Below the pieces are notes generated by a model, which saw nothing but the letters and a program-made list of their open reading frames with translations, made no database searches and was not told where the DNA came from. Positions 1-64,000 of a stretch of DNA of 64,000 bases are shown piece after piece; the stretch's first letter is position 1; each line of letters opens with the position of its first letter. A program made the position numbers and the translations under genes. The stretch is taken from positions 1 through 64,000 of the forward strand of contig JAQSYO010000022.1 in NCBI GenBank assembly GCA_029256105.1. Direction: 5' to 3'. The stretch comes from Herbinix sp. GTDB taxonomy: Bacteria > Bacillota > Clostridia > Lachnospirales > Lachnospiraceae.

Positions 1-24
1 CCCTATATTACATTAAGCATAGGG
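1..24 (+). promoter_or_regulatory. Possible hairpin next to the GH130 ribosome site
   Basis: CCCTAT at 1-6 is complementary to ATAGGG at 19-24, and the second arm runs into the GGGAGG ribosome site of the first gene. If it forms in the mRNA it would partly occupy that site. The window edge cuts the context, so this may be chance. Confidence 0.25.
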
Positions 25-34
25 AGGCACAATA

Positions 35-1024
35 ATGAGCAAAATTATAGGGAGCTCTTTACCAAATATACCTTGGCAAGAAAAACCGGATGGATATGAT
101 ATGCCAGTGTGGAGATATAATGAAAATCCTATTATTCAGAGAAATGCAATCAAAAGTTCCAATAGTATATTTAACAGTGCTGTAATTCGACATAAGGATG
201 GATTTGCAGGAGTGTTCCGATGCGATAGCAAAGCTGTAAGTATGGATATATTTGCAGGATTTAGTGAAGATGGTGTACATTGGAAGATCAATGAAAACCC
301 AATCACCTTCCTCGGTGATGATGAAGAAATTTTAAAAAGAGAATATCGTTATGATCCAAGAGTATGTTTTATTGAAGATAGATATTATATTACATGGTGT
401 AATGGATACCATGGCCCTACCATCGGGGTAGGATATACATTTGATTTTCAGACCTTTTATCAGATAGAAAATGCTTTTTTACCTTACAATCGTAATGGCG
501 TATTATTCCCACGAAAAATAAACGGAAAGTATTGTATGCTCAGTAGACCGAGTGATAACGGACATACACCGTTTGGAGATATTTTTTACAGTCAAAGTGA
601 AGACCTGGAATATTGGGGTCATCATCGTCATGTAATGTCAACGATTAAAGATGATGTGTCCGCATGGCAAGGAACAAAGATAGGTGCAGGACCGATACCG
701 ATTGAAACCGATGAAGGTTGGCTTTTAATCTATCATGGTGTAATTACTACTTGCAATGGTTTGGTTTATCGTATGGGTTGTGCTATTTTGGATATCGATC
801 AGCCATGGAAGGTAAAATATCGCTCGAAGTATTACATAATGGCTCCTTATGAAAATTATGAATGCGTAGGCGATGTTCCGAATGTGGTATTCCCTTGTGC
901 AGCGTTAACCGATAGTGAAACAGGTAGAATTGCAATTTATTATGGTTGTGCCGATACAGTAACTGGTCTTGCCTTCACAACAGTGGATGAGTTGGTACAA
1001 TTCACAAAGGAAAACAGCTTTTAG
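35..1024 (+). CDS. GH130 family beta-mannoside phosphorylase or hydrolase
   Basis: The 329-residue product looks like a five-bladed beta-propeller GH130 enzyme. These act on beta-1,2- or beta-1,4-linked mannosides, usually by phosphorolysis to mannose 1-phosphate. Features seen are the early RNPI-like stretch ([19 protein letters not shown]), the [20 protein letters not shown] segment typical of the propeller, and late [19 protein letters not shown]. There is no signal peptide, so it acts in the cytoplasm on imported oligosaccharides. The start has GGGAGG 8 bases upstream. It leads an operon with GH38, GH3 and GH20 genes; by analogy with known GH130/GH38/GH20 loci, Man-beta-1,4-GlcNAc from N-glycans is a likely substrate, but a mannan oligosaccharide is also possible. 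The family call is firm; linkage and phosphorylase versus hydrolase activity are open. Confidence 0.85.
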
Positions 1025-1064
1025 TATCTAGTGGATAAAATGTAGTTTGTACTGGAGGAAATTT

Positions 1065-4000
1065 ATGTATTTTTTAGATAAGAGAATAAAAGTAATCTGT
1101 GATGAATTAAAAAAACTATCCGTAGTTCAGACATTACCTGTGGAAAATTGGATCATGAAAAAGGGTAATTTTATTCACCCTCAGGACGTTGAGCTTTCAA
1201 AAGAGGAGTGGATAAATTTTGACAGCAAGACAATGCATTGGTATGGACCGGATGAGCATTATTGGTTTCGCAACGAATTTATCGTACCCTCATGTCTTGA
1301 AGGTAAAGCAATGTGGATGCATGTTAAGACACAAATTGAAGAATGGGATGACGGTAAAAACCCTCAATTCCTTCTGTTTGTTGATGGCGAGGCGACACAG
1401 GGTATTGATATGAACCATCGTAAGGTTCTATTAACAACCTCAGCTGTCGCTGGACAGACATATCGCCTGGATTTGCAGTCTTATACTGGAACCTTGCATT
1501 CAGAGTTTAATCTGATTGTTGAAATGCAGGAAATTGATCCGAGAATTGAAAAGCTCTATTATGATATCAGTGTACCACTTAGCGCTTTTCCTCGTATGGA
1601 TAAAGATGATACGACGCGAAGAGAGATTGAGACAGTACTAAATAATACAATTAATTTACTGGATCTTAGGACACCTTATAACGATGCCTTTTATGCAACC
1701 TTAGCGGATGCAGATCAGTATCTAACCAAGGCATTGTATGAAGATATGGCAGGTTTTTCTGAGGTAATTGCTACCTGTATCGGACATACCCATATTGATG
1801 TTGCTTGGTGGTGGACCGTGGAACAGACTCGTGAAAAAGTAGGTCGAAGCTTTGCTACAGTGCTTAAGCTAATGGACGAATATCCGAACTATAAATTTAT
1901 GTCTAGTCAACCACAGCTTTATTATTTCCTAAAGGAGCGATATCCGGAACTGTATGCTAGACTCAAAGAGCGAGTAACGGAAGGTCGTTGGGAGCCGGAA
2001 GGCGGAATGTGGGTTGAGGCAGACTGTAATCTTACCTCAGGAGAATCCCTTGTACGTCAATTTATGCATGGCAAGAAATTCTTTAAAGATGAATTTGGTA
2101 TTGATAATAAAATTTTATGGTTACCCGATGTATTTGGCTATTCCGGAGCGCTTCCTCAGATCATGAAGAAGAGTGGAATTGAATATTTCATGACCACCAA
2201 ATTAGCTTGGAATCAGTTTAATAAGATACCATTTGATACCTTTGAATGGAAAGGTATTGATGGAACAGAAATCTTAACACATTTGATAACAACACTTGGT
2301 ATTGGACAGAGTACAGAGGAGTTCTTTACCACCTATAACGGTGCACTCCATCCGGATTCCATTATGGGAGGATGGCTTCGCTATCAAAATAAAGACATTA
2401 ACAATGATATTCTAATTTCTTATGGTCATGGAGATGGCGGTGGCGGCCCAACCAGAGAGATGATAGAAAACTCAATTCGTATGGAAAAGGGTGTTAAGGG
2501 AATTCCTACGGTAAGACAGGAATTTGCTGGAACCTTCTTCGAAGAATTAGAAGAAAGAGTCAAAGATAATCGCAACCTACCGACTTGGGAAGGCGAGCTT
2601 TATTTTGAATATCATAGAGGTACTTATACTTCTATGGCGAGAAACAAACGCTCCAATCGTAAGAGCGAATTAATGCTAATGGATTTGGAATTATTATCTG
2701 TATTAGCGGCTTCTAAGAAAGAATATCCTTATGAAGCTCTTGATCAAATGTGGAAAAAGGTATTGCTCAACCAGTTCCATGATATCCTTCCCGGTTCTTC
2801 CATCAAACAGGTGTATGAAGTAACGAAGGAAGAGTATAATGAGCTTTCAGAACATGCTTCAGAATTAATTGATCAAAGACTGAAGGCATTAACACCAAGT
2901 GGAAATGGAATTACCGTATACAATACCTTAGGCTTTGTTCGTAATGATATTGTAAATATAGGCGAATGCAGTGCGAAAGCATTAAAAGATGATAACAATT
3001 ATTATCCTATTCAGCAGACTGCTGAAGGAGCTTATGTTTATCTACAGGGAATTCCTGCAAAAGGCAGTAAGACCTACGAAATCGCAGAAGTAGTTGCAGA
3101 TACTCCATTTAGACTTACCGATTTCTTCTTCGAGTCACCTTTTTATAAGGTTACGCTTGATAAACAAGGCATGATAACTTCAATTTATGATAAAGAAAAT
3201 GATAGAGAAGTTGTTCAACAGGGTGAACGCGCAAACTTAATACGTATGTATGAAGACAAACCGATTTATTATGATAATTGGGATATTGATATCTTCTATA
3301 CAGAGAAATCCTGGGATGTGGATGATGTAACAAGGTTTGAATGGACGGAGCTTGGAACTGTTCGTGCTACACTTGAAATTGATCGTAAGATTAGCAACTC
3401 CATCATTAAGCAAAAGATACATTTCTATGCGGATAGCAGAAGAATTGAGTTTAATACCTATGTTGATTGGAAAGAGCATCAACATCTGTTAAAGGTACAC
3501 TTCCCGGTTGACATTCATACGGATGAAGCAACCTTTGACGTTCAATTTGGTAATGTAACCAGAAAGGTTCATTCGAACACCAGCTGGGATGTCGCTAGAT
3601 TTGAAAGCTGCGGTCATAAATGGATGGATTTATCGGAAGGCCATTATGGAGTAAGTTTGCTGAATGATTGCAAATATGGTCATTCCGTAAAAGATAGCAA
3701 TATGGCATTAACCTTGATTAAGTCAGGAACAGAGCCAAATCCGACGACCGATCAGGAAGAACATTACTTTACTTATGCACTTTATCCCCATGCAGAGGAT
3801 TGGAGTTACAGTGAGACGGTTTACGAAGCTGCAAAGCTAAACCAGCCGGCGTATGCAATTGCAGGTGGTGTTGCTGGAGAGGAATACTCTTTCGCAGCTG
3901 TGAATAAGAAAAATGTTATGCTAGAAACAGTAAAACTCGCTGAGGACCAAAGCGGAATCATCCTTCGTATGTATGAATGCGAGAATGCGTTCACAAAGGC

Positions 4001-4157
4001 ACATGTGACACTAGGAGCTGTAGCAAATGTGGAATCTATTGAAGAGTGTAATCTTTTGGAGGAAACAAGCAATCAAATTCCAATGTCCAATGATGGATTT
4101 GATATTACAATTAAACCTTATGAAATTAAAACCTATAAGATAGTCCTAAAAAGATAA
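1065..4157 (+). CDS. GH38 alpha-mannosidase
   Basis: The 1030-residue protein is a full-length GH38 retaining alpha-mannosidase. The catalytic barrel contains the metal-binding HTHIDVAWWW motif, a GMWVEADCNL segment and WLPDVFGYSG, whose Asp355 matches the family nucleophile. A short helical middle domain (VLLNQFHDILPGSSIKQVYE) and a long beta-rich C-terminal half follow, as usual. I chose ATG 1065 because TGGAGGAAATTT lies just before it; an in-frame TTG at 1047 has no such site. No signal peptide is visible, so it should trim imported alpha-mannosides in the cytoplasm. It starts 40 bases after the GH130 gene and is surely co-transcribed with it, which supports N-glycan or mannan use. Exact linkage specificity cannot be read from the sequence. 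Confidence 0.93.
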   Translation: MYFLDKRIKVICDELKKLSVVQTLPVENWIMKKGNFIHPQDVELSKEEWINFDSKTMHWYGPDEHYWFRNEFIVPSCLEGKAMWMHVKTQIEEWDDGKNPQFLLFVDGEATQGIDMNHRKVLLTTSAVAGQTYRLDLQSYTGTLHSEFNLIVEMQEIDPRIEKLYYDISVPLSAFPRMDKDDTTRREIETVLNNTINLLDLRTPYNDAFYATLADADQYLTKALYEDMAGFSEVIATCIGHTHIDVAWWWTVEQTREKVGRSFATVLKLMDEYPNYKFMSSQPQLYYFLKERYPELYARLKERVTEGRWEPEGGMWVEADCNLTSGESLVRQFMHGKKFFKDEFGIDNKILWLPDVFGYSGALPQIMKKSGIEYFMTTKLAWNQFNKIPFDTFEWKGIDGTEILTHLITTLGIGQSTEEFFTTYNGALHPDSIMGGWLRYQNKDINNDILISYGHGDGGGGPTREMIENSIRMEKGVKGIPTVRQEFAGTFFEELEERVKDNRNLPTWEGELYFEYHRGTYTSMARNKRSNRKSELMLMDLELLSVLAASKKEYPYEALDQMWKKVLLNQFHDILPGSSIKQVYEVTKEEYNELSEHASELIDQRLKALTPSGNGITVYNTLGFVRNDIVNIGECSAKALKDDNNYYPIQQTAEGAYVYLQGIPAKGSKTYEIAEVVADTPFRLTDFFFESPFYKVTLDKQGMITSIYDKENDREVVQQGERANLIRMYEDKPIYYDNWDIDIFYTEKSWDVDDVTRFEWTELGTVRATLEIDRKISNSIIKQKIHFYADSRRIEFNTYVDWKEHQHLLKVHFPVDIHTDEATFDVQFGNVTRKVHSNTSWDVARFESCGHKWMDLSEGHYGVSLLNDCKYGHSVKDSNMALTLIKSGTEPNPTTDQEEHYFTYALYPHAEDWSYSETVYEAAKLNQPAYAIAGGVAGEEYSFAAVNKKNVMLETVKLAEDQSGIILRMYECENAFTKAHVTLGAVANVESIEECNLLEETSNQIPMSNDGFDITIKPYEIKTYKIVLKR

Positions 4158-4178
4158 TCTTAAATCAATAATCCTAAA

Positions 4179-4211
4179 CAATCGAATATATGCTTCACGT
4201 ATATTCGATTG
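4179..4211. other. Perfect 12 bp intergenic hairpin
   Basis: CAATCGAATATA at 4179-4190 and its exact complement at 4200-4211 flank a 9-base loop between the GH38 and GH3 genes. No T-run follows, so it is more likely an mRNA stability or processing hairpin within the operon than a terminator. Confidence 0.55.
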
Positions 4212-4236
4212 TCATGAATAAAAGGAGGATAATAAT

Positions 4237-6540
4237 ATGCCTCAACTATACATGGATAACAAATTCTCTGCCCTGGAACGGGCAGAGAATTTGTTATATC
4301 ACATGACTTTACGCGAGAAAATTGGACAATTAAATCAACGATTATATGGGTTTTCTGTATATGAACGTCATGGGCAGGAGATTACCATAACCGAAGAATT
4401 GAAAGAAGAAGTTGAAATTTTTGGAGGGTTAGGTGTACTTTACGGATTATATCGAGCAGATCCGTGGTCTGGAAAGAACTATACCAATGGATTAACTGGT
4501 CAATTGGCAATTAAAGCTTATAACATAGTACAAAAATATGTGATCGAGCATTCCAGACTTGGAATTCCGATGCTTTTAAGCAGTGAATGTCCGCATGGAC
4601 ATCAAGCCTTGGACGGATATTTATTGCCGGTTAATCTATGCACCGGAGCAACATTTCATCCGGAGCTACTACAAAAGGCATATGAGGTATGTGGAAGCCA
4701 GCTAAAGGAAATGGGAGTGGATATGGCATTAGTCTCCACACTGGATGTTCTTCGTGATCCACGCTGGGGTAGAAGTGAGGAATGCTACAGCGAGGATCCA
4801 TATCTTGCATCAGAATTTGCGAAGGCGGCAGTTACAGGCATTCAAAGCCAAGGCGTTGCAGTGGTAGCGAAGCATTTTTGCGCTCAGGGAGAAGGTACCG
4901 GAGGCATTAATGCTAGTGCAGCCAGAATTGGGGAACGGGAGCTTCGGGAAATACATCTTCCTACCGCAAAGGCTTGCTGTGAAGCTGGTGTTCAAGGAAT
5001 TATGGCTGCCTATAATGAGATTGATGGTGTTCCGTGTCATGCAAATAATAAATTATTAACACAAGTGCTTCGAAACGAATTAGGCTTTCAAGGTGTTGTT
5101 ATGTCTGATGGGGTCGCTATTGATCAACTAGATATTATGACGGGAGACCGGGTAATGTCTGGAGCGATGGCTCTGAAGGCGGGAGTAGATATCGGTCTTT
5201 GGGATACCGGTTTTGGACGCTTGGAGGAAGCTTATGAACGAGGTCTTGTATCGATAGAGGATATAGATAGATCAGTTCTACGGATACTCACTATGAAGTT
5301 TGAACGAGGCTTATTTGAGAAGCCGTATTTGCCGGAAGAGACTCCTTTGTCCAATTTCCATTATGACCAATGCCCGGAAGCACTTCAATTGGCGAGAGAA
5401 TCAGTTGTTTTATTAAAGAATGATAATAGCATACTGCCCTTGAACCCTGATGAAATTCATTCCATTGCTGTGATTGGTCCTAATGCTGATGAAATCTATA
5501 ATCAAATAGGAGATTATACGCCTCCTATTCTGGATGAAGAGGGAAGTACAGTTCTTCATGGTATAAAGGAATTCATCAAGAATAGCAAAAATGATATTGA
5601 GGTAAAATATTGCAGTGGCTGCGGTCTTCTTGAAGGAACAACGGAAGGAATTGCAGAAGCGGTGGAACTCTCCAATTCCTGTGATATCACTATCCTGGTA
5701 CTTGGAGGTTCCTCCAGTCGATTTGGAAAGGTGCAGTTTGACACAAATGGAGCTGCTATAATAAAGGATTCGGTTTCCATGGATTGTGGAGAAGGAGTTG
5801 ACAGCGCAAGACTTGAGCTTCCGAAGAAACAACAACAATTGGCGCAAGCGATTTATCGTAACCAAGCCATCGATCATAAGCCCTCGAAAGTAATCACAAT
5901 CTTAATTCAAGGACGTCCATATGCAATAGAGGATATTGCAAGTCAGTCATCAGGTGTGTTATGCTGTTTTTATCCGGGAATGAAGGGTGGGCAGGCGATC
6001 GCTGAGATTTTATTTGGTCGTATCAGTCCCTCCGGCCGACTTCCGGTATCCATACCGCGGCACGTAGGACAATTACCGGTTTATTATAATTATAAATCCT
6101 CCTATGCTGCCATGAACTATTATGACCTGGAAAATCGACCTTTATATTCTTTTGGTTACGGACTAAGCTATACCCAATTTCATTATCAAACTATAAGACT
6201 GGAGAAGGATAGTCTTTCCCTGTCCGATCTGTGCCAGAACAGGCTTCAGCTTATTTTTGAAATAACGAATTCTGGAGATATCGATTCATATGCGGTTCCT
6301 CAGCTTTATATCAGGGATATGCAAGCGAGTACTATCCGAAGAATAAGGGAATTAAAAGACTTTAGAAAAGTATGGGTACCAAAGGGAGAGACGGTTAAAG
6401 TCACCTTTACGTTAGATAAAGAGAAGCTATCAATATGGAATGATAAGATGGAATTTGTCGCTGAGCCGGGAGATTTCGAGATTTTCTTAAGTGATTGCGG
6501 AGAAGATATCTGGAAAGGTGTTTTCACCTTGCAATCCTAA
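4237..6540 (+). CDS. GH3 family beta-glycosidase (three-domain)
   Basis: The 767-residue protein has the usual layout of GH3 beta-glucosidases and beta-xylosidases: an N-terminal barrel (about 15-350), an alpha/beta sandwich (about 380-620) and a C-terminal fibronectin-III-like domain (about 650-760). The KHF motif (VVAKHFCAQGEG) and the nucleophile region VVMSDGVAIDQ, with Asp291, are present. The residue after the aspartate is Gly where the commonest motif is SDW, which points to a less-studied subgroup. There is no signal peptide. AAAGGAGG precedes the ATG. The gene sits between GH38 and GH20 genes, so its substrate may be a beta-linked glucose, xylose or GlcNAc in the same glycan. It lacks the short one-domain form typical of NagZ. 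Confidence 0.88.
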   Translation: MPQLYMDNKFSALERAENLLYHMTLREKIGQLNQRLYGFSVYERHGQEITITEELKEEVEIFGGLGVLYGLYRADPWSGKNYTNGLTGQLAIKAYNIVQKYVIEHSRLGIPMLLSSECPHGHQALDGYLLPVNLCTGATFHPELLQKAYEVCGSQLKEMGVDMALVSTLDVLRDPRWGRSEECYSEDPYLASEFAKAAVTGIQSQGVAVVAKHFCAQGEGTGGINASAARIGERELREIHLPTAKACCEAGVQGIMAAYNEIDGVPCHANNKLLTQVLRNELGFQGVVMSDGVAIDQLDIMTGDRVMSGAMALKAGVDIGLWDTGFGRLEEAYERGLVSIEDIDRSVLRILTMKFERGLFEKPYLPEETPLSNFHYDQCPEALQLARESVVLLKNDNSILPLNPDEIHSIAVIGPNADEIYNQIGDYTPPILDEEGSTVLHGIKEFIKNSKNDIEVKYCSGCGLLEGTTEGIAEAVELSNSCDITILVLGGSSSRFGKVQFDTNGAAIIKDSVSMDCGEGVDSARLELPKKQQQLAQAIYRNQAIDHKPSKVITILIQGRPYAIEDIASQSSGVLCCFYPGMKGGQAIAEILFGRISPSGRLPVSIPRHVGQLPVYYNYKSSYAAMNYYDLENRPLYSFGYGLSYTQFHYQTIRLEKDSLSLSDLCQNRLQLIFEITNSGDIDSYAVPQLYIRDMQASTIRRIRELKDFRKVWVPKGETVKVTFTLDKEKLSIWNDKMEFVAEPGDFEIFLSDCGEDIWKGVFTLQS

Positions 6541-6598
6541 AATTGTTCACGTAAAAACCCGTTGCTTTGTGATCAACGGGGAAGAAAGCGAGGAGTAT

Positions 6599-8452
6599 AT
6601 GTATTTATTACCCAATCCACAGAGTATTCAATATTTGAATCAGAATTTTCTTATTGCTTATAAAGGGAAAATTATTATCGATACGAACTGCAGTAATGCA
6701 ATATATCATTATGCAACAATACTGAAAAAGGATCTACTGGAGAACCTGGGGTTTGCACTTTCCATTACCAAAGGAGATGCCGAAAATGGAGGTATCTATC
6801 TTTCGGAGAACCCTTCCTTACAACAAGAGGAATATACGCTGGATATTACCTCGGAACGTATTACAATCCAAGGGGGGAATGACAGTGCAATTCTCTATGG
6901 AATTCAAACGCTCCGACAGATTATCAGTCAAGAGGGAGCAGTTCTACCTTGTGTCATAATTAGAGATTATCCTGAGATAAAGAATAGAGGGTATTACTTT
7001 GATGTAACCAGAGGCAGAATACCTACGCTTGATTACCTAAAAGCTTTTGCAGATAAACTCAGTTATTATAAGATAAACCAACTTCAATTGTATGTGGAGC
7101 ATAGTTATTTGTTCAAAGGGCTAAGCGAGGTTTGGCGTGATGATACCCCATTAACCGCGGAAGAAATTCTAGAATTGGATGCCTATTGTAGTAACATCAA
7201 TATTGAATTGGTTCCTTCATTGTCCAGCTTTGGTCATCTTTGCAAGTTGCTTAGCACAAAGACCTACTCCCATTTATGCGAACTTCCGAATTCAGAACAA
7301 GCTATATTTTCCTATAAAGATCGCATGGACCATCATACCATCGACGTTACCAACCAGGAAAGTCTCAGCTTAATTAAAAGCTTAATTGAGGAGTATCTTC
7401 CTTTATTTCGTTCTAAGCATTTTAATATTTGTGCAGATGAAACCTTTGATTTGGGAAAAGGCCGTAGCAAGCACCTGGCAGATAGTATCGGGTTAAATGC
7501 CATGTATGTGGAATATGTAAAGGAATTATGTTTATTTTTAATCGAGAAAGGGAAACGTCCGATGTTCTGGGGAGATATTGTATGTGGCTTCCCGGAAGCC
7601 TTTAAACAATTACCCAAGGAGACCATCTGTCTAAACTGGGGATATGCGTCTAATCAAAGTGAAGAAACAACGAAAACATTCCACGAGGTTGGCGCTACCC
7701 AATATGTATGTCCCGGTGTTGGAGGTTGGAATCAATTCATTAATATATTAGAATCTTCCTATGAAAACATTAGTCGCATGTGCAGCTATGCTCACAAATA
7801 TCAAGCAATCGGGGTTTTAAATACGGATTGGGGCGATTTTGGACATATTAATCATCCGGAGTTTTCCACAACCGGCATGATCTATGGAGCAGCATTTTCA
7901 TGGAATCGAGATATACTGCCCTTTAAAGAAATTAATAAACAAATATCCTACCTAGAATATGGGGATCATTCGGAAAGCTTCGTTGACCTTGTTGCGAAGA
8001 TTTCAACAAAAAGTAATTTCGAGTGGTACCACATCGTTTGTTATATGGAGATGGGAGTACGAGGGAATCAGATAAAAGAAATGGGCGAATTATTCTCTGA
8101 TTTAGATCTGAGCATAGCGAAAAAAGTAAATGAAGAATTACAAGTTGGTTTGCTTAAGCTCTATGAGGTGATGAAACATATGGACATCAGGAGAAGAGCA
8201 TTGGTAAAGCCTTACCTAGTTTTTGCCGAGGGTATGAAGTTGTTTAATTCGATTGGTGCGACAATAAGCAATTTATTATATGATATCCCGAATGACGAAG
8301 CCAAGAATCCAATGAAATTAGCGGTAGATTTAGAATACTGGTTTTATTCTTATAAAGATATATGGAGACAGGTTAGTAAAGAATCAGAACTATTTCGTTT
8401 GCAAAATATAGTGATTTGGTATGCGGATTTTCTACGAGATTTGAAGAATTAA
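6599..8452 (+). CDS. GH20 family exo-beta-N-acetylhexosaminidase
   Basis: The 617-residue product carries a GH20 N-terminal alpha/beta domain (about 1-120) and a catalytic barrel with the acid pair in ICADETFDLGKG, Asp280-Glu281, as in the cytoplasmic GcnA-type group. It should release terminal beta-GlcNAc or GalNAc by substrate-assisted catalysis. The start at ATG 6599 follows GCGAGGAG; the open frame extends back to 6491 inside the GH3 gene, but that part has no ribosome site and would overlap. It is the last gene of the glycan operon. A C-terminal helical part (about 450-617) is long for the core domain. No secretion signal is seen, so it acts on imported fragments. Confidence 0.87.
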   Translation: MYLLPNPQSIQYLNQNFLIAYKGKIIIDTNCSNAIYHYATILKKDLLENLGFALSITKGDAENGGIYLSENPSLQQEEYTLDITSERITIQGGNDSAILYGIQTLRQIISQEGAVLPCVIIRDYPEIKNRGYYFDVTRGRIPTLDYLKAFADKLSYYKINQLQLYVEHSYLFKGLSEVWRDDTPLTAEEILELDAYCSNINIELVPSLSSFGHLCKLLSTKTYSHLCELPNSEQAIFSYKDRMDHHTIDVTNQESLSLIKSLIEEYLPLFRSKHFNICADETFDLGKGRSKHLADSIGLNAMYVEYVKELCLFLIEKGKRPMFWGDIVCGFPEAFKQLPKETICLNWGYASNQSEETTKTFHEVGATQYVCPGVGGWNQFINILESSYENISRMCSYAHKYQAIGVLNTDWGDFGHINHPEFSTTGMIYGAAFSWNRDILPFKEINKQISYLEYGDHSESFVDLVAKISTKSNFEWYHIVCYMEMGVRGNQIKEMGELFSDLDLSIAKKVNEELQVGLLKLYEVMKHMDIRRRALVKPYLVFAEGMKLFNSIGATISNLLYDIPNDEAKNPMKLAVDLEYWFYSYKDIWRQVSKESELFRLQNIVIWYADFLRDLKN

Positions 8453-8592
8453 TTCCATAGCGGATTATGGTTAAACACCATCAAATTATGCTTAATTAAA
8501 CAGCGTTTCTAATGAAAAAGAAAAAGGCAAATAGAAATTAACTCGACAGTTTAAAAGTTCCTATGTTACATAAGAAGAAAGGTGGAACCCCC

Positions 8593-9372
8593 TTGAAGAT
8601 TGGTTTTTTTGATTCTGGAATTGGCGGACTCACAGTGCTACATCAGGCGATGCGGATGCTGCCCGAAGAAGACTTTATCTATTATGCAGATACCGATAAT
8701 GTTCCTTATGGAACAAAGACAAAAGAAGAGATTATCGGTTATGTTGATTTGGCGATTGAGTTTTTAGTTAATCAAGGGGTTAAGGCTATCGTAATTGCTT
8801 GCAATACTGCAACAAGCGTCGCGATTGAATTCTTGCGAGAGCGATATTCTCTGCCTATTCTTGGTATGGAACCGGCGGTGAAGCCGGCTGTGGAAAAATG
8901 TTCGAATAAACGGGTCATGGTAATAGCTACTCCCTTGACGGTGAAAGAGGATAAGCTGAAGAATTTGCTACGGCAGATTGATGATGATCATAGAGTAGAC
9001 CTACTACCCTTGCCTCAGTTGGTAACATTTGCTGAGGCGGGTAAGTTCGAAATAATGGAAGTAGAAAACTACTTGAGAAAGGAACTTTCCACGTATCACC
9101 TTGAGGATTATTCTGCTTTAATCTTAGGCTGTACCCATTTCAATTATTTTAAAGATACGTATCGAAGGATATTCCCTGCTGATGTGGAGTTCATTGACGG
9201 AAGCGAAGGTACGGTCAACCATTTGCTTAGCATACTTCAGGATAAGAAACTTCTGGAGCATAATTTGCCAAAGGTAGAGTATTACATGTCTGGTAGATTA
9301 GTGACGGAAGAAGATGAATTAGCTCGTTTTGCACAGCTTCATGAACGTTTGGAGCGTATGCTTCAATACTAA
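8593..9372 (+). CDS. murI: Glutamate racemase
   Basis: The 259-residue product interconverts L- and D-glutamate for peptidoglycan. It begins with the family motif IGFFDSGIGGLTVL and has both catalytic cysteines, Cys70 in ACNTATS and Cys180 in LGCTHF. The open frame starts at 8563, but a TTG at 8593 with AAGGTGG 7 bases upstream gives the normal N terminus (LKIGFFDSG) and length, so I use it. It is separated from the glycan operon by about 140 bases and followed by a strong terminator, so it appears monocistronic. No odd residues were noted. Confidence 0.95.
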   Translation: MKIGFFDSGIGGLTVLHQAMRMLPEEDFIYYADTDNVPYGTKTKEEIIGYVDLAIEFLVNQGVKAIVIACNTATSVAIEFLRERYSLPILGMEPAVKPAVEKCSNKRVMVIATPLTVKEDKLKNLLRQIDDDHRVDLLPLPQLVTFAEAGKFEIMEVENYLRKELSTYHLEDYSALILGCTHFNYFKDTYRRIFPADVEFIDGSEGTVNHLLSILQDKKLLEHNLPKVEYYMSGRLVTEEDELARFAQLHERLERMLQY

Positions 9373-9401
9373 TAATAGCAATACTAATAATAACAATTCA
9401 G

Positions 9402-9438
9402 GATCAATACTAATATATACCTAGTATTGATCTTTTTT
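9402..9438 (+). terminator. Intrinsic terminator after murI
   Basis: GATCAATACTA and TAGTATTGATC form an 11 bp stem, followed directly by TTTTTT. Confidence 0.85.
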
Positions 9439-9616
9439 AATACAGGAATAAAGAAAGGTTACAAGGCTGCCTTTCTTTAATATACGCTTAGCCTAATAAG
9501 AAATAACATTTATTTAACGGAAATATGCTTATGGATTTTACAATCCATCGATATAATATAATCATAATAAAAACATTATAGAGATTAAGACATTAGAAAG
9601 CAAAAGAGGCTAACGT

Positions 9617-9835
9617 ATGGTAGGATTGATGAAGCAATTATTTGATGAGCAGAATATTTATGATATCTTTGATAGTTTCGAGGAATTATTAGATGATATG
9701 GAAGATATAGATGACATGGAAGATATAGATGACATGGAAGATATAGAGGATATGGAAGATATAGAGGATATGGAAGATATAGAGGATATGAATGATATAG
9801 AGGATATGGAAGATTTAGAAGACATGGAAGTATAG
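9617..9835 (+). CDS. Acidic hexapeptide-repeat small protein
   Basis: I do not recognise this 72-residue protein. After an ordinary start (MVGLMKQLFDEQNIYDIFDS) it becomes a tandem array of the six-residue unit D-M-E-D-I-(D/E), about seven full copies and a partial one. The net charge is extremely negative and no Lys or Arg occurs after Lys6. AGAGG lies 7 bases before the ATG, and the next gene follows 36 bases after the stop with a perfect ribosome site. The DNA repeat unit is 18 bp, so copy number can change without a frameshift. A translated small protein is likely, but the array could also be an expanded repeat in a marginal ORF. Possible roles such as a cation-binding or nucleic-acid-mimic peptide are guesses. 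Confidence 0.5.
   Translation: MVGLMKQLFDEQNIYDIFDSFEELLDDMEDIDDMEDIDDMEDIEDMEDIEDMEDIEDMNDIEDMEDLEDMEV
9695..9832 (+). repeat. 18 bp in-frame tandem repeat
   Basis: Seven near-identical units of the type GATATGGAAGATATAGAG run from 9695 to 9820, followed by a partial unit. Most substitutions are GAT/GAC, GAT/GAG or GAA/GAG, so the coded peptide stays acidic. Confidence 0.95.
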
Positions 9836-9871
9836 AAAACCGCCGAAGACTACGATGGAAAGGAGGTTAAC

Positions 9872-10105
9872 ATGAAGAAAATCAAAATTTCATTGAATTC
9901 TTTTGATAAGGTAAAAGACTTCGTTGATATAACCTGTAAACTAGATTATGACATAGATTTAATTTCAGGTAGATACGTAGTGAATGGCCAGTCCATCATG
10001 GGTATATTCAGCCTTGATTTATCAAAGCCGATTGATGTAACTATTGTGAATGAGAGAAATGCGATGCAAGAAATTCCGAAAGAACTGGAAGAGTTTATGG
10101 TTTAG
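9872..10105 (+). CDS. HPr-like protein without the phosphorylated histidine
   Basis: The 77-residue protein resembles the HPr fold in length and in the C-terminal half (SGRYVVNGQSIMGIFSLDLS matches the HPr region around the regulatory serine and the following MGxxSL motif). The N-terminal loop that in true HPr carries the histidine phosphorylated by enzyme I is replaced by SLNSFDKVKDFVDI, and there is no histidine in the whole protein. It therefore cannot work as a classical PTS phosphocarrier. A Crh-like regulatory role through the serine site is possible. AAAGGAGG precedes the ATG at perfect spacing. It follows the acidic-repeat gene and is probably co-transcribed with it. Confidence 0.75.
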   Translation: MKKIKISLNSFDKVKDFVDITCKLDYDIDLISGRYVVNGQSIMGIFSLDLSKPIDVTIVNERNAMQEIPKELEEFMV

Positions 10106-10218
10106 ATTATGTGGTAAACATAAGTTGGATTAATATGCGCATTAAAGACTAAAAAGCTTGAAATGGTCTACTTAATTTATTAAGCAGTAAAACATTTGAA
10201 TATATTTTTACATGTGAG

Positions 10219-10246
10219 TGATACAATTAGATTGTATCATTTTTTT
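10219..10246 (+). terminator. Intrinsic terminator after the HPr-like gene
   Basis: TGATACAAT and ATTGTATCA form a 9 bp stem with a 3-base loop, followed by seven T. Confidence 0.88.
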
Positions 10247-10293
10247 GTTGTAATTTATTCTTCTACACCATGGGAGAATAGATCCGAATGATT

Positions 10294-11523
10294 TTATAAA
10301 AACGTAGAAACCAAATATCCTGTAATTGCGCCACCCAATACCAACCAAAATGAATTTATTTTGAACCGAAACACTACAATTATCGATAAGATGGCAAGTA
10401 GCAGGGTTGGGATATCAATAATAGCGGCGATCGCCAGCTTCCAACTGACGACAGTCATGAGTCCCCAGGAAGCTACATTGACACCATCTAGTATACCGGA
10501 GAACCAGGTGGAGCTTCTTAGCCTATGAATATAGGGATTTACGATAACCACTAATAAAAAAGCGGGAAGAAAGATTCCGATGGTTGCTAGGATACCCCCA
10601 GGAAAGCCATGAAGTATGTAACCGATGAAGGTGGCAGTTGTAAATACCGGTCCCGGTGTAATTTGACCCACAGATACGGCATCCAGGAGCTGCGTCTTCG
10701 TTAGTACTTGGAAACGCTCAACAAAATCGGCTTCTAGAAAAGCCAACAACACATAACCACTTCCGTACAACACGGAACCTATTTTTAGAAAAGTAAGGAA
10801 TAGACGAGTTAATCCCATAAACTTTTCTGGAGAAGTTTTTGTAGTGAGAAAGATTGAGGGGGGAGCTACAGCAGTAAGGAGAAAGAAAGGAACAAATACG
10901 GATAACCTTGTTCCGGTTCTCATTAATTTACCACGATTTGCAATTAGCATCATGATCAATCCAGCAGCTGCTAAAAGCAGTAATTCGTGAAAACCAAAGA
11001 AGGAAAGTACAATAACAAGGACACCAATTACTCCGGTTGATTTGTTTTTAATAGCAGACTGACCAAGTCTTATTAACGCCTGGAGTATGATTGCAATAAC
11101 AACTGGCTTAATGCCATACATAATCCCGGTTATTTCTGGTAGAGTTCCGTGAATGGAGTAAATCATAGCAATTATCATGACAATTATCATCGCAGGCAAA
11201 ATGAAGCAGGAACCAGCAAGAATAAGACCCAACCAGCCACCACGTTCATACCCAATATGGATCGCTAACTCCGTGGAATTAGGTCCGGGTAACAAATTAG
11301 TGGCACCATATAAGTCAAGAAATCTATCTTTTTCTAACCATTTTCTTTTCTTAACCAGCTCATTCTCCATCATAGCAACATGAGCCGCAGGCCCACCAAA
11401 AGCAACCGAACCAAGCTTGAGAAAAACCAATGCGATTTCTTTGAGTCTCTGATGTTGCTCTGCTTTTTCGAGTGAATAAAATTCATTCTTATCAGTTCTA
11501 TATTTTCTTACCTTTGTCTGCAT
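10294..11523 (-). CDS. chrA: Chromate transporter family protein (CHR, two-domain)
   Basis: The 409-residue membrane protein has two related halves, each opening with the CHR-family signature: LVFLKLGSVAFGGPAAHVAM near the N terminus and LTFLKIGSVLYGSGYVLLAF in the second half. The PGPNST and GQITPGPVFT motifs are also present. It would export chromate or a related anion with about 10-12 membrane segments. The frame opens at 11571, but ATG 11523 has AGGAG 8 bases upstream and gives the usual start. It is transcribed alone, convergent with the HPr-like gene. In an anaerobe the natural substrate may not be chromate. Confidence 0.9.
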   Translation of the reverse strand: MQTKVRKYRTDKNEFYSLEKAEQHQRLKEIALVFLKLGSVAFGGPAAHVAMMENELVKKRKWLEKDRFLDLYGATNLLPGPNSTELAIHIGYERGGWLGLILAGSCFILPAMIIVMIIAMIYSIHGTLPEITGIMYGIKPVVIAIILQALIRLGQSAIKNKSTGVIGVLVIVLSFFGFHELLLLAAAGLIMMLIANRGKLMRTGTRLSVFVPFFLLTAVAPPSIFLTTKTSPEKFMGLTRLFLTFLKIGSVLYGSGYVLLAFLEADFVERFQVLTKTQLLDAVSVGQITPGPVFTTATFIGYILHGFPGGILATIGIFLPAFLLVVIVNPYIHRLRSSTWFSGILDGVNVASWGLMTVVSWKLAIAAIIDIPTLLLAILSIIVVFRFKINSFWLVLGGAITGYLVSTFL

Positions 11524-11861
11524 CCAATCATCTCCTGTTATCTTACAGTAAATTGGCAACGGTTTTATCACTAATTATATAATAATTTTATCATAGTATT
11601 ACGTAAAAAACTTACATATAATAATAAAATTCAAGTAAAATATTTGCAAAGTATTTCTAAGAAGCTTACTGGAATTCTCATTGCGCCGATTTCATCGTAA
11701 CATGCTAAGCCAATGATTTTAATCTGCATAATTATGTTATCTATGATGGGATAAGCTAGAAACTGGTATTAATAGAAAAAAATAGGTAACAATTGCTTAA
11801 ATCACCTTATTTTTGGATGTTCTTATTAACAGAAGTAATGTTACTTATTAATTTTACTAAA
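11524..11861. other. Intergenic region, nothing recognised
   Basis: The divergent spacer between chrA and xpt is AT-rich. I looked for a purine riboswitch (GTTTCTACC and CCGTAAA elements) on both strands and did not find one. No ORF with a ribosome site is visible. Confidence 0.5.
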
Positions 11862-11890
11862 TTGAAAAAAGTCGAAAGAACGGATAAAAT
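11862..11890 (+). promoter_or_regulatory. Probable sigma-A promoter of xpt
   Basis: TTGAAA at 11862 and TAAAAT at 11885 are separated by 17 bases, 58 bases before the xpt start codon. Confidence 0.6.
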
Positions 11891-11947
11891 TACAGTAAAG
11901 GTATCAATCCAAACCACCTTTCAAAAAAAGAAAAGTAGGGTTAAATA

Positions 11948-12523
11948 ATGCAGCTTCTAAAAGATAGAATTCGTAAAGACGGAAAAATACGTTCCGGTAA
12001 TGTATTAAAGGTGGACAGCTTCTTAAATCACCAGATGGATATCGAATTGTTCGGAGAAATCGGAAAGGAATTTAAAAGAAGGTTTGCAGAGCAAGAGATT
12101 ACGAAAATTCTGACGATTGAAGCCTCGGGCATTGGAATTGCCTGTATCGCAGCACAATATTTTAAAGTACCAGTAGTATTTGCAAAGAAGAACCAGACAA
12201 AAAATATCGCAGGGGATGTCTATACGGGTAAAGTGGAATCTTTCACCCATGGACGTATCTATGATATTATCGTAGCGAAGGAATTCCTTAAGTCTGAGGA
12301 TAGGATATTGATCATCGATGATTTTCTTGCCAATGGAGCTGCTTTGTTGGGACTTGCGAAGCTTGTTAAGGATGCGGGAGCAACCCTAGTTGGAGCTGGT
12401 ATCGTTATTGAGAAAGGTTTTCAAGAAGGCGGAACATTGATTCGTGAAAGTGGTGTCAGGTTAGAATCGTTAGCAATAATTGAATCTATGAGCGAGGATA
12501 ATGGAATTGTGTTTCGAGATTAG
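11948..12523 (+). CDS. xpt: Xanthine phosphoribosyltransferase
   Basis: The 191-residue protein converts xanthine and PRPP to XMP for purine salvage. It begins MQLLKDRIRKDGKIRSGNV, typical of Xpt, and contains the PRPP-binding segment ILIIDDFLANGAAL. Length matches the family. The ribosome site (AAGTAGGG) is modest. A nucleoside-type ABC transporter follows downstream in the same direction, so the region forms a purine uptake and salvage block. Control by the classical guanine riboswitch seen in other Firmicutes is not evident here. Confidence 0.93.
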   Translation: MQLLKDRIRKDGKIRSGNVLKVDSFLNHQMDIELFGEIGKEFKRRFAEQEITKILTIEASGIGIACIAAQYFKVPVVFAKKNQTKNIAGDVYTGKVESFTHGRIYDIIVAKEFLKSEDRILIIDDFLANGAALLGLAKLVKDAGATLVGAGIVIEKGFQEGGTLIRESGVRLESLAIIESMSEDNGIVFRD

Positions 12524-12569
12524 GGAGTTGTATTTATAAACATCAATATCCGAGATTTTCATAACTAAG

Positions 12570-12640
12570 ATTTACTAGGGGCATATGCCTTGTAAATAGA
12601 GATCAAATAAGGGGACTACACCCCTAAACCGGTAAAACGG
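12570..12640 (+). promoter_or_regulatory. Hairpin-rich leader of the nucleoside transporter operon
   Basis: Three small inverted repeats lie in the spacer before the BMP gene: ATTTAC with GTAAAT (12570-12597, enclosing the palindrome GGCATATGCC), AGGGG with CCCCT near 12612-12626, and AACCG with CGGTT near 12629-12642. No terminator T-run follows. A structured 5' leader is possible; I cannot match it to a known riboswitch. Confidence 0.35.
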
Positions 12641-12662
12641 TTCAAAATTAGGAGGAGAGAAT

Positions 12663-13859
12663 ATGTTGAAGAAATTATTATCATTTATCCTAGTCGTTGC
12701 AATGGTATTATCATTTACCGCATGTGGCACAAAGGACGAGAAAAGTACAACTGACAAAACAGATACAACTACAACTGCACCAACAGCTACACCTGCTGAT
12801 ACAGAGGATGCAGCTACAGATGAAGCTACAACCGGTATAGCAAAAGAAGATTTAAAAGTTGGTGTTATCCATATCGGTGATCCTGCTGACGGTGCTGGTT
12901 ATACTTTCGCACATGATCAGGGAATCGTTGCTATGCAGGCTAATCTTGGTCTGACCGATGCTCAAATAATTCGTAAGAATAATGTAAATGATGCTGATGC
13001 AGTAGCAATCAGAACAGCGATTGAAGAGTGCATCGAAGAAGGTTGTAACATCATTTTCGGAACAAGCTGGGGTTACATGGATACAATGGAGCAATTAGCA
13101 ACTGAATATCCTGATGTTATCTTCTCTCATGGTTCTGGTTATAAGAATAATGGTACTAACATGAACAACTATTTTGGTCGTATTTATCAAGCTCGTTACC
13201 TTGCTGGTATCGCTGCTGGTATGAAGACACAGTCTGATAAGATTGGCTTTGTTGCAGCAATGGGTATTGACAATTCAGAAGTTACTGGTGGAATTAATGC
13301 ATTTGCAATGGGTGTTGAGTCTGTTAATCCTGATGCAAAGGTTTATGTAAAGGTTACAAATTCATGGTTTGACCCTACCTTAGAAGGACAAGCTGCAGAA
13401 GCTTTACTTGATATGGGTTGTGACGTAATTGCACAGCATGCAGATACAACAGCTCCTCAGATGGCTGCTCAGGCTAGAGGCGTATGGGGTTGTGGATATA
13501 ACTCAGATATGACGAAAGATGCTCCTCAAGGTCATTTGACAGCTCCTATCTGGAACTGGGGTGTATACTATACCAAAGCAGCTCAGGCTGTTATTGATGG
13601 AACCTGGACCAATGAAAATTACTATGGCGGTATGGATGACGGACTTGTAGATATCTCTCCTCTCTCTGCAAATTGTGCAGAAGGAACACAAGAAGCAGTG
13701 GATGCAGCTAGAAAACAAATCCTTGATGGCTTTAAGATTTTCGAAGGCGATCTTTTCGACAACCAAGGCAACCAAGTATGTAAAGAAGGCGAGTTTATCT
13801 CTGACGCTGACATTACTGGTGCTATGAATTGGTATTACAAGACAGTAGAAGTTAAATAA
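12663..13859 (+). CDS. BMP family nucleoside-binding lipoprotein
   Basis: The 398-residue protein is the substrate-binding component of a nucleoside ABC importer. A lipoprotein signal (LLSFILVVAMVLSFTAC) ends with a lipobox cysteine at residue 21, followed by a low-complexity Thr/Asp/Ala linker to about residue 60. The mature part has BMP/PnrA features such as KVGVIHIGDPADGAGYTFAHD and the segment around FSHGSGY. It is anchored outside the membrane and hands nucleosides to the permease pair encoded downstream. AGGAGG precedes the ATG. A hairpin with a T-run after the gene probably lowers expression of the downstream ATPase relative to this abundant component. Confidence 0.92.
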   Translation: MLKKLLSFILVVAMVLSFTACGTKDEKSTTDKTDTTTTAPTATPADTEDAATDEATTGIAKEDLKVGVIHIGDPADGAGYTFAHDQGIVAMQANLGLTDAQIIRKNNVNDADAVAIRTAIEECIEEGCNIIFGTSWGYMDTMEQLATEYPDVIFSHGSGYKNNGTNMNNYFGRIYQARYLAGIAAGMKTQSDKIGFVAAMGIDNSEVTGGINAFAMGVESVNPDAKVYVKVTNSWFDPTLEGQAAEALLDMGCDVIAQHADTTAPQMAAQARGVWGCGYNSDMTKDAPQGHLTAPIWNWGVYYTKAAQAVIDGTWTNENYYGGMDDGLVDISPLSANCAEGTQEAVDAARKQILDGFKIFEGDLFDNQGNQVCKEGEFISDADITGAMNWYYKTVEVK

Positions 13860-13888
13860 AGAAAAACTCGCTTCGCAAGTTTTTCTTT
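13858..13888 (+). terminator. Partial terminator between BMP and ATPase genes
   Basis: AAAGAAAAACT and AGTTTTTCTTT form a perfect 11 bp stem with a 9-base loop starting at the BMP stop codon. It is A/T-rich, so it may attenuate rather than stop transcription or protect the upstream mRNA. Confidence 0.6.
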
Positions 13889-13924
13889 ATCAAGAATAAA
13901 TAAAAAAATTAGGCTGGTGGCATT

Positions 13925-15460
13925 GTGGAGAATAAAAGTAAGGAAACAATGGCAATCGAACTTAAACAAATAACAAAGACATTTGGGTCGGTTGTGGCTA
14001 ACAACAGAATAGACCTATCCGTTAAGCAGGGCGAGATACTCGCCCTGCTTGGCGAAAACGGATCGGGAAAAACTACACTTATGAACATGCTTTCAGGTAT
14101 TTATAAACCGGACAGCGGTTCTATTTTAATTAATGGACAAATTGTTACAATTAATTCACCGGAAGATTCCATAAGGCTTGGTGTTGGTATGATACATCAG
14201 CATTTTAAACTGGTGGAGGCACTTTCAGCAACGGATAATATTATTCTGGGTGCTAAGGAGAAGGGCTTATTTTTACACAAATCCAGATCTGAGAAAATCC
14301 GAGACATTAGTAATCGCTTCGGCTTGGATGTGGATCCTGAGAAAAAGGTTTATCAAATGTCCGTAAGCGAGAAGCAGACTGTAGAAATACTGAAGGTGCT
14401 TTATCGTAAGGCGGATATTTTGATTTTAGATGAGCCAACTGCGGTACTTACTCCGCAGGAAACAAAGCGTTTGTTTGAAATTCTTAGACGAATGAAAAAA
14501 GAAGGTTGTGCTGTAATCATCATTACACATAAACTGAATGAAGTACTAGAAATCAGTGACCGTGTAACAATCCTTCGTAAGGGGGAAAGCGTACAAACGG
14601 TAATGACTGGCGAAAGTAGCGCGCATGAGCTGACAGAGCTTATGGTTGGACGACCTGTGGAACTGTCCATTGAGCATCCGGAAACTTATTTTGACGAAAA
14701 TCTTCTCGAAGTACACCACTTAACTGTGGGTAACGAAGAAGGAATTGAAACTATAAAGGATATCACCTTTGATTTGAACCGCGGAGAAATTCTCGGTGTT
14801 GCCGGTGTTGCAGGTAGTGGACAAAAGGAGCTTTGTGAAGCGATTGCAGGACTTCTTCCGGTAAAAAAAGGTGCAATTCTATATCACAACGAAAATCTTG
14901 TAGGTAAAACACCAAATGAAATCATAAAAATGGGCATCAGTATGAGCTTTATTCCTGAAGACCGCCTTGGTATGGGACTTGCTGCATCTATGGGCATGGT
15001 AGATAACATGCTTCTGAAAAAATATAATGAAGGAAAAGGTCCTTTCATTAGCAAGAAAGAAGCCAGGGAGTTGGCAAAACGTCTGGTAAAGCAATTAGAT
15101 ATCGTGACACCAAGTGTCGATACTCCAGTACGAAGATTATCCGGTGGTAATGTACAGAAGGTTCTCTTAGGAAGAGAGATTGAATCTGAACCGAATGTAT
15201 TAATAACAGCCTATGCAGTTCGAGGTCTTGATATTAATTCCTCCTACACGATATATGATTCACTAAATGAACAGAAGCAGAAAGGTGTTGGCGTACTCTT
15301 TATCGGAGAAGATCTTGACGTCATGTTGGAGCTTTGTGATCGAATTATGGTATTATGCCACGGGAAGGTTACCGGAATTGTTGATACGAAATCTGCAACA
15401 AAGGAAGAACTTGGCTTATTAATGACCGACGCAACTACGAAGAAGGGAGAGACCAAATGA
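13925..15460 (+). CDS. Nucleoside ABC transporter ATP-binding protein (two NBDs)
   Basis: The 511-residue protein has two nucleotide-binding domains. The first is complete: Walker A GENGSGKTTL, a VSEKQTVEILK signature region and Walker B ILILDEPTAVLT. In the second, Walker A is GVAGSGQKEL, the signature LSGGNVQKVLLGREI is good, but the Walker B region reads VLITAYAVRGLD without the usual D-E pair. Degenerate second sites are a known trait of this YufO/NupO-type family. GTG 13925 follows GGTGG; an ATG at 13949 is a possible alternative start. The stop overlaps the next start by four bases (ATGA), which indicates translational coupling. Confidence 0.92.
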   Translation: MENKSKETMAIELKQITKTFGSVVANNRIDLSVKQGEILALLGENGSGKTTLMNMLSGIYKPDSGSILINGQIVTINSPEDSIRLGVGMIHQHFKLVEALSATDNIILGAKEKGLFLHKSRSEKIRDISNRFGLDVDPEKKVYQMSVSEKQTVEILKVLYRKADILILDEPTAVLTPQETKRLFEILRRMKKEGCAVIIITHKLNEVLEISDRVTILRKGESVQTVMTGESSAHELTELMVGRPVELSIEHPETYFDENLLEVHHLTVGNEEGIETIKDITFDLNRGEILGVAGVAGSGQKELCEAIAGLLPVKKGAILYHNENLVGKTPNEIIKMGISMSFIPEDRLGMGLAASMGMVDNMLLKKYNEGKGPFISKKEARELAKRLVKQLDIVTPSVDTPVRRLSGGNVQKVLLGREIESEPNVLITAYAVRGLDINSSYTIYDSLNEQKQKGVGVLFIGEDLDVMLELCDRIMVLCHGKVTGIVDTKSATKEELGLLMTDATTKKGETK

Positions 15461-16554
15461 ATAATGTGAAAGTAAAAACAAAACAGGAGCCTTTTGTTCG
15501 TGTTGTAAAGAAAGCAGAAATATCATTTGGTAAAACTCTTGTTCTGTCACTATTAGCCCTATTTGCAGCGATTGTAGCAGGAGGTATCTTCATCTTAGCG
15601 ATTGGTCAAAATCCCATCCAAGTTTATGCTACCATCGTGCAGGGTGCCTGGCGCAGTAAAATTGCAGCAAAAGGTACCATCAAGATTGCTATTCCGCTTT
15701 TGATAGCGGCAATAGGAATTACACCTGCCTTCCAGATGAAATTCTGGAATATCGGAGCAGAGGGCCAGATTATCATGGGTGCTATTTTCTCAACTTATTT
15801 CGCTCTGCATTTTGATTATCTGCCACATGGACTATTGATTGTTATTATGCTGGTTGCCGGAATGATCGGTGGTGGAATATGGGGACTCATTCCCGCATAT
15901 TTCAAAACAAAGTTTGGGACAAACGAGACTTTATTTACATTAATGTTAAACTACATTGCACTCTATCTAATAAAATTTTTCATCGAGGGACCTTGGCGGG
16001 ATCCGGCTTCTTCGGGTTTTCCCAAGATTGCTACCTTTACTGAAAATGCAAGACTCAATCAGGTCTTTGGTGTTCATGCGGGCTGGGTAATTGGTTTGAT
16101 TCTTGTAGTAATTCTCTTTGTTTATCTCAAATTCACTAAGCAGGGTTATGAAATTGGTGTAGTTGGTGAAAGTATCAATACCGCTCGTTATGCCGGAATG
16201 AACGTAAAGAAAATTGTTATGCGTACTATGTTTATTAGTGGAGCAATCTGTGGAATTGCAGGTATGACACAGGTGACTGGTGCAGCGTTTACATTAAGCG
16301 AGGGAGTTGCAGGTGGCGTAGGCTTTACTGCAATTACGGTAGCGTGGCTCTCCAAACTTAATCCACTTATAATATTGGTAGTTACCGTATTATTTGGTAT
16401 GCTGGATAAGGGCTGTAGTGTTATGCAGAGTACGTTTGGATTATCCTCCGCTGTATCCGGTATCCTCCAGGGAATTATCCTGTTCTTTATTCTTGGTTTT
16501 GATTTCTTTACCCGTTATCAGTTTGTATTTAGAAAGGGGAGGAAAGCAGTATGA
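15457..16554 (+). CDS. Nucleoside ABC transporter permease 1
   Basis: The 365-residue integral membrane protein belongs to the branched-chain-amino-acid/ribose permease superfamily, YufP-like. Visible features are about nine hydrophobic segments, a conserved FWNIGAEGQIIMGA motif near residue 100 and a cytoplasmic GYEIGVVGESINTARYAGM loop that contacts the ATPase. It overlaps the ATPase stop and the second permease start by four bases each, so the three are made as one unit. It should pair with the next gene to form a heterodimeric pore. Confidence 0.92.
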   Translation: MNNVKVKTKQEPFVRVVKKAEISFGKTLVLSLLALFAAIVAGGIFILAIGQNPIQVYATIVQGAWRSKIAAKGTIKIAIPLLIAAIGITPAFQMKFWNIGAEGQIIMGAIFSTYFALHFDYLPHGLLIVIMLVAGMIGGGIWGLIPAYFKTKFGTNETLFTLMLNYIALYLIKFFIEGPWRDPASSGFPKIATFTENARLNQVFGVHAGWVIGLILVVILFVYLKFTKQGYEIGVVGESINTARYAGMNVKKIVMRTMFISGAICGIAGMTQVTGAAFTLSEGVAGGVGFTAITVAWLSKLNPLIILVVTVLFGMLDKGCSVMQSTFGLSSAVSGILQGIILFFILGFDFFTRYQFVFRKGRKAV

Positions 16555-17501
16555 TAATAAACTTTTTATTCGCAGCAATAAAAGCTGGTACTCCTTTGCT
16601 TTTTGGTACTACCGGTGAGATTGTTACCGAGAAGACAGGTAATTTAAATCTTGGTGTTGAAGGTATGATGTTCATGGGAGCTTTTATGGGTTTTTTTGCA
16701 GCATACCATACCGGAAGTTTACCGATTGCTTTGCTGGCAGCTTTTGCTATTGGAGTATTTGCAGCCCTTATATATTCGGTTTTAACAGTTACTTTAATGG
16801 CGAATCAAAATGTTGTTGGCCTCACCTTAACCATCTTTGGTACCGGCTTTGCAAAATTCTTCGGTGAAATTATGATTCGTAATGCGGATGGAACACCAAA
16901 GTTGTCAACCGAATTCATGGCTTCAATCGCAGAAAAGCCAATTCCGTTCTTGGGTGAAATACCTATCCTGGGTAAACTGTTATTTTCACATAATCCTTTG
17001 GTTTATCTGTCAATCCTGGTGGCTGTTATATGCGGGATTTATATGATTAAAGCAAAAGCAGGTCTCAATATGCGTGCAGTTGGTGAAAATCCGGCGGCTG
17101 CTGATGCAGCAGGTATAAACGTAACACTGACAAAATACATCCATATCATGATCGGAGGAGGTATCTGTGGTCTTGGCGGGGCATATTTATCATTGATTAA
17201 CGGTGGTGGTGTGTGGAATAACAGTAGTGTTGTTAACGGACAAGGTTGGATATCAGTAGCTCTCGTTATTTTTGCAAGTTGGAGTCCGGTTAAAGCAATC
17301 TTTGGTTCTTTAATTTTTGGTGCCTTCAGTGTATTGCAATTTTATGTACCGAAAGATATCATCGTAATCCCGAATGCCTTCTACGCGATGTTACCCTTCG
17401 CAATCACAACCCTAGTATTAATCATCACCTCCATGCGAAAATCTAAGGAGGGTTCACAACCGGCAGGCTGCGGTGTGAATTATTTTAGAGAAGAACGATG
17501 A
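16551..17501 (+). CDS. Nucleoside ABC transporter permease 2
   Basis: The 316-residue membrane protein is YufQ-like. It shows the NLGVEGMMFMGA motif near residue 35, the counterpart of the one in permease 1, and the coupling loop GLNMRAVGENPAAADAAGI. Start overlaps the previous stop by four bases. It is the last gene of the transporter operon, with a strong terminator 36 bases downstream. The C-terminal tail is short and polar. Confidence 0.92.
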   Translation: MIINFLFAAIKAGTPLLFGTTGEIVTEKTGNLNLGVEGMMFMGAFMGFFAAYHTGSLPIALLAAFAIGVFAALIYSVLTVTLMANQNVVGLTLTIFGTGFAKFFGEIMIRNADGTPKLSTEFMASIAEKPIPFLGEIPILGKLLFSHNPLVYLSILVAVICGIYMIKAKAGLNMRAVGENPAAADAAGINVTLTKYIHIMIGGGICGLGGAYLSLINGGGVWNNSSVVNGQGWISVALVIFASWSPVKAIFGSLIFGAFSVLQFYVPKDIIVIPNAFYAMLPFAITTLVLIITSMRKSKEGSQPAGCGVNYFREER

Positions 17502-17536
17502 TTTAATTAAATATTTTTCTGTATCTTATAAAAGCG

Positions 17537-17590
17537 GACAGTACAAAACACTAATTTAAAGAAATGGTGTGTTTTGTTACTGTCTTTTTT
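17537..17590 (+). terminator. Terminator of the nucleoside transporter operon
   Basis: GACAGTACAAAACAC pairs with GTGTTTTGTTACTGTC with one bulge, followed by TTTTTT. Confidence 0.85.
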
Positions 17591-17698
17591 AAATTTTATC
17601 AAAAATGTGATAACATCACAGAAGCCTACTGCGTATCGTGGTATAGTAAGCACATAAAGTTAGCTTATACCGGATTTAACGGTGAAATGGAGGAAGTT

Positions 17699-18013
17699 AT
17701 GGCATCAATTAAAATAACAAAACATAATTTTGATCAAGAGGTATTAAATTCAAAGGAGCCTGTTTTACTTGATTTCTGGGCAACCTGGTGCGGACCTTGT
17801 CGTATGGTAGCACCTACGGTTGAGGAAATTGCAAATGAGATGGAAGGTACAGCTAAGGTAGGGAAAATCAATGTGGATGAGGAGTCTGAACTTGCATCCA
17901 AATATCGAGTAATGAGTATTCCGACCCTTATGGTAGTAAAGGACGGAAAGATATCTGCAACATCAGTGGGAGTAAAACCTAAAAAAGATATCTTGAGTAT
18001 GCTGGAGGTTTAG
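17699..18013 (+). CDS. trxA: Thioredoxin
   Basis: The 104-residue protein has the thioredoxin active site WCGPC with Cys31 and Cys34, the DFWATWCGPCRM context and the cis-proline motif SIPTLMV. It reduces protein disulfides in the cytoplasm. ATG 17699 follows GGAGGAAG; the frame is open further upstream but without family similarity. It is followed by a desulfoferrodoxin gene in the same orientation, so both may serve oxidative stress defence. Two intergenic hairpins separate them. Confidence 0.95.
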   Translation: MASIKITKHNFDQEVLNSKEPVLLDFWATWCGPCRMVAPTVEEIANEMEGTAKVGKINVDEESELASKYRVMSIPTLMVVKDGKISATSVGVKPKKDILSMLEV

Positions 18014-18034
18014 GATATAATGAAAGCAGAATGA

Positions 18035-18103
18035 GGAATTGCAAGCTTGCTTGCAGATTCCGATTGGAGTAACAAGATCATGAACACGTTTTATGTTCAT
18101 GAT
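18035..18103. repeat. Two consecutive hairpins between trxA and dfx
   Basis: The first (18035-18061) pairs GGAATTGCAAG with CTTGCAGATTCC with one bulge. The second (18077-18103) is a perfect 10 bp stem, ATCATGAACA with TGTTCATGAT, overlapping a TATAAT at 18103. No T-run follows the first. They may be operator or RNA elements; the second could bear on dfx transcription. Confidence 0.5.
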
Positions 18104-18157
18104 ATAATAGGAACGAGATACCTATAAATGAATACATTCGAAAAAGGAGAGTTGTCT

Positions 18158-18541
18158 ATGTGTAAGGAACATAAGTTCTACAGATGCAAACATTGCGGAA
18201 ATATCGTTGGAATGATCCAAAGCTCTGGAGAGAAGATAGTCTGTTGTGGTGAAGAGATGGAAGAATTAGTAGCAAACACAGTAGAAGCTTCAAAAGAAAA
18301 ACATATTCCGGTAGTATCGATTGTTGATAATACGGTTTTGGTAGAAGTCGGAAGTGTAACTCATCCGATGGAAGAGAAGCATTATATTCAGTGGATTTAC
18401 TTACAGACAAAGCATGGCGGACAGAGAAAATGTCTGGCACCTGGTGAGCAACCGAAGGCAACCTTTGCACTTGATGATGATGAAGTGGTGGCAGTATATG
18501 AATATTGTAATGTCCATGGATTATGGAAAATTGAGCTATAG
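18158..18541 (+). CDS. dfx: Desulfoferrodoxin (superoxide reductase, two-iron)
   Basis: The 127-residue enzyme reduces superoxide to hydrogen peroxide without making oxygen, a marker of strict anaerobes. The N-terminal desulforedoxin domain has the iron ligands Cys10, Cys13, Cys29 and Cys30. The catalytic domain has His49, His69, His75, Cys117 and His120, with the nearby Glu47 and Lys48 of the EKH motif. All ligands are intact. ATG 18158 has AAAAGGAGA 7 bases upstream; an earlier in-frame ATG at 18128 has none. Neighbours are thioredoxin before and a Crp/Fnr regulator after, which suggests a redox-response group. Confidence 0.96.
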   Translation: MCKEHKFYRCKHCGNIVGMIQSSGEKIVCCGEEMEELVANTVEASKEKHIPVVSIVDNTVLVEVGSVTHPMEEKHYIQWIYLQTKHGGQRKCLAPGEQPKATFALDDDEVVAVYEYCNVHGLWKIEL

Positions 18542-18579
18542 AAAACATTTTAAATTAACGAAATAACGTGATTAGCGTT

Positions 18580-18653
18580 ATACAAAACAAATGCATGCAA
18601 GACCGTGATACAGTGGATAATACGTATACGGACCTTGCATGCTACTTTTGTAT
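18580..18653. repeat. Imperfect palindrome between dfx and the Crp/Fnr gene
   Basis: ATACAAAA and TTTTGTAT are the outer arms, GCATGCAAG and CTTGCATGC the middle arms, and a smaller CGTATACG palindrome sits off-centre inside. There is no T-run on the plus strand. It may be a weak terminator for dfx or a binding region for the regulator encoded just after it. Confidence 0.55.
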
Positions 18654-18725
18654 TTCGAGTGAAAGGTACTAATTTCATTACTTATAGCATCCTTGTTATG
18701 ATTTAAAATGATTGGAGGGAGCAGA

Positions 18726-19409
18726 TTGGTTCTGCAAAAAGAAGATAATGCTTTCTTTCGTGATACCTTAAGCTTTTGGAAGGATTTAACGGAGGTACAA
18801 AGGAATGCCTTGCAACATGTCATTATAAAGAAACAATTTGTAGCAGGAGATTCGATGCACAGTAATTCAGATAACTGTGCTGGGCTTTTTCTAATTCATA
18901 GTGGTCAAGTCAGAGCCTATATTGTATCGGAAAGTGGCAAAGAAATCACCTTGTATCGGTTATTTGAGCGAGATGTCTGCATCTTTTCCGCTTCTTGTAT
19001 GATGAAGAATATTGCCTTTGATATTTTTATTGAGGTAGAAAAGGATACCGAAGCTTATCTAATCCCAACATCCACTTTTCGTAAACTTTCTATGGAATCC
19101 TTGCCGGTGCAAGTGTTTACGAATAGTTTATTAGCCTCAAGGTTCTCGGAGGTAATGTGGATTATGGAGCAGGCTTTGTTTACGAGCTTTGATAAACGAT
19201 TGGCAAGTTTTCTCTTGGAGCAGGCAACAATTGAAGCATCCGATACCTTAGTAACTACGCATGAAAAGATAGCAAATCATTTAGGTACAGCCAGAGAGGT
19301 AGTAACCCGAATGCTGAAATATTTCCAAAATGAAGGAATGGTCTCCTTAAACCGAGGGGTAATTGAAATACTTGACGAAAAGAAATTAGTACAGCTGTTG
19401 GATAGATAA
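18726..19409 (+). CDS. Crp/Fnr family transcription regulator
   Basis: The 227-residue protein has an N-terminal cyclic-nucleotide-type beta-roll (GLFLIHSGQVRAYIVSESGKE) and a C-terminal winged helix with THEKIANHLGTAREVVTRML as the recognition helix region. It lacks the N-terminal cysteine cluster of oxygen-sensing Fnr, so an iron-sulfur sensor is not evident; Cys residues at the roll (DVCIFSASCM) might sense redox state. GGAGGG lies 6 bases before TTG 18726; an ATG at 18708 overlaps that site and is less likely. Position next to dfx suggests control of oxidative or nitrosative stress genes. Confidence 0.85.
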   Translation: MVLQKEDNAFFRDTLSFWKDLTEVQRNALQHVIIKKQFVAGDSMHSNSDNCAGLFLIHSGQVRAYIVSESGKEITLYRLFERDVCIFSASCMMKNIAFDIFIEVEKDTEAYLIPTSTFRKLSMESLPVQVFTNSLLASRFSEVMWIMEQALFTSFDKRLASFLLEQATIEASDTLVTTHEKIANHLGTAREVVTRMLKYFQNEGMVSLNRGVIEILDEKKLVQLLDR

Positions 19410-19410
19410 A

Positions 19411-19509
19411 ATGAAAGAACATCAGATGAAAGTACATAAGATAAAAGTACATAAGATAAAAGAACATAAGATGAAAGAATGTAAGTCGAATGAACATAAG
19501 AGTAGCTGA
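19411..19509 (+). other. 15 bp tandem array forming a His/Lys-rich mini-ORF
   Basis: Starting one base after the regulator stop codon, six units of the type ATAAAAGTACATAAG form an open frame of 32 codons with the pentapeptide pattern M-K-(E/V)-H-(K/Q) and the stop TGA at 19507. There is no ribosome site of its own, so translation would need re-initiation from the upstream gene. Because 15 is divisible by three, an open frame is expected on either strand, so a real peptide is uncertain. I list it mainly as a repeat. Confidence 0.35.
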
Positions 19510-19576
19510 GGATGAAGTAAATTGCTAAAATAATGGATAAGAGAACAAGCAGAAACGTTGGAAAGTAGGTACTGTC

Positions 19577-20257
19577 ATGGAACTAACGATACGTGAACAA
19601 TTAAATGAACTTGCAGAGGAAAAGTACCGGATATTTACCTCTGCACTTACACCGGGAAAGGATAATATTCTTGGAGTTAGAACGCCTTTACTTCGGAAAA
19701 TGGCTGCACAAATTCGAAAAGGAGACTGGAGACGATATCTGAAGGAAGCCAAAGCAGATACCATGGAGGAAGTGATGCTTCAAGGTATGGTAATTGGAAG
19801 TTGTGGGGCAGATATTGAAGAAGTTCTTCAACTGTCACAAGACTTTATTCCAAAGATTGATTGCTGGTCCGTTTGTGACAGCTTCTGCTCAGGATTAAAA
19901 ATCACGAAAAAACATAGAGATCGGATGTGGGAATTCTTACAGCCGTATCTTACTTCTAGTAAGGAGTATGAAATCCGCTTTGGAGTTGTTATGCTCCTAC
20001 ATTATATCTTACCAGAATATGCAACTTTTGCCTTTGCGCACTTTGATCGAATAAAACATGAGGGTTATTATGTGAAGATGGCTGTTGCGTGGGTATTATC
20101 CATGTACTATGTCCACCTTCCTGAATTGACGTTTGAATATCTAAAAAAGAACAATCTGGAAGATTATACCTATAATAAAGCTCTGCAGAAAATCACAGAA
20201 TCTTTGCGCGTGAACCAAGAGACCAAGGCAATAATAAAGAGCATGAAAAGAAAATAA
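19577..20257 (+). CDS. AlkD-like DNA alkylation repair protein
   Basis: The 226-residue protein matches the HEAT-like repeat glycosylase family (AlkC/AlkD, YhaZ-type). Features are the LGVRTPLLRKMA motif near residue 33, the central DCWSVCDSFCSGLK segment with the conserved tryptophan and aspartate, and FGVVMLLHYIL. It would excise bulky or charged alkylated bases such as 3-methyladenine. The ribosome site is weak (AAAGTAGG). The last codons (SMKRK, stop) are copied in a downstream tandem repeat. Single gene, no operon partner evident. Confidence 0.82.
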   Translation: MELTIREQLNELAEEKYRIFTSALTPGKDNILGVRTPLLRKMAAQIRKGDWRRYLKEAKADTMEEVMLQGMVIGSCGADIEEVLQLSQDFIPKIDCWSVCDSFCSGLKITKKHRDRMWEFLQPYLTSSKEYEIRFGVVMLLHYILPEYATFAFAHFDRIKHEGYYVKMAVAWVLSMYYVHLPELTFEYLKKNNLEDYTYNKALQKITESLRVNQETKAIIKSMKRK

Positions 20258-20323
20258 TAAAGTATGAAAAGAAAATAGTAAAGTATGAAAAGAAAATAGT
20301 AAAGTGTATGAAAAGAATAATAA
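20240..20323 (+). repeat. 21 bp tandem repeat at the end of the alkD-like gene
   Basis: Four units of 21 bp (AGTATGAAAAGAAAATAGTAA type) begin inside the last codons of the gene and continue past the stop. Each unit contains ATG AAA AGA AAA and a stop codon, so the gene's own 3' end appears to have been the template of the expansion. Confidence 0.9.
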
Positions 20324-20325
20324 TT

Positions 20326-20393
20326 GGAATGTGTAAATGATTAAGATTATTAAGGTTAGGAAATAATCCAATCACATGCACATTCCTTTCTTT
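20326..20393 (+). terminator. Probable terminator before the beta-CASP gene
   Basis: GGAATGTG and CACATTCC pair across 45 bases and are followed by a T-rich stretch (TTTCTTTATT). The loop is long, so confidence is moderate. Confidence 0.45.
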
Positions 20394-20394
20394 A

Positions 20395-20423
20395 TTGACA
20401 TAAAATTCTTTAAAGCGTAAAAT
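20395..20423 (+). promoter_or_regulatory. Sigma-A promoter of the beta-CASP RNase gene
   Basis: TTGACA at 20395 and TAAAAT at 20418 with a 17-base spacer, 108 bases before the start codon. Confidence 0.7.
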
Positions 20424-20530
20424 ATAGTCAATAAATCAAAAGAGGATGAAAACAATTCCCAGATACTAATATAATCTGATTTATATTCACACATAATTTT
20501 TTATACGAGATATATATAGGAGGATTACCA

Positions 20531-22132
20531 ATGAAATTGACATTTTTAGGAGCCGCACATGAGGTTACGGGAAGCTGTTATTATCTAGAAGCTTGTGGGA
20601 AGAGTATATTGATTGACTGTGGATTGGAGCAGGGCATCGATACCTACGAGAACCAGGAAATACCGGTAGCATCTGCGGATATCGATGTGGTTCTTCTAAC
20701 ACATGCGCATATGGATCATTCCGGAAAATTACCGCTTTTGTACAGTAGGGGATTTCGTGGAAGTATACACTCAACAAGTGCTACAAGTGCTTTGTGTAAT
20801 ATAATGCTTCGTGATAGTGCCCATATTCAGATGGCAGAAGCAGAATGGAGAAATCGTAAGGGTAAACGAGCTGGTGATTCGGCTGCACAACCAATTTATA
20901 ATATGGAAGATGCACTTGCAACCATTCGATTGTTTGCACCTCACGAATATACAGAGAAATTTGTACTCTATGATGGCATTGAAGTGCGTTTTACGGATGT
21001 AGGTCATTTACTTGGTTCAGCTAGCATTGAAGTGTGGATTACGGAAGAGGGGATTACCAAGAAGATTGTTTTCTCCGGGGATATCGGTAATATCAATCAA
21101 CCACTGATTAATGATCCGCAATATATCAAAGAGGCAGATTATGTTGTCATGGAATCCACCTATGGAGACCGTTCTCATGGAGCAAGCCCTGATTATATCA
21201 GGGAGCTGAGTCAGATCATACAGTCGACCTTCGATCGGGGTGGTAATTTAGTCATACCTTCCTTTGCAATTGGCAGAACGCAGGTATTATTATATTACAT
21301 TCGGAAAATTAAGGATGATCATCTAGTGAAGGGACATGGGGACTTCCAGGTATATGTTGATAGCCCCTTAGCAGTAGAAGCAACTCAGATTTTTCATGAA
21401 TATATGACTGGGTATTTTGACGAAGACGCAATGAAGTTAGTGAATAAAGGAATTAATCCATTATCATTTCCAGGTTTAAAGACTTCAATTACCTCAGATG
21501 AATCCAAGGCGATTAACTTTGATGAGGAGCCGAAGATTATCATCTCAGCTTCTGGTATGTGTGATGCGGGTAGAATTCGCCATCATTTAAAGCATAATCT
21601 GTGGAGGAAAGACAGCACAATCCTCTTTGTAGGACACCAATCGGTAGGTACCTTAGGACGGATTATTCAAGATGGTGCGACAGAGGTTAAATTATTCGGT
21701 GAGACAATTCAAGTTAGCGCTGAAATACGTAGGTTATCCGGCGTTAGCGGTCATGCAGATAAAGATGGACTTTTAAAGTGGCTGACAAGCTATGAGAAGA
21801 AGCCGGATCGCGTATTCGTGGTTCATGGAGATGAAAAAGTATGTAATTTCTTTACTGAACATATCAAAAATGATCTTGGATATAACGCAATTGCACCTTA
21901 CAGTGGTACGATATACGACTTAAAGACCAACCTCTGTATTGATGAAGGAAAGATAATTCCAGCTGGCACAAAACATGAGATGGTTGAAAGAGCTGATTCT
22001 GTATTTGATCGTCTGGTTCAGGCGGGCAAACGGCTTGCAGCTGTCATTTCGCATAACAAGGGTGGGGCCAATAAGGATTTGGCTAAGTTTACAAGTCAAA
22101 TTAATTCGCTTAGTGATAAATGGGATAGGTAA
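20531..22132 (+). CDS. Metallo-beta-lactamase/beta-CASP family RNase
   Basis: The 533-residue protein has the zinc motif THAHMDHSG (His58, His60, Asp62, His63), later metal ligands in DVGHLLGSAS and the beta-CASP motifs: GGNLVIPSFAIGRTQ, SASGMCDAGRIRHHLKHNL and VSGHADKDGL with VVHGDE. This is the archaeal/eukaryal CPSF-73-like subgroup also found in Clostridia, predicted to cleave RNA. It differs from RNase J in length and C terminus. A good AGGAGG site precedes the ATG. It has its own promoter and terminator. The C-terminal 60 residues beyond the domain are basic and might bind RNA. Confidence 0.88.
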   Translation: MKLTFLGAAHEVTGSCYYLEACGKSILIDCGLEQGIDTYENQEIPVASADIDVVLLTHAHMDHSGKLPLLYSRGFRGSIHSTSATSALCNIMLRDSAHIQMAEAEWRNRKGKRAGDSAAQPIYNMEDALATIRLFAPHEYTEKFVLYDGIEVRFTDVGHLLGSASIEVWITEEGITKKIVFSGDIGNINQPLINDPQYIKEADYVVMESTYGDRSHGASPDYIRELSQIIQSTFDRGGNLVIPSFAIGRTQVLLYYIRKIKDDHLVKGHGDFQVYVDSPLAVEATQIFHEYMTGYFDEDAMKLVNKGINPLSFPGLKTSITSDESKAINFDEEPKIIISASGMCDAGRIRHHLKHNLWRKDSTILFVGHQSVGTLGRIIQDGATEVKLFGETIQVSAEIRRLSGVSGHADKDGLLKWLTSYEKKPDRVFVVHGDEKVCNFFTEHIKNDLGYNAIAPYSGTIYDLKTNLCIDEGKIIPAGTKHEMVERADSVFDRLVQAGKRLAAVISHNKGGANKDLAKFTSQINSLSDKWDR

Positions 22133-22145
22133 ATAAGAAATCAGG

Positions 22146-22203
22146 AAGGCATTTCTAAAGAAGCCACTTTCATTGGGTGTGGTAATTTAGAAATACCTTT
22201 TTG
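22146..22203 (+). terminator. Terminator after the beta-CASP gene
   Basis: AAGGCATTTCTAAA pairs with TTTAGAAATACCTT with one mismatch, followed by TTTTT. Confidence 0.8.
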
Positions 22204-22302
22204 ATTTGTATCGACTTTAATCAAACACAGTTTACTGGAATACAATATATAAAGTTATCGTAAGTTACGCAGTAACTTTTACAAAGGAAATCAGGAGATT
22301 AT

Positions 22303-24276
22303 ATGGAAAAAAACAAAATAACTGAATTTTATAGTCGATTTTCGGAACCTGAATTTATAGAGACAAATTATTATCAGGGGAATGACTTGGGTTCTGTTTG
22401 GACAAAAGAGGAGACTCGTTTTCGCGTGTGGGCTCCTACGGCCGAACAGGTCACCGTTTATTTATATAGGTCTGGAGAACTGGGGGATTGCTTCCTCAAC
22501 CTTTCGATGTCAAAGGATAGAAAGGGAACCTGGTTGGCAGCAGTGGAGGGAGACTGGAATGGAACCTACTACACTTATGGAGTTACCGTTGATGGTGAGA
22601 CAAAAGAAGCAGTAGATCCCTACGCAAAGGCGGTTGGTGTCAATGGCAATCGAGGCATGGTCATTGACCTACTGGCTACGAATCCAGAAGGATTTACCTT
22701 AGAACAAAAGCCTTTCTTCGCACAAGCAGCCGATGCAATAATCTATGAACTTCATGTAAGAGACTTCTCCTCAGATCAGAGCTCTGGAATTCGGAACAAG
22801 GGTAAATATCTTGCATTTACCGAGAAGGGTACTACAAATTATCATGGGGACAGGACCGGAGTAGATTATCTGAAAAAGCTTGGAATTACCCATATTCATC
22901 TTTTGCCCTCCTTTGACTTTATGACTGTCGATGAGACGAGATTGTCCGAGGAGCAATATAATTGGGGGTACGATCCTCAGAACTACAATGTTCCGGAAGG
23001 ATCCTATTCTACGGATCCTTACAATGGTAAAGTCAGAGTAAGGGAATTCAAACAGATGGTTCAATCGTTGCATCAGAACGGACTTCGCGTTATTATGGAC
23101 GTAGTATATAATCATACTATGGAAAGTAACGAATCGAATTTTAACCGGATTGTTCCGGGGTATTATTATCGGTTAACCCAGGATGGAAGCTTCTCCAACG
23201 CCTCCGGTTGTGGCAATGAGACTGCCTCGGAGCGGTTAATGATGCGTAAATTTATGGTCGATTCGGTGGTGTATTGGGCAAAGGAATATCACATCGATGG
23301 TTTTCGTTTTGATTTAATGGGAATTCACGATATCCAGACAATGAATGAAATAAGGCAGGCGTTAAATGAAGTAGACCCGAGTATACTTGTCTATGGAGAA
23401 GGGTGGACGGGTGGTATGTCGCCTTTACCGGAATGGAAACGGGCATTAAAAGATAATGTAAAGAACATGAATCCTGGCATCGCCGCCTTTAATGATAATT
23501 TACGTGATGCGGTGAAGGGCAGTGTGTTTCATAATTCGGATCGAGGATTTGTCAGCGGTCGGGATGGTTTGGAGGAGTCAATTGAATTTGGAGTTGCTGG
23601 TTCGATTTGGAATGAGGGAGTGGATTATGGCCGCGTTTTATACACCAATTCACCTTGGGCAGTAGAACCGACTCAGACAATCAATTATACCTCGGCTCAT
23701 GATAATTTGACCTTGTGGGATAAGCTTTCCTTATCAAATCCGGATGATAGCAGAGAGAATCGTATTCGTATGAATCTTCTAGCAGCAGCGATTATATTAA
23801 CCAGTCAGGGAATTCCCTTCTTCCAGGCAGGTGAGGAATTCTTACGAAGTAAACCGTTAAATGAAGAGGGAACTGCCTTTGATGAAAACAGTTATCGTTC
23901 TCCGGATGCTGTCAATAGTCTGAAATGGAATGATACAACAACGAATAAGGAAGTGATTAATTATTATAAAGGGTTGATAGCATTTCGGAAAGCACACAGC
24001 GCCTTACGGATGTCCAAAGCAGAAGACGTACGAATGAAACTGAAATTAATGGATTGGTCACAACCTAATGTCGTGACGTTTACGATCGTGAATGATATTG
24101 ATGGCATGCTATGTGTAATCTACAATGCTAACCGTGAGGCCAGGACGGTTCATATACCGGAAGGTGAGTGGAAGGTGTATGTAAAGGGGAATCAGGCAGG
24201 CACAGAAGTGATTGAGTTTATTGTAGGTGAAGAAGTATCCGTGGAAGCAATCTCAGCAATGGTATTAATAAAGTAA
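22303..24276 (+). CDS. pulA: Type I pullulanase (GH13)
   Basis: The 657-residue debranching enzyme hydrolyses alpha-1,6 bonds in pullulan, starch or glycogen. An N-terminal CBM48-like domain (about 30-120, FRVWAPTAEQVTVYLY) precedes the GH13 barrel. The pullulanase signature YNWGYDPQNYNVPEGSY is present, along with GH13 regions I (DVVYNHT), II (GFRFDLMGIHD, nucleophile Asp), III (YGEGWTGG, acid Glu) and IV (SAHDN). There is no signal peptide, so it is intracellular and probably acts on imported maltodextrins or glycogen. It is monocistronic. Confidence 0.95.
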   Translation: MEKNKITEFYSRFSEPEFIETNYYQGNDLGSVWTKEETRFRVWAPTAEQVTVYLYRSGELGDCFLNLSMSKDRKGTWLAAVEGDWNGTYYTYGVTVDGETKEAVDPYAKAVGVNGNRGMVIDLLATNPEGFTLEQKPFFAQAADAIIYELHVRDFSSDQSSGIRNKGKYLAFTEKGTTNYHGDRTGVDYLKKLGITHIHLLPSFDFMTVDETRLSEEQYNWGYDPQNYNVPEGSYSTDPYNGKVRVREFKQMVQSLHQNGLRVIMDVVYNHTMESNESNFNRIVPGYYYRLTQDGSFSNASGCGNETASERLMMRKFMVDSVVYWAKEYHIDGFRFDLMGIHDIQTMNEIRQALNEVDPSILVYGEGWTGGMSPLPEWKRALKDNVKNMNPGIAAFNDNLRDAVKGSVFHNSDRGFVSGRDGLEESIEFGVAGSIWNEGVDYGRVLYTNSPWAVEPTQTINYTSAHDNLTLWDKLSLSNPDDSRENRIRMNLLAAAIILTSQGIPFFQAGEEFLRSKPLNEEGTAFDENSYRSPDAVNSLKWNDTTTNKEVINYYKGLIAFRKAHSALRMSKAEDVRMKLKLMDWSQPNVVTFTIVNDIDGMLCVIYNANREARTVHIPEGEWKVYVKGNQAGTEVIEFIVGEEVSVEAISAMVLIK

Positions 24277-24324
24277 ATAGAAGTTGGGACAGCTTTAGAA
24301 GGTAATTTCGTAAGCTTAAACTGT

Positions 24325-24353
24325 TTGACAATCGAGGGTACTTACTCTAGACT
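24325..24353 (+). promoter_or_regulatory. Probable promoter of the HD-GYP gene
   Basis: TTGACA at 24325 and TAGACT at 24348 with a 17-base spacer, about 74 bases before the start codon. Confidence 0.55.
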
Positions 24354-24426
24354 TGTAAGTAGTACATTATTTTTACGAACGAAAGAAAAAAGGATTATCT
24401 TTTGATATACAATAGGAGGAAATGAA

Positions 24427-26424
24427 TTGAATAAAAGAAACACTTCAAGCTTAGGACCGCTAAAAAGAATTATACTAATCGTTGTGTTGACAATTGTTTC
24501 AATTCTGATGTGTTTTTTATATCTGAATTATCAATCAGGGCAGAAAGAAAAAGAAGCTATGATAATTCTTAATGTATTTGGTAAGCAAAAGATGTATACA
24601 CAAATGATTGCCAAGGATGCCAGCAGTTTGTACGCGATGGTACAGGCATTGGAGAATAAGCAGTCATATCAGACCAAAGAGAATTTAAAGCAAAAAATTC
24701 TTGAAACAAAGATTAGTTTAGCTCATGAAAAACAAGAGTTTGCTAATACGATTACCTCATTACATAATGGATATCTTTTTATTGATGCTCATGGAATTAG
24801 TATAAAGGATTCTATCGGGCAAGACTCCAAAGATTTAAAAGCATTAGATGAAAGCTGGTTAGAATATGAAAAATATGTTGATGTTTTGATATATTCTGAT
24901 GGAATTAATGAAGAAATGGCAAATGCAACAATATATATAAATGAGAATAATCTTGAATTAATGAAGTTATGTGATAACTTACTGAAACATGTTGAGAAAG
25001 CTTCTATCAATGCATCAGAACGCTTGAAATTAATAAGCTATCTATTGATTGGTTTATTGGGAGGTATCTTAGTTGTAACCTTATACAGTTTAATTCAGCA
25101 TGTTTTTTTACCCTTTCATCAGTTGTACAAAGGAGTTGTCGGTATTGGAGTAAATCAAAATCTGAAACAATCCAAGTTTCTGACAAAGAATAAAATGGTG
25201 CCAATCGTTTCGGATATCGACAATATGTTTCACAAAATCAACAATCTGATCACCTTGATTGAAAACATTAACAACAACGCTTCCTTTACGGAAACCCTGA
25301 ATTTTATAAATGAAACCTTTTCCGCCTACATCCCATATAACTATATTGGCATAGCACTTATTGAAGAAGATAAAAAATTATTAAGGGCATCTTACGGCGT
25401 TGCGGATGATAATATCGTCGGTTTACCTGAGAATTTAGTGGGCAGTACATGGCCGATTAACGATACAAGCCTTGAAAGCTTGTTACAAACCGGAGAAGCG
25501 AGAATAATTAACGATCTGGAAGAATACACAGCCAAAAAGCCGCTCAAACCATATAATGCAGCCATTCTTGAAGCAGGAATTCGTGCGTCTATTACGTTAC
25601 CTTTGAAAGTATCAGGGGAACCGGTGGGAGTAATATTCTTCTCCAGTAATCGAAAAAATGTTTATAATGAAGAGCACCTGAAGTTCCTTAATTCATTGGT
25701 TAATAGTATTGCTATCAGCTTCAATCAGAATATCTTCATAAAGGATGTTCTTTATAGCAGTGTTTTAGCTTTAGCAAAATTGGCAGAGGCAAGAGATGAG
25801 GATACTGGAGAGCATTTAAATCGAATGAAGCATTATTCGAAGGCAATTACAGAGCTTCTCTATGAGAATAGTGTATATGCTGATGAAATTACGGTGGAAT
25901 ATATTGAAAATATTGAGCGCTACAGTCCTCTGCACGATATTGGCAAGGTCGGAATTCGGGATGGTATCTTATTGAAACCTGGTAAGCTGACAACGGAGGA
26001 GTTTGAAGAAATGAAACAGCATACAAAATATGGTGCTGACGTACTTCGCTCTGCAGAAAACAATATGCAAAAAAGAGGAAAAAGTCTTTTCAACATGGGT
26101 ATTGAAATTGCAGAATCACACCATGAAAAATGGGATGGCTCTGGTTACCCTTATGGTAAGAAGGAGAAGGAAATCCCTTTATGCGCAAGAATTGTTGCGA
26201 TTGCGGATGTCTTTGATGCCTTGACCAGTAAAAGACCGTATAAAGAACCGTTTTCCCTCGAAGTATCGTTTGGTATTATTGAGGAAGGACGCGGGAAACA
26301 TTTCGATCCATATATTATTGATATTCTTATGGCGAATCAGGATAGATTTATCTGGTTATATCATAGTCTAAAGTTGACACAAAAGGATACTCCGAAACAG
26401 ATTGCATTGGTAAAGGGGAATTAA
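24427..26424 (+). CDS. Membrane HD-GYP cyclic-di-GMP phosphodiesterase with PilJ-like and GAF domains
   Basis: The 665-residue protein has two membrane helices (about 13-34 and 203-225) enclosing an extracellular sensor that resembles the type IV pilus/NarX-like PilJ N-terminal domain (KQKMYTQMIAKDASSLY). A cytoplasmic GAF domain (about 280-430) and a C-terminal HD-GYP domain (about 440-640) follow. The HD-GYP part has HDIGKVGI, the metal-binding histidines and SHHEKWDGSGYPYG, so it should hydrolyse cyclic di-GMP. TTG 24427 has AGGAGG upstream at good spacing. Single gene. The ligand sensed is unknown. Confidence 0.88.
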   Translation: MNKRNTSSLGPLKRIILIVVLTIVSILMCFLYLNYQSGQKEKEAMIILNVFGKQKMYTQMIAKDASSLYAMVQALENKQSYQTKENLKQKILETKISLAHEKQEFANTITSLHNGYLFIDAHGISIKDSIGQDSKDLKALDESWLEYEKYVDVLIYSDGINEEMANATIYINENNLELMKLCDNLLKHVEKASINASERLKLISYLLIGLLGGILVVTLYSLIQHVFLPFHQLYKGVVGIGVNQNLKQSKFLTKNKMVPIVSDIDNMFHKINNLITLIENINNNASFTETLNFINETFSAYIPYNYIGIALIEEDKKLLRASYGVADDNIVGLPENLVGSTWPINDTSLESLLQTGEARIINDLEEYTAKKPLKPYNAAILEAGIRASITLPLKVSGEPVGVIFFSSNRKNVYNEEHLKFLNSLVNSIAISFNQNIFIKDVLYSSVLALAKLAEARDEDTGEHLNRMKHYSKAITELLYENSVYADEITVEYIENIERYSPLHDIGKVGIRDGILLKPGKLTTEEFEEMKQHTKYGADVLRSAENNMQKRGKSLFNMGIEIAESHHEKWDGSGYPYGKKEKEIPLCARIVAIADVFDALTSKRPYKEPFSLEVSFGIIEEGRGKHFDPYIIDILMANQDRFIWLYHSLKLTQKDTPKQIALVKGN

Positions 26425-26525
26425 TACTTCTGATGTGAGGAATAAGACATAAAAAGAGACAAAAAGTGACTGCGGATTTATATCTAAGAGTAATGAAATA
26501 GGTATTACATATTGTAAAATATGTA

Positions 26526-26642
26526 AGTAAGATATAAAAGTAAAATTTAAGAGTAAAGTATAAAAGTAAGATAAAAAAGTAGAATATAAAAGTAAAGTAT
26601 AAAAGTAAGATATATAAGTAGAATATAAAAGTAAAATATAAA
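26526..26642 (+). repeat. 13 bp tandem repeat, nine units
   Basis: Nine consecutive units of the type AGTAAAATATAAA occupy exactly 117 bp after the HD-GYP gene. The unit is not a multiple of three. The array ends at the first base of a 106 bp palindrome. Confidence 0.95.
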
Positions 26643-26748
26643 GGGACTATCTCATAATCATATTAAAAAGGACCCTATAGAATAGATTTGGAAAAAAATT
26701 ATTTCTAAATATCTATTCTATAGGGTCCTTTTTAAATGGAGATAGCCC
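26643..26748. terminator. 106 bp nested palindrome acting as a bidirectional terminator
   Basis: The core is a perfect 23 bp inverted repeat (26665-26687 and 26711-26733; starts AAAAAGGACCCTATAG) ending in TTTTT on both strands. It is enclosed by near-matching outer arms GGGACTATCTC and GAGATAGCCC. It separates the convergent HD-GYP and nitroreductase genes, so termination in both directions is likely. The outer arms also look like the ends of a small inverted-repeat element. Confidence 0.8.
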
Positions 26749-26814
26749 ATTTTACATAGTTTTGTATACGAAATATAATATTGAAATGATATCATTATAT
26801 TTACATACAGATAT

Positions 26815-27540
26815 CTAGTTTATCTTCTTAAAAGAGGCCTTATTACCTAGTTCAAATTTCCCACCTGCACCGATTTCAAAATGTAGTTTTGCTATACCAA
26901 GATCAATTGGCTGATGATTGTCGGTATGTTTCACTTCTGCAGTTACGAAACCATCTCGGTAAGTAAATTGTACCGGCTGCTGATTGATTGCAGAAGGAGC
27001 CTTCTGAACAGCCTTCATTCCCTCTGAGAACCAGTCAGGAACTTGTGTTTCAGAGGTGTAAAGCTCCACGAGTGATTTTGTTCCTCGGTGTGCAAGCTTA
27101 TAGATTGCATTTTCCTTGAACCCTTTCTTCTCAGCAACATTTCCTATGATGATCAGACTGATAAGGGTCTCATCCTCGCGTACCTTTGCTGGGCATTGAT
27201 TACGATTGAAGGTACCACCAACCCAACAGGTGCCAAGGCCAAGCTTCGTGGCCTCTAGTACCAGTAACTCACCGTAATAACCAGCCTTCTCCTTCAAATT
27301 AACGTCGGTAGTCTTTCCTACGAGAGCAAGATAACTTCTTACTCCGCTGAACATTCCATAGCCCATGCTAAAACCCTGAAAAGCCGCTCTACCATCTTCA
27401 ATCCATTGTATGGATAGGCCACTTGTCTTATTGTATTGCTCTATTGATGTCTGTAATTGTTTTATGCTTTCAATGGGGATTGGTGTACCAAGATAACCAC
27501 GTCTGGATTGACGTAGTTCAATTGCTTCTAAATCAGTCAT
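26815..27540 (-). CDS. Nitroreductase family protein
   Basis: The 241-residue protein resembles the FMN-dependent nitroreductase family of the TM1586 type. It shows the N-terminal RQSRRGYLGTPI motif for FMN contact, GYYGELLVLEATKLGLGTCWVGG in the middle and APSAINQQPV near the C terminus. It probably transfers electrons from NAD(P)H to flavins, quinones or nitro compounds. AGGAGG precedes the ATG. It is the third gene of a tight minus-strand operon with a TetR regulator and a membrane FMN-binding protein, with a spacing of 24 bases. Confidence 0.85.
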   Translation of the reverse strand: MTDLEAIELRQSRRGYLGTPIPIESIKQLQTSIEQYNKTSGLSIQWIEDGRAAFQGFSMGYGMFSGVRSYLALVGKTTDVNLKEKAGYYGELLVLEATKLGLGTCWVGGTFNRNQCPAKVREDETLISLIIIGNVAEKKGFKENAIYKLAHRGTKSLVELYTSETQVPDWFSEGMKAVQKAPSAINQQPVQFTYRDGFVTAEVKHTDNHQPIDLGIAKLHFEIGAGGKFELGNKASFKKIN

Positions 27541-27564
27541 TTTTACATTCCTCCTAATAAAATG

Positions 27565-27963
27565 TTAATTCAAGGTGAGTGCATTCTCTATTGCTTTCTT
27601 TATCACTTGACTGGAATTTGTGGCTCCGGATATTGCATCTACTTGTAAGCTTTGCTTTTGCAATATAGTATCGATTATTTGCTCAGCAGGCTTTCCTTCA
27701 CCATTTTTATGCTTGATGAGGTTAATATTCGTAATTGTACCATCCTGTATTAGAACTTCTACTTTAGCATAGATAAAGTCTACATCGTATTCTCCAAAGT
27801 AACTACCATCCGGGATAGATGAGATATCAATATCTTCTATGGAGATTGCTGCTACTTTATTCTTATAATTCTGTACACTGTTAAGATACCACAAGAATAT
27901 AACAAGAGCAAGGATGACGATAACGCTCAGAATAATTAGTATCATTTTCACTTTCCGTTTCAT
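27565..27963 (-). CDS. Membrane-anchored FMN-binding domain protein
   Basis: The 132-residue protein has one N-terminal membrane helix (about 7-27) and an extracytoplasmic FMN_bind domain. It ends in the flavinylation motif DAISGATNSS, where Thr115 should carry covalent FMN added by an ApbE-type transferase, as in RnfG and NqrC. No ApbE gene is seen in the window. It lies between the TetR and nitroreductase genes (32- and 24-base gaps), which suggests a small electron-transfer chain at the membrane. Confidence 0.85.
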   Translation of the reverse strand: MKRKVKMILIILSVIVILALVIFLWYLNSVQNYKNKVAAISIEDIDISSIPDGSYFGEYDVDFIYAKVEVLIQDGTITNINLIKHKNGEGKPAEQIIDTILQKQSLQVDAISGATNSSQVIKKAIENALTLN

Positions 27964-27995
27964 ATGAAATCTCCCCTCTGATCATCCTTAATCCA

Positions 27996-28631
27996 CTACT
28001 TATTCGTAATCGATTTTAGAAGTGTCTCAAAACTATATTGTAGAAATTCATTCTTGGTTACACCGATAAACTTTGACAAGTACGCTTCCTTTTGGATTGC
28101 CATCCTTAATGCCCCTGAGATACCAGCCCAGAAAATAAATACAGTCTCTATCACCCTAATGTCAGTGCGTACATGACCTTGTTCGATACCTTTTCGAAGC
28201 AAAGAACCAATTTCCATGTTGATTTTCTCGCCAGCTTCAAAGATATCTTGATAAACCTTTGGGGTACTCGGCAAATCGATATCAACGTTGATTTCCTTCA
28301 ACAAGCTGTCAAAATAAAGTGGATAATTTCTCTGAAAATCGACCATGGATTCACATAGAGCATGGTATTGCTTAATAAAGTCAGTGTTTTTAGATAAAGC
28401 CTCTCGAACAGTATGATGGAATAATTGCATCGCGACTAAGGTGATGGAGCTGATGATCTCTTCCTTGTTCTTAAAATAGACGTATAGGGTTGCTTTGCTA
28501 TAATCGGCTGCTTTCGCTATAGTATCAACGGTAGTATTCTCTACCCCCTTTTCCAGGAATAGTTTCTCGGCTGCTTGGAGGATGTTTGTTCTGTGAAATT
28601 GTGTTAAAGCTTCTTTTTTATTTTCCTTCAT
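27996..28631 (-). CDS. TetR/AcrR family regulator
   Basis: The 211-residue protein has the N-terminal TetR helix-turn-helix (ILQAAEKLFLEKGVENTTVDTIAKAADYSKATLYVYFKNKEE region, about 18-60) and a helical ligand-binding C terminus. It is the first gene of the operon. A promoter (28706-28734) and a 15 bp palindrome at the predicted transcript start (28687-28701) lie directly upstream, so autorepression is likely. The inducer is unknown; a toxic aromatic or redox compound would fit the nitroreductase. Confidence 0.9.
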   Translation of the reverse strand: MKENKKEALTQFHRTNILQAAEKLFLEKGVENTTVDTIAKAADYSKATLYVYFKNKEEIISSITLVAMQLFHHTVREALSKNTDFIKQYHALCESMVDFQRNYPLYFDSLLKEINVDIDLPSTPKVYQDIFEAGEKINMEIGSLLRKGIEQGHVRTDIRVIETVFIFWAGISGALRMAIQKEAYLSKFIGVTKNEFLQYSFETLLKSITNK

Positions 28632-28686
28632 ATTGACCTCCGTTGTAAGATTGGGATATAAAATAATAAACTTAGGTTATGAAAAT

Positions 28687-28701
28687 TAAACTAATAGTTT
28701 A
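28687..28701. promoter_or_regulatory. TetR operator candidate
   Basis: TAAACTAATAGTTTA is a perfect 15 bp palindrome just downstream of the minus-strand -10 box of the TetR operon. Confidence 0.65.
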
Positions 28702-28705
28702 TTTT

Positions 28706-28734
28706 ATTGTATTCCGCAATATGGAGTATGTCAA
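28706..28734 (-). promoter_or_regulatory. Sigma-A promoter of the TetR operon
   Basis: On the minus strand TTGACA (28734-28729) and TACAAT (28711-28706) are separated by 17 bases. Confidence 0.78.
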
Positions 28735-29025
28735 TAAGAATTTAGTTGTATGAAAACGGCAAAACGATGGTTGACTTTAGAATCTGGTTGGTCTAAACTG
28801 GAATTGGCTAGTGAATTTCGCTGTAATTAGATACGATCATCAAAACCACCAAGGTCAGTAAAATCAGAAGAGTAACTCGAATCTATAATACAGAAAATTC
28901 AGGTATGGATATTTTACTGTTCATTAGAAAAAATAAATATGATAATAATTTAAAAGAATTATATTACGTCGACACAATCAGAATAAATGGAATGATTAAC
29001 ATGTTTACTATAAGGAGGAAATCCC
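28735..29025. other. Intergenic region with a possible plus-strand promoter
   Basis: The divergent spacer holds TTGACT, 17 bases and TAAACT at about 28771-28799 on the plus strand, a plausible weak promoter for the CFI-box gene. I see nothing else. Confidence 0.35.
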
Positions 29026-29958
29026 ATGGAATACACAATAAAACGATGTCCTAACTGTAACGGTGAACTTCATATACCTGCCAATCTTAAAACCTGTATC
29101 TGCATGTTTTGCGGAGAAAGCTTTAATCTGCAGGAAAAAGAAACACCGGAAATATCAGAATCTAACTTACAGGTAATTGAATCAGAGTATCGGAAATCAT
29201 TTGATAATATTACAGGACTTGTAGAAAACTTTGAACTATTACTACCTAAGTTTACCAAGGCTCAATATACCCCGAGCTTTGAGGAATATGTTCAAACAGG
29301 TAGCACCCTTCTTCTACCGGTTGAACGTTATGTTACTTTTTCTGAAGGCAAGGCAGGAATTGTAACAGAAGAAATAGCTAAAACACTAATTGATTTTATC
29401 AAAAAAGACATTGCAGGTTCAAAGGGAGAAGGCTTCACCTCTTCTAAGAATAAGTTGATTGATCAGTATCGTTTTTTTCTAGCAGTTTATATGGTACCAA
29501 TGATTCGATCATTGAAATATGATATTAGCGAACCGCTAGCTGAAAGTATTATTGAGAAATGGCGCAATGTGTATCCTCAATTTGCCTTTATTAAGGGTGA
29601 TTTTAATGAGCTTAAATCTGGTTTTGAGCATAAAGGGTTATGTTTTATCACCACCGCAGTATGTGAGAGAATGGATAAGGCGGATGACTGCTATGAACTA
29701 ACAACGTTTCGTAAGTTCAGAGATACTTATATGCAACTAACCAAAGAGCGACAGGAATTAGTGGAAGAATATTATCGATACGCTCCAGTGATAGTAACAT
29801 CGATCAATTTGTATCCAGATAGTGTAGATAGGTATAAAGATATATGGCAAATATATTTGCAACCTTGTTTGAAAAATATTGAAGAAAACCTTCTGGATAA
29901 ATGTGAGAAGGGCTACACTAAGATGGTTCAAAATCTCAGCGCTGAATATATGTTTTGA
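29026..29958 (+). CDS. Zinc-ribbon and CFI-box protein of unknown function
   Basis: The 310-residue protein starts with a zinc ribbon (CPNC at residues 8-11 and CMFC at about 27-30). A helical middle part follows, and it ends in a CFI-box region: CFITTAVCERMDKADDCYEL followed by FRKFRDTYM. The CFI-box is a recognised C-terminal module of unknown function found on otherwise different bacterial proteins; its Cys-Phe-Ile core is intact here. No membrane segment. AAGGAGG precedes the ATG. The 3' end overlaps the convergent Nudix gene by 23 bases. Function unknown. Confidence 0.75.
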   Translation: MEYTIKRCPNCNGELHIPANLKTCICMFCGESFNLQEKETPEISESNLQVIESEYRKSFDNITGLVENFELLLPKFTKAQYTPSFEEYVQTGSTLLLPVERYVTFSEGKAGIVTEEIAKTLIDFIKKDIAGSKGEGFTSSKNKLIDQYRFFLAVYMVPMIRSLKYDISEPLAESIIEKWRNVYPQFAFIKGDFNELKSGFEHKGLCFITTAVCERMDKADDCYELTTFRKFRDTYMQLTKERQELVEEYYRYAPVIVTSINLYPDSVDRYKDIWQIYLQPCLKNIEENLLDKCEKGYTKMVQNLSAEYMF

Positions 29959-30328
29959 TTGAAGATAATATTTGAATATCAGCGGGCAGCCATTGGACAG
30001 AATCTAAGGTATCATGCGTAAGCCATTTGGCATCCTTGTGTTCTACGAGCGTTAATTCACCAGAAGTTATGGAGCAAATGAAGCAATGCATGACAAGGTG
30101 AAAGTTGGGATAATCGTAATTTACAGTGCATAAAAAACTGTCAATTGAGATGGTAACCTTTAATTCCTCTTTAATTTCACGAATAAGGGCTTCTTCCTTT
30201 GTTTCGTCATTCTCAATTTTACCACCAGGGAATTCCCACAGATTGATGAAATCACCATAGCCACGCTTGGTAGCTAAAATTTGATCTCCTTTTATAATGA
30301 TTGCGGCTACTACTTCTACATTTTTCAT
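29936..30328 (-). CDS. Nudix hydrolase, MutT-like (8-oxo-dGTP diphosphatase candidate)
   Basis: The 130-residue protein has a complete Nudix box, GGKIENDETKEEALIREI followed by KEEL, within the typical WEFPGGK context of MutT proteins. It begins KNVEVVAAIIIKGDQILATKRG. It would hydrolyse oxidised nucleoside triphosphates, probably preventing mutagenesis. ATG 30328 has AGGAG 7 bases upstream; an earlier in-frame start at 30385 lacks one. The end overlaps the CFI-box gene on the other strand. Confidence 0.9.
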   Translation of the reverse strand: MKNVEVVAAIIIKGDQILATKRGYGDFINLWEFPGGKIENDETKEEALIREIKEELKVTISIDSFLCTVNYDYPNFHLVMHCFICSITSGELTLVEHKDAKWLTHDTLDSVQWLPADIQILSSIKTYIQR

Positions 30329-30450
30329 TCGTATGCTCCTTTGATATAATAATACGATTATAAACTTTTTATGGCTTAGCTTCAAGTATAGTATTTACCT
30401 ATCACTTTATTGTGGTTTGTTTAGAGCTATTAATTTATTTTTATATCCCT

Positions 30451-30479
30451 TAGCTTCGAGGTACATTCGAAGCTTTTTT
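30451..30479 (+). terminator. Terminator-like hairpin upstream of the CsbD gene
   Basis: TAGCTTCGA and TCGAAGCT form a stem followed by TTTTTT on the plus strand. The gene just upstream is on the minus strand, so this may attenuate a leader transcript of the CsbD operon or stop antisense transcription. Confidence 0.6.
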
Positions 30480-30624
30480 GCTTGCCATTTTACAGAAAAG
30501 TTCTATGTATTTCCGTCGTCATAATAAAATAGTATACTCGCATTAAATTATGCTAATCCTATCTTATAGCTATTCGTTTATAAAGTATGTACTCACAATT
30601 GTAACAAATCATGGAGGTGTTGAA

Positions 30625-30837
30625 TTGATTGACAAATTAGAGAACAGCAAGGATAAGATCATCGGTAAAGTGAAAGAAACAACAGGACAGATTACCAATG
30701 ACAATGGACTTAAACTAAGTGGAAAGCTTCAAATGATGAATTCAGATATTATAGATAACATGGAGGAAGTGAAAGAAAAATTATTAGTAAAAGCAAATAA
30801 TTTTGTTGATCAAGCAGAAGTTAGTGAACGAAAGTAA
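30625..30837 (+). CDS. CsbD family stress protein
   Basis: The 70-residue protein has the CsbD-like pattern DKLENSKDKIIGKVKETTGQ then ITNDNGLKLSGKLQ. It is small, charged and predicted helical. In Bacillus, CsbD is a general stress protein of unknown biochemical role. TTG 30625 has GGAGG 7 bases upstream; the longer frame from 30550 lacks a ribosome site. It is followed after 33 bases by a GlsB-type membrane protein, another stress family. Confidence 0.8.
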   Translation: MIDKLENSKDKIIGKVKETTGQITNDNGLKLSGKLQMMNSDIIDNMEEVKEKLLVKANNFVDQAEVSERK

Positions 30838-30870
30838 GACAAATATAATCGAATAATTGGAGGTAATAAT

Positions 30871-31137
30871 ATGCCAGAAATAAGTAATATTATTGTATGG
30901 TTAATTCTTGGAGGAGTTTCTGGATGGATTGCTAGTAAATTAACAGGAAATGATGCAAAAATGGGAATAGGAATGAATTTAGTTGTAGGTATATTAGGCG
31001 CATTTATCGGAGGGTGGTTAGCCGGTATATTTGGCCTTGGCCCAGCAACCGGGCTCAATTTATGGAGCTTTATAATTTCAATCGTTGGATCAGTGATATT
31101 ATTAGCGATTGTTAGCGTATTTAGGAAAAAATTATAA
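30871..31137 (+). CDS. GlsB/YeaQ/YmgE family membrane protein
   Basis: The 88-residue protein has three hydrophobic segments and the family glycine pattern (WLILGGVSGWIASKLTGN, VVGILGAFIGGWLAGIFGL). The family is often called transglycosylase-associated; it is linked to stress but the mechanism is unknown. It has a good GGAGG site and is co-transcribed with the CsbD gene. Confidence 0.85.
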   Translation: MPEISNIIVWLILGGVSGWIASKLTGNDAKMGIGMNLVVGILGAFIGGWLAGIFGLGPATGLNLWSFIISIVGSVILLAIVSVFRKKL

Positions 31138-31200
31138 AGAATTAAAGTGTTATGTCAATTAACTATATAATAAATTATCTATTAAATATACAGGTTACAG

Positions 31201-31354
31201 AATACAGAGAATTAAATACAGAGTATTAAATACAGAGAATCAAACACAGAGAATTAAATACAGAGAATCAAATACAGAGAATCAAATACAAAGAACCAAA
31301 TACAATGAATCAAATACAAAGAACCAAATACAATGAATCAAATACAAAGAACCA
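31201..31354 (+). repeat. 14 bp tandem repeat, eleven units
   Basis: Eleven exact-length units of the type AATACAGAGAATCA fill 154 bp after the GlsB gene. The last units change to AATACAAAGAACCA alternating with AATACAATGAATCA, and the final one supplies the left arm of the following terminator. Confidence 0.95.
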
Positions 31355-31392
31355 AATCATAAGGTTAAAACAACTGAGGTTTGGTTCTTTTT
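31346..31392 (+). terminator. Terminator formed partly by the tandem repeat
   Basis: AAAGAACCAAA at 31346 pairs with TTTGGTTCTTT at 31380, followed by more T. The left arm is the last repeat unit of the 14 bp array. Confidence 0.78.
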
Positions 31393-31522
31393 GTACAGGT
31401 TATAATGAATGTTTTATACATATTGGACAAAGTTAGATTATTTACATTGAGACCTAGGTTCGAGCATGCTATAATTGCACATAAACCTAACAAAGAAAGA
31501 ATTTACATAGAGGAGCATTCCA

Positions 31523-33367
31523 TTGGATAAAAAACAGACACTACTAAAGCAATATTTCGGCTATGACGAATTCCGAGAAGGTCAAGAAACCTTGATTAAC
31601 AGCATACTAAATGGCACTGACACCTTGGGTATCATGCCGACAGGAGCAGGTAAATCCATCTGCTTTCAGATTCCTGCATTAATGTTTGAGGGAGTAACGA
31701 TCGTAATATCTCCTTTGATTTCGTTAATGAAGGATCAGGTTAGCGCTTTAAATCAAGCAGGAATCCATGCCGCATTTTTAAATAGTTCACTTACAGCAAA
31801 CCAATATCGTTTGGCATTACAATACACCAAAGAAGGGCGATATAAGATTATCTATGTCGCACCGGAGCGTTTGGTTACGGAAGACTTTCTAGAGTTTGCA
31901 TTGAATGCAGATATTGCAATGGTGAGTATAGATGAAGCACATTGCGTATCACAGTGGGGACAGGATTTTCGACCGAGTTATCTTAAAATTATGGAGTTTA
32001 TAGATAAGTTACCAAAGAGACCGGTAATCAGTGCATTTACGGCAACGGCAACGAAGGAAGTTAAGAATGACATCATAGATATCTTGAGACTTAAGCAGCC
32101 CACCGTGGTATTTACTGGTTTTGACCGGAAGAATCTTTCTTTTGCCGTACAGACACCGAATGATAAATATGAGACGGTTCATAAATATATTGTGGATAAC
32201 ATCGACCAAAGCGGGATAATTTACTGCTTAACAAGAAAGATTGTGGAAGAAGTGTGCGCTAAGCTTAAAGCGGAGGGCGTGCCTGTTACCAGGTACCATG
32301 CAGGCTTAAGCGATGCAGAGCGTGTGAAGAACCAGGAGGATTTTATCTATGATCGAAAGCCGATTATGGTAGCAACCAATGCTTTTGGTATGGGCATCGA
32401 TAAATCGAACGTGAGATTTGTTATCCATTACAATATGCCAAAGAACATTGAGAGCTATTATCAGGAGGCTGGAAGAGCAGGAAGAGACGGGGAACCATCT
32501 GAGTGTATTCTTCTGTATGGTGGACAGGATGTCGTAACCAATCAGTTCTTTATCGATAATAATAATGACAATGAGGAGCTTGATTCTGAGACCTTGAGGC
32601 TGGTTAAAGAGCGAGACCGGGACAGGCTGAAGAAGATGACCTTTTATTGCTTTACGAATGAATGTTTAAGAGACTATATATTAAGGTATTTTGGTGAATA
32701 CGGTTCTAATTACTGTGGTAATTGCTCCAATTGTCTCACACAGTTTGAAGAAATGGATGTGACTGATATTGCAATTCACTTGTTAGGCTGTATTCAGAGC
32801 AGTAAGCAGAGATATGGCATGGGAGTAATCATAGATACCGTACATGGCAATGACTTGGCTAAGCTTAAGAAATATCGAATGAATGAAAATGAACATTTTG
32901 GAAGTCTAGCCCATGTATCCGTATTTATATTAAGACAGGTGTTAAATCATCTAGTCTTAAAGGAGTATCTGTATCTCACCAACGAAGAATTTTCTTTGGT
33001 AAAGCTTACAAACAATGCCCTCGATATTTTAGAGGGAGATCATACAGTGATTATGAAACTCGCTAAGAAGCAGGAAAAAGTTGCGAAAGAGAAGAAGGTT
33101 AAGAAATCTGCAAAAGGAAGAAAAGACAAAGATTATGGAGTAATCGATGAGGGACTCTTTGAACTGCTTCGAAATCTGCGTTCTGAGATTGCGAAAGAAG
33201 AGAAGGTTCCCCCCTATATCGTATTTTCCGATAAGACTTTAATAGAACTATGTCAGGCAAAACCAGTTACTGAGGAAGCAATGCTTGCAGTATCAGGAGT
33301 TGGTAAGTTTAAGTTAGATAAGTACGGAGAGCGGTTTATAGGAGTAATAAAATTAAATAATTATTGA
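31523..33367 (+). CDS. recQ: RecQ family ATP-dependent DNA helicase
   Basis: The 614-residue protein has the RecQ motifs: FREGQ (motif 0), MPTGAGKS (Walker A), DEAHCVSQWGQDFRP (motif II and aromatic-rich loop), SAFTATAT (motif III) and QEAGRAGRDGEPS (motif VI). A zinc-binding RecQ-C region follows with four cysteines (CFTNECLRDYILRYFG, CGNCSNC), then winged helix and C-terminal HRDC domain (IVFSDKTLIELCQAKP to VGKFKLDKYG). A basic linker (about 510-535) separates the last two. It unwinds 3'-5' and acts in recombination repair. The start is TTG with AGGAG upstream. Confidence 0.95.
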   Translation: MDKKQTLLKQYFGYDEFREGQETLINSILNGTDTLGIMPTGAGKSICFQIPALMFEGVTIVISPLISLMKDQVSALNQAGIHAAFLNSSLTANQYRLALQYTKEGRYKIIYVAPERLVTEDFLEFALNADIAMVSIDEAHCVSQWGQDFRPSYLKIMEFIDKLPKRPVISAFTATATKEVKNDIIDILRLKQPTVVFTGFDRKNLSFAVQTPNDKYETVHKYIVDNIDQSGIIYCLTRKIVEEVCAKLKAEGVPVTRYHAGLSDAERVKNQEDFIYDRKPIMVATNAFGMGIDKSNVRFVIHYNMPKNIESYYQEAGRAGRDGEPSECILLYGGQDVVTNQFFIDNNNDNEELDSETLRLVKERDRDRLKKMTFYCFTNECLRDYILRYFGEYGSNYCGNCSNCLTQFEEMDVTDIAIHLLGCIQSSKQRYGMGVIIDTVHGNDLAKLKKYRMNENEHFGSLAHVSVFILRQVLNHLVLKEYLYLTNEEFSLVKLTNNALDILEGDHTVIMKLAKKQEKVAKEKKVKKSAKGRKDKDYGVIDEGLFELLRNLRSEIAKEEKVPPYIVFSDKTLIELCQAKPVTEEAMLAVSGVGKFKLDKYGERFIGVIKLNNY

Positions 33368-33418
33368 GAAGATATCAAATTTTGTTAAAGGGGTATTGTC
33401 CGGGAGGAGTATATTAAT

Positions 33419-34312
33419 ATGGATGTGCAAAAGTTAATGATTGGGGAGGAAGAATACATTTTTATAAAGAGCTATCAGGATAATGATAACTATCGACAAA
33501 GCTTTCATCGACTTGCTATGAAAATCTATGGAATTAATTTTGAGGATTGGTATCAGCAAGGTTATTGGGGTGATAAATATCGCCCATATTCTCTTGTACA
33601 TAAGGAGGAAGTAGTAGCCAACGTATCAGTAAATCCGATTGATTTCATCATTGAAGGAGAATTATATCACACGCTGCAGATTGGCACGGTTATGACAGAG
33701 GAAGCCTATCGACGCAAAGGATTAAGCAAAGAGCTGATCAATATCATATTGAAAGAGTATGAGGATACTTACGATCTCATCTATCTTTATGCCAATGATA
33801 CGGTACTTGATTTTTACCCCAAATTTGGTTTTGTACAAGCAGAGGAATATAACTATTCAAAAACTGTTATAATGGGTGGGGATAAACTTACTTACCGAAA
33901 GCTTAATATAAAAGAGTCAGAGGATAAAGCTTTAATTATTCGTATCGTAGCCAATACATGTCCTGTATCAAGGATATCGATGATTGGTAATCCGGGGTTG
34001 GATATGTTCTATCTGAGCTCCTTCATGGCGGAGGATATCTATTACATAGAAGAGCTTGATTTGATTGTAGTTGCTGAGTTTGAAGGAGATAACATATTTT
34101 TATTGGATGTGTTTTGTGAGCACGAAGTTGATCTGGAGTTGGTTATAAATTCCTTGATAAATAAAACTCAGGGAAAGGTTACTCTTGGCTTTACACCGCT
34201 AGATGTTACTACTTATACCTGTGAACGGTTAAAGGAAGAAGACACTACTTTCTTCATTAAGGGAAGAAGCTTCAATAGTAGAGGTAGATTTCCATTATTG
34301 TCGCATGCCTAA
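33419..34312 (+). CDS. GNAT family N-acetyltransferase
   Basis: The 297-residue protein has an N-terminal GNAT fold with the acetyl-CoA loop region IGTVMTEEAYRRKGLSKEL and a second, less clear C-terminal domain (about 160-290) that may be a degenerate GNAT repeat. The acceptor substrate is unknown. It starts 51 bases after recQ with GGAGGAG upstream and may be co-transcribed. A shared bidirectional terminator separates it from the next, convergent acetyltransferase. Confidence 0.8.
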   Translation: MDVQKLMIGEEEYIFIKSYQDNDNYRQSFHRLAMKIYGINFEDWYQQGYWGDKYRPYSLVHKEEVVANVSVNPIDFIIEGELYHTLQIGTVMTEEAYRRKGLSKELINIILKEYEDTYDLIYLYANDTVLDFYPKFGFVQAEEYNYSKTVIMGGDKLTYRKLNIKESEDKALIIRIVANTCPVSRISMIGNPGLDMFYLSSFMAEDIYYIEELDLIVVAEFEGDNIFLLDVFCEHEVDLELVINSLINKTQGKVTLGFTPLDVTTYTCERLKEEDTTFFIKGRSFNSRGRFPLLSHA

Positions 34313-34365
34313 GATAAAAATTAAGTAATCTGGTTGTAATAATATAGAGCTGAATAAAAGTTGTT

Positions 34366-34414
34366 ATAGCAAAAAGCCTAATCCACTTCAAAGAGGGAAT
34401 TAGGCTTTTGCTAT
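34366..34414. terminator. Bidirectional terminator between two GNAT genes
   Basis: ATAGCAAAAAGCCTAATCC pairs with GGAATTAGGCTTTTGCTAT with one bulge. Runs of A and T on the arms suit termination in both directions. Confidence 0.82.
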
Positions 34415-34449
34415 GATCCTTAATTAAACAGGTTCAGAGCTTCAAACTC

Positions 34450-35028
34450 TTATTTCTGCCATTTACTTTTTTCAATTTTCCACCATATTAATTCGTCTGT
34501 TTCCTTGTATTGGATTGCTCCGATATGTTCGAGCAGTTTACAGGATGGTATATTGTTCTTTTCGGTATCTGCTATTAAGGAAAGAGCCCTTGGATTTTCA
34601 AAAATCCATTGAATCAGCCTGTTTAGTGCTTCGGTAGCAAAGCCTTTTCTTCTATATTCCTCATCAATATCATAACCGGTAATTACCTCACCGGCTTCAT
34701 TTGGCAAACCTTTCAGCATGATATAACCGATTATTTCGTTTTTTTCTTTCAGAACAATAGCCCAATTAGTTAACCACAAATAATGATCAACATCCTCTAA
34801 TACCTTTCTTAACCTTACGCTCATGGCATACCGCATTTCCTCATCTTCAAGAATTGCTCTCGTGACGCTTAGACCTAACTCCGTCTGCATTTTGCCATAA
34901 TTAACTAAGGATAAAGCAAGGCTATGTGCCTGCAAAGGTATTAAACTCAGTCTTTCTGCCTCTAAATAATGTTTCATAGGCTCCGTTAATTCGTTTCCTT
35001 CTTTTAACTTTGTTAATTTGTCAATCAT
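34450..35028 (-). CDS. GNAT family N-acetyltransferase (RimJ/RimL-like)
   Basis: The 192-residue protein has the RimJ/RimL-type pattern: EAERLSLIPLQAHSL near the N terminus, then GYDIDEEYRRKGFATEAL as acetyl-CoA loop and ADTEKNNIPSCKLLEHIGA. It would acetylate a small amine or protein N terminus; the target is unknown. ATG 35028 has GGAGG 9 bases upstream, and a TTG at 35031 is an alternative. A promoter, a 20-codon leader ORF and an inverted repeat lie upstream, which suggests translation-linked regulation. Confidence 0.85.
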   Translation of the reverse strand: MIDKLTKLKEGNELTEPMKHYLEAERLSLIPLQAHSLALSLVNYGKMQTELGLSVTRAILEDEEMRYAMSVRLRKVLEDVDHYLWLTNWAIVLKEKNEIIGYIMLKGLPNEAGEVITGYDIDEEYRRKGFATEALNRLIQWIFENPRALSLIADTEKNNIPSCKLLEHIGAIQYKETDELIWWKIEKSKWQK

Positions 35029-35087
35029 CAATGATTTCCTCCATAAAATTATTTTTGGGCATAAAAATACCCTGATGCAGTTTCTTA

Positions 35088-35164
35088 ACTACTCCAAGGG
35101 AAATATCTCCTAATATAATTTTATATTGGATAAATATAAACTAAAAAGTTATTCCTGGAGTAGT
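35088..35164 (-). promoter_or_regulatory. Inverted repeat in the GNAT leader
   Basis: On the plus strand ACTACTCCAAGG (35088-35099) and CCTGGAGTAGT (35154-35164) are complementary with one bulge. In the minus-strand mRNA the first arm lies within the end of the leader ORF and the second lies between it and the GNAT ribosome site. Confidence 0.6.
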
Positions 35165-35203
35165 CCAACTAATTAAATTATTTCTGTTCAATATTCTGTT
35201 CAT
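35141..35203 (-). CDS. Putative 20-residue leader peptide of the GNAT gene
   Basis: The ORF reads MNRILNRNNLISWTTPGITF and has AAGGAG 8 bases before its ATG, a better site than many genes here. It starts about 33 bases after a TTGACA-17-TAGACT promoter and ends about 110 bases before the GNAT start. Its last codons form one arm of an inverted repeat. This is the layout of translation-attenuation leaders for resistance genes such as cat and erm. The peptide resembles nothing I know, and translation is inferred. Confidence 0.45.
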   Translation of the reverse strand: MNRILNRNNLISWTTPGITF

Positions 35204-35235
35204 TGGCAAACCACTCCTTAAAATATATTACTGAC

Positions 35236-35264
35236 AGTCTATAGAGTAATGCGATTTTTGTCAA
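35236..35264 (-). promoter_or_regulatory. Promoter of the leader-GNAT transcript
   Basis: On the minus strand TTGACA (35264-35259) and TAGACT (35241-35236) with a 17-base spacer. Confidence 0.65.
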
Positions 35265-35469
35265 GCACAAATTATAAGCCTGTTTGTTAACTCTGTTTCA
35301 TTGCCTGTTTGTTGACTTTTGATTTTTGCAATGCTATTATCTGAATAAGAAATACAAGAGTCTGATAAGATTTTAGTAATTGTTAAAACAGAGATATTAT
35401 CATGGAAGGATAGATAATAAGAAAAATACTATAATTTGATATTATAATTAATAATAGGAGTACGATGCT

Positions 35470-35811
35470 ATGAACATACAAATTTATGGAGCCTCCAAAT
35501 GCTTTGATACCAAGAAAGCAGAACGGTATTTTAAGGAACGCGGGGTGAAGTTCCAATCAATCGACGTGGTGAAGTTCGGTATGAGCAAGGGAGAATATAA
35601 TAACGTAAAGCAGGCAATAGGTGGTCTTGAAAAGCTTTTGGATACTGCTTCTAAGGATAAGGATTTGATCTCGCTTATGAAATACTTATCTCCGGAGGAC
35701 CAAGAAGTCAAGCTGTTAGAAAATCCGAAGCTGTTCAAGACACCAATTGTTCGTAATGGTAAGCTGGCTACCGTGGGATTCCAACCTGATGTATGGAAAA
35801 ACTGGAACTAG
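35470..35811 (+). CDS. ArsC/Spx family protein
   Basis: The 113-residue protein has a thioredoxin-like ArsC fold: IYGASKCFDTKKAERYFKERG with the single N-terminal Cys11, a central helical part and FKTPIVRNGKLATVGF with the cis-proline. It resembles YffB/ArsC-type proteins annotated as arsenate reductase family. A true arsenate reductase of this class uses glutaredoxin and three conserved arginines, which I cannot confirm; an Spx-like regulatory or unknown reductase role is possible. AGGAG precedes the ATG. It is convergent with the GltD-like gene, with 7 bases between stops. Confidence 0.75.
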   Translation: MNIQIYGASKCFDTKKAERYFKERGVKFQSIDVVKFGMSKGEYNNVKQAIGGLEKLLDTASKDKDLISLMKYLSPEDQEVKLLENPKLFKTPIVRNGKLATVGFQPDVWKNWN

Positions 35812-35818
35812 AGGTTTA

Positions 35819-37060
35819 TTATTGACTTTTCATAATATACTCCTCGATTGCTGCTGCTACTATTTTAGATACACGTACAGCTTCAACTACTGTTTTTGCT
35901 CCAGTTACGACATCACCGGAGGCAAATACTCCTTCCCTGGTGGTTCGTCCACTTTCATCGGTAACCAATAACCCGCTATGATTAACATCAATTCCTTTTG
36001 AGTTAGAGACGATGTTGGTACGGGGTTTCTGTCCAATGGCTAATATTACGGAATCGCATTCAAAGATGTTCTCAGAATCTTCGATCACTTCTACGATCTC
36101 TTTCCCACTGTCTTCGAGACCGATCACTTGAGTCTTACTATATTTTACACCATTATCTAAGATTTCGAGAGGAGATTGATAAAAGTTGAATTTAACCCCG
36201 TCAAGCTTGGCATACTCTACTTCAAGTGCTTCCGCATCCATACTATCCCGACCTTTTCGGTACATTATAGATACTTCACGAGAACCATTTCGGATGGCAG
36301 TTCTGGCAACATCCATAGCCACATTACCGGCTCCGATAATACATACTCTTTTACCCAACGTATATACCTCAGGGCTTTTTAAATAATCGATCGCATAGTG
36401 GACGTGACCGAAGGTTTCACCCTTTATCTTCATAACCTTGGGATTCCAGACTCCAGTACCGATAAACACAGCCTTGTACCCATCTCGAAATAGATCATCA
36501 ACTGTAATTGTAGGACCAATTAGGGTATTTGGACGGATTTTCACACCCATCTCAAGTAATTTATCCTTCAATTTATCCAATATGGCTTTGGGTAAGCGAA
36601 ATTCCGGAATACCATAGCGCATAACGCCACCAATTTTATCATGTGCTTCAAAGATTGTGATATCATAACCTTTCGAGGCAAGTAGGATAGCAATTGTTAT
36701 TCCTGCCGGACCCGACCCTACGATGGCAACCTTTTTATCACTATTCTTTGTCGGATTAATATCAACAAAGTTAAGATAATAATCAGAGATATAGTTCTCT
36801 ACCGCACCAACTTTGATGGGATCCCCCTTTTTACCAAGTACACAGCTGCCTTCGCATTGACGTTCATGGGGACAGACCAAGGAGCAGACAATGGAAAGGG
36901 GATTATTATTAAAAAGCATCTCACCGGCATCGACGATACTTCCCTCCAGCAATAGCTTTATCACTTCATTAAAAGGTGTGTTAACAGGACATCCTGCCTT
37001 ACACAACGGCCTTTTACACTGTAAGCATCTTCTGGCCTCTGATATAATAATATCTGACAT
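35819..37060 (-). CDS. GltD-like NAD(P)-dependent oxidoreductase
   Basis: The 413-residue protein matches the glutamate synthase small-subunit/NfnB-like family. The N-terminal cysteine-rich domain (CLQCKRPLCKAGCP, CSLVCPHERQCEGSC) should bind two [4Fe-4S] clusters. An FAD-binding GSGPAGITIAILLASKGYD motif and a second NAD(P)-binding GAGNVAMDVARTAIRNG motif follow, with a C-terminal GDVVTGAKTVVEAV. No large GltB subunit is nearby, so the partner is unknown; it could be a stand-alone ferredoxin or NAD(P)H oxidoreductase. It lies 62 bases downstream of the AraC gene in the same direction. Confidence 0.85.
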   Translation of the reverse strand: MSDIIISEARRCLQCKRPLCKAGCPVNTPFNEVIKLLLEGSIVDAGEMLFNNNPLSIVCSLVCPHERQCEGSCVLGKKGDPIKVGAVENYISDYYLNFVDINPTKNSDKKVAIVGSGPAGITIAILLASKGYDITIFEAHDKIGGVMRYGIPEFRLPKAILDKLKDKLLEMGVKIRPNTLIGPTITVDDLFRDGYKAVFIGTGVWNPKVMKIKGETFGHVHYAIDYLKSPEVYTLGKRVCIIGAGNVAMDVARTAIRNGSREVSIMYRKGRDSMDAEALEVEYAKLDGVKFNFYQSPLEILDNGVKYSKTQVIGLEDSGKEIVEVIEDSENIFECDSVILAIGQKPRTNIVSNSKGIDVNHSGLLVTDESGRTTREGVFASGDVVTGAKTVVEAVRVSKIVAAAIEEYIMKSQ

Positions 37061-37122
37061 AATTTATCTCCTTAAATAACTTATAATTACAGTTACAGAC
37101 ACTGACTTAGTTTCTAGTTTTG

Positions 37123-37986
37123 TTAATGCTTCGTCATAGCTTCATAAAACTGCTTCGGCGTAAAGCCATATTCATTTTTAAAGGCTCTGAAAAAGTTAGA
37201 ATAATCCCCGAAGCCACATTGCTCATAGACGTTGGTAATAGGCGCGCCTCGAAGTATGAGCTCCTTCGCTTCAATGAGTTTTTTCTTAACAATGTAACGA
37301 TGCATTGTTGTTCCTGTGTACTTTTTAAACTCTCGGGATAGGTGGAATTTGCTTAGATAAAAATATTCGGAAAGCTCATTTACAGTGATGTCTTCGTCAA
37401 TGTGGTTATTGATATATTCAATAATCTCATCAATCAGATTGTTTTTCTTTGTATCAACATCCAATCGAACCCGATTCTTTAAGGTGAGATTGTTTAGGCA
37501 AACCATGAGCTCTGTTATATATGCTTTGTAAAGAAGTGAATGTCCAACCCCGTTATATCGTTCTAGGTTGATTAACTTGTTAAGCAGCAAACGGATATTT
37601 TGTTGGAGATCAAGATCAATTCTTAGCACATTATCTCTACCATTACTTTCAAAGCAAAGTGAAAGATCAATTTCTTCCGTAGATAGTTCCATTAAAAAGG
37701 CTTTGCTGACCCATAAAACAATTCTTTCATAGGTTACATCCTTTGAATTTATGATTGCCTGATGAAGTTCCTTCGAATTGACTAATATGATGTCGCCAGG
37801 CTCAAGTTGATAAGTTTTACCCTCAATCAGATAAGTCACATCACCGGATAAGAAAAGATAACATTCATAAAAGTCATGATGATGAAGGTTTACAACAGCA
37901 AGATCATTTGTCGCATAGCGAAAGATCTCATAATCAGTGGATAGCATATATTGGCGGGTCAGATATTGATGAGTTTTTGTTTTCAT
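37123..37986 (-). CDS. AraC family regulator with cupin sensor
   Basis: The 287-residue protein has an N-terminal cupin domain (NLHHHDFYECYLFLSGDVTY) and a C-terminal double helix-turn-helix (ITVNELSEYFYLSKFHLSRE and NVYEQCGFGDYSNFFRAFK). It probably senses a sugar. ATG 37986 has AGGAG 9 bases upstream; an in-frame start at 38049 is less likely. It is divergent from uxaC and so is the leading candidate regulator of the hexuronate genes, and it may also control the downstream GltD-like gene. Confidence 0.88.
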   Translation of the reverse strand: MKTKTHQYLTRQYMLSTDYEIFRYATNDLAVVNLHHHDFYECYLFLSGDVTYLIEGKTYQLEPGDIILVNSKELHQAIINSKDVTYERIVLWVSKAFLMELSTEEIDLSLCFESNGRDNVLRIDLDLQQNIRLLLNKLINLERYNGVGHSLLYKAYITELMVCLNNLTLKNRVRLDVDTKKNNLIDEIIEYINNHIDEDITVNELSEYFYLSKFHLSREFKKYTGTTMHRYIVKKKLIEAKELILRGAPITNVYEQCGFGDYSNFFRAFKNEYGFTPKQFYEAMTKH

Positions 37987-38140
37987 TAAAACAGTCTCCT
38001 TTACCAAACACATACCCACTATTTTATATGAGCATTTTTTGCAAGTCAAGTAGCAATAATAGCATATTTTTATTTCCTTGTTTTGCTATACTTAATACAA
38101 AAGTATAAATATATGAAACATCTAAGGATGCAAGAGGTAG

Positions 38141-38290
38141 GTTGAAAATAGAAGCATTTTTCAACTATTAAAAAGCACTTACGTGCTTTTTGCTCAGTAT
38201 AGATCCTGCCTGACGGCAGGATGGAGGTAGAGTGAAAAATCAAGATTTTTCACTCACAAATTTGTGCCTGCGGCTCAAAGTTTGCAGGTT
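38141..38290 (+). promoter_or_regulatory. Hairpin-dense leader of uxaC
   Basis: Consecutive inverted repeats are GTTGAAAA/TTTTCAAC (38141-38165), AAAAAGCAC/GTGCTTTTT (38170-38191), ATCCTGCC/GGCAGGAT (38203-38222), a perfect 12 bp GAGTGAAAAATC stem (38230-38255) and the palindrome CACAAATTTGTG (38255-38266). CCTGC and GCAGG pair near 38267-38288. The second hairpin ends in five T. This reads as a structured 5' leader or a pile-up of repeat elements. Confidence 0.6.
38170..38227 (+). repeat. Dispersed palindromic element, copy A
   Basis: AAAAAGCACTTACGTGCTTT opens a block that continues to a GATCCTGCC/GGCAGGAT hairpin and ends in TGGAGG. A second copy with the same order lies at 47486-47542. 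Confidence 0.65.
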
Positions 38291-38314
38291 CCGATGAAAG
38301 GGATGGGTATTAAT

Positions 38315-39736
38315 ATGATAGATAATAATTTTATGTTAAAAGGTGAGACAGCTAAAATGTTATATGAGAAAGTTGCAAAAAATGCTCCGATATATGATTT
38401 CCACTGCCATCTTTCTCCTAAGGAGATTTATGAGGATAAGGTATTTGATAACATATCAAAAGTATTCCTAGGGTTTGATCATTATAAGTGGAGAGCGATG
38501 AGATATGCAGGTGTACCGGAACGTTATATAACCGGTGACGCTAATGATTTAGAAAAGTTTCAGATGTGGGCAAAGACCTGCGAGAGATTAATCGGAAGTC
38601 CCTTATACCACTGGACAAATATGGAGCTGAAGAACTTCTTTGGGGTAAAGGAGGTATTAAAGGAAAGCAATGCAAAGGAGATTTATGAACATTGTAATCA
38701 AAAAATTTTAGAAGAGGCATTGTCTCCTGTGAAGTTTATTATAAAATCCAATGTTAAACTTATTTGTACCACGGATGATCCGGCGGATAACTTAGAATAT
38801 CATACAATGTTATCGGGGAAGAAGGATATGAATTTTCAAGTGCTTCCTACCTTTCGACCTGACAAAGCAATTAATATATTAAATGATTACTATATTGACT
38901 ACTTAAAACAACTATCTACTAGTTGTTCGTTTGAAATTAACAATTATTCTGATCTAGTTATGGCATTGAAGGCGAGGATTGAACATTTTCAAGTCACGGG
39001 CTGTAGGTTGTCTGATCATTCCCTTGAGAGCTTATCCTATTTGCCTACGAGTGAGGAAGAAGTAGGAATTATCTTTCATAAAAAACTTCATGGGGATGTT
39101 GTGGATGCTCAGGAGGCAGAAAAATTTAAGTGTTATACGCTAAAGTTGCTTGCGAAGGAATACCACAGTAGAGGCTGGACGATGCAGCTTCATCTAGGTG
39201 CAATGAGAAATAATAATCAAGTAATGTTTCAAAAGGTAGGTCCTGATGCAGGTTATGATGTAATGAACGACTTTAATATCGCACCACATTTATCAAAACT
39301 GCTTAATGACATGAACAAAGATCAAGCACTTCCCAAGACAATACTATATACGCTGAACCCAAAGGATAACATTGTTCTCTCCGCACTGCCACACTGCTTT
39401 GGTGAGGATGGAGTTCCAGGCAAGATACAATTTGGCGCAGCCTGGTGGTTTAATGATCATAAAGAAGGCATGCAACAACATCTGAAAGCAATCGCCGACC
39501 AAGGAATGCTAACATATTTTGTGGGAATGCTCACGGACTCAAGAAGTTTCTTATCCTATACAAGACATGATTATTTTAGAAGGATATTATGCAGTTATAT
39601 TGGTTCTTTGGTGGACAATAACGAATTTGATAACGACTATGCAATACTGAAAGAGATTATAGAGGGTATCTGTTATAAGAATATTAAAAACTATTTATCA
39701 GTAACCTCATTTGGTTGCGGAATTGGAGAAGATTAA
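38315..39736 (+). CDS. uxaC: Glucuronate (uronate) isomerase
   Basis: The 473-residue enzyme converts D-glucuronate to D-fructuronate and D-galacturonate to D-tagaturonate. It has the metal-binding DFHCHLSPKEI motif near residue 32 and the late LTDSRSFLSYTRHDYFRRIL segment, both typical of UxaC. ATG 38315 gives the standard N terminus (IDNNFMLKGETAKML); the open frame continues back through the hairpin leader without a ribosome site. It overlaps functionally with uxuA, which starts one base after its stop. This supports growth on pectin- or xylan-derived uronates. Confidence 0.95.
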   Translation: MIDNNFMLKGETAKMLYEKVAKNAPIYDFHCHLSPKEIYEDKVFDNISKVFLGFDHYKWRAMRYAGVPERYITGDANDLEKFQMWAKTCERLIGSPLYHWTNMELKNFFGVKEVLKESNAKEIYEHCNQKILEEALSPVKFIIKSNVKLICTTDDPADNLEYHTMLSGKKDMNFQVLPTFRPDKAINILNDYYIDYLKQLSTSCSFEINNYSDLVMALKARIEHFQVTGCRLSDHSLESLSYLPTSEEEVGIIFHKKLHGDVVDAQEAEKFKCYTLKLLAKEYHSRGWTMQLHLGAMRNNNQVMFQKVGPDAGYDVMNDFNIAPHLSKLLNDMNKDQALPKTILYTLNPKDNIVLSALPHCFGEDGVPGKIQFGAAWWFNDHKEGMQQHLKAIADQGMLTYFVGMLTDSRSFLSYTRHDYFRRILCSYIGSLVDNNEFDNDYAILKEIIEGICYKNIKNYLSVTSFGCGIGED

Positions 39737-39737
39737 T

Positions 39738-40799
39738 ATGAAGCTATCATTTAGATGGTATGGAGTTGAGGATACAGTGAAGCTGCAATACATTAGGCAA
39801 ATCCCAAACATGTACAGCATTGTAACTGCGATTTATGATGTTCCCGTAGGAGAGGTATGGAGTACGAATAGTATACTGAAGTTAAAGGAGGAAGTGGAGA
39901 GTGTAGGCTTGAAATTCGATGTAATAGAAAGTGTTCCGGTACATGAAGATATCAAGCTGGGCTTACCTAGCAGAGAGATATATATTAAGAACTACAAAGA
40001 GAATATAAGGAATCTGTCCAAAGCAGGTGTTAAAGTAATTTGTTATAATTTTATGCCTGTATTTGACTGGACTCGTACGCAACTCGATAAAGTTTTAGAG
40101 GATGGCTCCACAGCACTTGTCTATTATAAAGAACAACTAGCAAAGATGGATCCACTAAAAGGGGAATTAACTCTCCCAGGATGGGATTCCAGCTATACAA
40201 AAGATCAGCTGGCAGAGATTTTTGCCAAATATGAAAAGGTTGATGAGGAAGTACTATGGTCCAATCTGAAGTATTTTTTACAAGAAATTATTCCGGTAGC
40301 TGAGGAATGCGACATCAAAATGGCAATCCATCCCGATGACCCTCCATATAACATTTTCGGACTTCCTAGAATTATTACAAATGAGAAGAATTTGGATCGG
40401 TTCCTAAAACTAGTTGATAATAAATATAATGGTCTTACCTTATGTACCGGTTCTTTGGGTTCGGCAAGCTTTAATGATGTGGTTCATATGGTTGATAAAT
40501 ATTCAAGCCAAGAACGTATCCATTTTATGCATGTTCGTAATGTTAAGCTTCTGGAGGATGGCAGTTTTGAGGAAAGTGCTCACTATTCACCTAGTGGTTC
40601 TTTAGATATTGTCGAGATTATGAGAGTGCTTCATAAAAATCATTATGACGGTTACTTACGCCCGGATCATGGAAGAATGATCTGGGGAGAGACCGGAAGA
40701 CCAGGTTATGGCTTATTTGACCGCGCATTAGGTGCTATGTATATTACTGGGATATGGGAGACGCTTGAGAAGACCACCAAAGGCGAAGAAGCACGTTAA
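39738..40799 (+). CDS. uxuA: Mannonate dehydratase
   Basis: The 353-residue enzyme dehydrates D-mannonate to 2-keto-3-deoxygluconate. Family features are FRWYGVEDTVKLQYIRQIPN at the N terminus, VICYNFMPVFDWTRT and the metal-site segment MAIHPDDPPYNIFGLPRI, with the late YLRPDHGRMIWGE. ATG 39738 comes one base after the uxaC stop with GGAGAA upstream. The linking enzyme, fructuronate reductase (uxuB), is not in the window and must be elsewhere. Confidence 0.96.
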   Translation: MKLSFRWYGVEDTVKLQYIRQIPNMYSIVTAIYDVPVGEVWSTNSILKLKEEVESVGLKFDVIESVPVHEDIKLGLPSREIYIKNYKENIRNLSKAGVKVICYNFMPVFDWTRTQLDKVLEDGSTALVYYKEQLAKMDPLKGELTLPGWDSSYTKDQLAEIFAKYEKVDEEVLWSNLKYFLQEIIPVAEECDIKMAIHPDDPPYNIFGLPRIITNEKNLDRFLKLVDNKYNGLTLCTGSLGSASFNDVVHMVDKYSSQERIHFMHVRNVKLLEDGSFEESAHYSPSGSLDIVEIMRVLHKNHYDGYLRPDHGRMIWGETGRPGYGLFDRALGAMYITGIWETLEKTTKGEEAR

Positions 40800-40818
40800 A
40801 AGGAGTTATGAACTCCTT
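40800..40818 (+). terminator. Weak terminator after uxuA
   Basis: AAGGAGTT and GAACTCCTT form a tight hairpin directly at the uxuA stop; the following T-run (GATTT) is poor. Confidence 0.4.
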
Positions 40819-40908
40819 GATTTAAGTCAATAAATCGGATATAATATGGGTATAAATAGCAATAATGTACGCCTGTCATAAAGATATGTATACGAAGGGA
40901 GTAATTCT

Positions 40909-41550
40909 ATGGAAAGTAGAGCAATTAAGATTTATGCACCTATGAACAAGAAGCTTGCCTTAAAAGTCATACCGGGGCATTTTGCAACAAGTAATTCCCA
41001 CATTAACCTGTACATTGACCTGACAACCATGAAGACGAGACAAAGTGAAGCAGCAGAGGCAGCCAAAGTAATGGCTAGGCAGTATGTTAACAGTACAGTG
41101 GTAGATACCATAGTCTGCTTGGATGGATGCGAGGTAATCGGCGCCTTTTTAGCACATGAATTAAGCAGTGCCGGAATATGCTCCATGAATGCGCATCAGA
41201 CAATTTACATTATTGCTCCTGAGTTTAATACCAATGGACAGATGATCTTTCGCGAAAACAATCAACCTGCAGTGTATGGCAAACACGTGCTACTACTCGC
41301 AGCCTCTGCAACGACCGGAGGAACCCTTCGAAGAAGTCTTGAGTGTATACAATATTATGGTGGTTTGATACAAGGAATTAGCTCGATTTTCAGTGCTGTT
41401 GATGAGGTTGACAACATTACAGTGCATTCGATTTTCAAGTCAAAGGATCTTCCGGACTATAATAGCTATACCGTTGGAGCGTGTCCTTTATGCGATGCAA
41501 ATAATAGGTTGGAAGCCATTGTCAACGGTTATGGCTATATGAAATTATAA
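40909..41550 (+). CDS. Phosphoribosyltransferase-like protein (orotate PRTase type)
   Basis: The 213-residue protein resembles a Clostridia family annotated as orotate phosphoribosyltransferase-like. The segment HVLLLAASATTGGTLRRSLEC is a PRPP-loop equivalent in which the two acidic residues of the usual DD or ED pair are replaced by Ala-Ser, so catalytic PRTase activity is doubtful. A C-terminal CPLCDANNRLEAIVNGYGY could bind metal or a nucleotide. GGGAG precedes the ATG. It is monocistronic with a terminator. A regulatory nucleotide-sensing role is possible. Confidence 0.6.
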   Translation: MESRAIKIYAPMNKKLALKVIPGHFATSNSHINLYIDLTTMKTRQSEAAEAAKVMARQYVNSTVVDTIVCLDGCEVIGAFLAHELSSAGICSMNAHQTIYIIAPEFNTNGQMIFRENNQPAVYGKHVLLLAASATTGGTLRRSLECIQYYGGLIQGISSIFSAVDEVDNITVHSIFKSKDLPDYNSYTVGACPLCDANNRLEAIVNGYGYMKL

Positions 41551-41572
41551 GTAATACATAGAGTATATAAAG

Positions 41573-41632
41573 TTGCCCCAAATCAAGAGGTACATGCGCC
41601 ATATACATGTCACTGCTAATTTGGGGCAATTT
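41573..41632. terminator. Bidirectional terminator between the PRTase-like and CorA genes
   Basis: TTGCCCCAAAT and ATTTGGGGCAA form an 11 bp stem across a 35-base loop between convergent genes. Confidence 0.7.
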
Positions 41633-41653
41633 CAAGTTATTTGATAAACTTGA

Positions 41654-42589
41654 TTACATGAACTTTTTCTTTTTAAAATAGAAGATACATATGATAGCTA
41701 CGACAACACTCAAGATGATTACATAGAGATAACCATATTTCCAAGTCAACTCAGGCATTGTAGTAAAATTCATTCCATACCATCCAACGATTAAAGTAAG
41801 AGGTAGGAAGATAGTGGTTACCACAGTGAACACCTTCATAATTTTATTTAGGTCATTATCCAATTGTGAATGATAGGACTCACTTACATGAACGCTGTAT
41901 TCCTGCAGCATGCGTGTATTATTGCTCAATCTAGTCGCTCTGCTGGAAAAAATTCTAAAATAATGCAAATTTTCTTCACGGAAGATATCTACCGCATTCT
42001 CTTCCAACTCTTCACCAATTGCAATAAATTGTTGATAGTAATTATCCAGTAAGAGTAATTTCTTCCTGATCTCAGTGATTTGATAATTAAAATCTTTCGC
42101 CAGATTACGCTCATTTATTTTGTCTTCATGCTCACTGATATCAGCTTCGATATCGACAAGTAAAGTGTAATCCTCATTGATAAAACGCTCTAAGAAACCG
42201 AATATTATCCGCTCTTGCGTAATCTTAGATAGATTTAGATGTTCTAGTAAATCCAGTAATTTTAGTCGTGTGCTATCGTCCTTATCTTCAATTATAGCAA
42301 TGATTAAGAGATTGTTTTTGATATAAAGCCCAATTCGATCCCGCACCTTTATTATTTGTCCTGGATTAATACCTATAATAACGCCAAATAGATAATCATA
42401 ATAGGAATTTAAAGTACCATGGAGATGCTGCTCATCATTTTTGCATTCTTCAACCGTAAGATAAGAAAAACCGAAATGATTATAACATTGCTCCAATTCC
42501 TCTAATGTGATAATTCCGACATTTAATCGCTCGGGATTAATATCCTCCAATTTAATCTCTGTAATTTCATCCTGTATCTGATAGAACAT
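41654..42589 (-). CDS. CorA family divalent-cation transporter
   Basis: The 311-residue protein has a long cytoplasmic N-terminal domain and two C-terminal membrane helices, with the family motif YGMNF between them (WYGMNFTTMPE). It ends in a lysine cluster (FKKKKF), as CorA proteins do. It should form a pentameric magnesium or cobalt channel. The GMN motif is intact. GAGGAG precedes the ATG. It lies downstream of two other membrane genes on the same strand. Confidence 0.9.
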   Translation of the reverse strand: MFYQIQDEITEIKLEDINPERLNVGIITLEELEQCYNHFGFSYLTVEECKNDEQHLHGTLNSYYDYLFGVIIGINPGQIIKVRDRIGLYIKNNLLIIAIIEDKDDSTRLKLLDLLEHLNLSKITQERIIFGFLERFINEDYTLLVDIEADISEHEDKINERNLAKDFNYQITEIRKKLLLLDNYYQQFIAIGEELEENAVDIFREENLHYFRIFSSRATRLSNNTRMLQEYSVHVSESYHSQLDNDLNKIMKVFTVVTTIFLPLTLIVGWYGMNFTTMPELTWKYGYLYVIILSVVVAIICIFYFKKKKFM

Positions 42590-42669
42590 ATATCATTTCT
42601 CCTCTTCCTTGTTTATGACTTATTTATATGAGCACGAAATGCGGATCTTCAATTTCTGGTCAATAAGCT

Positions 42670-43188
42670 CTACTTTGAGTGTATGTATTGCTTTGATTTT
42701 ATTTTCTTTTGTGATCGATCTTTAAAATCATTGGAAAGTACACTTATATTTCCATCAACTTCGAGGATGGCTAAGTCCACATCTTCAATATGGGATACCC
42801 CATGCTCACGAATCGCTTCCATTATTTCATCCATAGTAAGCATGGATTTAGCAATATTCTCATGATTTGGTGTACCATTGTAGATGAGCATCACAGATTC
42901 CCCTTGGATCAGTTTACTGAATTTCGGAAAACGGTACATAAATTGTTTGAAAATATAATTTGCAATAAATAAAGTAGCGGCAGCGATTAACCCACCCAGC
43001 AAAGTTGAATCAGCACCAACCATTGCATTCTGAACTGAATTACTTATTAAAAGGACAAATACCAAATCAATCACAGAGAGTTGAGATAATTCCTTTTTGC
43101 CAAAGAAACGAATTGCAAGTATGACAAATAAATAAACAACAATCGAACTCAAAATGATTTGAACATAATTATTTTGAAATAGATCCAT
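42670..43188 (-). CDS. DUF421/YetF family membrane protein
   Basis: The 172-residue protein has two or three N-terminal membrane helices, the conserved RFFGKKELSQLSVIDLVFVLLIS segment and a small cytoplasmic domain (MDEIMEAIREHGVSHIEDVD then AILEVDGNISVL). These proteins occur widely in spore-formers; the biochemical role is unclear. AAGGAG precedes the ATG. Gene order suggests co-transcription with the DUF1003 gene upstream. Confidence 0.85.
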   Translation of the reverse strand: MDLFQNNYVQIILSSIVVYLFVILAIRFFGKKELSQLSVIDLVFVLLISNSVQNAMVGADSTLLGGLIAAATLFIANYIFKQFMYRFPKFSKLIQGESVMLIYNGTPNHENIAKSMLTMDEIMEAIREHGVSHIEDVDLAILEVDGNISVLSNDFKDRSQKKIKSKQYIHSK

Positions 43189-43233
43189 CTTAGTACTCCT
43201 TACTCTATAAATGATAATTCGAAAGTTAATATA

Positions 43234-43749
43234 TTATTTGTTACTTTTTTCCAGTGCACTTATTCTATCCATAATAACTTGCTGATTTTCTATAATATTA
43301 TCCAATTTCAAATGAAGATCTTCAATTATAATCTCTGATTTTAGGTTAACTTTATAATCATTTACCGATCTTAATCGATCTTTTTGCTCTTGGCGATTTT
43401 GGCTCATCATAATTACAGGAGCTTGTATCGAAGCGAGACAGGAAAGTATTAGGTTTAATAAAATAAAGGGATAAATATCATAGGGTTTACTTAAAATTAC
43501 GGCATTTAATATAATCCATAAAGCAAGGATACAAAAGAAGGCGATGATAAAGGTCCAACTGCCTGCAAATTTTGCCAGGTTATCTGCTGCTTTTTGACCA
43601 AAACTAACGCTATTATCATGTTCTGATATGGCATCCTTGGAAACATACTCTTTTAACAATTGGTGCAGAGTTTCCTCTTCTTCTGCTGCTGATTTATCAT
43701 CATTGAGAATCGTCTTGATTAACTCTAATCTTTGATTATTGATTGACAT
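43234..43749 (-). CDS. DUF1003 family membrane protein
   Basis: The 171-residue protein has two membrane helices around 68-110 (SWTFIIAFFCILALWIILNA), the DUF1003 segment YDIYPFILLNLILSCLASIQ followed by APVIMMSQNRQEQKDR, and a C-terminal coiled coil. Function is unknown. AAGGAG precedes the ATG. It is the first gene of a minus-strand group with DUF421 and CorA, perhaps a membrane or ion stress unit. Confidence 0.85.
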   Translation of the reverse strand: MSINNQRLELIKTILNDDKSAAEEEETLHQLLKEYVSKDAISEHDNSVSFGQKAADNLAKFAGSWTFIIAFFCILALWIILNAVILSKPYDIYPFILLNLILSCLASIQAPVIMMSQNRQEQKDRLRSVNDYKVNLKSEIIIEDLHLKLDNIIENQQVIMDRISALEKSNK

Positions 43750-43964
43750 TTAGACACACTCCTTAGGGTTGGTTATATTCACCATTAATCTAAAATTATA
43801 TCATATTACTTCGCATTGTCAAATTAAACAATTGCATTTTAAAGATACGACTATTACAATAAAAGTATTGTGAAAAGAATTCAAAAATGAAATCCTTAAG
43901 AATTACATTTTGTGCTTCTTTCAGGTGGTAAATAACATTCGTGAAGAAAAAAAGGAGTATTACA

Positions 43965-44675
43965 ATGGAAGAGAAAGTATTACAGCAAAAATCATATACA
44001 AAGGTAATAGAACATATAAAAAAGCAAATTCGCAGTGGTGAATTAATCTCAGGAGGAAAATTGCCTGCGGAAAGAGAATTATCGCAAATACTTGGAGTTA
44101 GCCGCAATTCAGTAAGGGAGGCTATTCGAACCTTGGACATTATGGGTGTTATCTCTAGCCAGCAAGGGGCAGGTAATTATCTTACAGGTAATTTTGAAAA
44201 TAATCTGGTGGAATCCATATCGATGATGTTTTTACTGAAACAGATTGATTACCACCAAATCAGCCAATTGCGCCGAGGCTTAGAAATGCAAGCCTTAATG
44301 CTGGCAATTGATAATATATCCGATGAGGAGGTTATCATATTGAAAGAGATTAGCGCTCAGTTGGAGCATGTGACAGAAGAAAACAATGTCATACTCGATA
44401 AGAAGCTGCACTATAATATTGCAATTGCCTCCCGAAATACTTTGATTATCGATATTCTGCAAGCTTTGTCTGACTTAATCGATCAATTTATCGTGGATTT
44501 AAGAAGAGAAATAATTAGCTACCCAGATAGTAAAATTATCCTGCATGATGCGCATAATGACATGATAAAAAGCTTAATTACAAGGGATAAGAATCTGGCG
44601 TATGATGCTATTAATAAGCACTTTGGTATTATTGACGAAAAACTTAAAAATAGTGAGAACATATTCATCAAATAG
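43965..44675 (+). CDS. GntR/FadR family regulator of lactate genes (LldR-like)
   Basis: The 236-residue protein has an N-terminal winged helix (GGKLPAERELSQILGVSRNSVREAIRTL region) and a helical FCD ligand-binding domain with candidate metal ligands (LHYNIAIAS, LHDAHNDMI). ATG 43965 has AAGGAG 7 bases upstream. It lies just before the lactate permease and Etf-lactate dehydrogenase genes, whose leader holds two TGGT-N3-ACCA operators of the FadR-subfamily type. By analogy with LldR and PdhR it should be a lactate- or pyruvate-responsive repressor. Confidence 0.88.
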   Translation: MEEKVLQQKSYTKVIEHIKKQIRSGELISGGKLPAERELSQILGVSRNSVREAIRTLDIMGVISSQQGAGNYLTGNFENNLVESISMMFLLKQIDYHQISQLRRGLEMQALMLAIDNISDEEVIILKEISAQLEHVTEENNVILDKKLHYNIAIASRNTLIIDILQALSDLIDQFIVDLRREIISYPDSKIILHDAHNDMIKSLITRDKNLAYDAINKHFGIIDEKLKNSENIFIK

Positions 44676-44725
44676 TACATATTAGTTAAATCGACAAAAA
44701 ACGATTGTTAAAAAAATGACGTTTG

Positions 44726-44754
44726 TTGACAATAGAATAAAACAAAAGTATAAT
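44726..44754 (+). promoter_or_regulatory. Perfect-consensus sigma-A promoter of the lactate operon
   Basis: TTGACA at 44726 and TATAAT at 44749 have an exact 17-base spacer. Transcription should start near 44761, only about 7 bases before the first operator. Confidence 0.88.
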
Positions 44755-44767
44755 AAAGTTACAAAAG

Positions 44768-44790
44768 TGGTCCTACCAATTTGACTGGTA
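44768..44790. promoter_or_regulatory. GntR-type operator O1
   Basis: TGGTCCTACCA (44768-44778) is a perfect TGGT-N3-ACCA palindrome, followed after 7 bases by a third half-site TGGTA (44786-44790). It sits at the predicted start of transcription. Confidence 0.8.
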
Positions 44791-44935
44791 AATAGGGTGT
44801 TGCGAGACTTTCAGTTTTACTACTTAACGAAAATAGGTTTTATACTGCAGATAAAATTTTTCCTATCTTTCGTCAGTAAATAAAGCGTCCTGATATGCAA
44901 CACCCCCTTTTTTACCACCGAAATTGGTAGTACCA
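44768..44935 (+). repeat. 168 bp imperfect palindrome in the lactate-permease leader
   Basis: Left and right halves are reverse complements over most of their length, centred near CTGCAG at 44845-44850. Both operators fall in the outer ends, GGGTGTTGC and GCAACACCC (44795-44803 and 44897-44905) in the middle, CGAAAATAGG and CCTATCTTTCG inside. Six T follow the middle stem at 44908, so as RNA this is a terminator-like structure between promoter and permease. Confidence 0.85.
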
Positions 44936-44938
44936 ATT
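44913..44938. promoter_or_regulatory. GntR-type operator O2, mirror image of O1
   Basis: TACCA (44913-44917), 7 bases, then AATTGGTAGTACCAATT, whose core TGGTAGTACCA is at 44925-44935. Order and spacing are the exact mirror of O1. The 17 bp palindrome equals the PdhR-type consensus ATTGGT-N3-ACCAAT. Confidence 0.82.
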
Positions 44939-44966
44939 AGAAAAAATATGCAGAGGAGAGCAGAAC

Positions 44967-46532
44967 ATGGATATGACTTTAGCTTTTGTTTTAGCATTAT
45001 TGCCAATTATTTGGTTGATTATTGCATTAACTGCTTTAAAAATTCCGGGCTTCAAAGCCTGTACCATAGCACTAGTGATTGCTTATGGACTTGCGGTATT
45101 TGTATGGAAAATGCCGTTACTAGATAGTGTTACAGCGTTAGCGGAAGGAGCTGCACTTGCTCTTTGGCCTATCATCATTGTAATTGTAGCTGCGATTTTC
45201 ACTTACAATGTATGCGTTCATACGGGAAATATGGAAGTTATTAAGAAAATGCTAGCAAGTGTTACAAAAGATAAAAGAGTTTTAGTTTTAATCATTGCAT
45301 GGGGCTTTGGAGGCTTCATGGAAGGAATGGCGGGTTTTGGAACCGCGGTAGCAATACCGGCAAGTATGTTGTGGGGGTTAGGATTTAATCCGGTATTCGC
45401 AGCAATTGTCTGTCTGATAGCGAATGCAACTCCAACCGCATTTGGTTCCATCGGAATTCCAACAACAACATTGGCTAAAATTACTGGAATTGATGTATTT
45501 GGCTTATCGACCAACACCGTTATGATACTTGCACCACTCATTATTTTGACACCCTTTATCTTAGTGTATTTAACGGGCAAATCAAAAAAAGCATTTAAAG
45601 GGATTGGACTTATTACCTTAATATCAGGTGTATCCTTCTTAATACCAGAATATATCGTGGCAAAGTACCTAGGAGCAGAGCTTCCGGTAGTAATTGGTTC
45701 TGTTTGTTCCATGTTATGCACCATCTTAGCATCGAAAGTATTTGGTAAAAAAGAGGTTGATCCTGAATTTAGCTTAGAAAGCAATAGCAACGATAAAGCA
45801 AAAGCAAAGGCTATAACAAAGGTAACTATAAAGGAAGCACTAGTTGCTTGGAGTCCATTTATATTAATATTTGTATTCTTACTCGCAACATCAAAGTTAA
45901 TCGCACCTTTGAATGAATTACTGGCAACGGTGAAAACCTCAGTTAATATTTATACCGGAGCAAATGCTTCTGCTTACACCTTTTCCTGGTTAGCAACTCC
46001 GGGACTATGGATCATTCTTGCAGCACTGATTAGTGGCAAAATGCAAGGAGCAAGTATAAAAGAAATGCTCATTATCTTCAAGAAGACAGTCGTTCAATTA
46101 TCAAAAACAATTATAACGATTGTATGTATTATGGCTACTGCAAAAATCATGGGTTACAGTGGGATGATCCCTTCCATAGCACTTATGTTTGTTACGGTTA
46201 CAGGGTCCTTCTATCCACTATTTGCACCTATGCTTGGTTCCATCGGAACCTTTGTAACAGGAAGTGGTACCTCTGCCAGTGTATTATTTGGTGGTCTGCA
46301 GAAAGAAACTTCGGTTGCACTTAATCTGAACCAAGCGTGGATTGCAGCATCAAACACAGCAGGAGCAATATCTGCTAAGATGATTTCTCCGCAGAGTATC
46401 GCAGTTGCTGTGGCAGCAGTTAGTCTGCAGGGAAAAGAGAGTGAATTATTAAAGGGTACAATAAAATGGTTTGTTCTCTTTATTATAATCGTTGGAATTG
46501 TAACCTTCACAGGATCCAAGCTTCTTGGATAG
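44967..46532 (+). CDS. lctP: L-lactate permease
   Basis: The 521-residue integral membrane protein belongs to the LctP/LldP family of lactate-proton symporters. About twelve membrane segments are visible, with family motifs GFMEGMAGFGTAVAIPASMLW and LIANATPTAFGSIGIPTTT near residues 110-175, and ASNTAGAISAKMISPQSIAV near the C terminus. GAGGAG precedes the ATG. It is the first structural gene of the lactate operon and would bring lactate in for the Etf-coupled dehydrogenase. Confidence 0.94.
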   Translation: MDMTLAFVLALLPIIWLIIALTALKIPGFKACTIALVIAYGLAVFVWKMPLLDSVTALAEGAALALWPIIIVIVAAIFTYNVCVHTGNMEVIKKMLASVTKDKRVLVLIIAWGFGGFMEGMAGFGTAVAIPASMLWGLGFNPVFAAIVCLIANATPTAFGSIGIPTTTLAKITGIDVFGLSTNTVMILAPLIILTPFILVYLTGKSKKAFKGIGLITLISGVSFLIPEYIVAKYLGAELPVVIGSVCSMLCTILASKVFGKKEVDPEFSLESNSNDKAKAKAITKVTIKEALVAWSPFILIFVFLLATSKLIAPLNELLATVKTSVNIYTGANASAYTFSWLATPGLWIILAALISGKMQGASIKEMLIIFKKTVVQLSKTIITIVCIMATAKIMGYSGMIPSIALMFVTVTGSFYPLFAPMLGSIGTFVTGSGTSASVLFGGLQKETSVALNLNQAWIAASNTAGAISAKMISPQSIAVAVAAVSLQGKESELLKGTIKWFVLFIIIVGIVTFTGSKLLG

Positions 46533-46636
46533 TATTCCTGTAATATTGATATAGAAGATGTTTGTAGCAAATCAAATTGAAAAATTCACATTTCCATAAA
46601 AAATAGTAAAACAAACTGAAAAGGAAGGATGACAAC

Positions 46637-47425
46637 ATGAACATTTTAGTATGTATTAAACAAGTACCGGATACCAATAAGGTAGAGGTTGATCCAATAA
46701 CAGGAGTATTAAAAAGAAACGGCGTTGAATCGAAGATGAATCCCTACGATTTATATGCAATTGAAACGGCTCTTCGAATTAAGGAAGAGGTAGGAGGTTC
46801 CATCTATGCCATAACGATGGGTCCAGGACAAGCAGCCGGAGTAATCCGAGAAGCCTTTGCTATGGGCGTTGATCAGGGAGCATTGATTTCTGATCGTAAA
46901 TTCGGCGGAGCAGACGTATTAGCAACCAGTTATACACTTTCACAAGCGATTAAAATATTAGGCGATTTTGATTTAATCCTTTGCGGAAAACAAACCACGG
47001 ACGGTGATACCGCACAGGTTGGACCTGAAGTATCCGAATGGCTTAACATTCCGAGCTTAAGTAATGTATCAAAGATTGTGGAAATTCATAACGATGCAAT
47101 GGTAGTAGAGATGGATATGACGAACGATATTGAAATTGCAAAAATACAATTCCCTTGTCTTCTTGCAGTAGACAAAGACATCTTTATGCCGAGACTTCCT
47201 TCTTATGTTAAGAAGCAGGAGACGAAGGACCGTGAAATTAGAGTGATAAGTCTGGATCAGTTAGAAGATAAAGATGAGAAAAATTATGGTTTGAATGGTT
47301 CCCCAACGCAAGTTCAACGTATTTTCCCTCCACAAGTAAATGCACACAGAGAATTATGGAATGGAACATCAACAGAACTTACGGAACAATTAATTAATAA
47401 ACTGCAGGAACTAAAGTTTGCATAG
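46637..47425 (+). CDS. etfB: Electron transfer flavoprotein beta subunit (LctB-like)
   Basis: The 262-residue protein has the EtfB features NILVCIKQVPDTNKVEVDP at the N terminus, MNPYDLYAIETALR and LILCGKQTTDGDTAQVGPEV. In bifurcating Etf complexes this subunit binds the FAD that splits electrons, and NAD. The gene order etfB-etfA-FAD dehydrogenase equals lctBCD of Acetobacterium woodii. AAGGAAGGATG precedes the ATG. Confidence 0.93.
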   Translation: MNILVCIKQVPDTNKVEVDPITGVLKRNGVESKMNPYDLYAIETALRIKEEVGGSIYAITMGPGQAAGVIREAFAMGVDQGALISDRKFGGADVLATSYTLSQAIKILGDFDLILCGKQTTDGDTAQVGPEVSEWLNIPSLSNVSKIVEIHNDAMVVEMDMTNDIEIAKIQFPCLLAVDKDIFMPRLPSYVKKQETKDREIRVISLDQLEDKDEKNYGLNGSPTQVQRIFPPQVNAHRELWNGTSTELTEQLINKLQELKFA

Positions 47426-47485
47426 TAGAACAGTTGAAAGATAAATCAATTTCATAACATGAATTATAAATAAGGTAATTCATAT

Positions 47486-47542
47486 AAAAAAGCACTTATG
47501 TGTCTTTTGCATCTAGTGTCGCCTTTGGCGAAGGAATGGAGG
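47486..47542 (+). repeat. Dispersed palindromic element, copy B, supplying the etfA ribosome site
   Basis: AAAAAGCACTTATGTGTCTT opens the element, followed by a short GCCTTTGGCG hairpin and TGGAGG. The order is as in copy A at 38170-38227. The TGGAGG is the ribosome site of etfA, 10 bases before its ATG. Confidence 0.65.
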
Positions 47543-47551
47543 AAATTATTA

Positions 47552-48739
47552 ATGGCTAAATTGGTTGTAAATCAAAGCTTGGTTGGAAATATTGAGGAGT
47601 TGATCAGTCTCTGTCCGTTTGGAGCAATGGAAGACAAAAACGGCGAACTCCAAATAAATTCAGCTTGTAAGATGTGTAAAATATGTGTGAAAAAAGGCCC
47701 CAAGGGAGCTGTAGAATATATAGAAGAAGAAGTAGTAGCTGTAGATAAAAATTTATGGAAGGGAATTGCTGTTTATGTAGATCATATTGACGGTGCAATC
47801 CATCCGGTTACTTACGAGTTGATTGGTAAGGCAAAGGAATTGGCAGCGAAGATCAACCATCCGGTGTATGCTATTATGATGGGCAGCAATATCGAAAAAC
47901 AGTGTCATGAGTTACTTCATTATAACGTAGATAAAATATTTGTTTATGATCATGAGAAATTGGATCGCTTTAAAATGGAGCCCTATACCGCAGTATTTGA
48001 AGACTTTGTTAATAATGTAAAGCCTACAGCAATCTTAATAGGGGCAACTCCGGTGGGACGTCAATTAGCACCAAGACTTTCCGCAAGAGTAAAGACCGGA
48101 CTTACCGCAGATTGTACGATACTTGATATCAATGAAAATACAGATCTTGTACAAATTAGACCTGCCTTCGGCGGTAACATTATGGCTCAGATATTAACAC
48201 CAAATCATAGACCACAGATGGCAACCGTAAGATACAAGGTAATGGATGCACCGAAGAGAAATTCATCTGAAAACGGTGAAATAGTGAAGTGCGCTATTGA
48301 TACAGATAAACTGGACAGTAAAGTAGATGTACTTGATATCATTGCGAAGGAAAAAGAACAATTTATTGAAGCTTCTGAGGTGCTTGTAGTAGCAGGGCGT
48401 GGCATTAAAAAGGAAGAAGATATAGCAATGGTACAGGAATTAGCGGACCTATTAGGAGGACAGCTCGCCTGTACAAGACCAGTGATGGAAGCAGGATGGT
48501 TAGAGCCAAAGCGTCAAGTAGGACTTAGTGGACGAACAGTGAGACCAAAGTTAATTATTACGGTAGGAGTATCTGGTTCCGTTCAATTTACCGCAGGTAT
48601 GAATAATTCCGATCAAATCATAGCAATTAACAAGGATGAAAATGCACCGATATTTAAGACAGCACACTATGGTCTTGTAGGTGATCTCTATGAGATTATT
48701 CCAAACCTAATCAATCAGATTAAGGCTAGTAAAGAGTAG
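47552..48739 (+). CDS. etfA: Electron transfer flavoprotein alpha subunit with N-terminal ferredoxin domain (LctC-like)
   Basis: The 395-residue protein starts with a ferredoxin-like domain (about 1-60) holding Cys21, Cys39, Cys42 and Cys45, enough for one [4Fe-4S] cluster. The usual KKCP of a second cluster is KKGP here. The EtfA part follows: a Rossmann-like domain (about 70-250) and the FAD domain with GRGIKKEEDIAMVQELADLL and VGLSGRTVRPKLIITVGVSG. The added cluster is typical of bifurcating Etf proteins, where it passes electrons to or from ferredoxin. ATG 47552 follows TGGAGG; the longer frame from 47498 runs through a repeat element. Confidence 0.93.
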   Translation: MAKLVVNQSLVGNIEELISLCPFGAMEDKNGELQINSACKMCKICVKKGPKGAVEYIEEEVVAVDKNLWKGIAVYVDHIDGAIHPVTYELIGKAKELAAKINHPVYAIMMGSNIEKQCHELLHYNVDKIFVYDHEKLDRFKMEPYTAVFEDFVNNVKPTAILIGATPVGRQLAPRLSARVKTGLTADCTILDINENTDLVQIRPAFGGNIMAQILTPNHRPQMATVRYKVMDAPKRNSSENGEIVKCAIDTDKLDSKVDVLDIIAKEKEQFIEASEVLVVAGRGIKKEEDIAMVQELADLLGGQLACTRPVMEAGWLEPKRQVGLSGRTVRPKLIITVGVSGSVQFTAGMNNSDQIIAINKDENAPIFKTAHYGLVGDLYEIIPNLINQIKASKE

Positions 48740-48811
48740 GCCGCAAATGAACCAAATATCTCGATTTTACTATTAAAGTCAGTGTTTATTCACTAAATGG
48801 AGGTTAATAGA

Positions 48812-50215
48812 ATGAACTATAAAAAATTAGATCAAGAAGATATAAATTTTATAAATAATATTATCAACGATTCTGAAAGGGTATTATTCGGTGAGGATAT
48901 CAATGAGGAATATAGCCATGATGAATTAAGTGATACAGTAAGTTTTCCGGATGTAGTTGTGAAAATCACTTCTACAGAAGAATTATCTCAAATCATGAAG
49001 TATGCCTATGCAAATAATATTCCTGTCACTCCTCGTGGATCGGGAACCGGACTTGTAGGTTCCTCCGTAGCAATTGAACATGGTATTATGATCGATACAA
49101 CATTAATGAATCACTTCCTTGAACTAGATGAAAATAATTTAACAATTACAGTGGAACCAGGTGTACTGCTCATGGAGCTTTCTGCTTATGTTCAAGAAAG
49201 AGACTTATTCTATCCTCCGGATCCGGGCGAGAAATCAGCAACCATCGGTGGAAATATCAGTACCAATGCAGGTGGAATGCGAGCTGTTAAATACGGTGTT
49301 ACAAGAGATTATGTCCGTGGACTTGAAGTAGTATTACCGGATGGTACAGTCGTAGAATTCGGCGGTAAGGTAGTTAAGAATAGTACCGGTTATGCAATGA
49401 AGGATCTAATGGTAGGTTCCGAAGGAACACTTGGTATCATCACAAAAGCAATATTAAAGTTAATACCACTGCCTAAGAAAGCAATCAGCTTATTAATACC
49501 ATTCCCTTCTTTAGAGACAGCGATTAGAACGGTACCTATGATTATTAAGTCAAAATCTGCGCCAACAGCAATTGAGTTTATGCAAAGAGAAGTTATCATG
49601 GATGCAGAAAAGTATCTTGGAAAGAAATTCCCTGACAATAGTGCAGATGCCTACCTGCTTTTAAAATTTGATGGAAATTCAACAGAGGAAGTAGAGAAGG
49701 CTTATGAAAGTGCTGCCAAAATCTGTTTGGAGCAAGGAGCGATTGATATTCTGATATCAGATACCAGTGAGAGAGAGGATTCCATCTGGAAAGCCAGAGG
49801 CGCCTTCCTGGAAGCAATCAAAGGTTCTACAACTTACATGGACGAGGTTGACGTAGTAGTTCCAAGAAGCTCCGTAAATGAAATGGTAGAATACATTCAT
49901 AGCTTATACAAGGAAGTAAATATCCGAATCAAGAGCTTTGGCCATGCAGGCGATGGAAACCTTCACGCATATGTACTAAAGGATGATTTAAGCGAAGAAG
50001 AATGGGAAAGCAAAATGACAGCTGCTATGGATAAAATCTATGGAAAAGCGAGAGAATTAAAAGGCCAGGTGTCTGGTGAGCATGGTATTGGCTACGCTAA
50101 GAAGTCTTATTTATTACAATCAATGGACCCTGCTACCGTAGAAATTATGAGAGGAATTAAGAAAGCCTTTGATCCAAAGAACATTCTAAATCCCCATAAA
50201 GTATGTCAGATGTAA
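48812..50215 (+). CDS. lctD: FAD-dependent lactate dehydrogenase (GlcD family, LctD-like)
   Basis: The 467-residue flavoprotein has a PCMH-type FAD domain ([40 protein letters not shown]) and a C-terminal substrate domain with [15 protein letters not shown] and [11 protein letters not shown]. It oxidises lactate (D-type by family, though stereochemistry cannot be read) to pyruvate and passes electrons to the Etf pair encoded upstream. In the A. woodii complex, NAD reduction by lactate is driven by oxidation of reduced ferredoxin. ATG 48812 has GGAGG 8 bases upstream. It is the last gene before a strong terminator. Confidence 0.92.
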
Positions 50216-50266
50216 TTAATTGCTTATTCGTTAAAATTCATAAATAGTCTCCTAACAATCCGCCCC

Positions 50267-50303
50267 AAAAGGACCTTCCACTTTATAAGTGGTGGGTCCT
50301 TTT
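50267..50303 (+). terminator. Terminator of the lactate operon
   Basis: AAAAGGACC pairs with GGTCCTTTT, with an inner CACTT/AAGTG extension. Confidence 0.82.
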
Positions 50304-50388
50304 GATTCTGGAATACTCTCAAGAAACATGATTTGTTGCAAATTATTTCAAAGCATTATATTCAAAGTACTACCACTGATTCCCTCTG

Positions 50389-50396
50389 CATACAAT
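50389..50396 (+). promoter_or_regulatory. Sigma-E-type -10 box of spoIIID
   Basis: CATACAAT matches the sporulation sigma-E -10 consensus exactly and lies about 18 bases before the spoIIID ribosome site. I see no convincing -35 element at the right distance. Confidence 0.5.
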
Positions 50397-50413
50397 GTAA
50401 CAACAACGATAAT

Positions 50414-50458
50414 AAGGGGGAATGCGTTCCGTCCATAGGCTGGAACGCAGACACTATG
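50414..50458 (+). promoter_or_regulatory. Hairpin-bridged Shine-Dalgarno of spoIIID
   Basis: AAGGGGG (50414-50420) is 35 bases from ATG 50456, too far to work directly. Between them TGCGTTCC (50423-50430) and GGAACGCA (50442-50449) form a perfect 8 bp stem with an 11-base loop. When it folds, 2 unpaired bases before and 6 after leave an effective spacing of 8. Confidence 0.6.
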
Positions 50459-50725
50459 AAAGGCTATATAGAGGAACGGGCGGTAGAAATCGCTAATTAT
50501 ATTATCGATAATAATGCGACAGTGAGGCAAACCGCAAAGCAGTTCGGTATTTCGAAATCGACCGTACATAAAGACGTAACAGAACGTCTTGCTCAAATCA
50601 ACCCCTCCCTCGCAGAGAAAGCGCGGGTAGTCTTGGATCTCAATAAGTCAGAGCGTCATATCAGAGGCGGCTTGGCAACGAAGGAAAAATATCTCCATAA
50701 GACGAGATATAATCAAGCTTATTAA
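50456..50725 (+). CDS. spoIIID: Sporulation transcription regulator SpoIIID
   Basis: The 89-residue DNA-binding protein acts in the mother cell during sporulation. It shows the strongly conserved KGYIEERAVEIANYIIDNNA start, the helix-turn-helix VRQTAKQFGISKSTVHKDVT and the basic C-terminal ERHIRGGLATKEKYLHKTR. I start at ATG 50456 from the family N terminus; no direct ribosome site is next to it (see the bridged hairpin). A sigma-E-like -10 box lies upstream, matching its known control in Bacillus. A terminator follows. Its presence shows the organism has sporulation genes. Confidence 0.95.
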   Translation: MKGYIEERAVEIANYIIDNNATVRQTAKQFGISKSTVHKDVTERLAQINPSLAEKARVVLDLNKSERHIRGGLATKEKYLHKTRYNQAY

Positions 50726-50751
50726 TTTCGATTACAGACAATGAAGGTTAA

Positions 50752-50796
50752 AGAGATTGTCCCGCGCTGAAAAGCTACATTGGGATAATCTCTTTT
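50752..50796 (+). terminator. Terminator after spoIIID
   Basis: AGAGATTGTCCC pairs with GGGATAATCTCT with one G-T wobble, followed by TTTT. Confidence 0.82.
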
Positions 50797-50848
50797 GCTA
50801 TGTAAAAATGGAATGAACTCCATATTGAACGTTAGAGGTAGGGGGTAT

Positions 50849-50905
50849 ATGATTAGATTTATATCCACCGAACCTATTATACCAAAGATGCTAATAACGC
50901 TATAA
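50849..50905 (+). other. Possible 18-codon leader ORF before the rnf promoter
   Basis: ATG 50849 begins MIRFISTEPIIPKMLITL, preceded by AGAGGTAGGGGG. Its stop codon lies inside the right arm of the following terminator (50884-50920). This is an attenuator-like arrangement, but the main rnf promoter seems to lie further downstream. Confidence 0.35.
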
Positions 50906-50920
50906 TTAGCATCTTTTTTT
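50884..50920 (+). terminator. Strong terminator overlapping the leader ORF
   Basis: AAAGATGCTAAT and ATTAGCATCTTT form a perfect 12 bp stem, followed by TTTT. Confidence 0.88.
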
Positions 50921-50990
50921 GTCTCGTTTTTAAGTATTGGTATTTATTGATACAAAAAATAAAAAAAATGTGTCAATTTTGTGTAAAATA

Positions 50991-50999
50991 TGCTATAAT
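50991..50999 (+). promoter_or_regulatory. Extended -10 promoter of the rnf operon
   Basis: TGCTATAAT contains an extended TG motif and a perfect TATAAT. No good -35 is found (TGTCAA at 50971). The transcript would start about 143 bases before rnfC. Confidence 0.6.
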
Positions 51000-51034
51000 T
51001 AAGATTGTGTGCTTAGAGATGACAACATTGATTT

Positions 51035-51097
51035 ATGTTTAACAAAGATGGCTAGATGTTTAACAAAGATAGCTAGATGTTTAACAAAGATAGCTAT
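51035..51097 (+). repeat. 21 bp tandem repeat in the rnfC leader
   Basis: Three units of ATGTTTAACAAAGATAGCTAG (with one or two changes) are followed by a partial fourth (AAGTTTAAC). Each of the first two units reads as a start, five codons and TAG. Confidence 0.9.
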
Positions 51098-51148
51098 AAG
51101 TTTAACTAAAAAAAGGCTAAAAAATAATAAGAAAGAGGGAAATGACAT

Positions 51149-52468
51149 ATGGGTAGGTTAACATTTCCGGGTGGCATCCATACTTATGACGGCAAAAACC
51201 TGACTATGGATAAACCCACAACGGTCCTTTTACCAAAGGGTGATTTGGTTTTTCCGGTATCTCAACATATCGGTGCTCCAGCAAAGCCAATTGTAGCAAA
51301 GGGGGATAAGGTTCTGGTAGGCCAGAAAATAGCGGAGGCCGGAGGATTTATATCCTCTAATATCATCAGCTCAGTATCAGGAACGGTTAAAGAAATCGAA
51401 AAACGGTTAACCGTATCTGGAAATATGGTAGAAGCTATCGTAATAGAAAATGACAATGAATATCAGACAGTAGAGGGATTTGGACTTGAACGTGATTATA
51501 AAAAGCTATCAAAAGATGAAATAAGAAATTATGTAAAAGAAGCAGGTATTGTTGGATTAGGTGGTGCAGGATTCCCGACACATGTTAAACTGGCACCCAA
51601 GGACGACAGTAAAATTGATTATGTTATTATCAATGGTGCAGAGTGCGAACCGTACTTAACCTCTGATTATCGTATGATGATAGAAGAACCTGAGAAGCTC
51701 GTAGGTGGATTAAAAATAATGTTAAGCATATTTGATCATGCCAAAGGTATTATTGCAATTGAGGATAATAAGCCGGAAGCAATTAAAAAAATTCAGGCAT
51801 TAACCGCAGGGGAAGACAAGATTGAAATCGTAGCACTTAAGACCAAATATCCACAAGGCGGAGAACGTCAGTTGGTATACGCAACAACCGGAAGAAAATT
51901 GAATTCTAAGAAGCTTCCCTCTGATGTTGGATGTGTAGTTGATAATGTAGATACGGTTATATCCATTTATATGGCTGTAGCGAAAAGTACTCCGTTAATA
52001 CGAAAAATTGTCACAGTTTCAGGAGATGCAGTAAAAAATCCTCAGAACTTTAATGTAGCAATCGGAATTGATTATTGGGAAATTTTAGAAGCGGCAGGCG
52101 GCTTTATAGAAAGACCGGAGAAGATGATTTCAGGCGGTCCTATGATGGGTATGGCATTGTTTAGTTGTAATGTACCTGTGATGAAGACTACCTCGGCATT
52201 ACTTGGTTTTCTACAGGACAAGTCAGCAGTGGAGGAATCACCTTGTATCCGTTGTGGAAAATGCGCTGAAAAATGTCCGCTGCAATTAATGCCTTTCCAA
52301 TTAGCTGCCCTAAGTAATCGGAATGATGATGCAGGATTTGTGAAGCTGGATGGTTTAGAGTGCTGTGGCTGTGGATGTTGTTCCTATGTCTGTCCGGCAA
52401 AACGTAGTTTATCCCAGTCCATAATGCAGTCAAGAAACAGTATTTTAGCTAAGAAAAAGAAAGCGTAA
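51149..52468 (+). CDS. rnfC: Rnf complex subunit RnfC
   Basis: The 439-residue cytoplasmic subunit receives or delivers electrons to NAD. It begins FPGGIHTYDGKN, has a Rossmann-like FMN/NADH-binding part (GIVGLGGAGFPTHVKLAP) and two [4Fe-4S] motifs near the C terminus (CIRCGKCAEKCP and CCGCGCCSYVCP). First gene of rnfCDGEAB, with AGAGGG upstream. The Rnf complex couples ferredoxin oxidation and NAD reduction to export of sodium ions or protons and can also run in reverse. Confidence 0.96.
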   Translation: MGRLTFPGGIHTYDGKNLTMDKPTTVLLPKGDLVFPVSQHIGAPAKPIVAKGDKVLVGQKIAEAGGFISSNIISSVSGTVKEIEKRLTVSGNMVEAIVIENDNEYQTVEGFGLERDYKKLSKDEIRNYVKEAGIVGLGGAGFPTHVKLAPKDDSKIDYVIINGAECEPYLTSDYRMMIEEPEKLVGGLKIMLSIFDHAKGIIAIEDNKPEAIKKIQALTAGEDKIEIVALKTKYPQGGERQLVYATTGRKLNSKKLPSDVGCVVDNVDTVISIYMAVAKSTPLIRKIVTVSGDAVKNPQNFNVAIGIDYWEILEAAGGFIERPEKMISGGPMMGMALFSCNVPVMKTTSALLGFLQDKSAVEESPCIRCGKCAEKCPLQLMPFQLAALSNRNDDAGFVKLDGLECCGCGCCSYVCPAKRSLSQSIMQSRNSILAKKKKA

Positions 52469-52501
52469 TTTCAACATACAATTCAGAAAGAGGTGTAAGC
52501 T

Positions 52502-53497
52502 TTGAGCGATTTGTTTCATGTATCGGCTGCTCCACATACAAGGAGCCCGATTACGACTAAAAATATTATGCAGGATGTAGCAATTGCATTAATTCCGGCG
52601 GGTCTGTTCGGTATCTATAACTTTGGTATTAACGCATTATTGGTTATAGTGGTAACAATACTGGCATGTGTATTAACAGAATATCTTTACTGTAAAATGA
52701 TGAAAAAACCCTCTACTGCAGGAGATTATAGTGCAGTAGTTACAGGAGTTCTATTGGCATTTAACTTACCTGCTAGTTTTCCTCTTTGGATGGCGGCTCT
52801 TGGTGGTATATTTGCTATTTTACTTGTTAAGATGTTGTTTGGTGGTTTGGGTCAGAATTTTATGAACCCAGCACTCGCTGCTCGTGCCTTCTTATTAATT
52901 AGCTTCCCGGTTAGAATGACGAGTTTTGCAGTTGAGAAAATAAGCCAAACAGGCATTACAGATTATATTCAGCATGGAGCACTTGCAGTGGATGGTGTAT
53001 CCGGAGCAACTCCTTTGGCAGCATTGAAAGCTGGAGAGACCATTAATTTACTCAAAATGTTTCTTGGAAGTACCGGTGGTACGATAGGTGAGACCAGTGC
53101 TCTAGCAATTTTACTTGGGGCAGCTTATCTCGTATTTAAGAAAGTGATTACCCTTAGAATTCCCCTTACTTATATCATATCAGTTGCAGTTTTTGTTATA
53201 CTATTTGGCGGTAAAGGTTTTGATATGACCTTTATACTTGGACATATCCTTGGTGGAGGTTTATTACTAGGTGCTTTCTTCATGGCAACGGATTATGTAA
53301 CCAGCCCAATTACACCAATAGGCCAAATTATATTTGCTATCTCGCTTGGTTTATTAACCGGATTGTTCCGCTTACTTGGCGGTTCAGCAGAAGGAGTATC
53401 CTATGCGATAATCTTCTGTAACTTATTGGTACCGTTAATTGAGAAAGCAACCAGCCAGAAATCCTTTGGAAAGGAGCGTGCGGTCCGTGAAAAATAA
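52502..53497 (+). CDS. rnfD: Rnf complex subunit RnfD
   Basis: The 331-residue membrane protein carries covalent FMN. Flavin should attach to Thr170 in VSGATPLAALK. About nine membrane helices are present, with FGGLGQNFMNPALAARAFLL typical of RnfD/NqrB. The start is TTG 52502 with AAAGAGGTG upstream. It overlaps rnfG by 11 bases. Confidence 0.95.
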   Translation: MSDLFHVSAAPHTRSPITTKNIMQDVAIALIPAGLFGIYNFGINALLVIVVTILACVLTEYLYCKMMKKPSTAGDYSAVVTGVLLAFNLPASFPLWMAALGGIFAILLVKMLFGGLGQNFMNPALAARAFLLISFPVRMTSFAVEKISQTGITDYIQHGALAVDGVSGATPLAALKAGETINLLKMFLGSTGGTIGETSALAILLGAAYLVFKKVITLRIPLTYIISVAVFVILFGGKGFDMTFILGHILGGGLLLGAFFMATDYVTSPITPIGQIIFAISLGLLTGLFRLLGGSAEGVSYAIIFCNLLVPLIEKATSQKSFGKERAVREK

Positions 53498-54137
53498 GAC
53501 TACAAAAACCAAATCCACGCTTCTTAGAGATGCTATCGCTCTCTTTCTCATCACCTTAGTGTCTGGTTTGGCGCTTAGCTATGTATATGAGATAACAAAA
53601 ACTCCGATTGAGCAACAGCATATCGAAAAAAAGCTGAAAGCAAATCAATCGGTATTTGTCGATGCAGATTCCTTTCAGGCTGATGAAGAATTAATGGCGC
53701 TTGCAGCAAGTACAGATTTAACAACCTTGAGTGCTGATTATGAAGGCGTAACAATAGATGAAATCAGTAAAGCATACAGTGGTAGTGATGCAATCGGTTA
53801 TAACATAACCGTAACGACTACAACAGGTTATAAAGATCCAATTACTATGGTTATCGGATATTCTAACGATAGGATTATTCAAGGAATTGAAATACTTTCC
53901 ATTAATGAAACGGCAGGTCTTGGCATGAATGCAACCAAGCCTGAATTTATTGGCCAGTTCGTAACCAAAGATGTAGACCAGTTCGAAGTTACCAAAACGG
54001 GTGCAACAGCGGATAACCAGATTGATGCGATCAGTGGTGCAACTATTACCTCGAAAGCAATTGCTTATGCTGTAAATGCTGGAATTGGCTTCATGACGGA
54101 ATATGCCACAGATTTAGGAGGTGGACAAAATGAATAA
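53487..54137 (+). CDS. rnfG: Rnf complex subunit RnfG
   Basis: The 216-residue protein has one N-terminal membrane helix and an outer FMN-binding domain ending in DAISGATITSKAI, with Thr186 as expected covalent FMN site. GTG 53487 has AAGGAG 10 bases upstream, inside the end of rnfD; the longer frame back to 53439 is not supported. It overlaps the rnfE start by 8 bases. An ApbE flavin transferase is needed and is not in the window. Confidence 0.94.
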   Translation: MKNKTTKTKSTLLRDAIALFLITLVSGLALSYVYEITKTPIEQQHIEKKLKANQSVFVDADSFQADEELMALAASTDLTTLSADYEGVTIDEISKAYSGSDAIGYNITVTTTTGYKDPITMVIGYSNDRIIQGIEILSINETAGLGMNATKPEFIGQFVTKDVDQFEVTKTGATADNQIDAISGATITSKAIAYAVNAGIGFMTEYATDLGGGQNE

Positions 54138-54894
54138 GTATGTAGAGCGGCTTTATAACGGCATTATTAAAGAAAATCCTACGTTCATTATAATGTTAGG
54201 TATGTGCCCGACGTTGGCTGTAACAACCTCAGGAAATAACGGCTTATATATGGGACTTACCACTACGGCAGTATTAGCAGCCTCCAACTTTCTGATCGCT
54301 GCACTTAGAAAGGTTATTCCGGATAAAGTTCGTATTCCGGCTTACATTGTAGTAGTAGCTTCCCTCGTAACCATCGTGCAGTTATTACTGGAAGCATATC
54401 TTCCGGCAGTAAATGAACTACTTGGTATATACATACCACTTATTGTAGTTAACTGTATTATCCTTGGTAGAGCAGAAGCCTATGCTGCAAAGAACTCGAT
54501 CGGTTTATCATTTTTTGATGGTATTGGTATGGGTCTGGGTTTTTCCGTAGCACTTACCATCATCGGTTCCTTCCGTGAAATACTTGGAGCAGGAAGCATT
54601 TTCGGGTTTAAGATAACACCTGAGTCCTTTGAGCCAATCTCTATCTTTATCCTCGCTCCGGGTGCCCTTTTTACTTTAGCAATCTTAACTGCGCTACAAA
54701 ATAAATTTAAGTTACCTTCAGCAACCAATGGATCAGGTAACGGAAGCATCGGCTGTGGCGGAGATTGTTCCCATTGTGGTGGAAGCACTTGTACGGCTAA
54801 CCGTGAAATGATATCTTCAAAAGATGAAGTTGCTTCAGCAAAAACAGATAAAGTAAATAAAACAATTGATAAGAAAGACCAAAATATAAAATAA
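54130..54894 (+). CDS. rnfE: Rnf complex subunit RnfE with Cys-rich tail
   Basis: The 254-residue membrane protein shows RnfE features such as NPTFIIMLGMCPTLAVTTS and GRAEAYAAKNSIGLSFFDGI in six helices. ATG 54130 has AGGAGG 7 bases upstream. After the last helix a polar tail of about 55 residues begins with a Gly/Ser linker and CGGDCSHCGGSTC, then a lysine-rich end. This tail is not part of the core family and might bind a metal. Confidence 0.93.
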   Translation: MNKYVERLYNGIIKENPTFIIMLGMCPTLAVTTSGNNGLYMGLTTTAVLAASNFLIAALRKVIPDKVRIPAYIVVVASLVTIVQLLLEAYLPAVNELLGIYIPLIVVNCIILGRAEAYAAKNSIGLSFFDGIGMGLGFSVALTIIGSFREILGAGSIFGFKITPESFEPISIFILAPGALFTLAILTALQNKFKLPSATNGSGNGSIGCGGDCSHCGGSTCTANREMISSKDEVASAKTDKVNKTIDKKDQNIK

Positions 54895-54909
54895 GGAGGA
54901 TTGATTTAG

Positions 54910-55485
54910 ATGAAAGAGCTTATTATCATTATCATTGGTGCTGCGCTTGTAAATAACGTTGTGCTAAGTCAATTCCTTGGCTTATGTCCGTTTTTAGGCG
55001 TATCAAAAAGAACAGAAACAGCCGCAGGTATGGGTGCGGCAGTTATCTTCGTAATCACAATTGCATCTGCATTATGTAGCTTAATTTATACTGGTATTTT
55101 AGTGAAATTGCATATGGAATATTTGCAGACAATCGTATTTATTTTAGTAATTGCCTGTCTGGTACAATTTGTTGAGTTAGTTTTAAAGAAATACAGCCGT
55201 GCGTTATACAGTGCACTTGGTGTGTATTTACCTCTTATTACTACCAACTGTGCCGTACTTGGTGTTGCCATTATAAACGTAAACGCAAACTATGGCGTAT
55301 TTAAGAGTACAATAAACGGTTTCGGTACTGCTGCCGGATTTACTATTGCCATCATAATTATGGCTGGTATCCGTGAGCGAATCGAGTATAACGATATCAC
55401 AAAATCCTTCCAAGGCTCGCCCATCGTGCTGGTTACAGCAGGTTTGATGGCTATGGCTTTCTTCGGATTTGCTGGCTTATTATAG
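54910..55485 (+). CDS. rnfA: Rnf complex subunit RnfA
   Basis: The 191-residue protein has six membrane helices and the twin family motif NNVVLSQFLGLCPFLGVSKR, mirrored by LPLITTNCAVLGVAI. These cysteines are known to hold an iron-sulfur cluster within the membrane in RnfA/RnfE pairs. AAGGAGG lies upstream. It follows rnfE by 15 bases. Confidence 0.95.
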   Translation: MKELIIIIIGAALVNNVVLSQFLGLCPFLGVSKRTETAAGMGAAVIFVITIASALCSLIYTGILVKLHMEYLQTIVFILVIACLVQFVELVLKKYSRALYSALGVYLPLITTNCAVLGVAIINVNANYGVFKSTINGFGTAAGFTIAIIIMAGIRERIEYNDITKSFQGSPIVLVTAGLMAMAFFGFAGLL

Positions 55486-55496
55486 AGAGGAGGAGT

Positions 55497-55538
55497 ATGA
55501 GTTATCTCATAGATAATCATACGCGTATAGTATGTTAA
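55497..55538 (+). other. 13-codon upstream ORF overlapping the rnfB start
   Basis: ATG 55497 directly after AGAGGAGGAGT reads MSYLIDNHTRIVC and stops at 55538, four bases past the first bases of rnfB (ATG 55532). The sequence ATGAGTTATCT/AGATAATCAT also forms a hairpin. Either translational coupling through the uORF or a bridging hairpin would explain how rnfB, which has no adjacent ribosome site, is translated. Confidence 0.45.
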
Positions 55539-56401
55539 TTCAAGAAATGATATCATCAGGCGACTTCCTTCCAAATATGGTTGGCATAGTAGGAGCCTTC
55601 AGCTTACAGGGAGTCGGAATAGCGACTGCAATTGTAGCTGCAACAGGATTATTTATCGGTGTATTCTTAGGTTTTGCAGCAAAAACCTTTGAAGTAAAGG
55701 CAGATGAACGAGAAGTGAGAGTAAGAGAACTTCTCCCTGGCGCGAATTGCGGCGGCTGTGGTTACCCTGGATGTGACGGCCTTGCTAGTGCGATTGCCAG
55801 AGGTGATGCCCCTGCCAATGCCTGTCCGGTAGCCAATAAGGAAAGCCACAAACTGATTGCAGAGGTTATGGGTACTTCTGTTGAAGAAACCGAGAAGATG
55901 GTTGCCTTTGTAAAATGTGTTGGCACCTGTGACAAAACAGAAGTAAAATACGAGTACTACGGAGTACAAGACTGCAACAAAGCAGCCGTTGTTCCCGGAA
56001 AAGGGAATAAGAAATGTAGCTACGGCTGCATGGGCTTTGGCTCCTGTGTAAGAGTATGTGCTTTCGACGCCATCCATATCGTAAATGGTATCGCTGTTGT
56101 AGACAAAGAAAAATGTACCGGCTGCAGCACCTGTACCGCACAATGTCCAAACAAATTAATTGATATGGTACCAGCAGCGGCAAGACATCTCGTAGGTTGC
56201 AGCTCCCTCGATAAAGGTAAAGATGTAAAAGCAGCCTGCTCCGCCGGCTGTATCGCTTGTAAGCTCTGTGTAAAAGCCTGTGAATTTGATGCCATCCATG
56301 TAGATAACAACATCGCCTACATCGATTACTCAAAATGTACCAACTGCGGCAAATGCGCAACCGTATGCCCCGTAAAAGTAATACAGGTACAACAAGCATA
56401 A
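55532..56401 (+). CDS. rnfB: Rnf complex subunit RnfB
   Basis: The 289-residue subunit takes electrons from ferredoxin. It has an N-terminal helix (about 17-48), then the Fe-S motif NCGGCGYPGCDGLASAIARG with CPV, and a cysteine-rich region. Ferredoxin domains follow, with clusters at CSYGCMGFGSCVRVC, CTGCSTCTAQCP, CSAGCIACKLCVKAC and CTNCGKCATVCP. ATG 55532 is preceded by an in-frame stop, so the start is here or at a later ATG (55577). It is the last gene of the operon. Confidence 0.95.
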   Translation: MLIQEMISSGDFLPNMVGIVGAFSLQGVGIATAIVAATGLFIGVFLGFAAKTFEVKADEREVRVRELLPGANCGGCGYPGCDGLASAIARGDAPANACPVANKESHKLIAEVMGTSVEETEKMVAFVKCVGTCDKTEVKYEYYGVQDCNKAAVVPGKGNKKCSYGCMGFGSCVRVCAFDAIHIVNGIAVVDKEKCTGCSTCTAQCPNKLIDMVPAAARHLVGCSSLDKGKDVKAACSAGCIACKLCVKACEFDAIHVDNNIAYIDYSKCTNCGKCATVCPVKVIQVQQA

Positions 56402-56448
56402 ACGAATTAGTATGGAGTAAAAATAATTAATAGTCATGACAAAAATAG

Positions 56449-56497
56449 TGCATACCAAAAGGATTTATATTATGATCCCGCTGGTATGCATTTTTTA
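56449..56497 (+). terminator. Terminator of the rnf operon
   Basis: TGCATACCA and TGGTATGCA form a 9 bp stem over a 24-base loop, followed by TTTTTT. Confidence 0.82.
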
Positions 56498-56802
56498 ATA
56501 AATTAATCTGTGAATAAATAAACCTGCAGACTAAAAGCTTGTAGATAAAGAGTTTATATTAATACACAATTTGAACAGCAGAATATCTAAAAACACAAAA
56601 GAAAAAATTATATCTAAAAGTACAGGTATTATTAATTATGAATTATGTACGGAAGCAAATGAGCATATTCAATTGAGAAGTATACATAAAAATAATTTTT
56701 CCAATATTTCGAATTTCTAATAACATTGGTGTATTCTAAATCGGGATAGATTAAAGTACTATATTACTTTACGATACATATGGCTGCATATTTTCATAGC
56801 CA
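56498..56802. other. Intergenic region, nothing recognised
   Basis: This AT-rich stretch between the rnf terminator and the large palindrome has no ORF with a ribosome site and no clear promoter. Confidence 0.5.
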
Positions 56803-57099
56803 GGTTAGTATAGGAGATGACGGGGCATTGGTGGGGGGTCTTGAAACCATTTGATAATTGCGTGCAGTTCTTAGGCTCTGTAGTAACGATCAAGGAGGAC
56901 GCGCGATAATTCGCGCGAGTGCAAACTGTTTGACGAAGGGGAGAAAGGAGAAAGCTACTATGTAGGTTTCTCCTTTCTCCCCTGAGGAGTTTTTGCACGC
57001 CCCGACTGTTTCAAGTGGATACAGAGCCTTAGAACTGCTAGCATGTTCAACAGGTTTCAAGAACCCCCCACCAATGCCCCGTCATCTCCTGTACTAACC
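56803..57099 (+). ncRNA. 297 bp nested palindrome, candidate structured RNA or MITE
   Basis: Outer arms of about 80 bp are nearly perfect complements: GGTTAGTATAGGAGATGACG at 56803 pairs with the end at 57099, through GGCTCTGTA/TACAGAGCC. Inside lie a GCGCG/CGCGC hairpin (56897-56916) on the left side only and a perfect 16 bp stem GGGGAGAAAGGAGAAA (56939-56954 with 56968-56983). A difference in the outer arm (position 56811) keeps a U-G wobble only on the plus strand, which hints at plus-strand RNA. It is GC-richer than its surroundings. Confidence 0.5.
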
Positions 57100-57238
57100 G
57101 TCCCTTTGCCACTGACCACTAAATCCACTAAAATCCACTAAAATACCCCACCTATATTCCTACTTGTATAAATAATCAAAATGCTATAAAATGGAATCAA
57201 CTATACAATGAAAAGATAAAGGGAATAGGTAAAATACA

Positions 57239-58249
57239 ATGGCTACGATTCAAGAGCTTTCTGAGCGATGCGGAGTATCGGTATCAACCGTAAGCAAAGC
57301 GCTCAACGGATATTCTGATATAAGTGATAAAACAAGAGAACTTGTAATAAAAATAGCCAATGAGATGGGGTACTTCCCAAATGCGAATGCCAGAGCTCTA
57401 AAGCTTAAGAAAACCTATAATTTAGGCGTACTGTTTAACACCTATTCAAATCTTGGGCTTAGAAATGATTATTTCGCCCATATATTATCAGCATTTAAGG
57501 ATGAGGCAGCCATAAACGGCTACGATATCACCTTTATCGAACATAATATCGGCAGAAGAAAAATGACCTACCTAGAGCATTGCCAACACAGACACTTTGA
57601 CGGCGTATGTATTGTATGCGCCGATTATGAGAATGAAGAAGTAATCAGGTTGGTTAATAGTGACCTTCCTGTCGTAACAATAGATTATGCATTTCAGAAA
57701 TCATATTCCATTATATCGGATAATTATGGTGGCATGAAACAACTAACGAATTTTATAATCCATCAGGGTCATACCTCCATTGCATTAATTCATGGCGTAA
57801 AGACTTTGGTTACGAAAAACCGTATGGATGGTTTTTTCGATGCATTACAGGAGAATGGTGTTAAGATCGACAAAGAATATATTCTAGAAGGCGTGTACCG
57901 TAATCCAGCAGCATCCGAGGAACTAACAACAAAGCTATTAAAAATGAACAATAGACCCACTTGCATTATTGCTCCTGATGATCAATCAGCAACGGGAGTG
58001 ACTAGTGCAATTAGGAAGTTGGGCTTGCAGCTTGTTAAGGACATATCAGTTGCAGGTTATGACGGAACGGACATCCAACAACTGCTTGGGGTAAAGCTAA
58101 CAACCGTAAAACAAGAAAGAGATAATATCGGTACTGAATCGGCGAAAAAGTTGATTCAGTTAATTGAGAAAAGCGATGAATTACCTCTAGATACCATCTT
58201 CATGAAACAGACCTTAGTGGTTGGTAATTCAGTAAAAAAAATAAAATAA
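57239..58249 (+). CDS. LacI family transcription regulator
   Basis: The 336-residue protein begins with a LacI helix-turn-helix (TIQELSERCGVSVSTVSKAL) and the hinge helix (NANARALKLKK), then a periplasmic-binding-protein-like sensor domain (about 60-330) with IIAPDDQSATGVTSAIRKLG and DISVAGYDGTDI. A sugar effector is expected. No sugar operon lies beside it, so its targets are not evident here. The ribosome site is weak. Confidence 0.92.
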   Translation: MATIQELSERCGVSVSTVSKALNGYSDISDKTRELVIKIANEMGYFPNANARALKLKKTYNLGVLFNTYSNLGLRNDYFAHILSAFKDEAAINGYDITFIEHNIGRRKMTYLEHCQHRHFDGVCIVCADYENEEVIRLVNSDLPVVTIDYAFQKSYSIISDNYGGMKQLTNFIIHQGHTSIALIHGVKTLVTKNRMDGFFDALQENGVKIDKEYILEGVYRNPAASEELTTKLLKMNNRPTCIIAPDDQSATGVTSAIRKLGLQLVKDISVAGYDGTDIQQLLGVKLTTVKQERDNIGTESAKKLIQLIEKSDELPLDTIFMKQTLVVGNSVKKIK

Positions 58250-58314
58250 TACCATTCTAACATAAATTAAGATAAAGGATTATCAAGAAGACTACCATGG
58301 AGGGGGGATCTTGT

Positions 58315-59592
58315 ATGATACAAGCATATAATTATATGATGCAGAGCAATCCGGTAAATCGGCAAGTGAAGTATCCTGCTAATCAAAGAAGCGACCTAAG
58401 AAGGGTTTACAAAAATATTGTAAACCTAAGTAAAAACTCGCCCTTGTACAAGATCAACTTATCCAAGGAAAATCAGGAATATACAATCGGAGTGAAGGAG
58501 ACGGCACTTACTCTAAAAGCTAAGCTGGATGGAATGTTAGTTCCAGAGAACACGGGATTTCATGAAAAAACAGCCGTAGTTAGCGATGAGCGGATTCTTT
58601 CAGCTAAACTGTTGAAGGAAGATACAGAAGGATTACCGGAAATAATTACAGTTTCCGTGAAAACTTTGGCAGATGTGCAGATAAATAAAGGTAAGGAATT
58701 GTTACACAGCTCTCGCAGTTTAGCGAGTGGAGAATATGCATTTCAGGCCAAGGTTATGGATAAAACGTATGACTTAACATATGTACAGCCAACTAGGATG
58801 GATAATATTGAGAGTATGCAGAATATGGTGGAGTATTTAAATCAATCCGTACCGGGAATTAATGCTCTCATTGAAGATGGAGCTAAATCAGATTATAGCC
58901 GCATTACAGTCCTTTCCGATATGACTGGAAGATTTGGGGATAGAAACTTCTCTTTTGAGGATACCGATTTGTACCAAGATAGCATTGTTGGTTTCTTTGG
59001 TTTAAATCGTGTCGATCAAACACCTATCTATGCACAGTTTGAGCTGAATGGCATAGAAAAACAGACAGCAACGAATGCATTCACCCTTGAAAATACGCTT
59101 CGCATATCCCTACATAAAGCTGCAGACAAAGATGTAACAGTTAGAATTGTACCTGACAGTGAGAAAATTCTAACCGCAGTTGATTCTGTGTTATCGACCT
59201 ACAACAACTTAATCAATTTGGCTAAGAACAGAACGTTAGATAGCAAAGAACACATTCGGGCGACAAAATTAATCAGCGAAATGAAGAGTTTAGAGAAGGT
59301 TTATCAAGACGAACTTGAGTCATGTGGAATGAAAGCCTCGGACGATGGTACTCTTAAGCTGGATGATGCCCTCGCTGTTCAAGCAGCTGAAGACGGTGGA
59401 ATGGAAAACTTTTTTACGAAAGAAAACGGATTCGTTGCAAGGCTTCTTGATAAAGCTGAGACCATTGCAATAAATCCGATGGAGTATTTAGATAAGACAA
59501 TTGTAACCTACCCAAATACGGAGAAAATTTCGTTTCGTAATCCGTATATTACTTCAATGTATAGTGGTCTTTTCTTCAACTCTTATTGTTAA
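58315..59592 (+). CDS. FliD-like orphan protein (flagellar hook-associated 2 domain)
   Basis: I am not certain of this 425-residue protein. No signal peptide is seen. Patterns such as SGEYAFQAKVMDKTYDLTYV, MQNMVEYLNQSVPGINALIE and the late VLSTYNNLINLAKN recall filament-cap FliD, but the N-terminal coiled-coil segment of FliD is missing and no flagellar genes are near. It ends SMYSGLFFNSYC. GGAGGGGG precedes ATG 58315. The last 17 bases overlap the convergent AraC gene. It could be a Clostridia-specific FliD-like secreted protein. Confidence 0.45.
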   Translation: MIQAYNYMMQSNPVNRQVKYPANQRSDLRRVYKNIVNLSKNSPLYKINLSKENQEYTIGVKETALTLKAKLDGMLVPENTGFHEKTAVVSDERILSAKLLKEDTEGLPEIITVSVKTLADVQINKGKELLHSSRSLASGEYAFQAKVMDKTYDLTYVQPTRMDNIESMQNMVEYLNQSVPGINALIEDGAKSDYSRITVLSDMTGRFGDRNFSFEDTDLYQDSIVGFFGLNRVDQTPIYAQFELNGIEKQTATNAFTLENTLRISLHKAADKDVTVRIVPDSEKILTAVDSVLSTYNNLINLAKNRTLDSKEHIRATKLISEMKSLEKVYQDELESCGMKASDDGTLKLDDALAVQAAEDGGMENFFTKENGFVARLLDKAETIAINPMEYLDKTIVTYPNTEKISFRNPYITSMYSGLFFNSYC

Positions 59593-60841
59593 GATAAGAG
59601 CTGGTTTTTACGTACTCACTTGGGGTAATTCCAATACGTTTCTTAAATATTCTGCTGAAATAGTTCGGATCCTTATAACCCACCATAAAACATACTTCTT
59701 TTACCGTAAAATCGGAGTTGGTTAACAGCTCCTTAGCTTTTTTTACCCGTAGCATGGAAAGCCAATCAATAAAATTAAAACCCGTGTTCTTCTTAATTAA
59801 TTTACTAAAGTACTGTGGGCTGATATTTACCTGTTCCGCTACATCCTCTAAGGAGATATCTTCTGCATAGTGTTGCTCTAAGTATTCCCTCGTCGCCATA
59901 ACAATATGGTTTGTATAGTCGATGGAGTTTTGAGGTTTTACGTAACTGGTAATAGTGATGAAGCTTTGATAAGCGAATTCAATCAATTGTTCGCCCTTTA
60001 ATTCCATAAATTGATTAACATAACTGGTATAATTCATGGATTTCATCTCTTTTTGGCTGTCTATTCGCATTGCATGGTTTGCAAGGACAAGAATTTCTAA
60101 TATTTTATTCCGTTTCGTATCATCACTCAATGGGCGGATCCAATCCATGATCATTCCAAAATAATCATATGCATCCGTCTTGCGAAGTCTTATTGACTCC
60201 ACGAGGTGCTTTTCTGTCAGCAAGTAATCAAAATGAGTATTGAGCTCCTCCTGCTTCAAGTCAAGATAATATAAAACCTTCTCGGGAGAACTGTAGTATA
60301 GGCAGGAATGGGCATCAATAAAGGAGGTATAAATGGAGTTTAGACCTTGCATTCTCCCTATACCAATCGATACGGTTAAATTAAATTGTGTTTCTATTGC
60401 CTTTACAAGGTCTTGACACAAGGAAATACTATCACTTTTATGATCGGATTCAGAAGTGATGGCATCGTCTGATACTAAAATACTAATTCGATTTCTGATC
60501 AATGGACCCACTGCTATATTTCTATGCATTGTATTCTTTATATAATGATGTAAACTAAATTCGTCAATTGTAAGTTCAGTGGAATTTGAATTATTACGTT
60601 CGGAAATTTCTATGATTAGAACATAACCATTAGCCCTTATATTTAAAATTTTCTGAAATCCAATTAATTCTAATGGGGGACAGCCTCTAAAAAACATAGA
60701 AAACATAAAACTTCTCTCCACGCAGGATAAAAAGTCGTCCTTCGACAGCGTTTGATCGGAAATTAAAATATCCATCTGTAGACTATCCCAGAAATCTCTT
60801 GAAACATCAGAATTCCATTGATAGTTATTCGGTATATTCAT
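59576..60841 (-). CDS. AraC family regulator, YesN-like C terminus
   Basis: The 421-residue protein ends in an AraC double helix-turn-helix (ISLEDVAEQVNISPQYFSKL and VKEVCFMVGYKDPNYFSRIF, about 325-410). The middle region (SIGIGRMQGLNSIYTSFIDA, YYSSPEKVLYY) matches the degenerate GGDEF-like domain seen in YesN-type response regulators, but no receiver domain is present. ATG 60841 has AGGGGGTG 5 bases upstream. It is divergent from the subtilisin gene and may control it. Confidence 0.85.
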   Translation of the reverse strand: MNIPNNYQWNSDVSRDFWDSLQMDILISDQTLSKDDFLSCVERSFMFSMFFRGCPPLELIGFQKILNIRANGYVLIIEISERNNSNSTELTIDEFSLHHYIKNTMHRNIAVGPLIRNRISILVSDDAITSESDHKSDSISLCQDLVKAIETQFNLTVSIGIGRMQGLNSIYTSFIDAHSCLYYSSPEKVLYYLDLKQEELNTHFDYLLTEKHLVESIRLRKTDAYDYFGMIMDWIRPLSDDTKRNKILEILVLANHAMRIDSQKEMKSMNYTSYVNQFMELKGEQLIEFAYQSFITITSYVKPQNSIDYTNHIVMATREYLEQHYAEDISLEDVAEQVNISPQYFSKLIKKNTGFNFIDWLSMLRVKKAKELLTNSDFTVKEVCFMVGYKDPNYFSRIFKKRIGITPSEYVKTSSYLNNKS

Positions 60842-61070
60842 AATTACACCCCCTGTGAGGTTATAAGATTGTACCATTATTTGGTTGTCTTAAGTATAGC
60901 ACAATCCATTATAAATTGCACCACCAAATTATGGATAACGGTCGCTTGGTGTCGAATTATGGAAGAAAAGGATATTTTTTAAAAATAATTTAATTCTGCC
61001 ACAGAAATGCCAATAGTAGGGATTACGATAAGAAAGAATTGATATATATGAGTAAAGTTGGTGATAGTAT

Positions 61071-63239
61071 ATGATGAATAGAAGATATTCTTTTAATAAT
61101 ATAAATATAGTTCTAGGAGTAGCACTCTTAGTTTCAATTTCACTTACTTTCCTTTCAGAAGTAGGAACATTGCATAAAGAGCAGGAATATGTTCAGTCAG
61201 CAGGTGAGATTGTTGTTATCTTTCATGATGAGATGAATGAGAAGGAACTACTTTCTCTTACTAATCAATATGGACCTGCTGTTGAGGTCGTACGACACAT
61301 TGGTGATTATGCACTCCTTTCTGTGAACGAGGAAGCCGACTATCCCTACGTATTAAAAAGTCTTAAGGAAGATTCTAAGGTGTTGGAAGCACAGGCCAAC
61401 CTAAGCATCAGCACTCTGGGCTTTAGCAACGATACTTATTCGGAGGCACAATGGGCTATTGATAACCCTGGCCATTATATTAACTTATCCAGTGCTGGAA
61501 GACGTGAAAAGACCGCTTCCAAAGGAGTTGATATGGATGTAGTTGAGGCTTGGACTACCTTGGGACAGTCAGCAGCGACTCAGAAGGAAGTGGTAGTAGC
61601 TATCATTGATACCGGAGTTGATTATACGCACCCGGATTTAGCGGAACATATGTGGGTGAATCCGGGTGAAATTGATGGTGATAAAATCGATAATGATAAT
61701 AATGGTTACATCGATGACAATGGAGAGACCCAGGTAAATGGAATGTTTCGTGCTTCGAAGGATGATAATGATGATCATGGAACACATGTTGCCGGCATTA
61801 TTGGAGCAGTAGCAAATAATAATATCGGTATCGCAGGTGTTGCTTCAAATATTAACATAAAGATTATGTCACTGAAGATAAATGGGGGTCCTAAGGGAAC
61901 AGGCAATATTTCTGGTGCAATCGAAGCAATTAAATATGCGACTATGATGGGGGCAGATATCTGCAATATGAGTTGGGGCACTTCTCAATATACTGCGGGA
62001 TTAAAACAGATTATGAAAGAATCTGACATGCTTTTTGTAGCTGCTGCAGGTAATACCGGTGATAATAATAATGATAAACCAATCTATCCTGCCAGTTTTG
62101 GTCTGGATAATTTGATATCAGTTACATTTATTGACTCAACAGGGGAGCTAACTTATCTGTCTAATTATGGAACGGAAGTGGTTGATTTGGCTGCGCCAGG
62201 AGAGGATATATTCAGTACTGCGGTAGGAAGTTATGTATCAATGAGCGGATCTTCTATGGCAGCACCGCAGGTTTCAGGGGTAGCAGCGATACTATATGCG
62301 CTTAATGACCATTTGTATCCTGCTAATGTTAAAGAAATTTTGGTAGATAATGTAAAACTCCTTCCGGATTTAGAAGGTAAAATGAAGCATGCAGGAATAC
62401 CTAGTGCTTATCAGTCCTTAATGGCAGCTAACAATTTACTTCAAGATGTTAAACCACCCAAGATGTCTTTTGATACCATTTATAATAAGAATTTAATCCT
62501 TATACCGGTTTCTACTGAAGATATAGGGGGTTCGGGAATAAGAGTAATCAAATGGTATATGGGTGAAAAATCTCTCGAGGATTTCCAGCGGGGCATGAAT
62601 GGCACTAAAGTAGAGGATAACCAAATCAGCATATCAAAGGAAGGGGTATATACCTTTTATTCTGCGGATTATGCTGGTAATGAAATAGTACAAACCTATG
62701 AAGTCATTGCAGACACAACAGCTCCCAGCCTTGCCTCCACATATACGATATCCAATACCTATAAATCTAGGACTATAACTGTAAGGGTATCCGATAAGCA
62801 AAGCGGATTAAAACGTGTGAAATACATGTCCGGAATTAAAAAAGCAGTGGATTTTCTTCCTGCAGGGGCAGGAACAATGATTGAAGTAAAGGATGGAACC
62901 GGAACGTTTAAAGTGAAGTCTGATGGAACCTACACAATCTTTGCATCCGACAACAGGGGGAATCTGATTATTACACCAATTGTAATAAAGACAATAAAAG
63001 CGATTGATATTAAACTTATTCATAATAAAAAAACATTACATATACAAGATCAATACTCTTTGCTTCCTGTAATCAAACCAATAAATACAACCGACATAAT
63101 TTCTTATGTGAGCTCTAACGAGAAAATTGCAACGGTTTCTGCTAATGGTAAGATTAGTGCAGTAGCAAAAGGGAAAGCATATATAACAGCTCGAACATCC
63201 AGCGGTCTTACAGCAAGCTGTGAAATAATAGTAAAATAG
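61071..63239 (+). CDS. Secreted S8 subtilisin-like protease with C-terminal Big_2 domain
   Basis: The 722-residue protein has an N-terminal signal or anchor helix (about 13-30), a propeptide-like part, and a subtilase domain with the triad Asp180 (IIDTGVDYTHPDL), His239 (DDHGTHVAGI) and Ser395 (SGSSMAAPQ). Ig-like repeats follow and a bacterial Ig-like (Big_2) domain ends the protein (about 640-720, ISYVSSNEKIATVSANGKIS). It would act outside the cell, perhaps held at the surface. The ribosome site is weak (GGTGAT). Single gene. Confidence 0.92.
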   Translation: MMNRRYSFNNINIVLGVALLVSISLTFLSEVGTLHKEQEYVQSAGEIVVIFHDEMNEKELLSLTNQYGPAVEVVRHIGDYALLSVNEEADYPYVLKSLKEDSKVLEAQANLSISTLGFSNDTYSEAQWAIDNPGHYINLSSAGRREKTASKGVDMDVVEAWTTLGQSAATQKEVVVAIIDTGVDYTHPDLAEHMWVNPGEIDGDKIDNDNNGYIDDNGETQVNGMFRASKDDNDDHGTHVAGIIGAVANNNIGIAGVASNINIKIMSLKINGGPKGTGNISGAIEAIKYATMMGADICNMSWGTSQYTAGLKQIMKESDMLFVAAAGNTGDNNNDKPIYPASFGLDNLISVTFIDSTGELTYLSNYGTEVVDLAAPGEDIFSTAVGSYVSMSGSSMAAPQVSGVAAILYALNDHLYPANVKEILVDNVKLLPDLEGKMKHAGIPSAYQSLMAANNLLQDVKPPKMSFDTIYNKNLILIPVSTEDIGGSGIRVIKWYMGEKSLEDFQRGMNGTKVEDNQISISKEGVYTFYSADYAGNEIVQTYEVIADTTAPSLASTYTISNTYKSRTITVRVSDKQSGLKRVKYMSGIKKAVDFLPAGAGTMIEVKDGTGTFKVKSDGTYTIFASDNRGNLIITPIVIKTIKAIDIKLIHNKKTLHIQDQYSLLPVIKPINTTDIISYVSSNEKIATVSANGKISAVAKGKAYITARTSSGLTASCEIIVK

Positions 63240-63283
63240 TAATTATGATTTAATATAGCAATGGCCATTTGGAGAAAATCAAC

Positions 63284-63456
63284 GAAAAGTGGTACTCAAA
63301 ACAAAAAGTGGTACTCAAAACAAAAAGTGGTACTCAAAACGAAAAGTGGTACTCAAAACAAAAAGTGGTACTCAAAACAAAAAGTGGTACTCAAAACGAA
63401 AATGTGGTACTCAAAACAAAAAGTGGCACTCTGAAATGAAAAGTGTCACTCAAAAA
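63284..63456 (+). repeat. 19 bp tandem repeat, nine units, before the rpmG promoter
   Basis: Nine consecutive units of the type AAAAGTGGTACTCAAAACA run up to 6 bases before the -35 box of the rpmG promoter. Units one to six are exactly 19 bp; seven and eight are 20 bp and the last two are diverged. Confidence 0.95.
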
Positions 63457-63461
63457 ATATG

Positions 63462-63490
63462 TTGACGTACAATCACTGGTATGATATATT
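63462..63490 (+). promoter_or_regulatory. Sigma-A promoter of rpmG-secE-nusG
   Basis: TTGACG at 63462 and TATATT at 63485 with a 17-base spacer. Confidence 0.72.
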
Positions 63491-63587
63491 AAGTAGGCAA
63501 AGAAATAGGGCTTTTTTTTTATGCCTAAAAAAGTCCAAGGCGAAGTTTAGCGATAAAGCGCTACAAGAGAAATCGGAGGTGGATATT

Positions 63588-63737
63588 GTGCGCGTAAAAA
63601 TCACATTGGCATGTACTGATTGTAAACAACGCAATTACAACATGACAAAGGAAAAGAAGACACATCCAGACAGAATGGAAACAAAGAAGTACTGTAAGTT
63701 CTGCAGGTCCCACACAATGCACAAGGAAACGAAATAA
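63588..63737 (+). CDS. rpmG: 50S ribosomal protein L33
   Basis: The 49-residue protein is a zinc-type L33 with CTDC and CKFC pairs ([32 protein letters not shown]). GTG 63588 has CGGAGGTGG upstream; the frame is open to 63459 but that part is leader. It is followed by secE and nusG, the standard order in Firmicutes. Confidence 0.96.
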
Positions 63738-63762
63738 TTATAATTGAAAGGGAAGTGAAGAC

Positions 63763-63975
63763 ATGGGAGAGACGACTAATTCTACTACCGAAAAGGCTCC
63801 AAAGAAAAGTTGGTTTAAGGGTCTAAAATCCGAATATAATAAAATTGTATGGCCGGACAAAGAAACCCTTGCGAAGCATTCAGTTGCTGTCATTTCCGTA
63901 ACTGTTGTCTTAGGTGCTGTTATTTACTTACTGGATTTTGTAATTGAACTCGGTATTGGCATCATAATAGGATAA
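63763..63975 (+). CDS. secE: Preprotein translocase subunit SecE
   Basis: The 70-residue protein has the single C-terminal membrane helix and the conserved EYNKIVWPDKETLAKHS segment of SecE. It clamps SecY in the translocon. It follows rpmG by 25 bases with GGGAAG upstream. Confidence 0.95.
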   Translation: MGETTNSTTEKAPKKSWFKGLKSEYNKIVWPDKETLAKHSVAVISVTVVLGAVIYLLDFVIELGIGIIIG

Positions 63976-63985
63976 GGGTGAGGAT

Positions 63986-64000
63986 ATGTCAGAGGCAAAT
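63986..64000 (+). CDS. nusG: Start of nusG (truncated by the window edge)
   Basis: ATG TCA GAG GCA AAT follows GGGTGAGG ten bases after secE. Only five codons are visible; the identity rests on the secE-nusG gene order, not on the residues. Confidence 0.7.

Follow-up and report, generated by a model that had tools for sequence, protein, structure and literature searches.

A terminator-like hairpin is kept narrowly ahead of the second of two operators in lactate-operon leaders beside a GntR-type regulator gene

In the window, by which we mean the whole 64,000-nucleotide stretch of Herbinix sp. DNA analysed here (contig JAQSYO010000022.1), the leader of a likely lct operon consists of a promoter, an operator (O1), a hairpin, a T-tract and a second operator (O2), and this order is kept in 34 of 51 regulator-linked loci. 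The distance from the T-tract to O2 is narrow, the longest T-run (at least 4) ending 6–13 nt ahead of the TGGT of O2 in 31 of the 34 leaders, against 3.7 in dinucleotide shuffles of the same stretches. From this architecture, which the comparison of leaders establishes, we infer a roadblock-assisted attenuation, to which we assign a probability of roughly 45% and in which a repressor at O1 would block the promoter and at O2 would stall escaped polymerase on the terminator.

The GntR-type, LctA/LldR-like regulator gene (43941–44675, plus strand; start codon uncertain) encodes a protein with the GntR helix-turn-helix (PF00392, 6.6e-18) and the FCD domain (PF07729, 7.3e-16) in Pfam, which places it in the FadR subfamily. 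Its closest relative among solved structures is the 2DI3 chain, the LldR of C. glutamicum according to PMC4494728 (cited, like the other papers below, from part of its text). The top NCBIfam model, the LldR equivalog NF007741, scores 96.9 bits, below its cutoff of 311, and the window regulator is not an LldR of the E. coli type. The likely lct operon follows on the same strand, with lctP for a lactate permease as its first gene (44967–46532; Pfam Lactate_perm, TIGR00795) and etfB, etfA and a glcD-type dehydrogenase gene as the remainder (46637–50215). Named relatives of the locus include some from metagenome-assembled genomes labelled Herbinix or Candidatus Epulonipiscium, from Anaerocolumna sp. 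AGMB13025 and from Clostridium sp. KNHs205. On the 3' side of the operon lie genes for a SpoIIID-type sporulation regulator (50333–50725) and an rnfC-like protein (51149–52468); Rnf adjoining lactate oxidation would fit energy coupling.

The leader begins with the perfect TTGACA-17-TATAAT promoter named in the initial annotation, all 12 of its 12 letters being present on the plus strand (TTGACA at 44726–44731, TATAAT at 44749–44754). O1 (TGGTCCTACCA, TGGT-CCT-ACCA) occupies 44768–44778, about +8 to +18 from a predicted start at 44761. It is followed on the plus strand by the 5' arm of the terminator stem (GGGTGTTGC, 44795–44803), a variable interior that is an imperfect hairpin in itself and differs widely in length among relatives (44804–44896), and the 3' arm (GCAACACCC, 44897–44905), both arms being recognised as an inverted repeat and in the predicted fold. 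A T6 tract (44908–44913) ends 11 nt ahead of the TGGT of O2 (TGGTAGTACCA, TGGT-AGT-ACCA, 44925–44935), which lies within a 17-bp dyad (44922–44938). Both operators have the form TKGT-N3-ACMA described in PMC4494728 and stand beside lactate genes, with lctP, etfBA and the glcD-type gene downstream. The LctA of A. woodii binds TGGT(CTG)ACCA and is released by lactate (PMC12910521), a finding that renders the operator assignment likely.

The same stretch had been described as one palindrome with mirrored blocks at both ends. The letters are indeed as described, with O1-N7-TGGTA on the left, TACCA (44913–44917)-N7-O2 on the right, and inner arms leading into T6 with CC between the 3' arm and the T-run; an inverted-repeat search gave outer arms at 44765–44802/44901–44938 (76%) and inner arms at 44790–44803/44897–44910 (86%). 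As a functional unit, the single palindrome is not supported, with stems, lengths and half-sites varying freely across leaders. Since O1-N7-TGGTA is kept in 2 of the 34 leaders and TACCA-N7-O2 in 3, the mirror half-sites were rejected as additional operators, and the outer symmetry is not independent evidence because any two copies of a palindromic operator mirror each other. A multi-copy palindromic element was rejected too, since a search of the leader's own genome with the leader DNA at E ≤ 0.001 gave a single match.

Two further elements were observed in the window. Upstream of the −35 box, at 44706–44720, lies an imperfect dyad TGTKA-N6-TRAC (TGTTAAAAAAATGAC), found 61–67 bp ahead of O1 in 15 of the 34 leaders and in 13 of these at 61–62 bp; it resembles either the site of a Rex-type redox repressor or an AT-rich promoter element. 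A second perfect promoter, TTGACA-16-TATAAT with TG ahead of the −10 box, lies on the minus strand (43822–43795) and faces a minus-strand open reading frame (43749–43234).

The leaders compared were gathered beside close relatives of the regulator, giving 51 loci (15 together with the 24 loci L095–L118, the 10 loci L120–L129, and L135 and L136), and operators were defined as TGGT-N3-RCCA, a definition that weaker second sites would escape. Behind a promoter, an O1–O2 pair 20–330 bp apart is present in 34 of these loci and absent from 17 (L098, L102, L103 and L105–L118). The 34 were first chosen by eye; a pair finder applied to the remaining loci, except L118 with no site, returned only L119 and a 13-bp pair in L109. 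L119 was left out as a repeat of the L087 leader, and loci on contigs shared by two collections were counted once. Outside the count stand L155, which was found later, the weaker GntR matches L052–L071, and four LctP relatives without a close regulator (L081, L082, L092 and L093). The leaders are related by descent, and their regulator proteins form 6 clusters at 70% identity. In all 34 leaders the promoter is near-consensus (10–12 of 12 matches, with a spacer of 17 in 33 and 16 in one, 16–18 being allowed), and O2 lies downstream of it, inside the transcribed leader, as a roadblock site does.

A T-rich tract near O2 was seen by eye in each of the 34 leaders. The narrow distance also holds when related sequences are thinned: with one leader per cluster of regulators at 80% identity, 20 of 21 fall within 6–13 nt. 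Three leaders fall outside the window of distances: L080 at 14 nt; L121 at 22 nt, where the longest T-run is part of the stem and ATATATTTC is the tract that follows the stem; and L123 at 4 nt, which has a pair of T6 runs, the more distant of them 11 nt from O2. Other intervals are loose, with 6–224 nt from O1 to the T-run, 35–251 bp from O1 to O2 and, in the 14 leaders measured, 31–269 nt from O2 to the start codon. Position by position, T-content at 12, 13, 14, 15, 16 and 17 nt before the core of O2 is 91, 88, 74, 94, 76 and 74%, and the only T peaks ahead of O1 are separate ones (at most 82%) within the −10 box. This narrow distance, kept while the stems change, suggests that repression and termination are mechanically coupled; the initial annotation, which had placed the two layers in one symmetric structure, overlooked this spacing, and it is the spacing that links them.

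The intrinsic terminator anticipated ahead of lctP is borne out as a terminator-like hairpin that precedes the operon and is kept in relatives. In the window, the transcript folds more stably than its shuffles (z −5.2 for 44761–44966 and −4.7 for the part to 44920), and the stretch from the predicted start to the second T of the tract gives z −3.05, or −3.47 with O1 omitted. For that stretch, z is below −2 in 29 of the 34 leaders (mean −3.1), the exceptions being L087, L088, L100, L125 and L126. The folds were repeated without O1 because O1, itself a small palindrome, adds to the signal; z is then below −2 in 23 of 34 (mean −2.56) and above zero in four, and L100 gives no value. The four are L094, L097 and L104, where O1 is a stem arm, and L125, which has no fold signal either way (−0.36 with O1, 0.52 without). 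A hairpin of at most 60 nt ending at the tract reached p ≤ 0.05 against 60 shuffles each in 19 of 34 leaders, a test that is invalid for long leaders such as that of the window, whose arms are farther apart. For L121 and L123, the T-tract was placed by hand in both the fold and the hairpin tests. In long leaders, the final arm ahead of the T-tract has a 5' partner arm in the predicted folds, and in the window helices inside the 93-nt loop bring the terminator arms together. A simple terminator scan of the window, with a loop limit of 8 nt, gave 0 sites. The window leader thus has the stem followed by a T-tract and the fold beyond chance of an intrinsic terminator, and lacks its short loop. At the loop of a hairpin, an 11-nt sequence (ATACTGCAGAT, 44842–44852) is identical in the window and in the long leaders L079, L085 and L089, and its flanks differ.

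The initial annotation had also proposed that the leader be folded and compared across relatives for covariation. In 14 leaders with a stem like that of the window, 88.9% of the cells of this stem, P1, pair (3 of 2000 shuffles as high) and 7 double changes occur where shuffles give 2.5, a count at least as high being reached in 10 of 2000, with an ordinary number of pair types (275 of 2000) and with 9-bp arms chosen and anchored by hand, a choice that leans towards pairing. In other clades, the stems at this position differ in sequence. Relatives with operators and no central stem, which would have spoken against the annotation, are not the pattern seen among the 34 leaders. The transcript of O1 supplies one arm of the terminator stem in L087, L094, L097 and L104, and three of the four lose their fold signal without O1, so that one sequence may serve both as a DNA operator and as part of an RNA hairpin. 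We read this turnover as selection for a hairpin with a T-tract at that position, not for one RNA sequence.

Ten loci with a single operator beside a related regulator (L102, L103, L105, L107, L108 and L111–L115) show no clear terminator ahead of the gene. Weak candidates occur in L102, L103 and L105. L108 and L113 have stronger hairpins (−16.6 and −13.1, respectively), which start 165 and 113 nt into the searched stretch; judged by position, the one in L113 is part of coding sequence. In the E. coli lldP leader, two sequences that resemble operators, AATTGGCCCTACCAATT and AATTGGCAGTGCCACTT, were recognised by eye and not matched by the strict pattern TNGT-N3-ACNA, and the leader contains no T-run of 5 or more.

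On the basis of this arrangement, we propose the following sequence of events, in which (i) in the absence of lactate, the LctA/LldR-like repressor would sit on O1 and shut the near-consensus promoter, a block to be expected because O1 overlaps initial transcription; (ii) the same repressor would also occupy O2 downstream; (iii) a polymerase that has passed O1 would make the leader hairpin and then meet the repressor on O2; (iv) the stall point would be the T-tract, where the enzyme, stalled on a terminator, would be released, or locked by the hairpin, rather than pushing through; and (v) with lactate, the repressor would leave both sites, the added pause at the T-tract would vanish and more transcripts would reach lctP. 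RNA polymerase stalled by EcoRI-Q111 stops 14 nt upstream of the site of that protein (PMC5499547); if LctA behaves like EcoRI-Q111, the 3' end of the stalled RNA would fall in the T-tract, and by this analogy the peak of T-content at 12–17 nt lies about where a DNA-bound protein would stall polymerase. LacI, CcpA, CodY, PurR and GalR are known to act as roadblocks (PMC10310618, PMC4132739). Some evidence counts against this scheme. Several hairpins look strong on their own, at −12 to −17 kcal/mol with T7–T8 (for example L084, L088, L090, L096 and L120), and might stop polymerase with or without a repressor. In addition, backtracking of up to 4 nt was seen for polymerase halted at EcoRI*, and a hairpin stabilised a complex formed by head-on collision of two RNA polymerases in vitro, with a half-life of 150 instead of 6 min (PMC13082048), so that a locked rather than a released polymerase could result. 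Tentatively, and at somewhat less than even odds, we regard the leader as a conditional terminator in which a metabolite-sensing repressor at O2 would pin polymerase at the T-tract and the intrinsic terminator would otherwise be leaky; one protein and one signal would then control both initiation at O1 and early termination at O2, without a riboswitch or an RNA-binding protein.

In the main rival, repression is by DNA looping or is of the plain kind, and the terminator acts separately as a backstop. The initial annotation suggested looping after the E. coli LldR model, and the part of it that stands is the pair of operators next to a GntR/FadR-type regulator gene. If O1 and O2 were bridged by a DNA loop, the hairpin would only catch leaky transcripts, and two good operators are indeed present in all 34 leaders; two-site regulators of the FadR type are known, for example LldR, and the 157 bp between O1 and O2 in the window corresponds to 14.95 helical turns of 10.5 bp, nearly 15. 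Across the leaders, however, the spacing does not support looping: the 26 distinct O1–O2 distances give Rayleigh p values from 0.42 to 0.10 for helical repeats of 10.3–10.7, the lowest values leaning to one face, and 26 of the 34 distances are 35–87 bp. Moreover, in E. coli the first LldR operator lies upstream of the promoter and the operators flank it, whereas here both lie downstream of the −10 box, and the E. coli leader, as noted, has no such T-run. A free backstop would also need no narrow distance to O2, and on balance we consider this rival rather unlikely. The near-consensus promoters and the position of the T-tract just ahead of O2 would equally suit a terminator that protects the O2-bound repressor from dislodgement, or clears queued polymerases, while termination itself is independent of the repressor; trailing polymerases do help to push past a roadblock (PMC4132739, PMC10310618). 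Such protection needs no exact spacing, however, and full induction would always lose transcripts at the terminator, which makes it improbable in our view.

Strong folds, the P1 covariation and the ATACTGCAGAT loop kept in four long leaders could point instead to an RNA-based attenuator, in which a ligand, protein or RNA sensed by the leader would switch the terminator and O2 would be incidental. Against this, the interior differs widely in length and, by eye, in sequence, stems are unlike across clades, no alternative antiterminator was noticed in the leaders, and no Rfam family matches at gathering score, the four sub-threshold hits being to three miRNA models and one snoRNA model. An RNA sensor is very unlikely because no conserved core was seen across clades, and a riboswitch or known cis-acting RNA was rejected for want of an Rfam match and of a conserved aptamer core. 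Finally, the leaders are related and part of the set has a common P1 stem (14 compared), as it would if a functionless terminator-like hairpin had been inherited beside O2 in one lineage or had arisen by chance; but separate regulator clusters have dissimilar stems at that position, and the spacing holds in 31 of 34 leaders against 3.7 expected, so that we find this barely credible.

Operators, roadblocks and intrinsic terminators are each already known, and roadblock-assisted attenuation would combine them. E. coli lldPRD likewise has a lactate regulator, LldR, and two operator-like sequences ahead of lldP, but the window has a terminator-like hairpin between its two operators, downstream of the promoter. 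RNA polymerase I terminators bound by Reb1 or TTF-I also place a protein on DNA just downstream of a T-rich release element, as in the window; in contrast, they are eukaryotic and constitutive and require no RNA hairpin. The LctA–lctBCDEF system of A. woodii is likewise lactate-responsive, with its TGGT(CTG)ACCA operator between regulator and operon, but its description in the part of PMC12910521 consulted names one site and no terminator, and the comparison is with that description. Like the repressor proposed here, CcpA, CodY, LacI, PurR and GalR stop elongating polymerase from within the transcribed region; there, however, release is by Mfd, or by Rho in vitro, and the consulted parts of PMC10310618 and PMC4132739 describe no roadblock site just behind an intrinsic terminator. 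In collision-positioned bidirectional terminators, a hairpin and a physical block on DNA again position RNA 3' ends, although that block is another, convergent RNA polymerase and not a ligand-controlled repressor, as far as the available text of PMC13082048 goes. Among titles and abstract openings of the open-licence literature, we found no description of an intrinsic terminator narrowly ahead of a repressor's second operator.

It is usual to regard repression and attenuation as distinct layers, each with a sensor of its own, and the leaders raise a testable question, namely whether an ordinary metabolite-sensing repressor can set termination efficiency through DNA. The lct operon of Anaerobutyricum soehngenii changes by about 14 log2 units on lactate (PMC8914356), and a coupled device could help to explain such very tight control, should that species carry a leader of this kind.

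Pattern searches extended the survey beyond the regulator-linked loci. A search of the window's own genome found no closely spaced operator pairs. Family-wide, a T5 followed after 5–13 nt by an operator occurs in 16 of 397 genomes, against 4 with the reversed pattern. Of 15 loci from this search that were inspected, two (L142 and L152) duplicate leaders already known; L164 carries a single operator beside ETF-like genes, and most others likewise have a single operator, with no match to lct genes. The new L155 is a more distant etfB leader with two operators, the second of which is preceded by a GAGAAACG/CGTTTCTC hairpin and a T-rich tract. A different two-operator layout was observed in a distant genome, where two operators only 13 bp apart (L109, 1327–1350) stand beside a related regulator gene.
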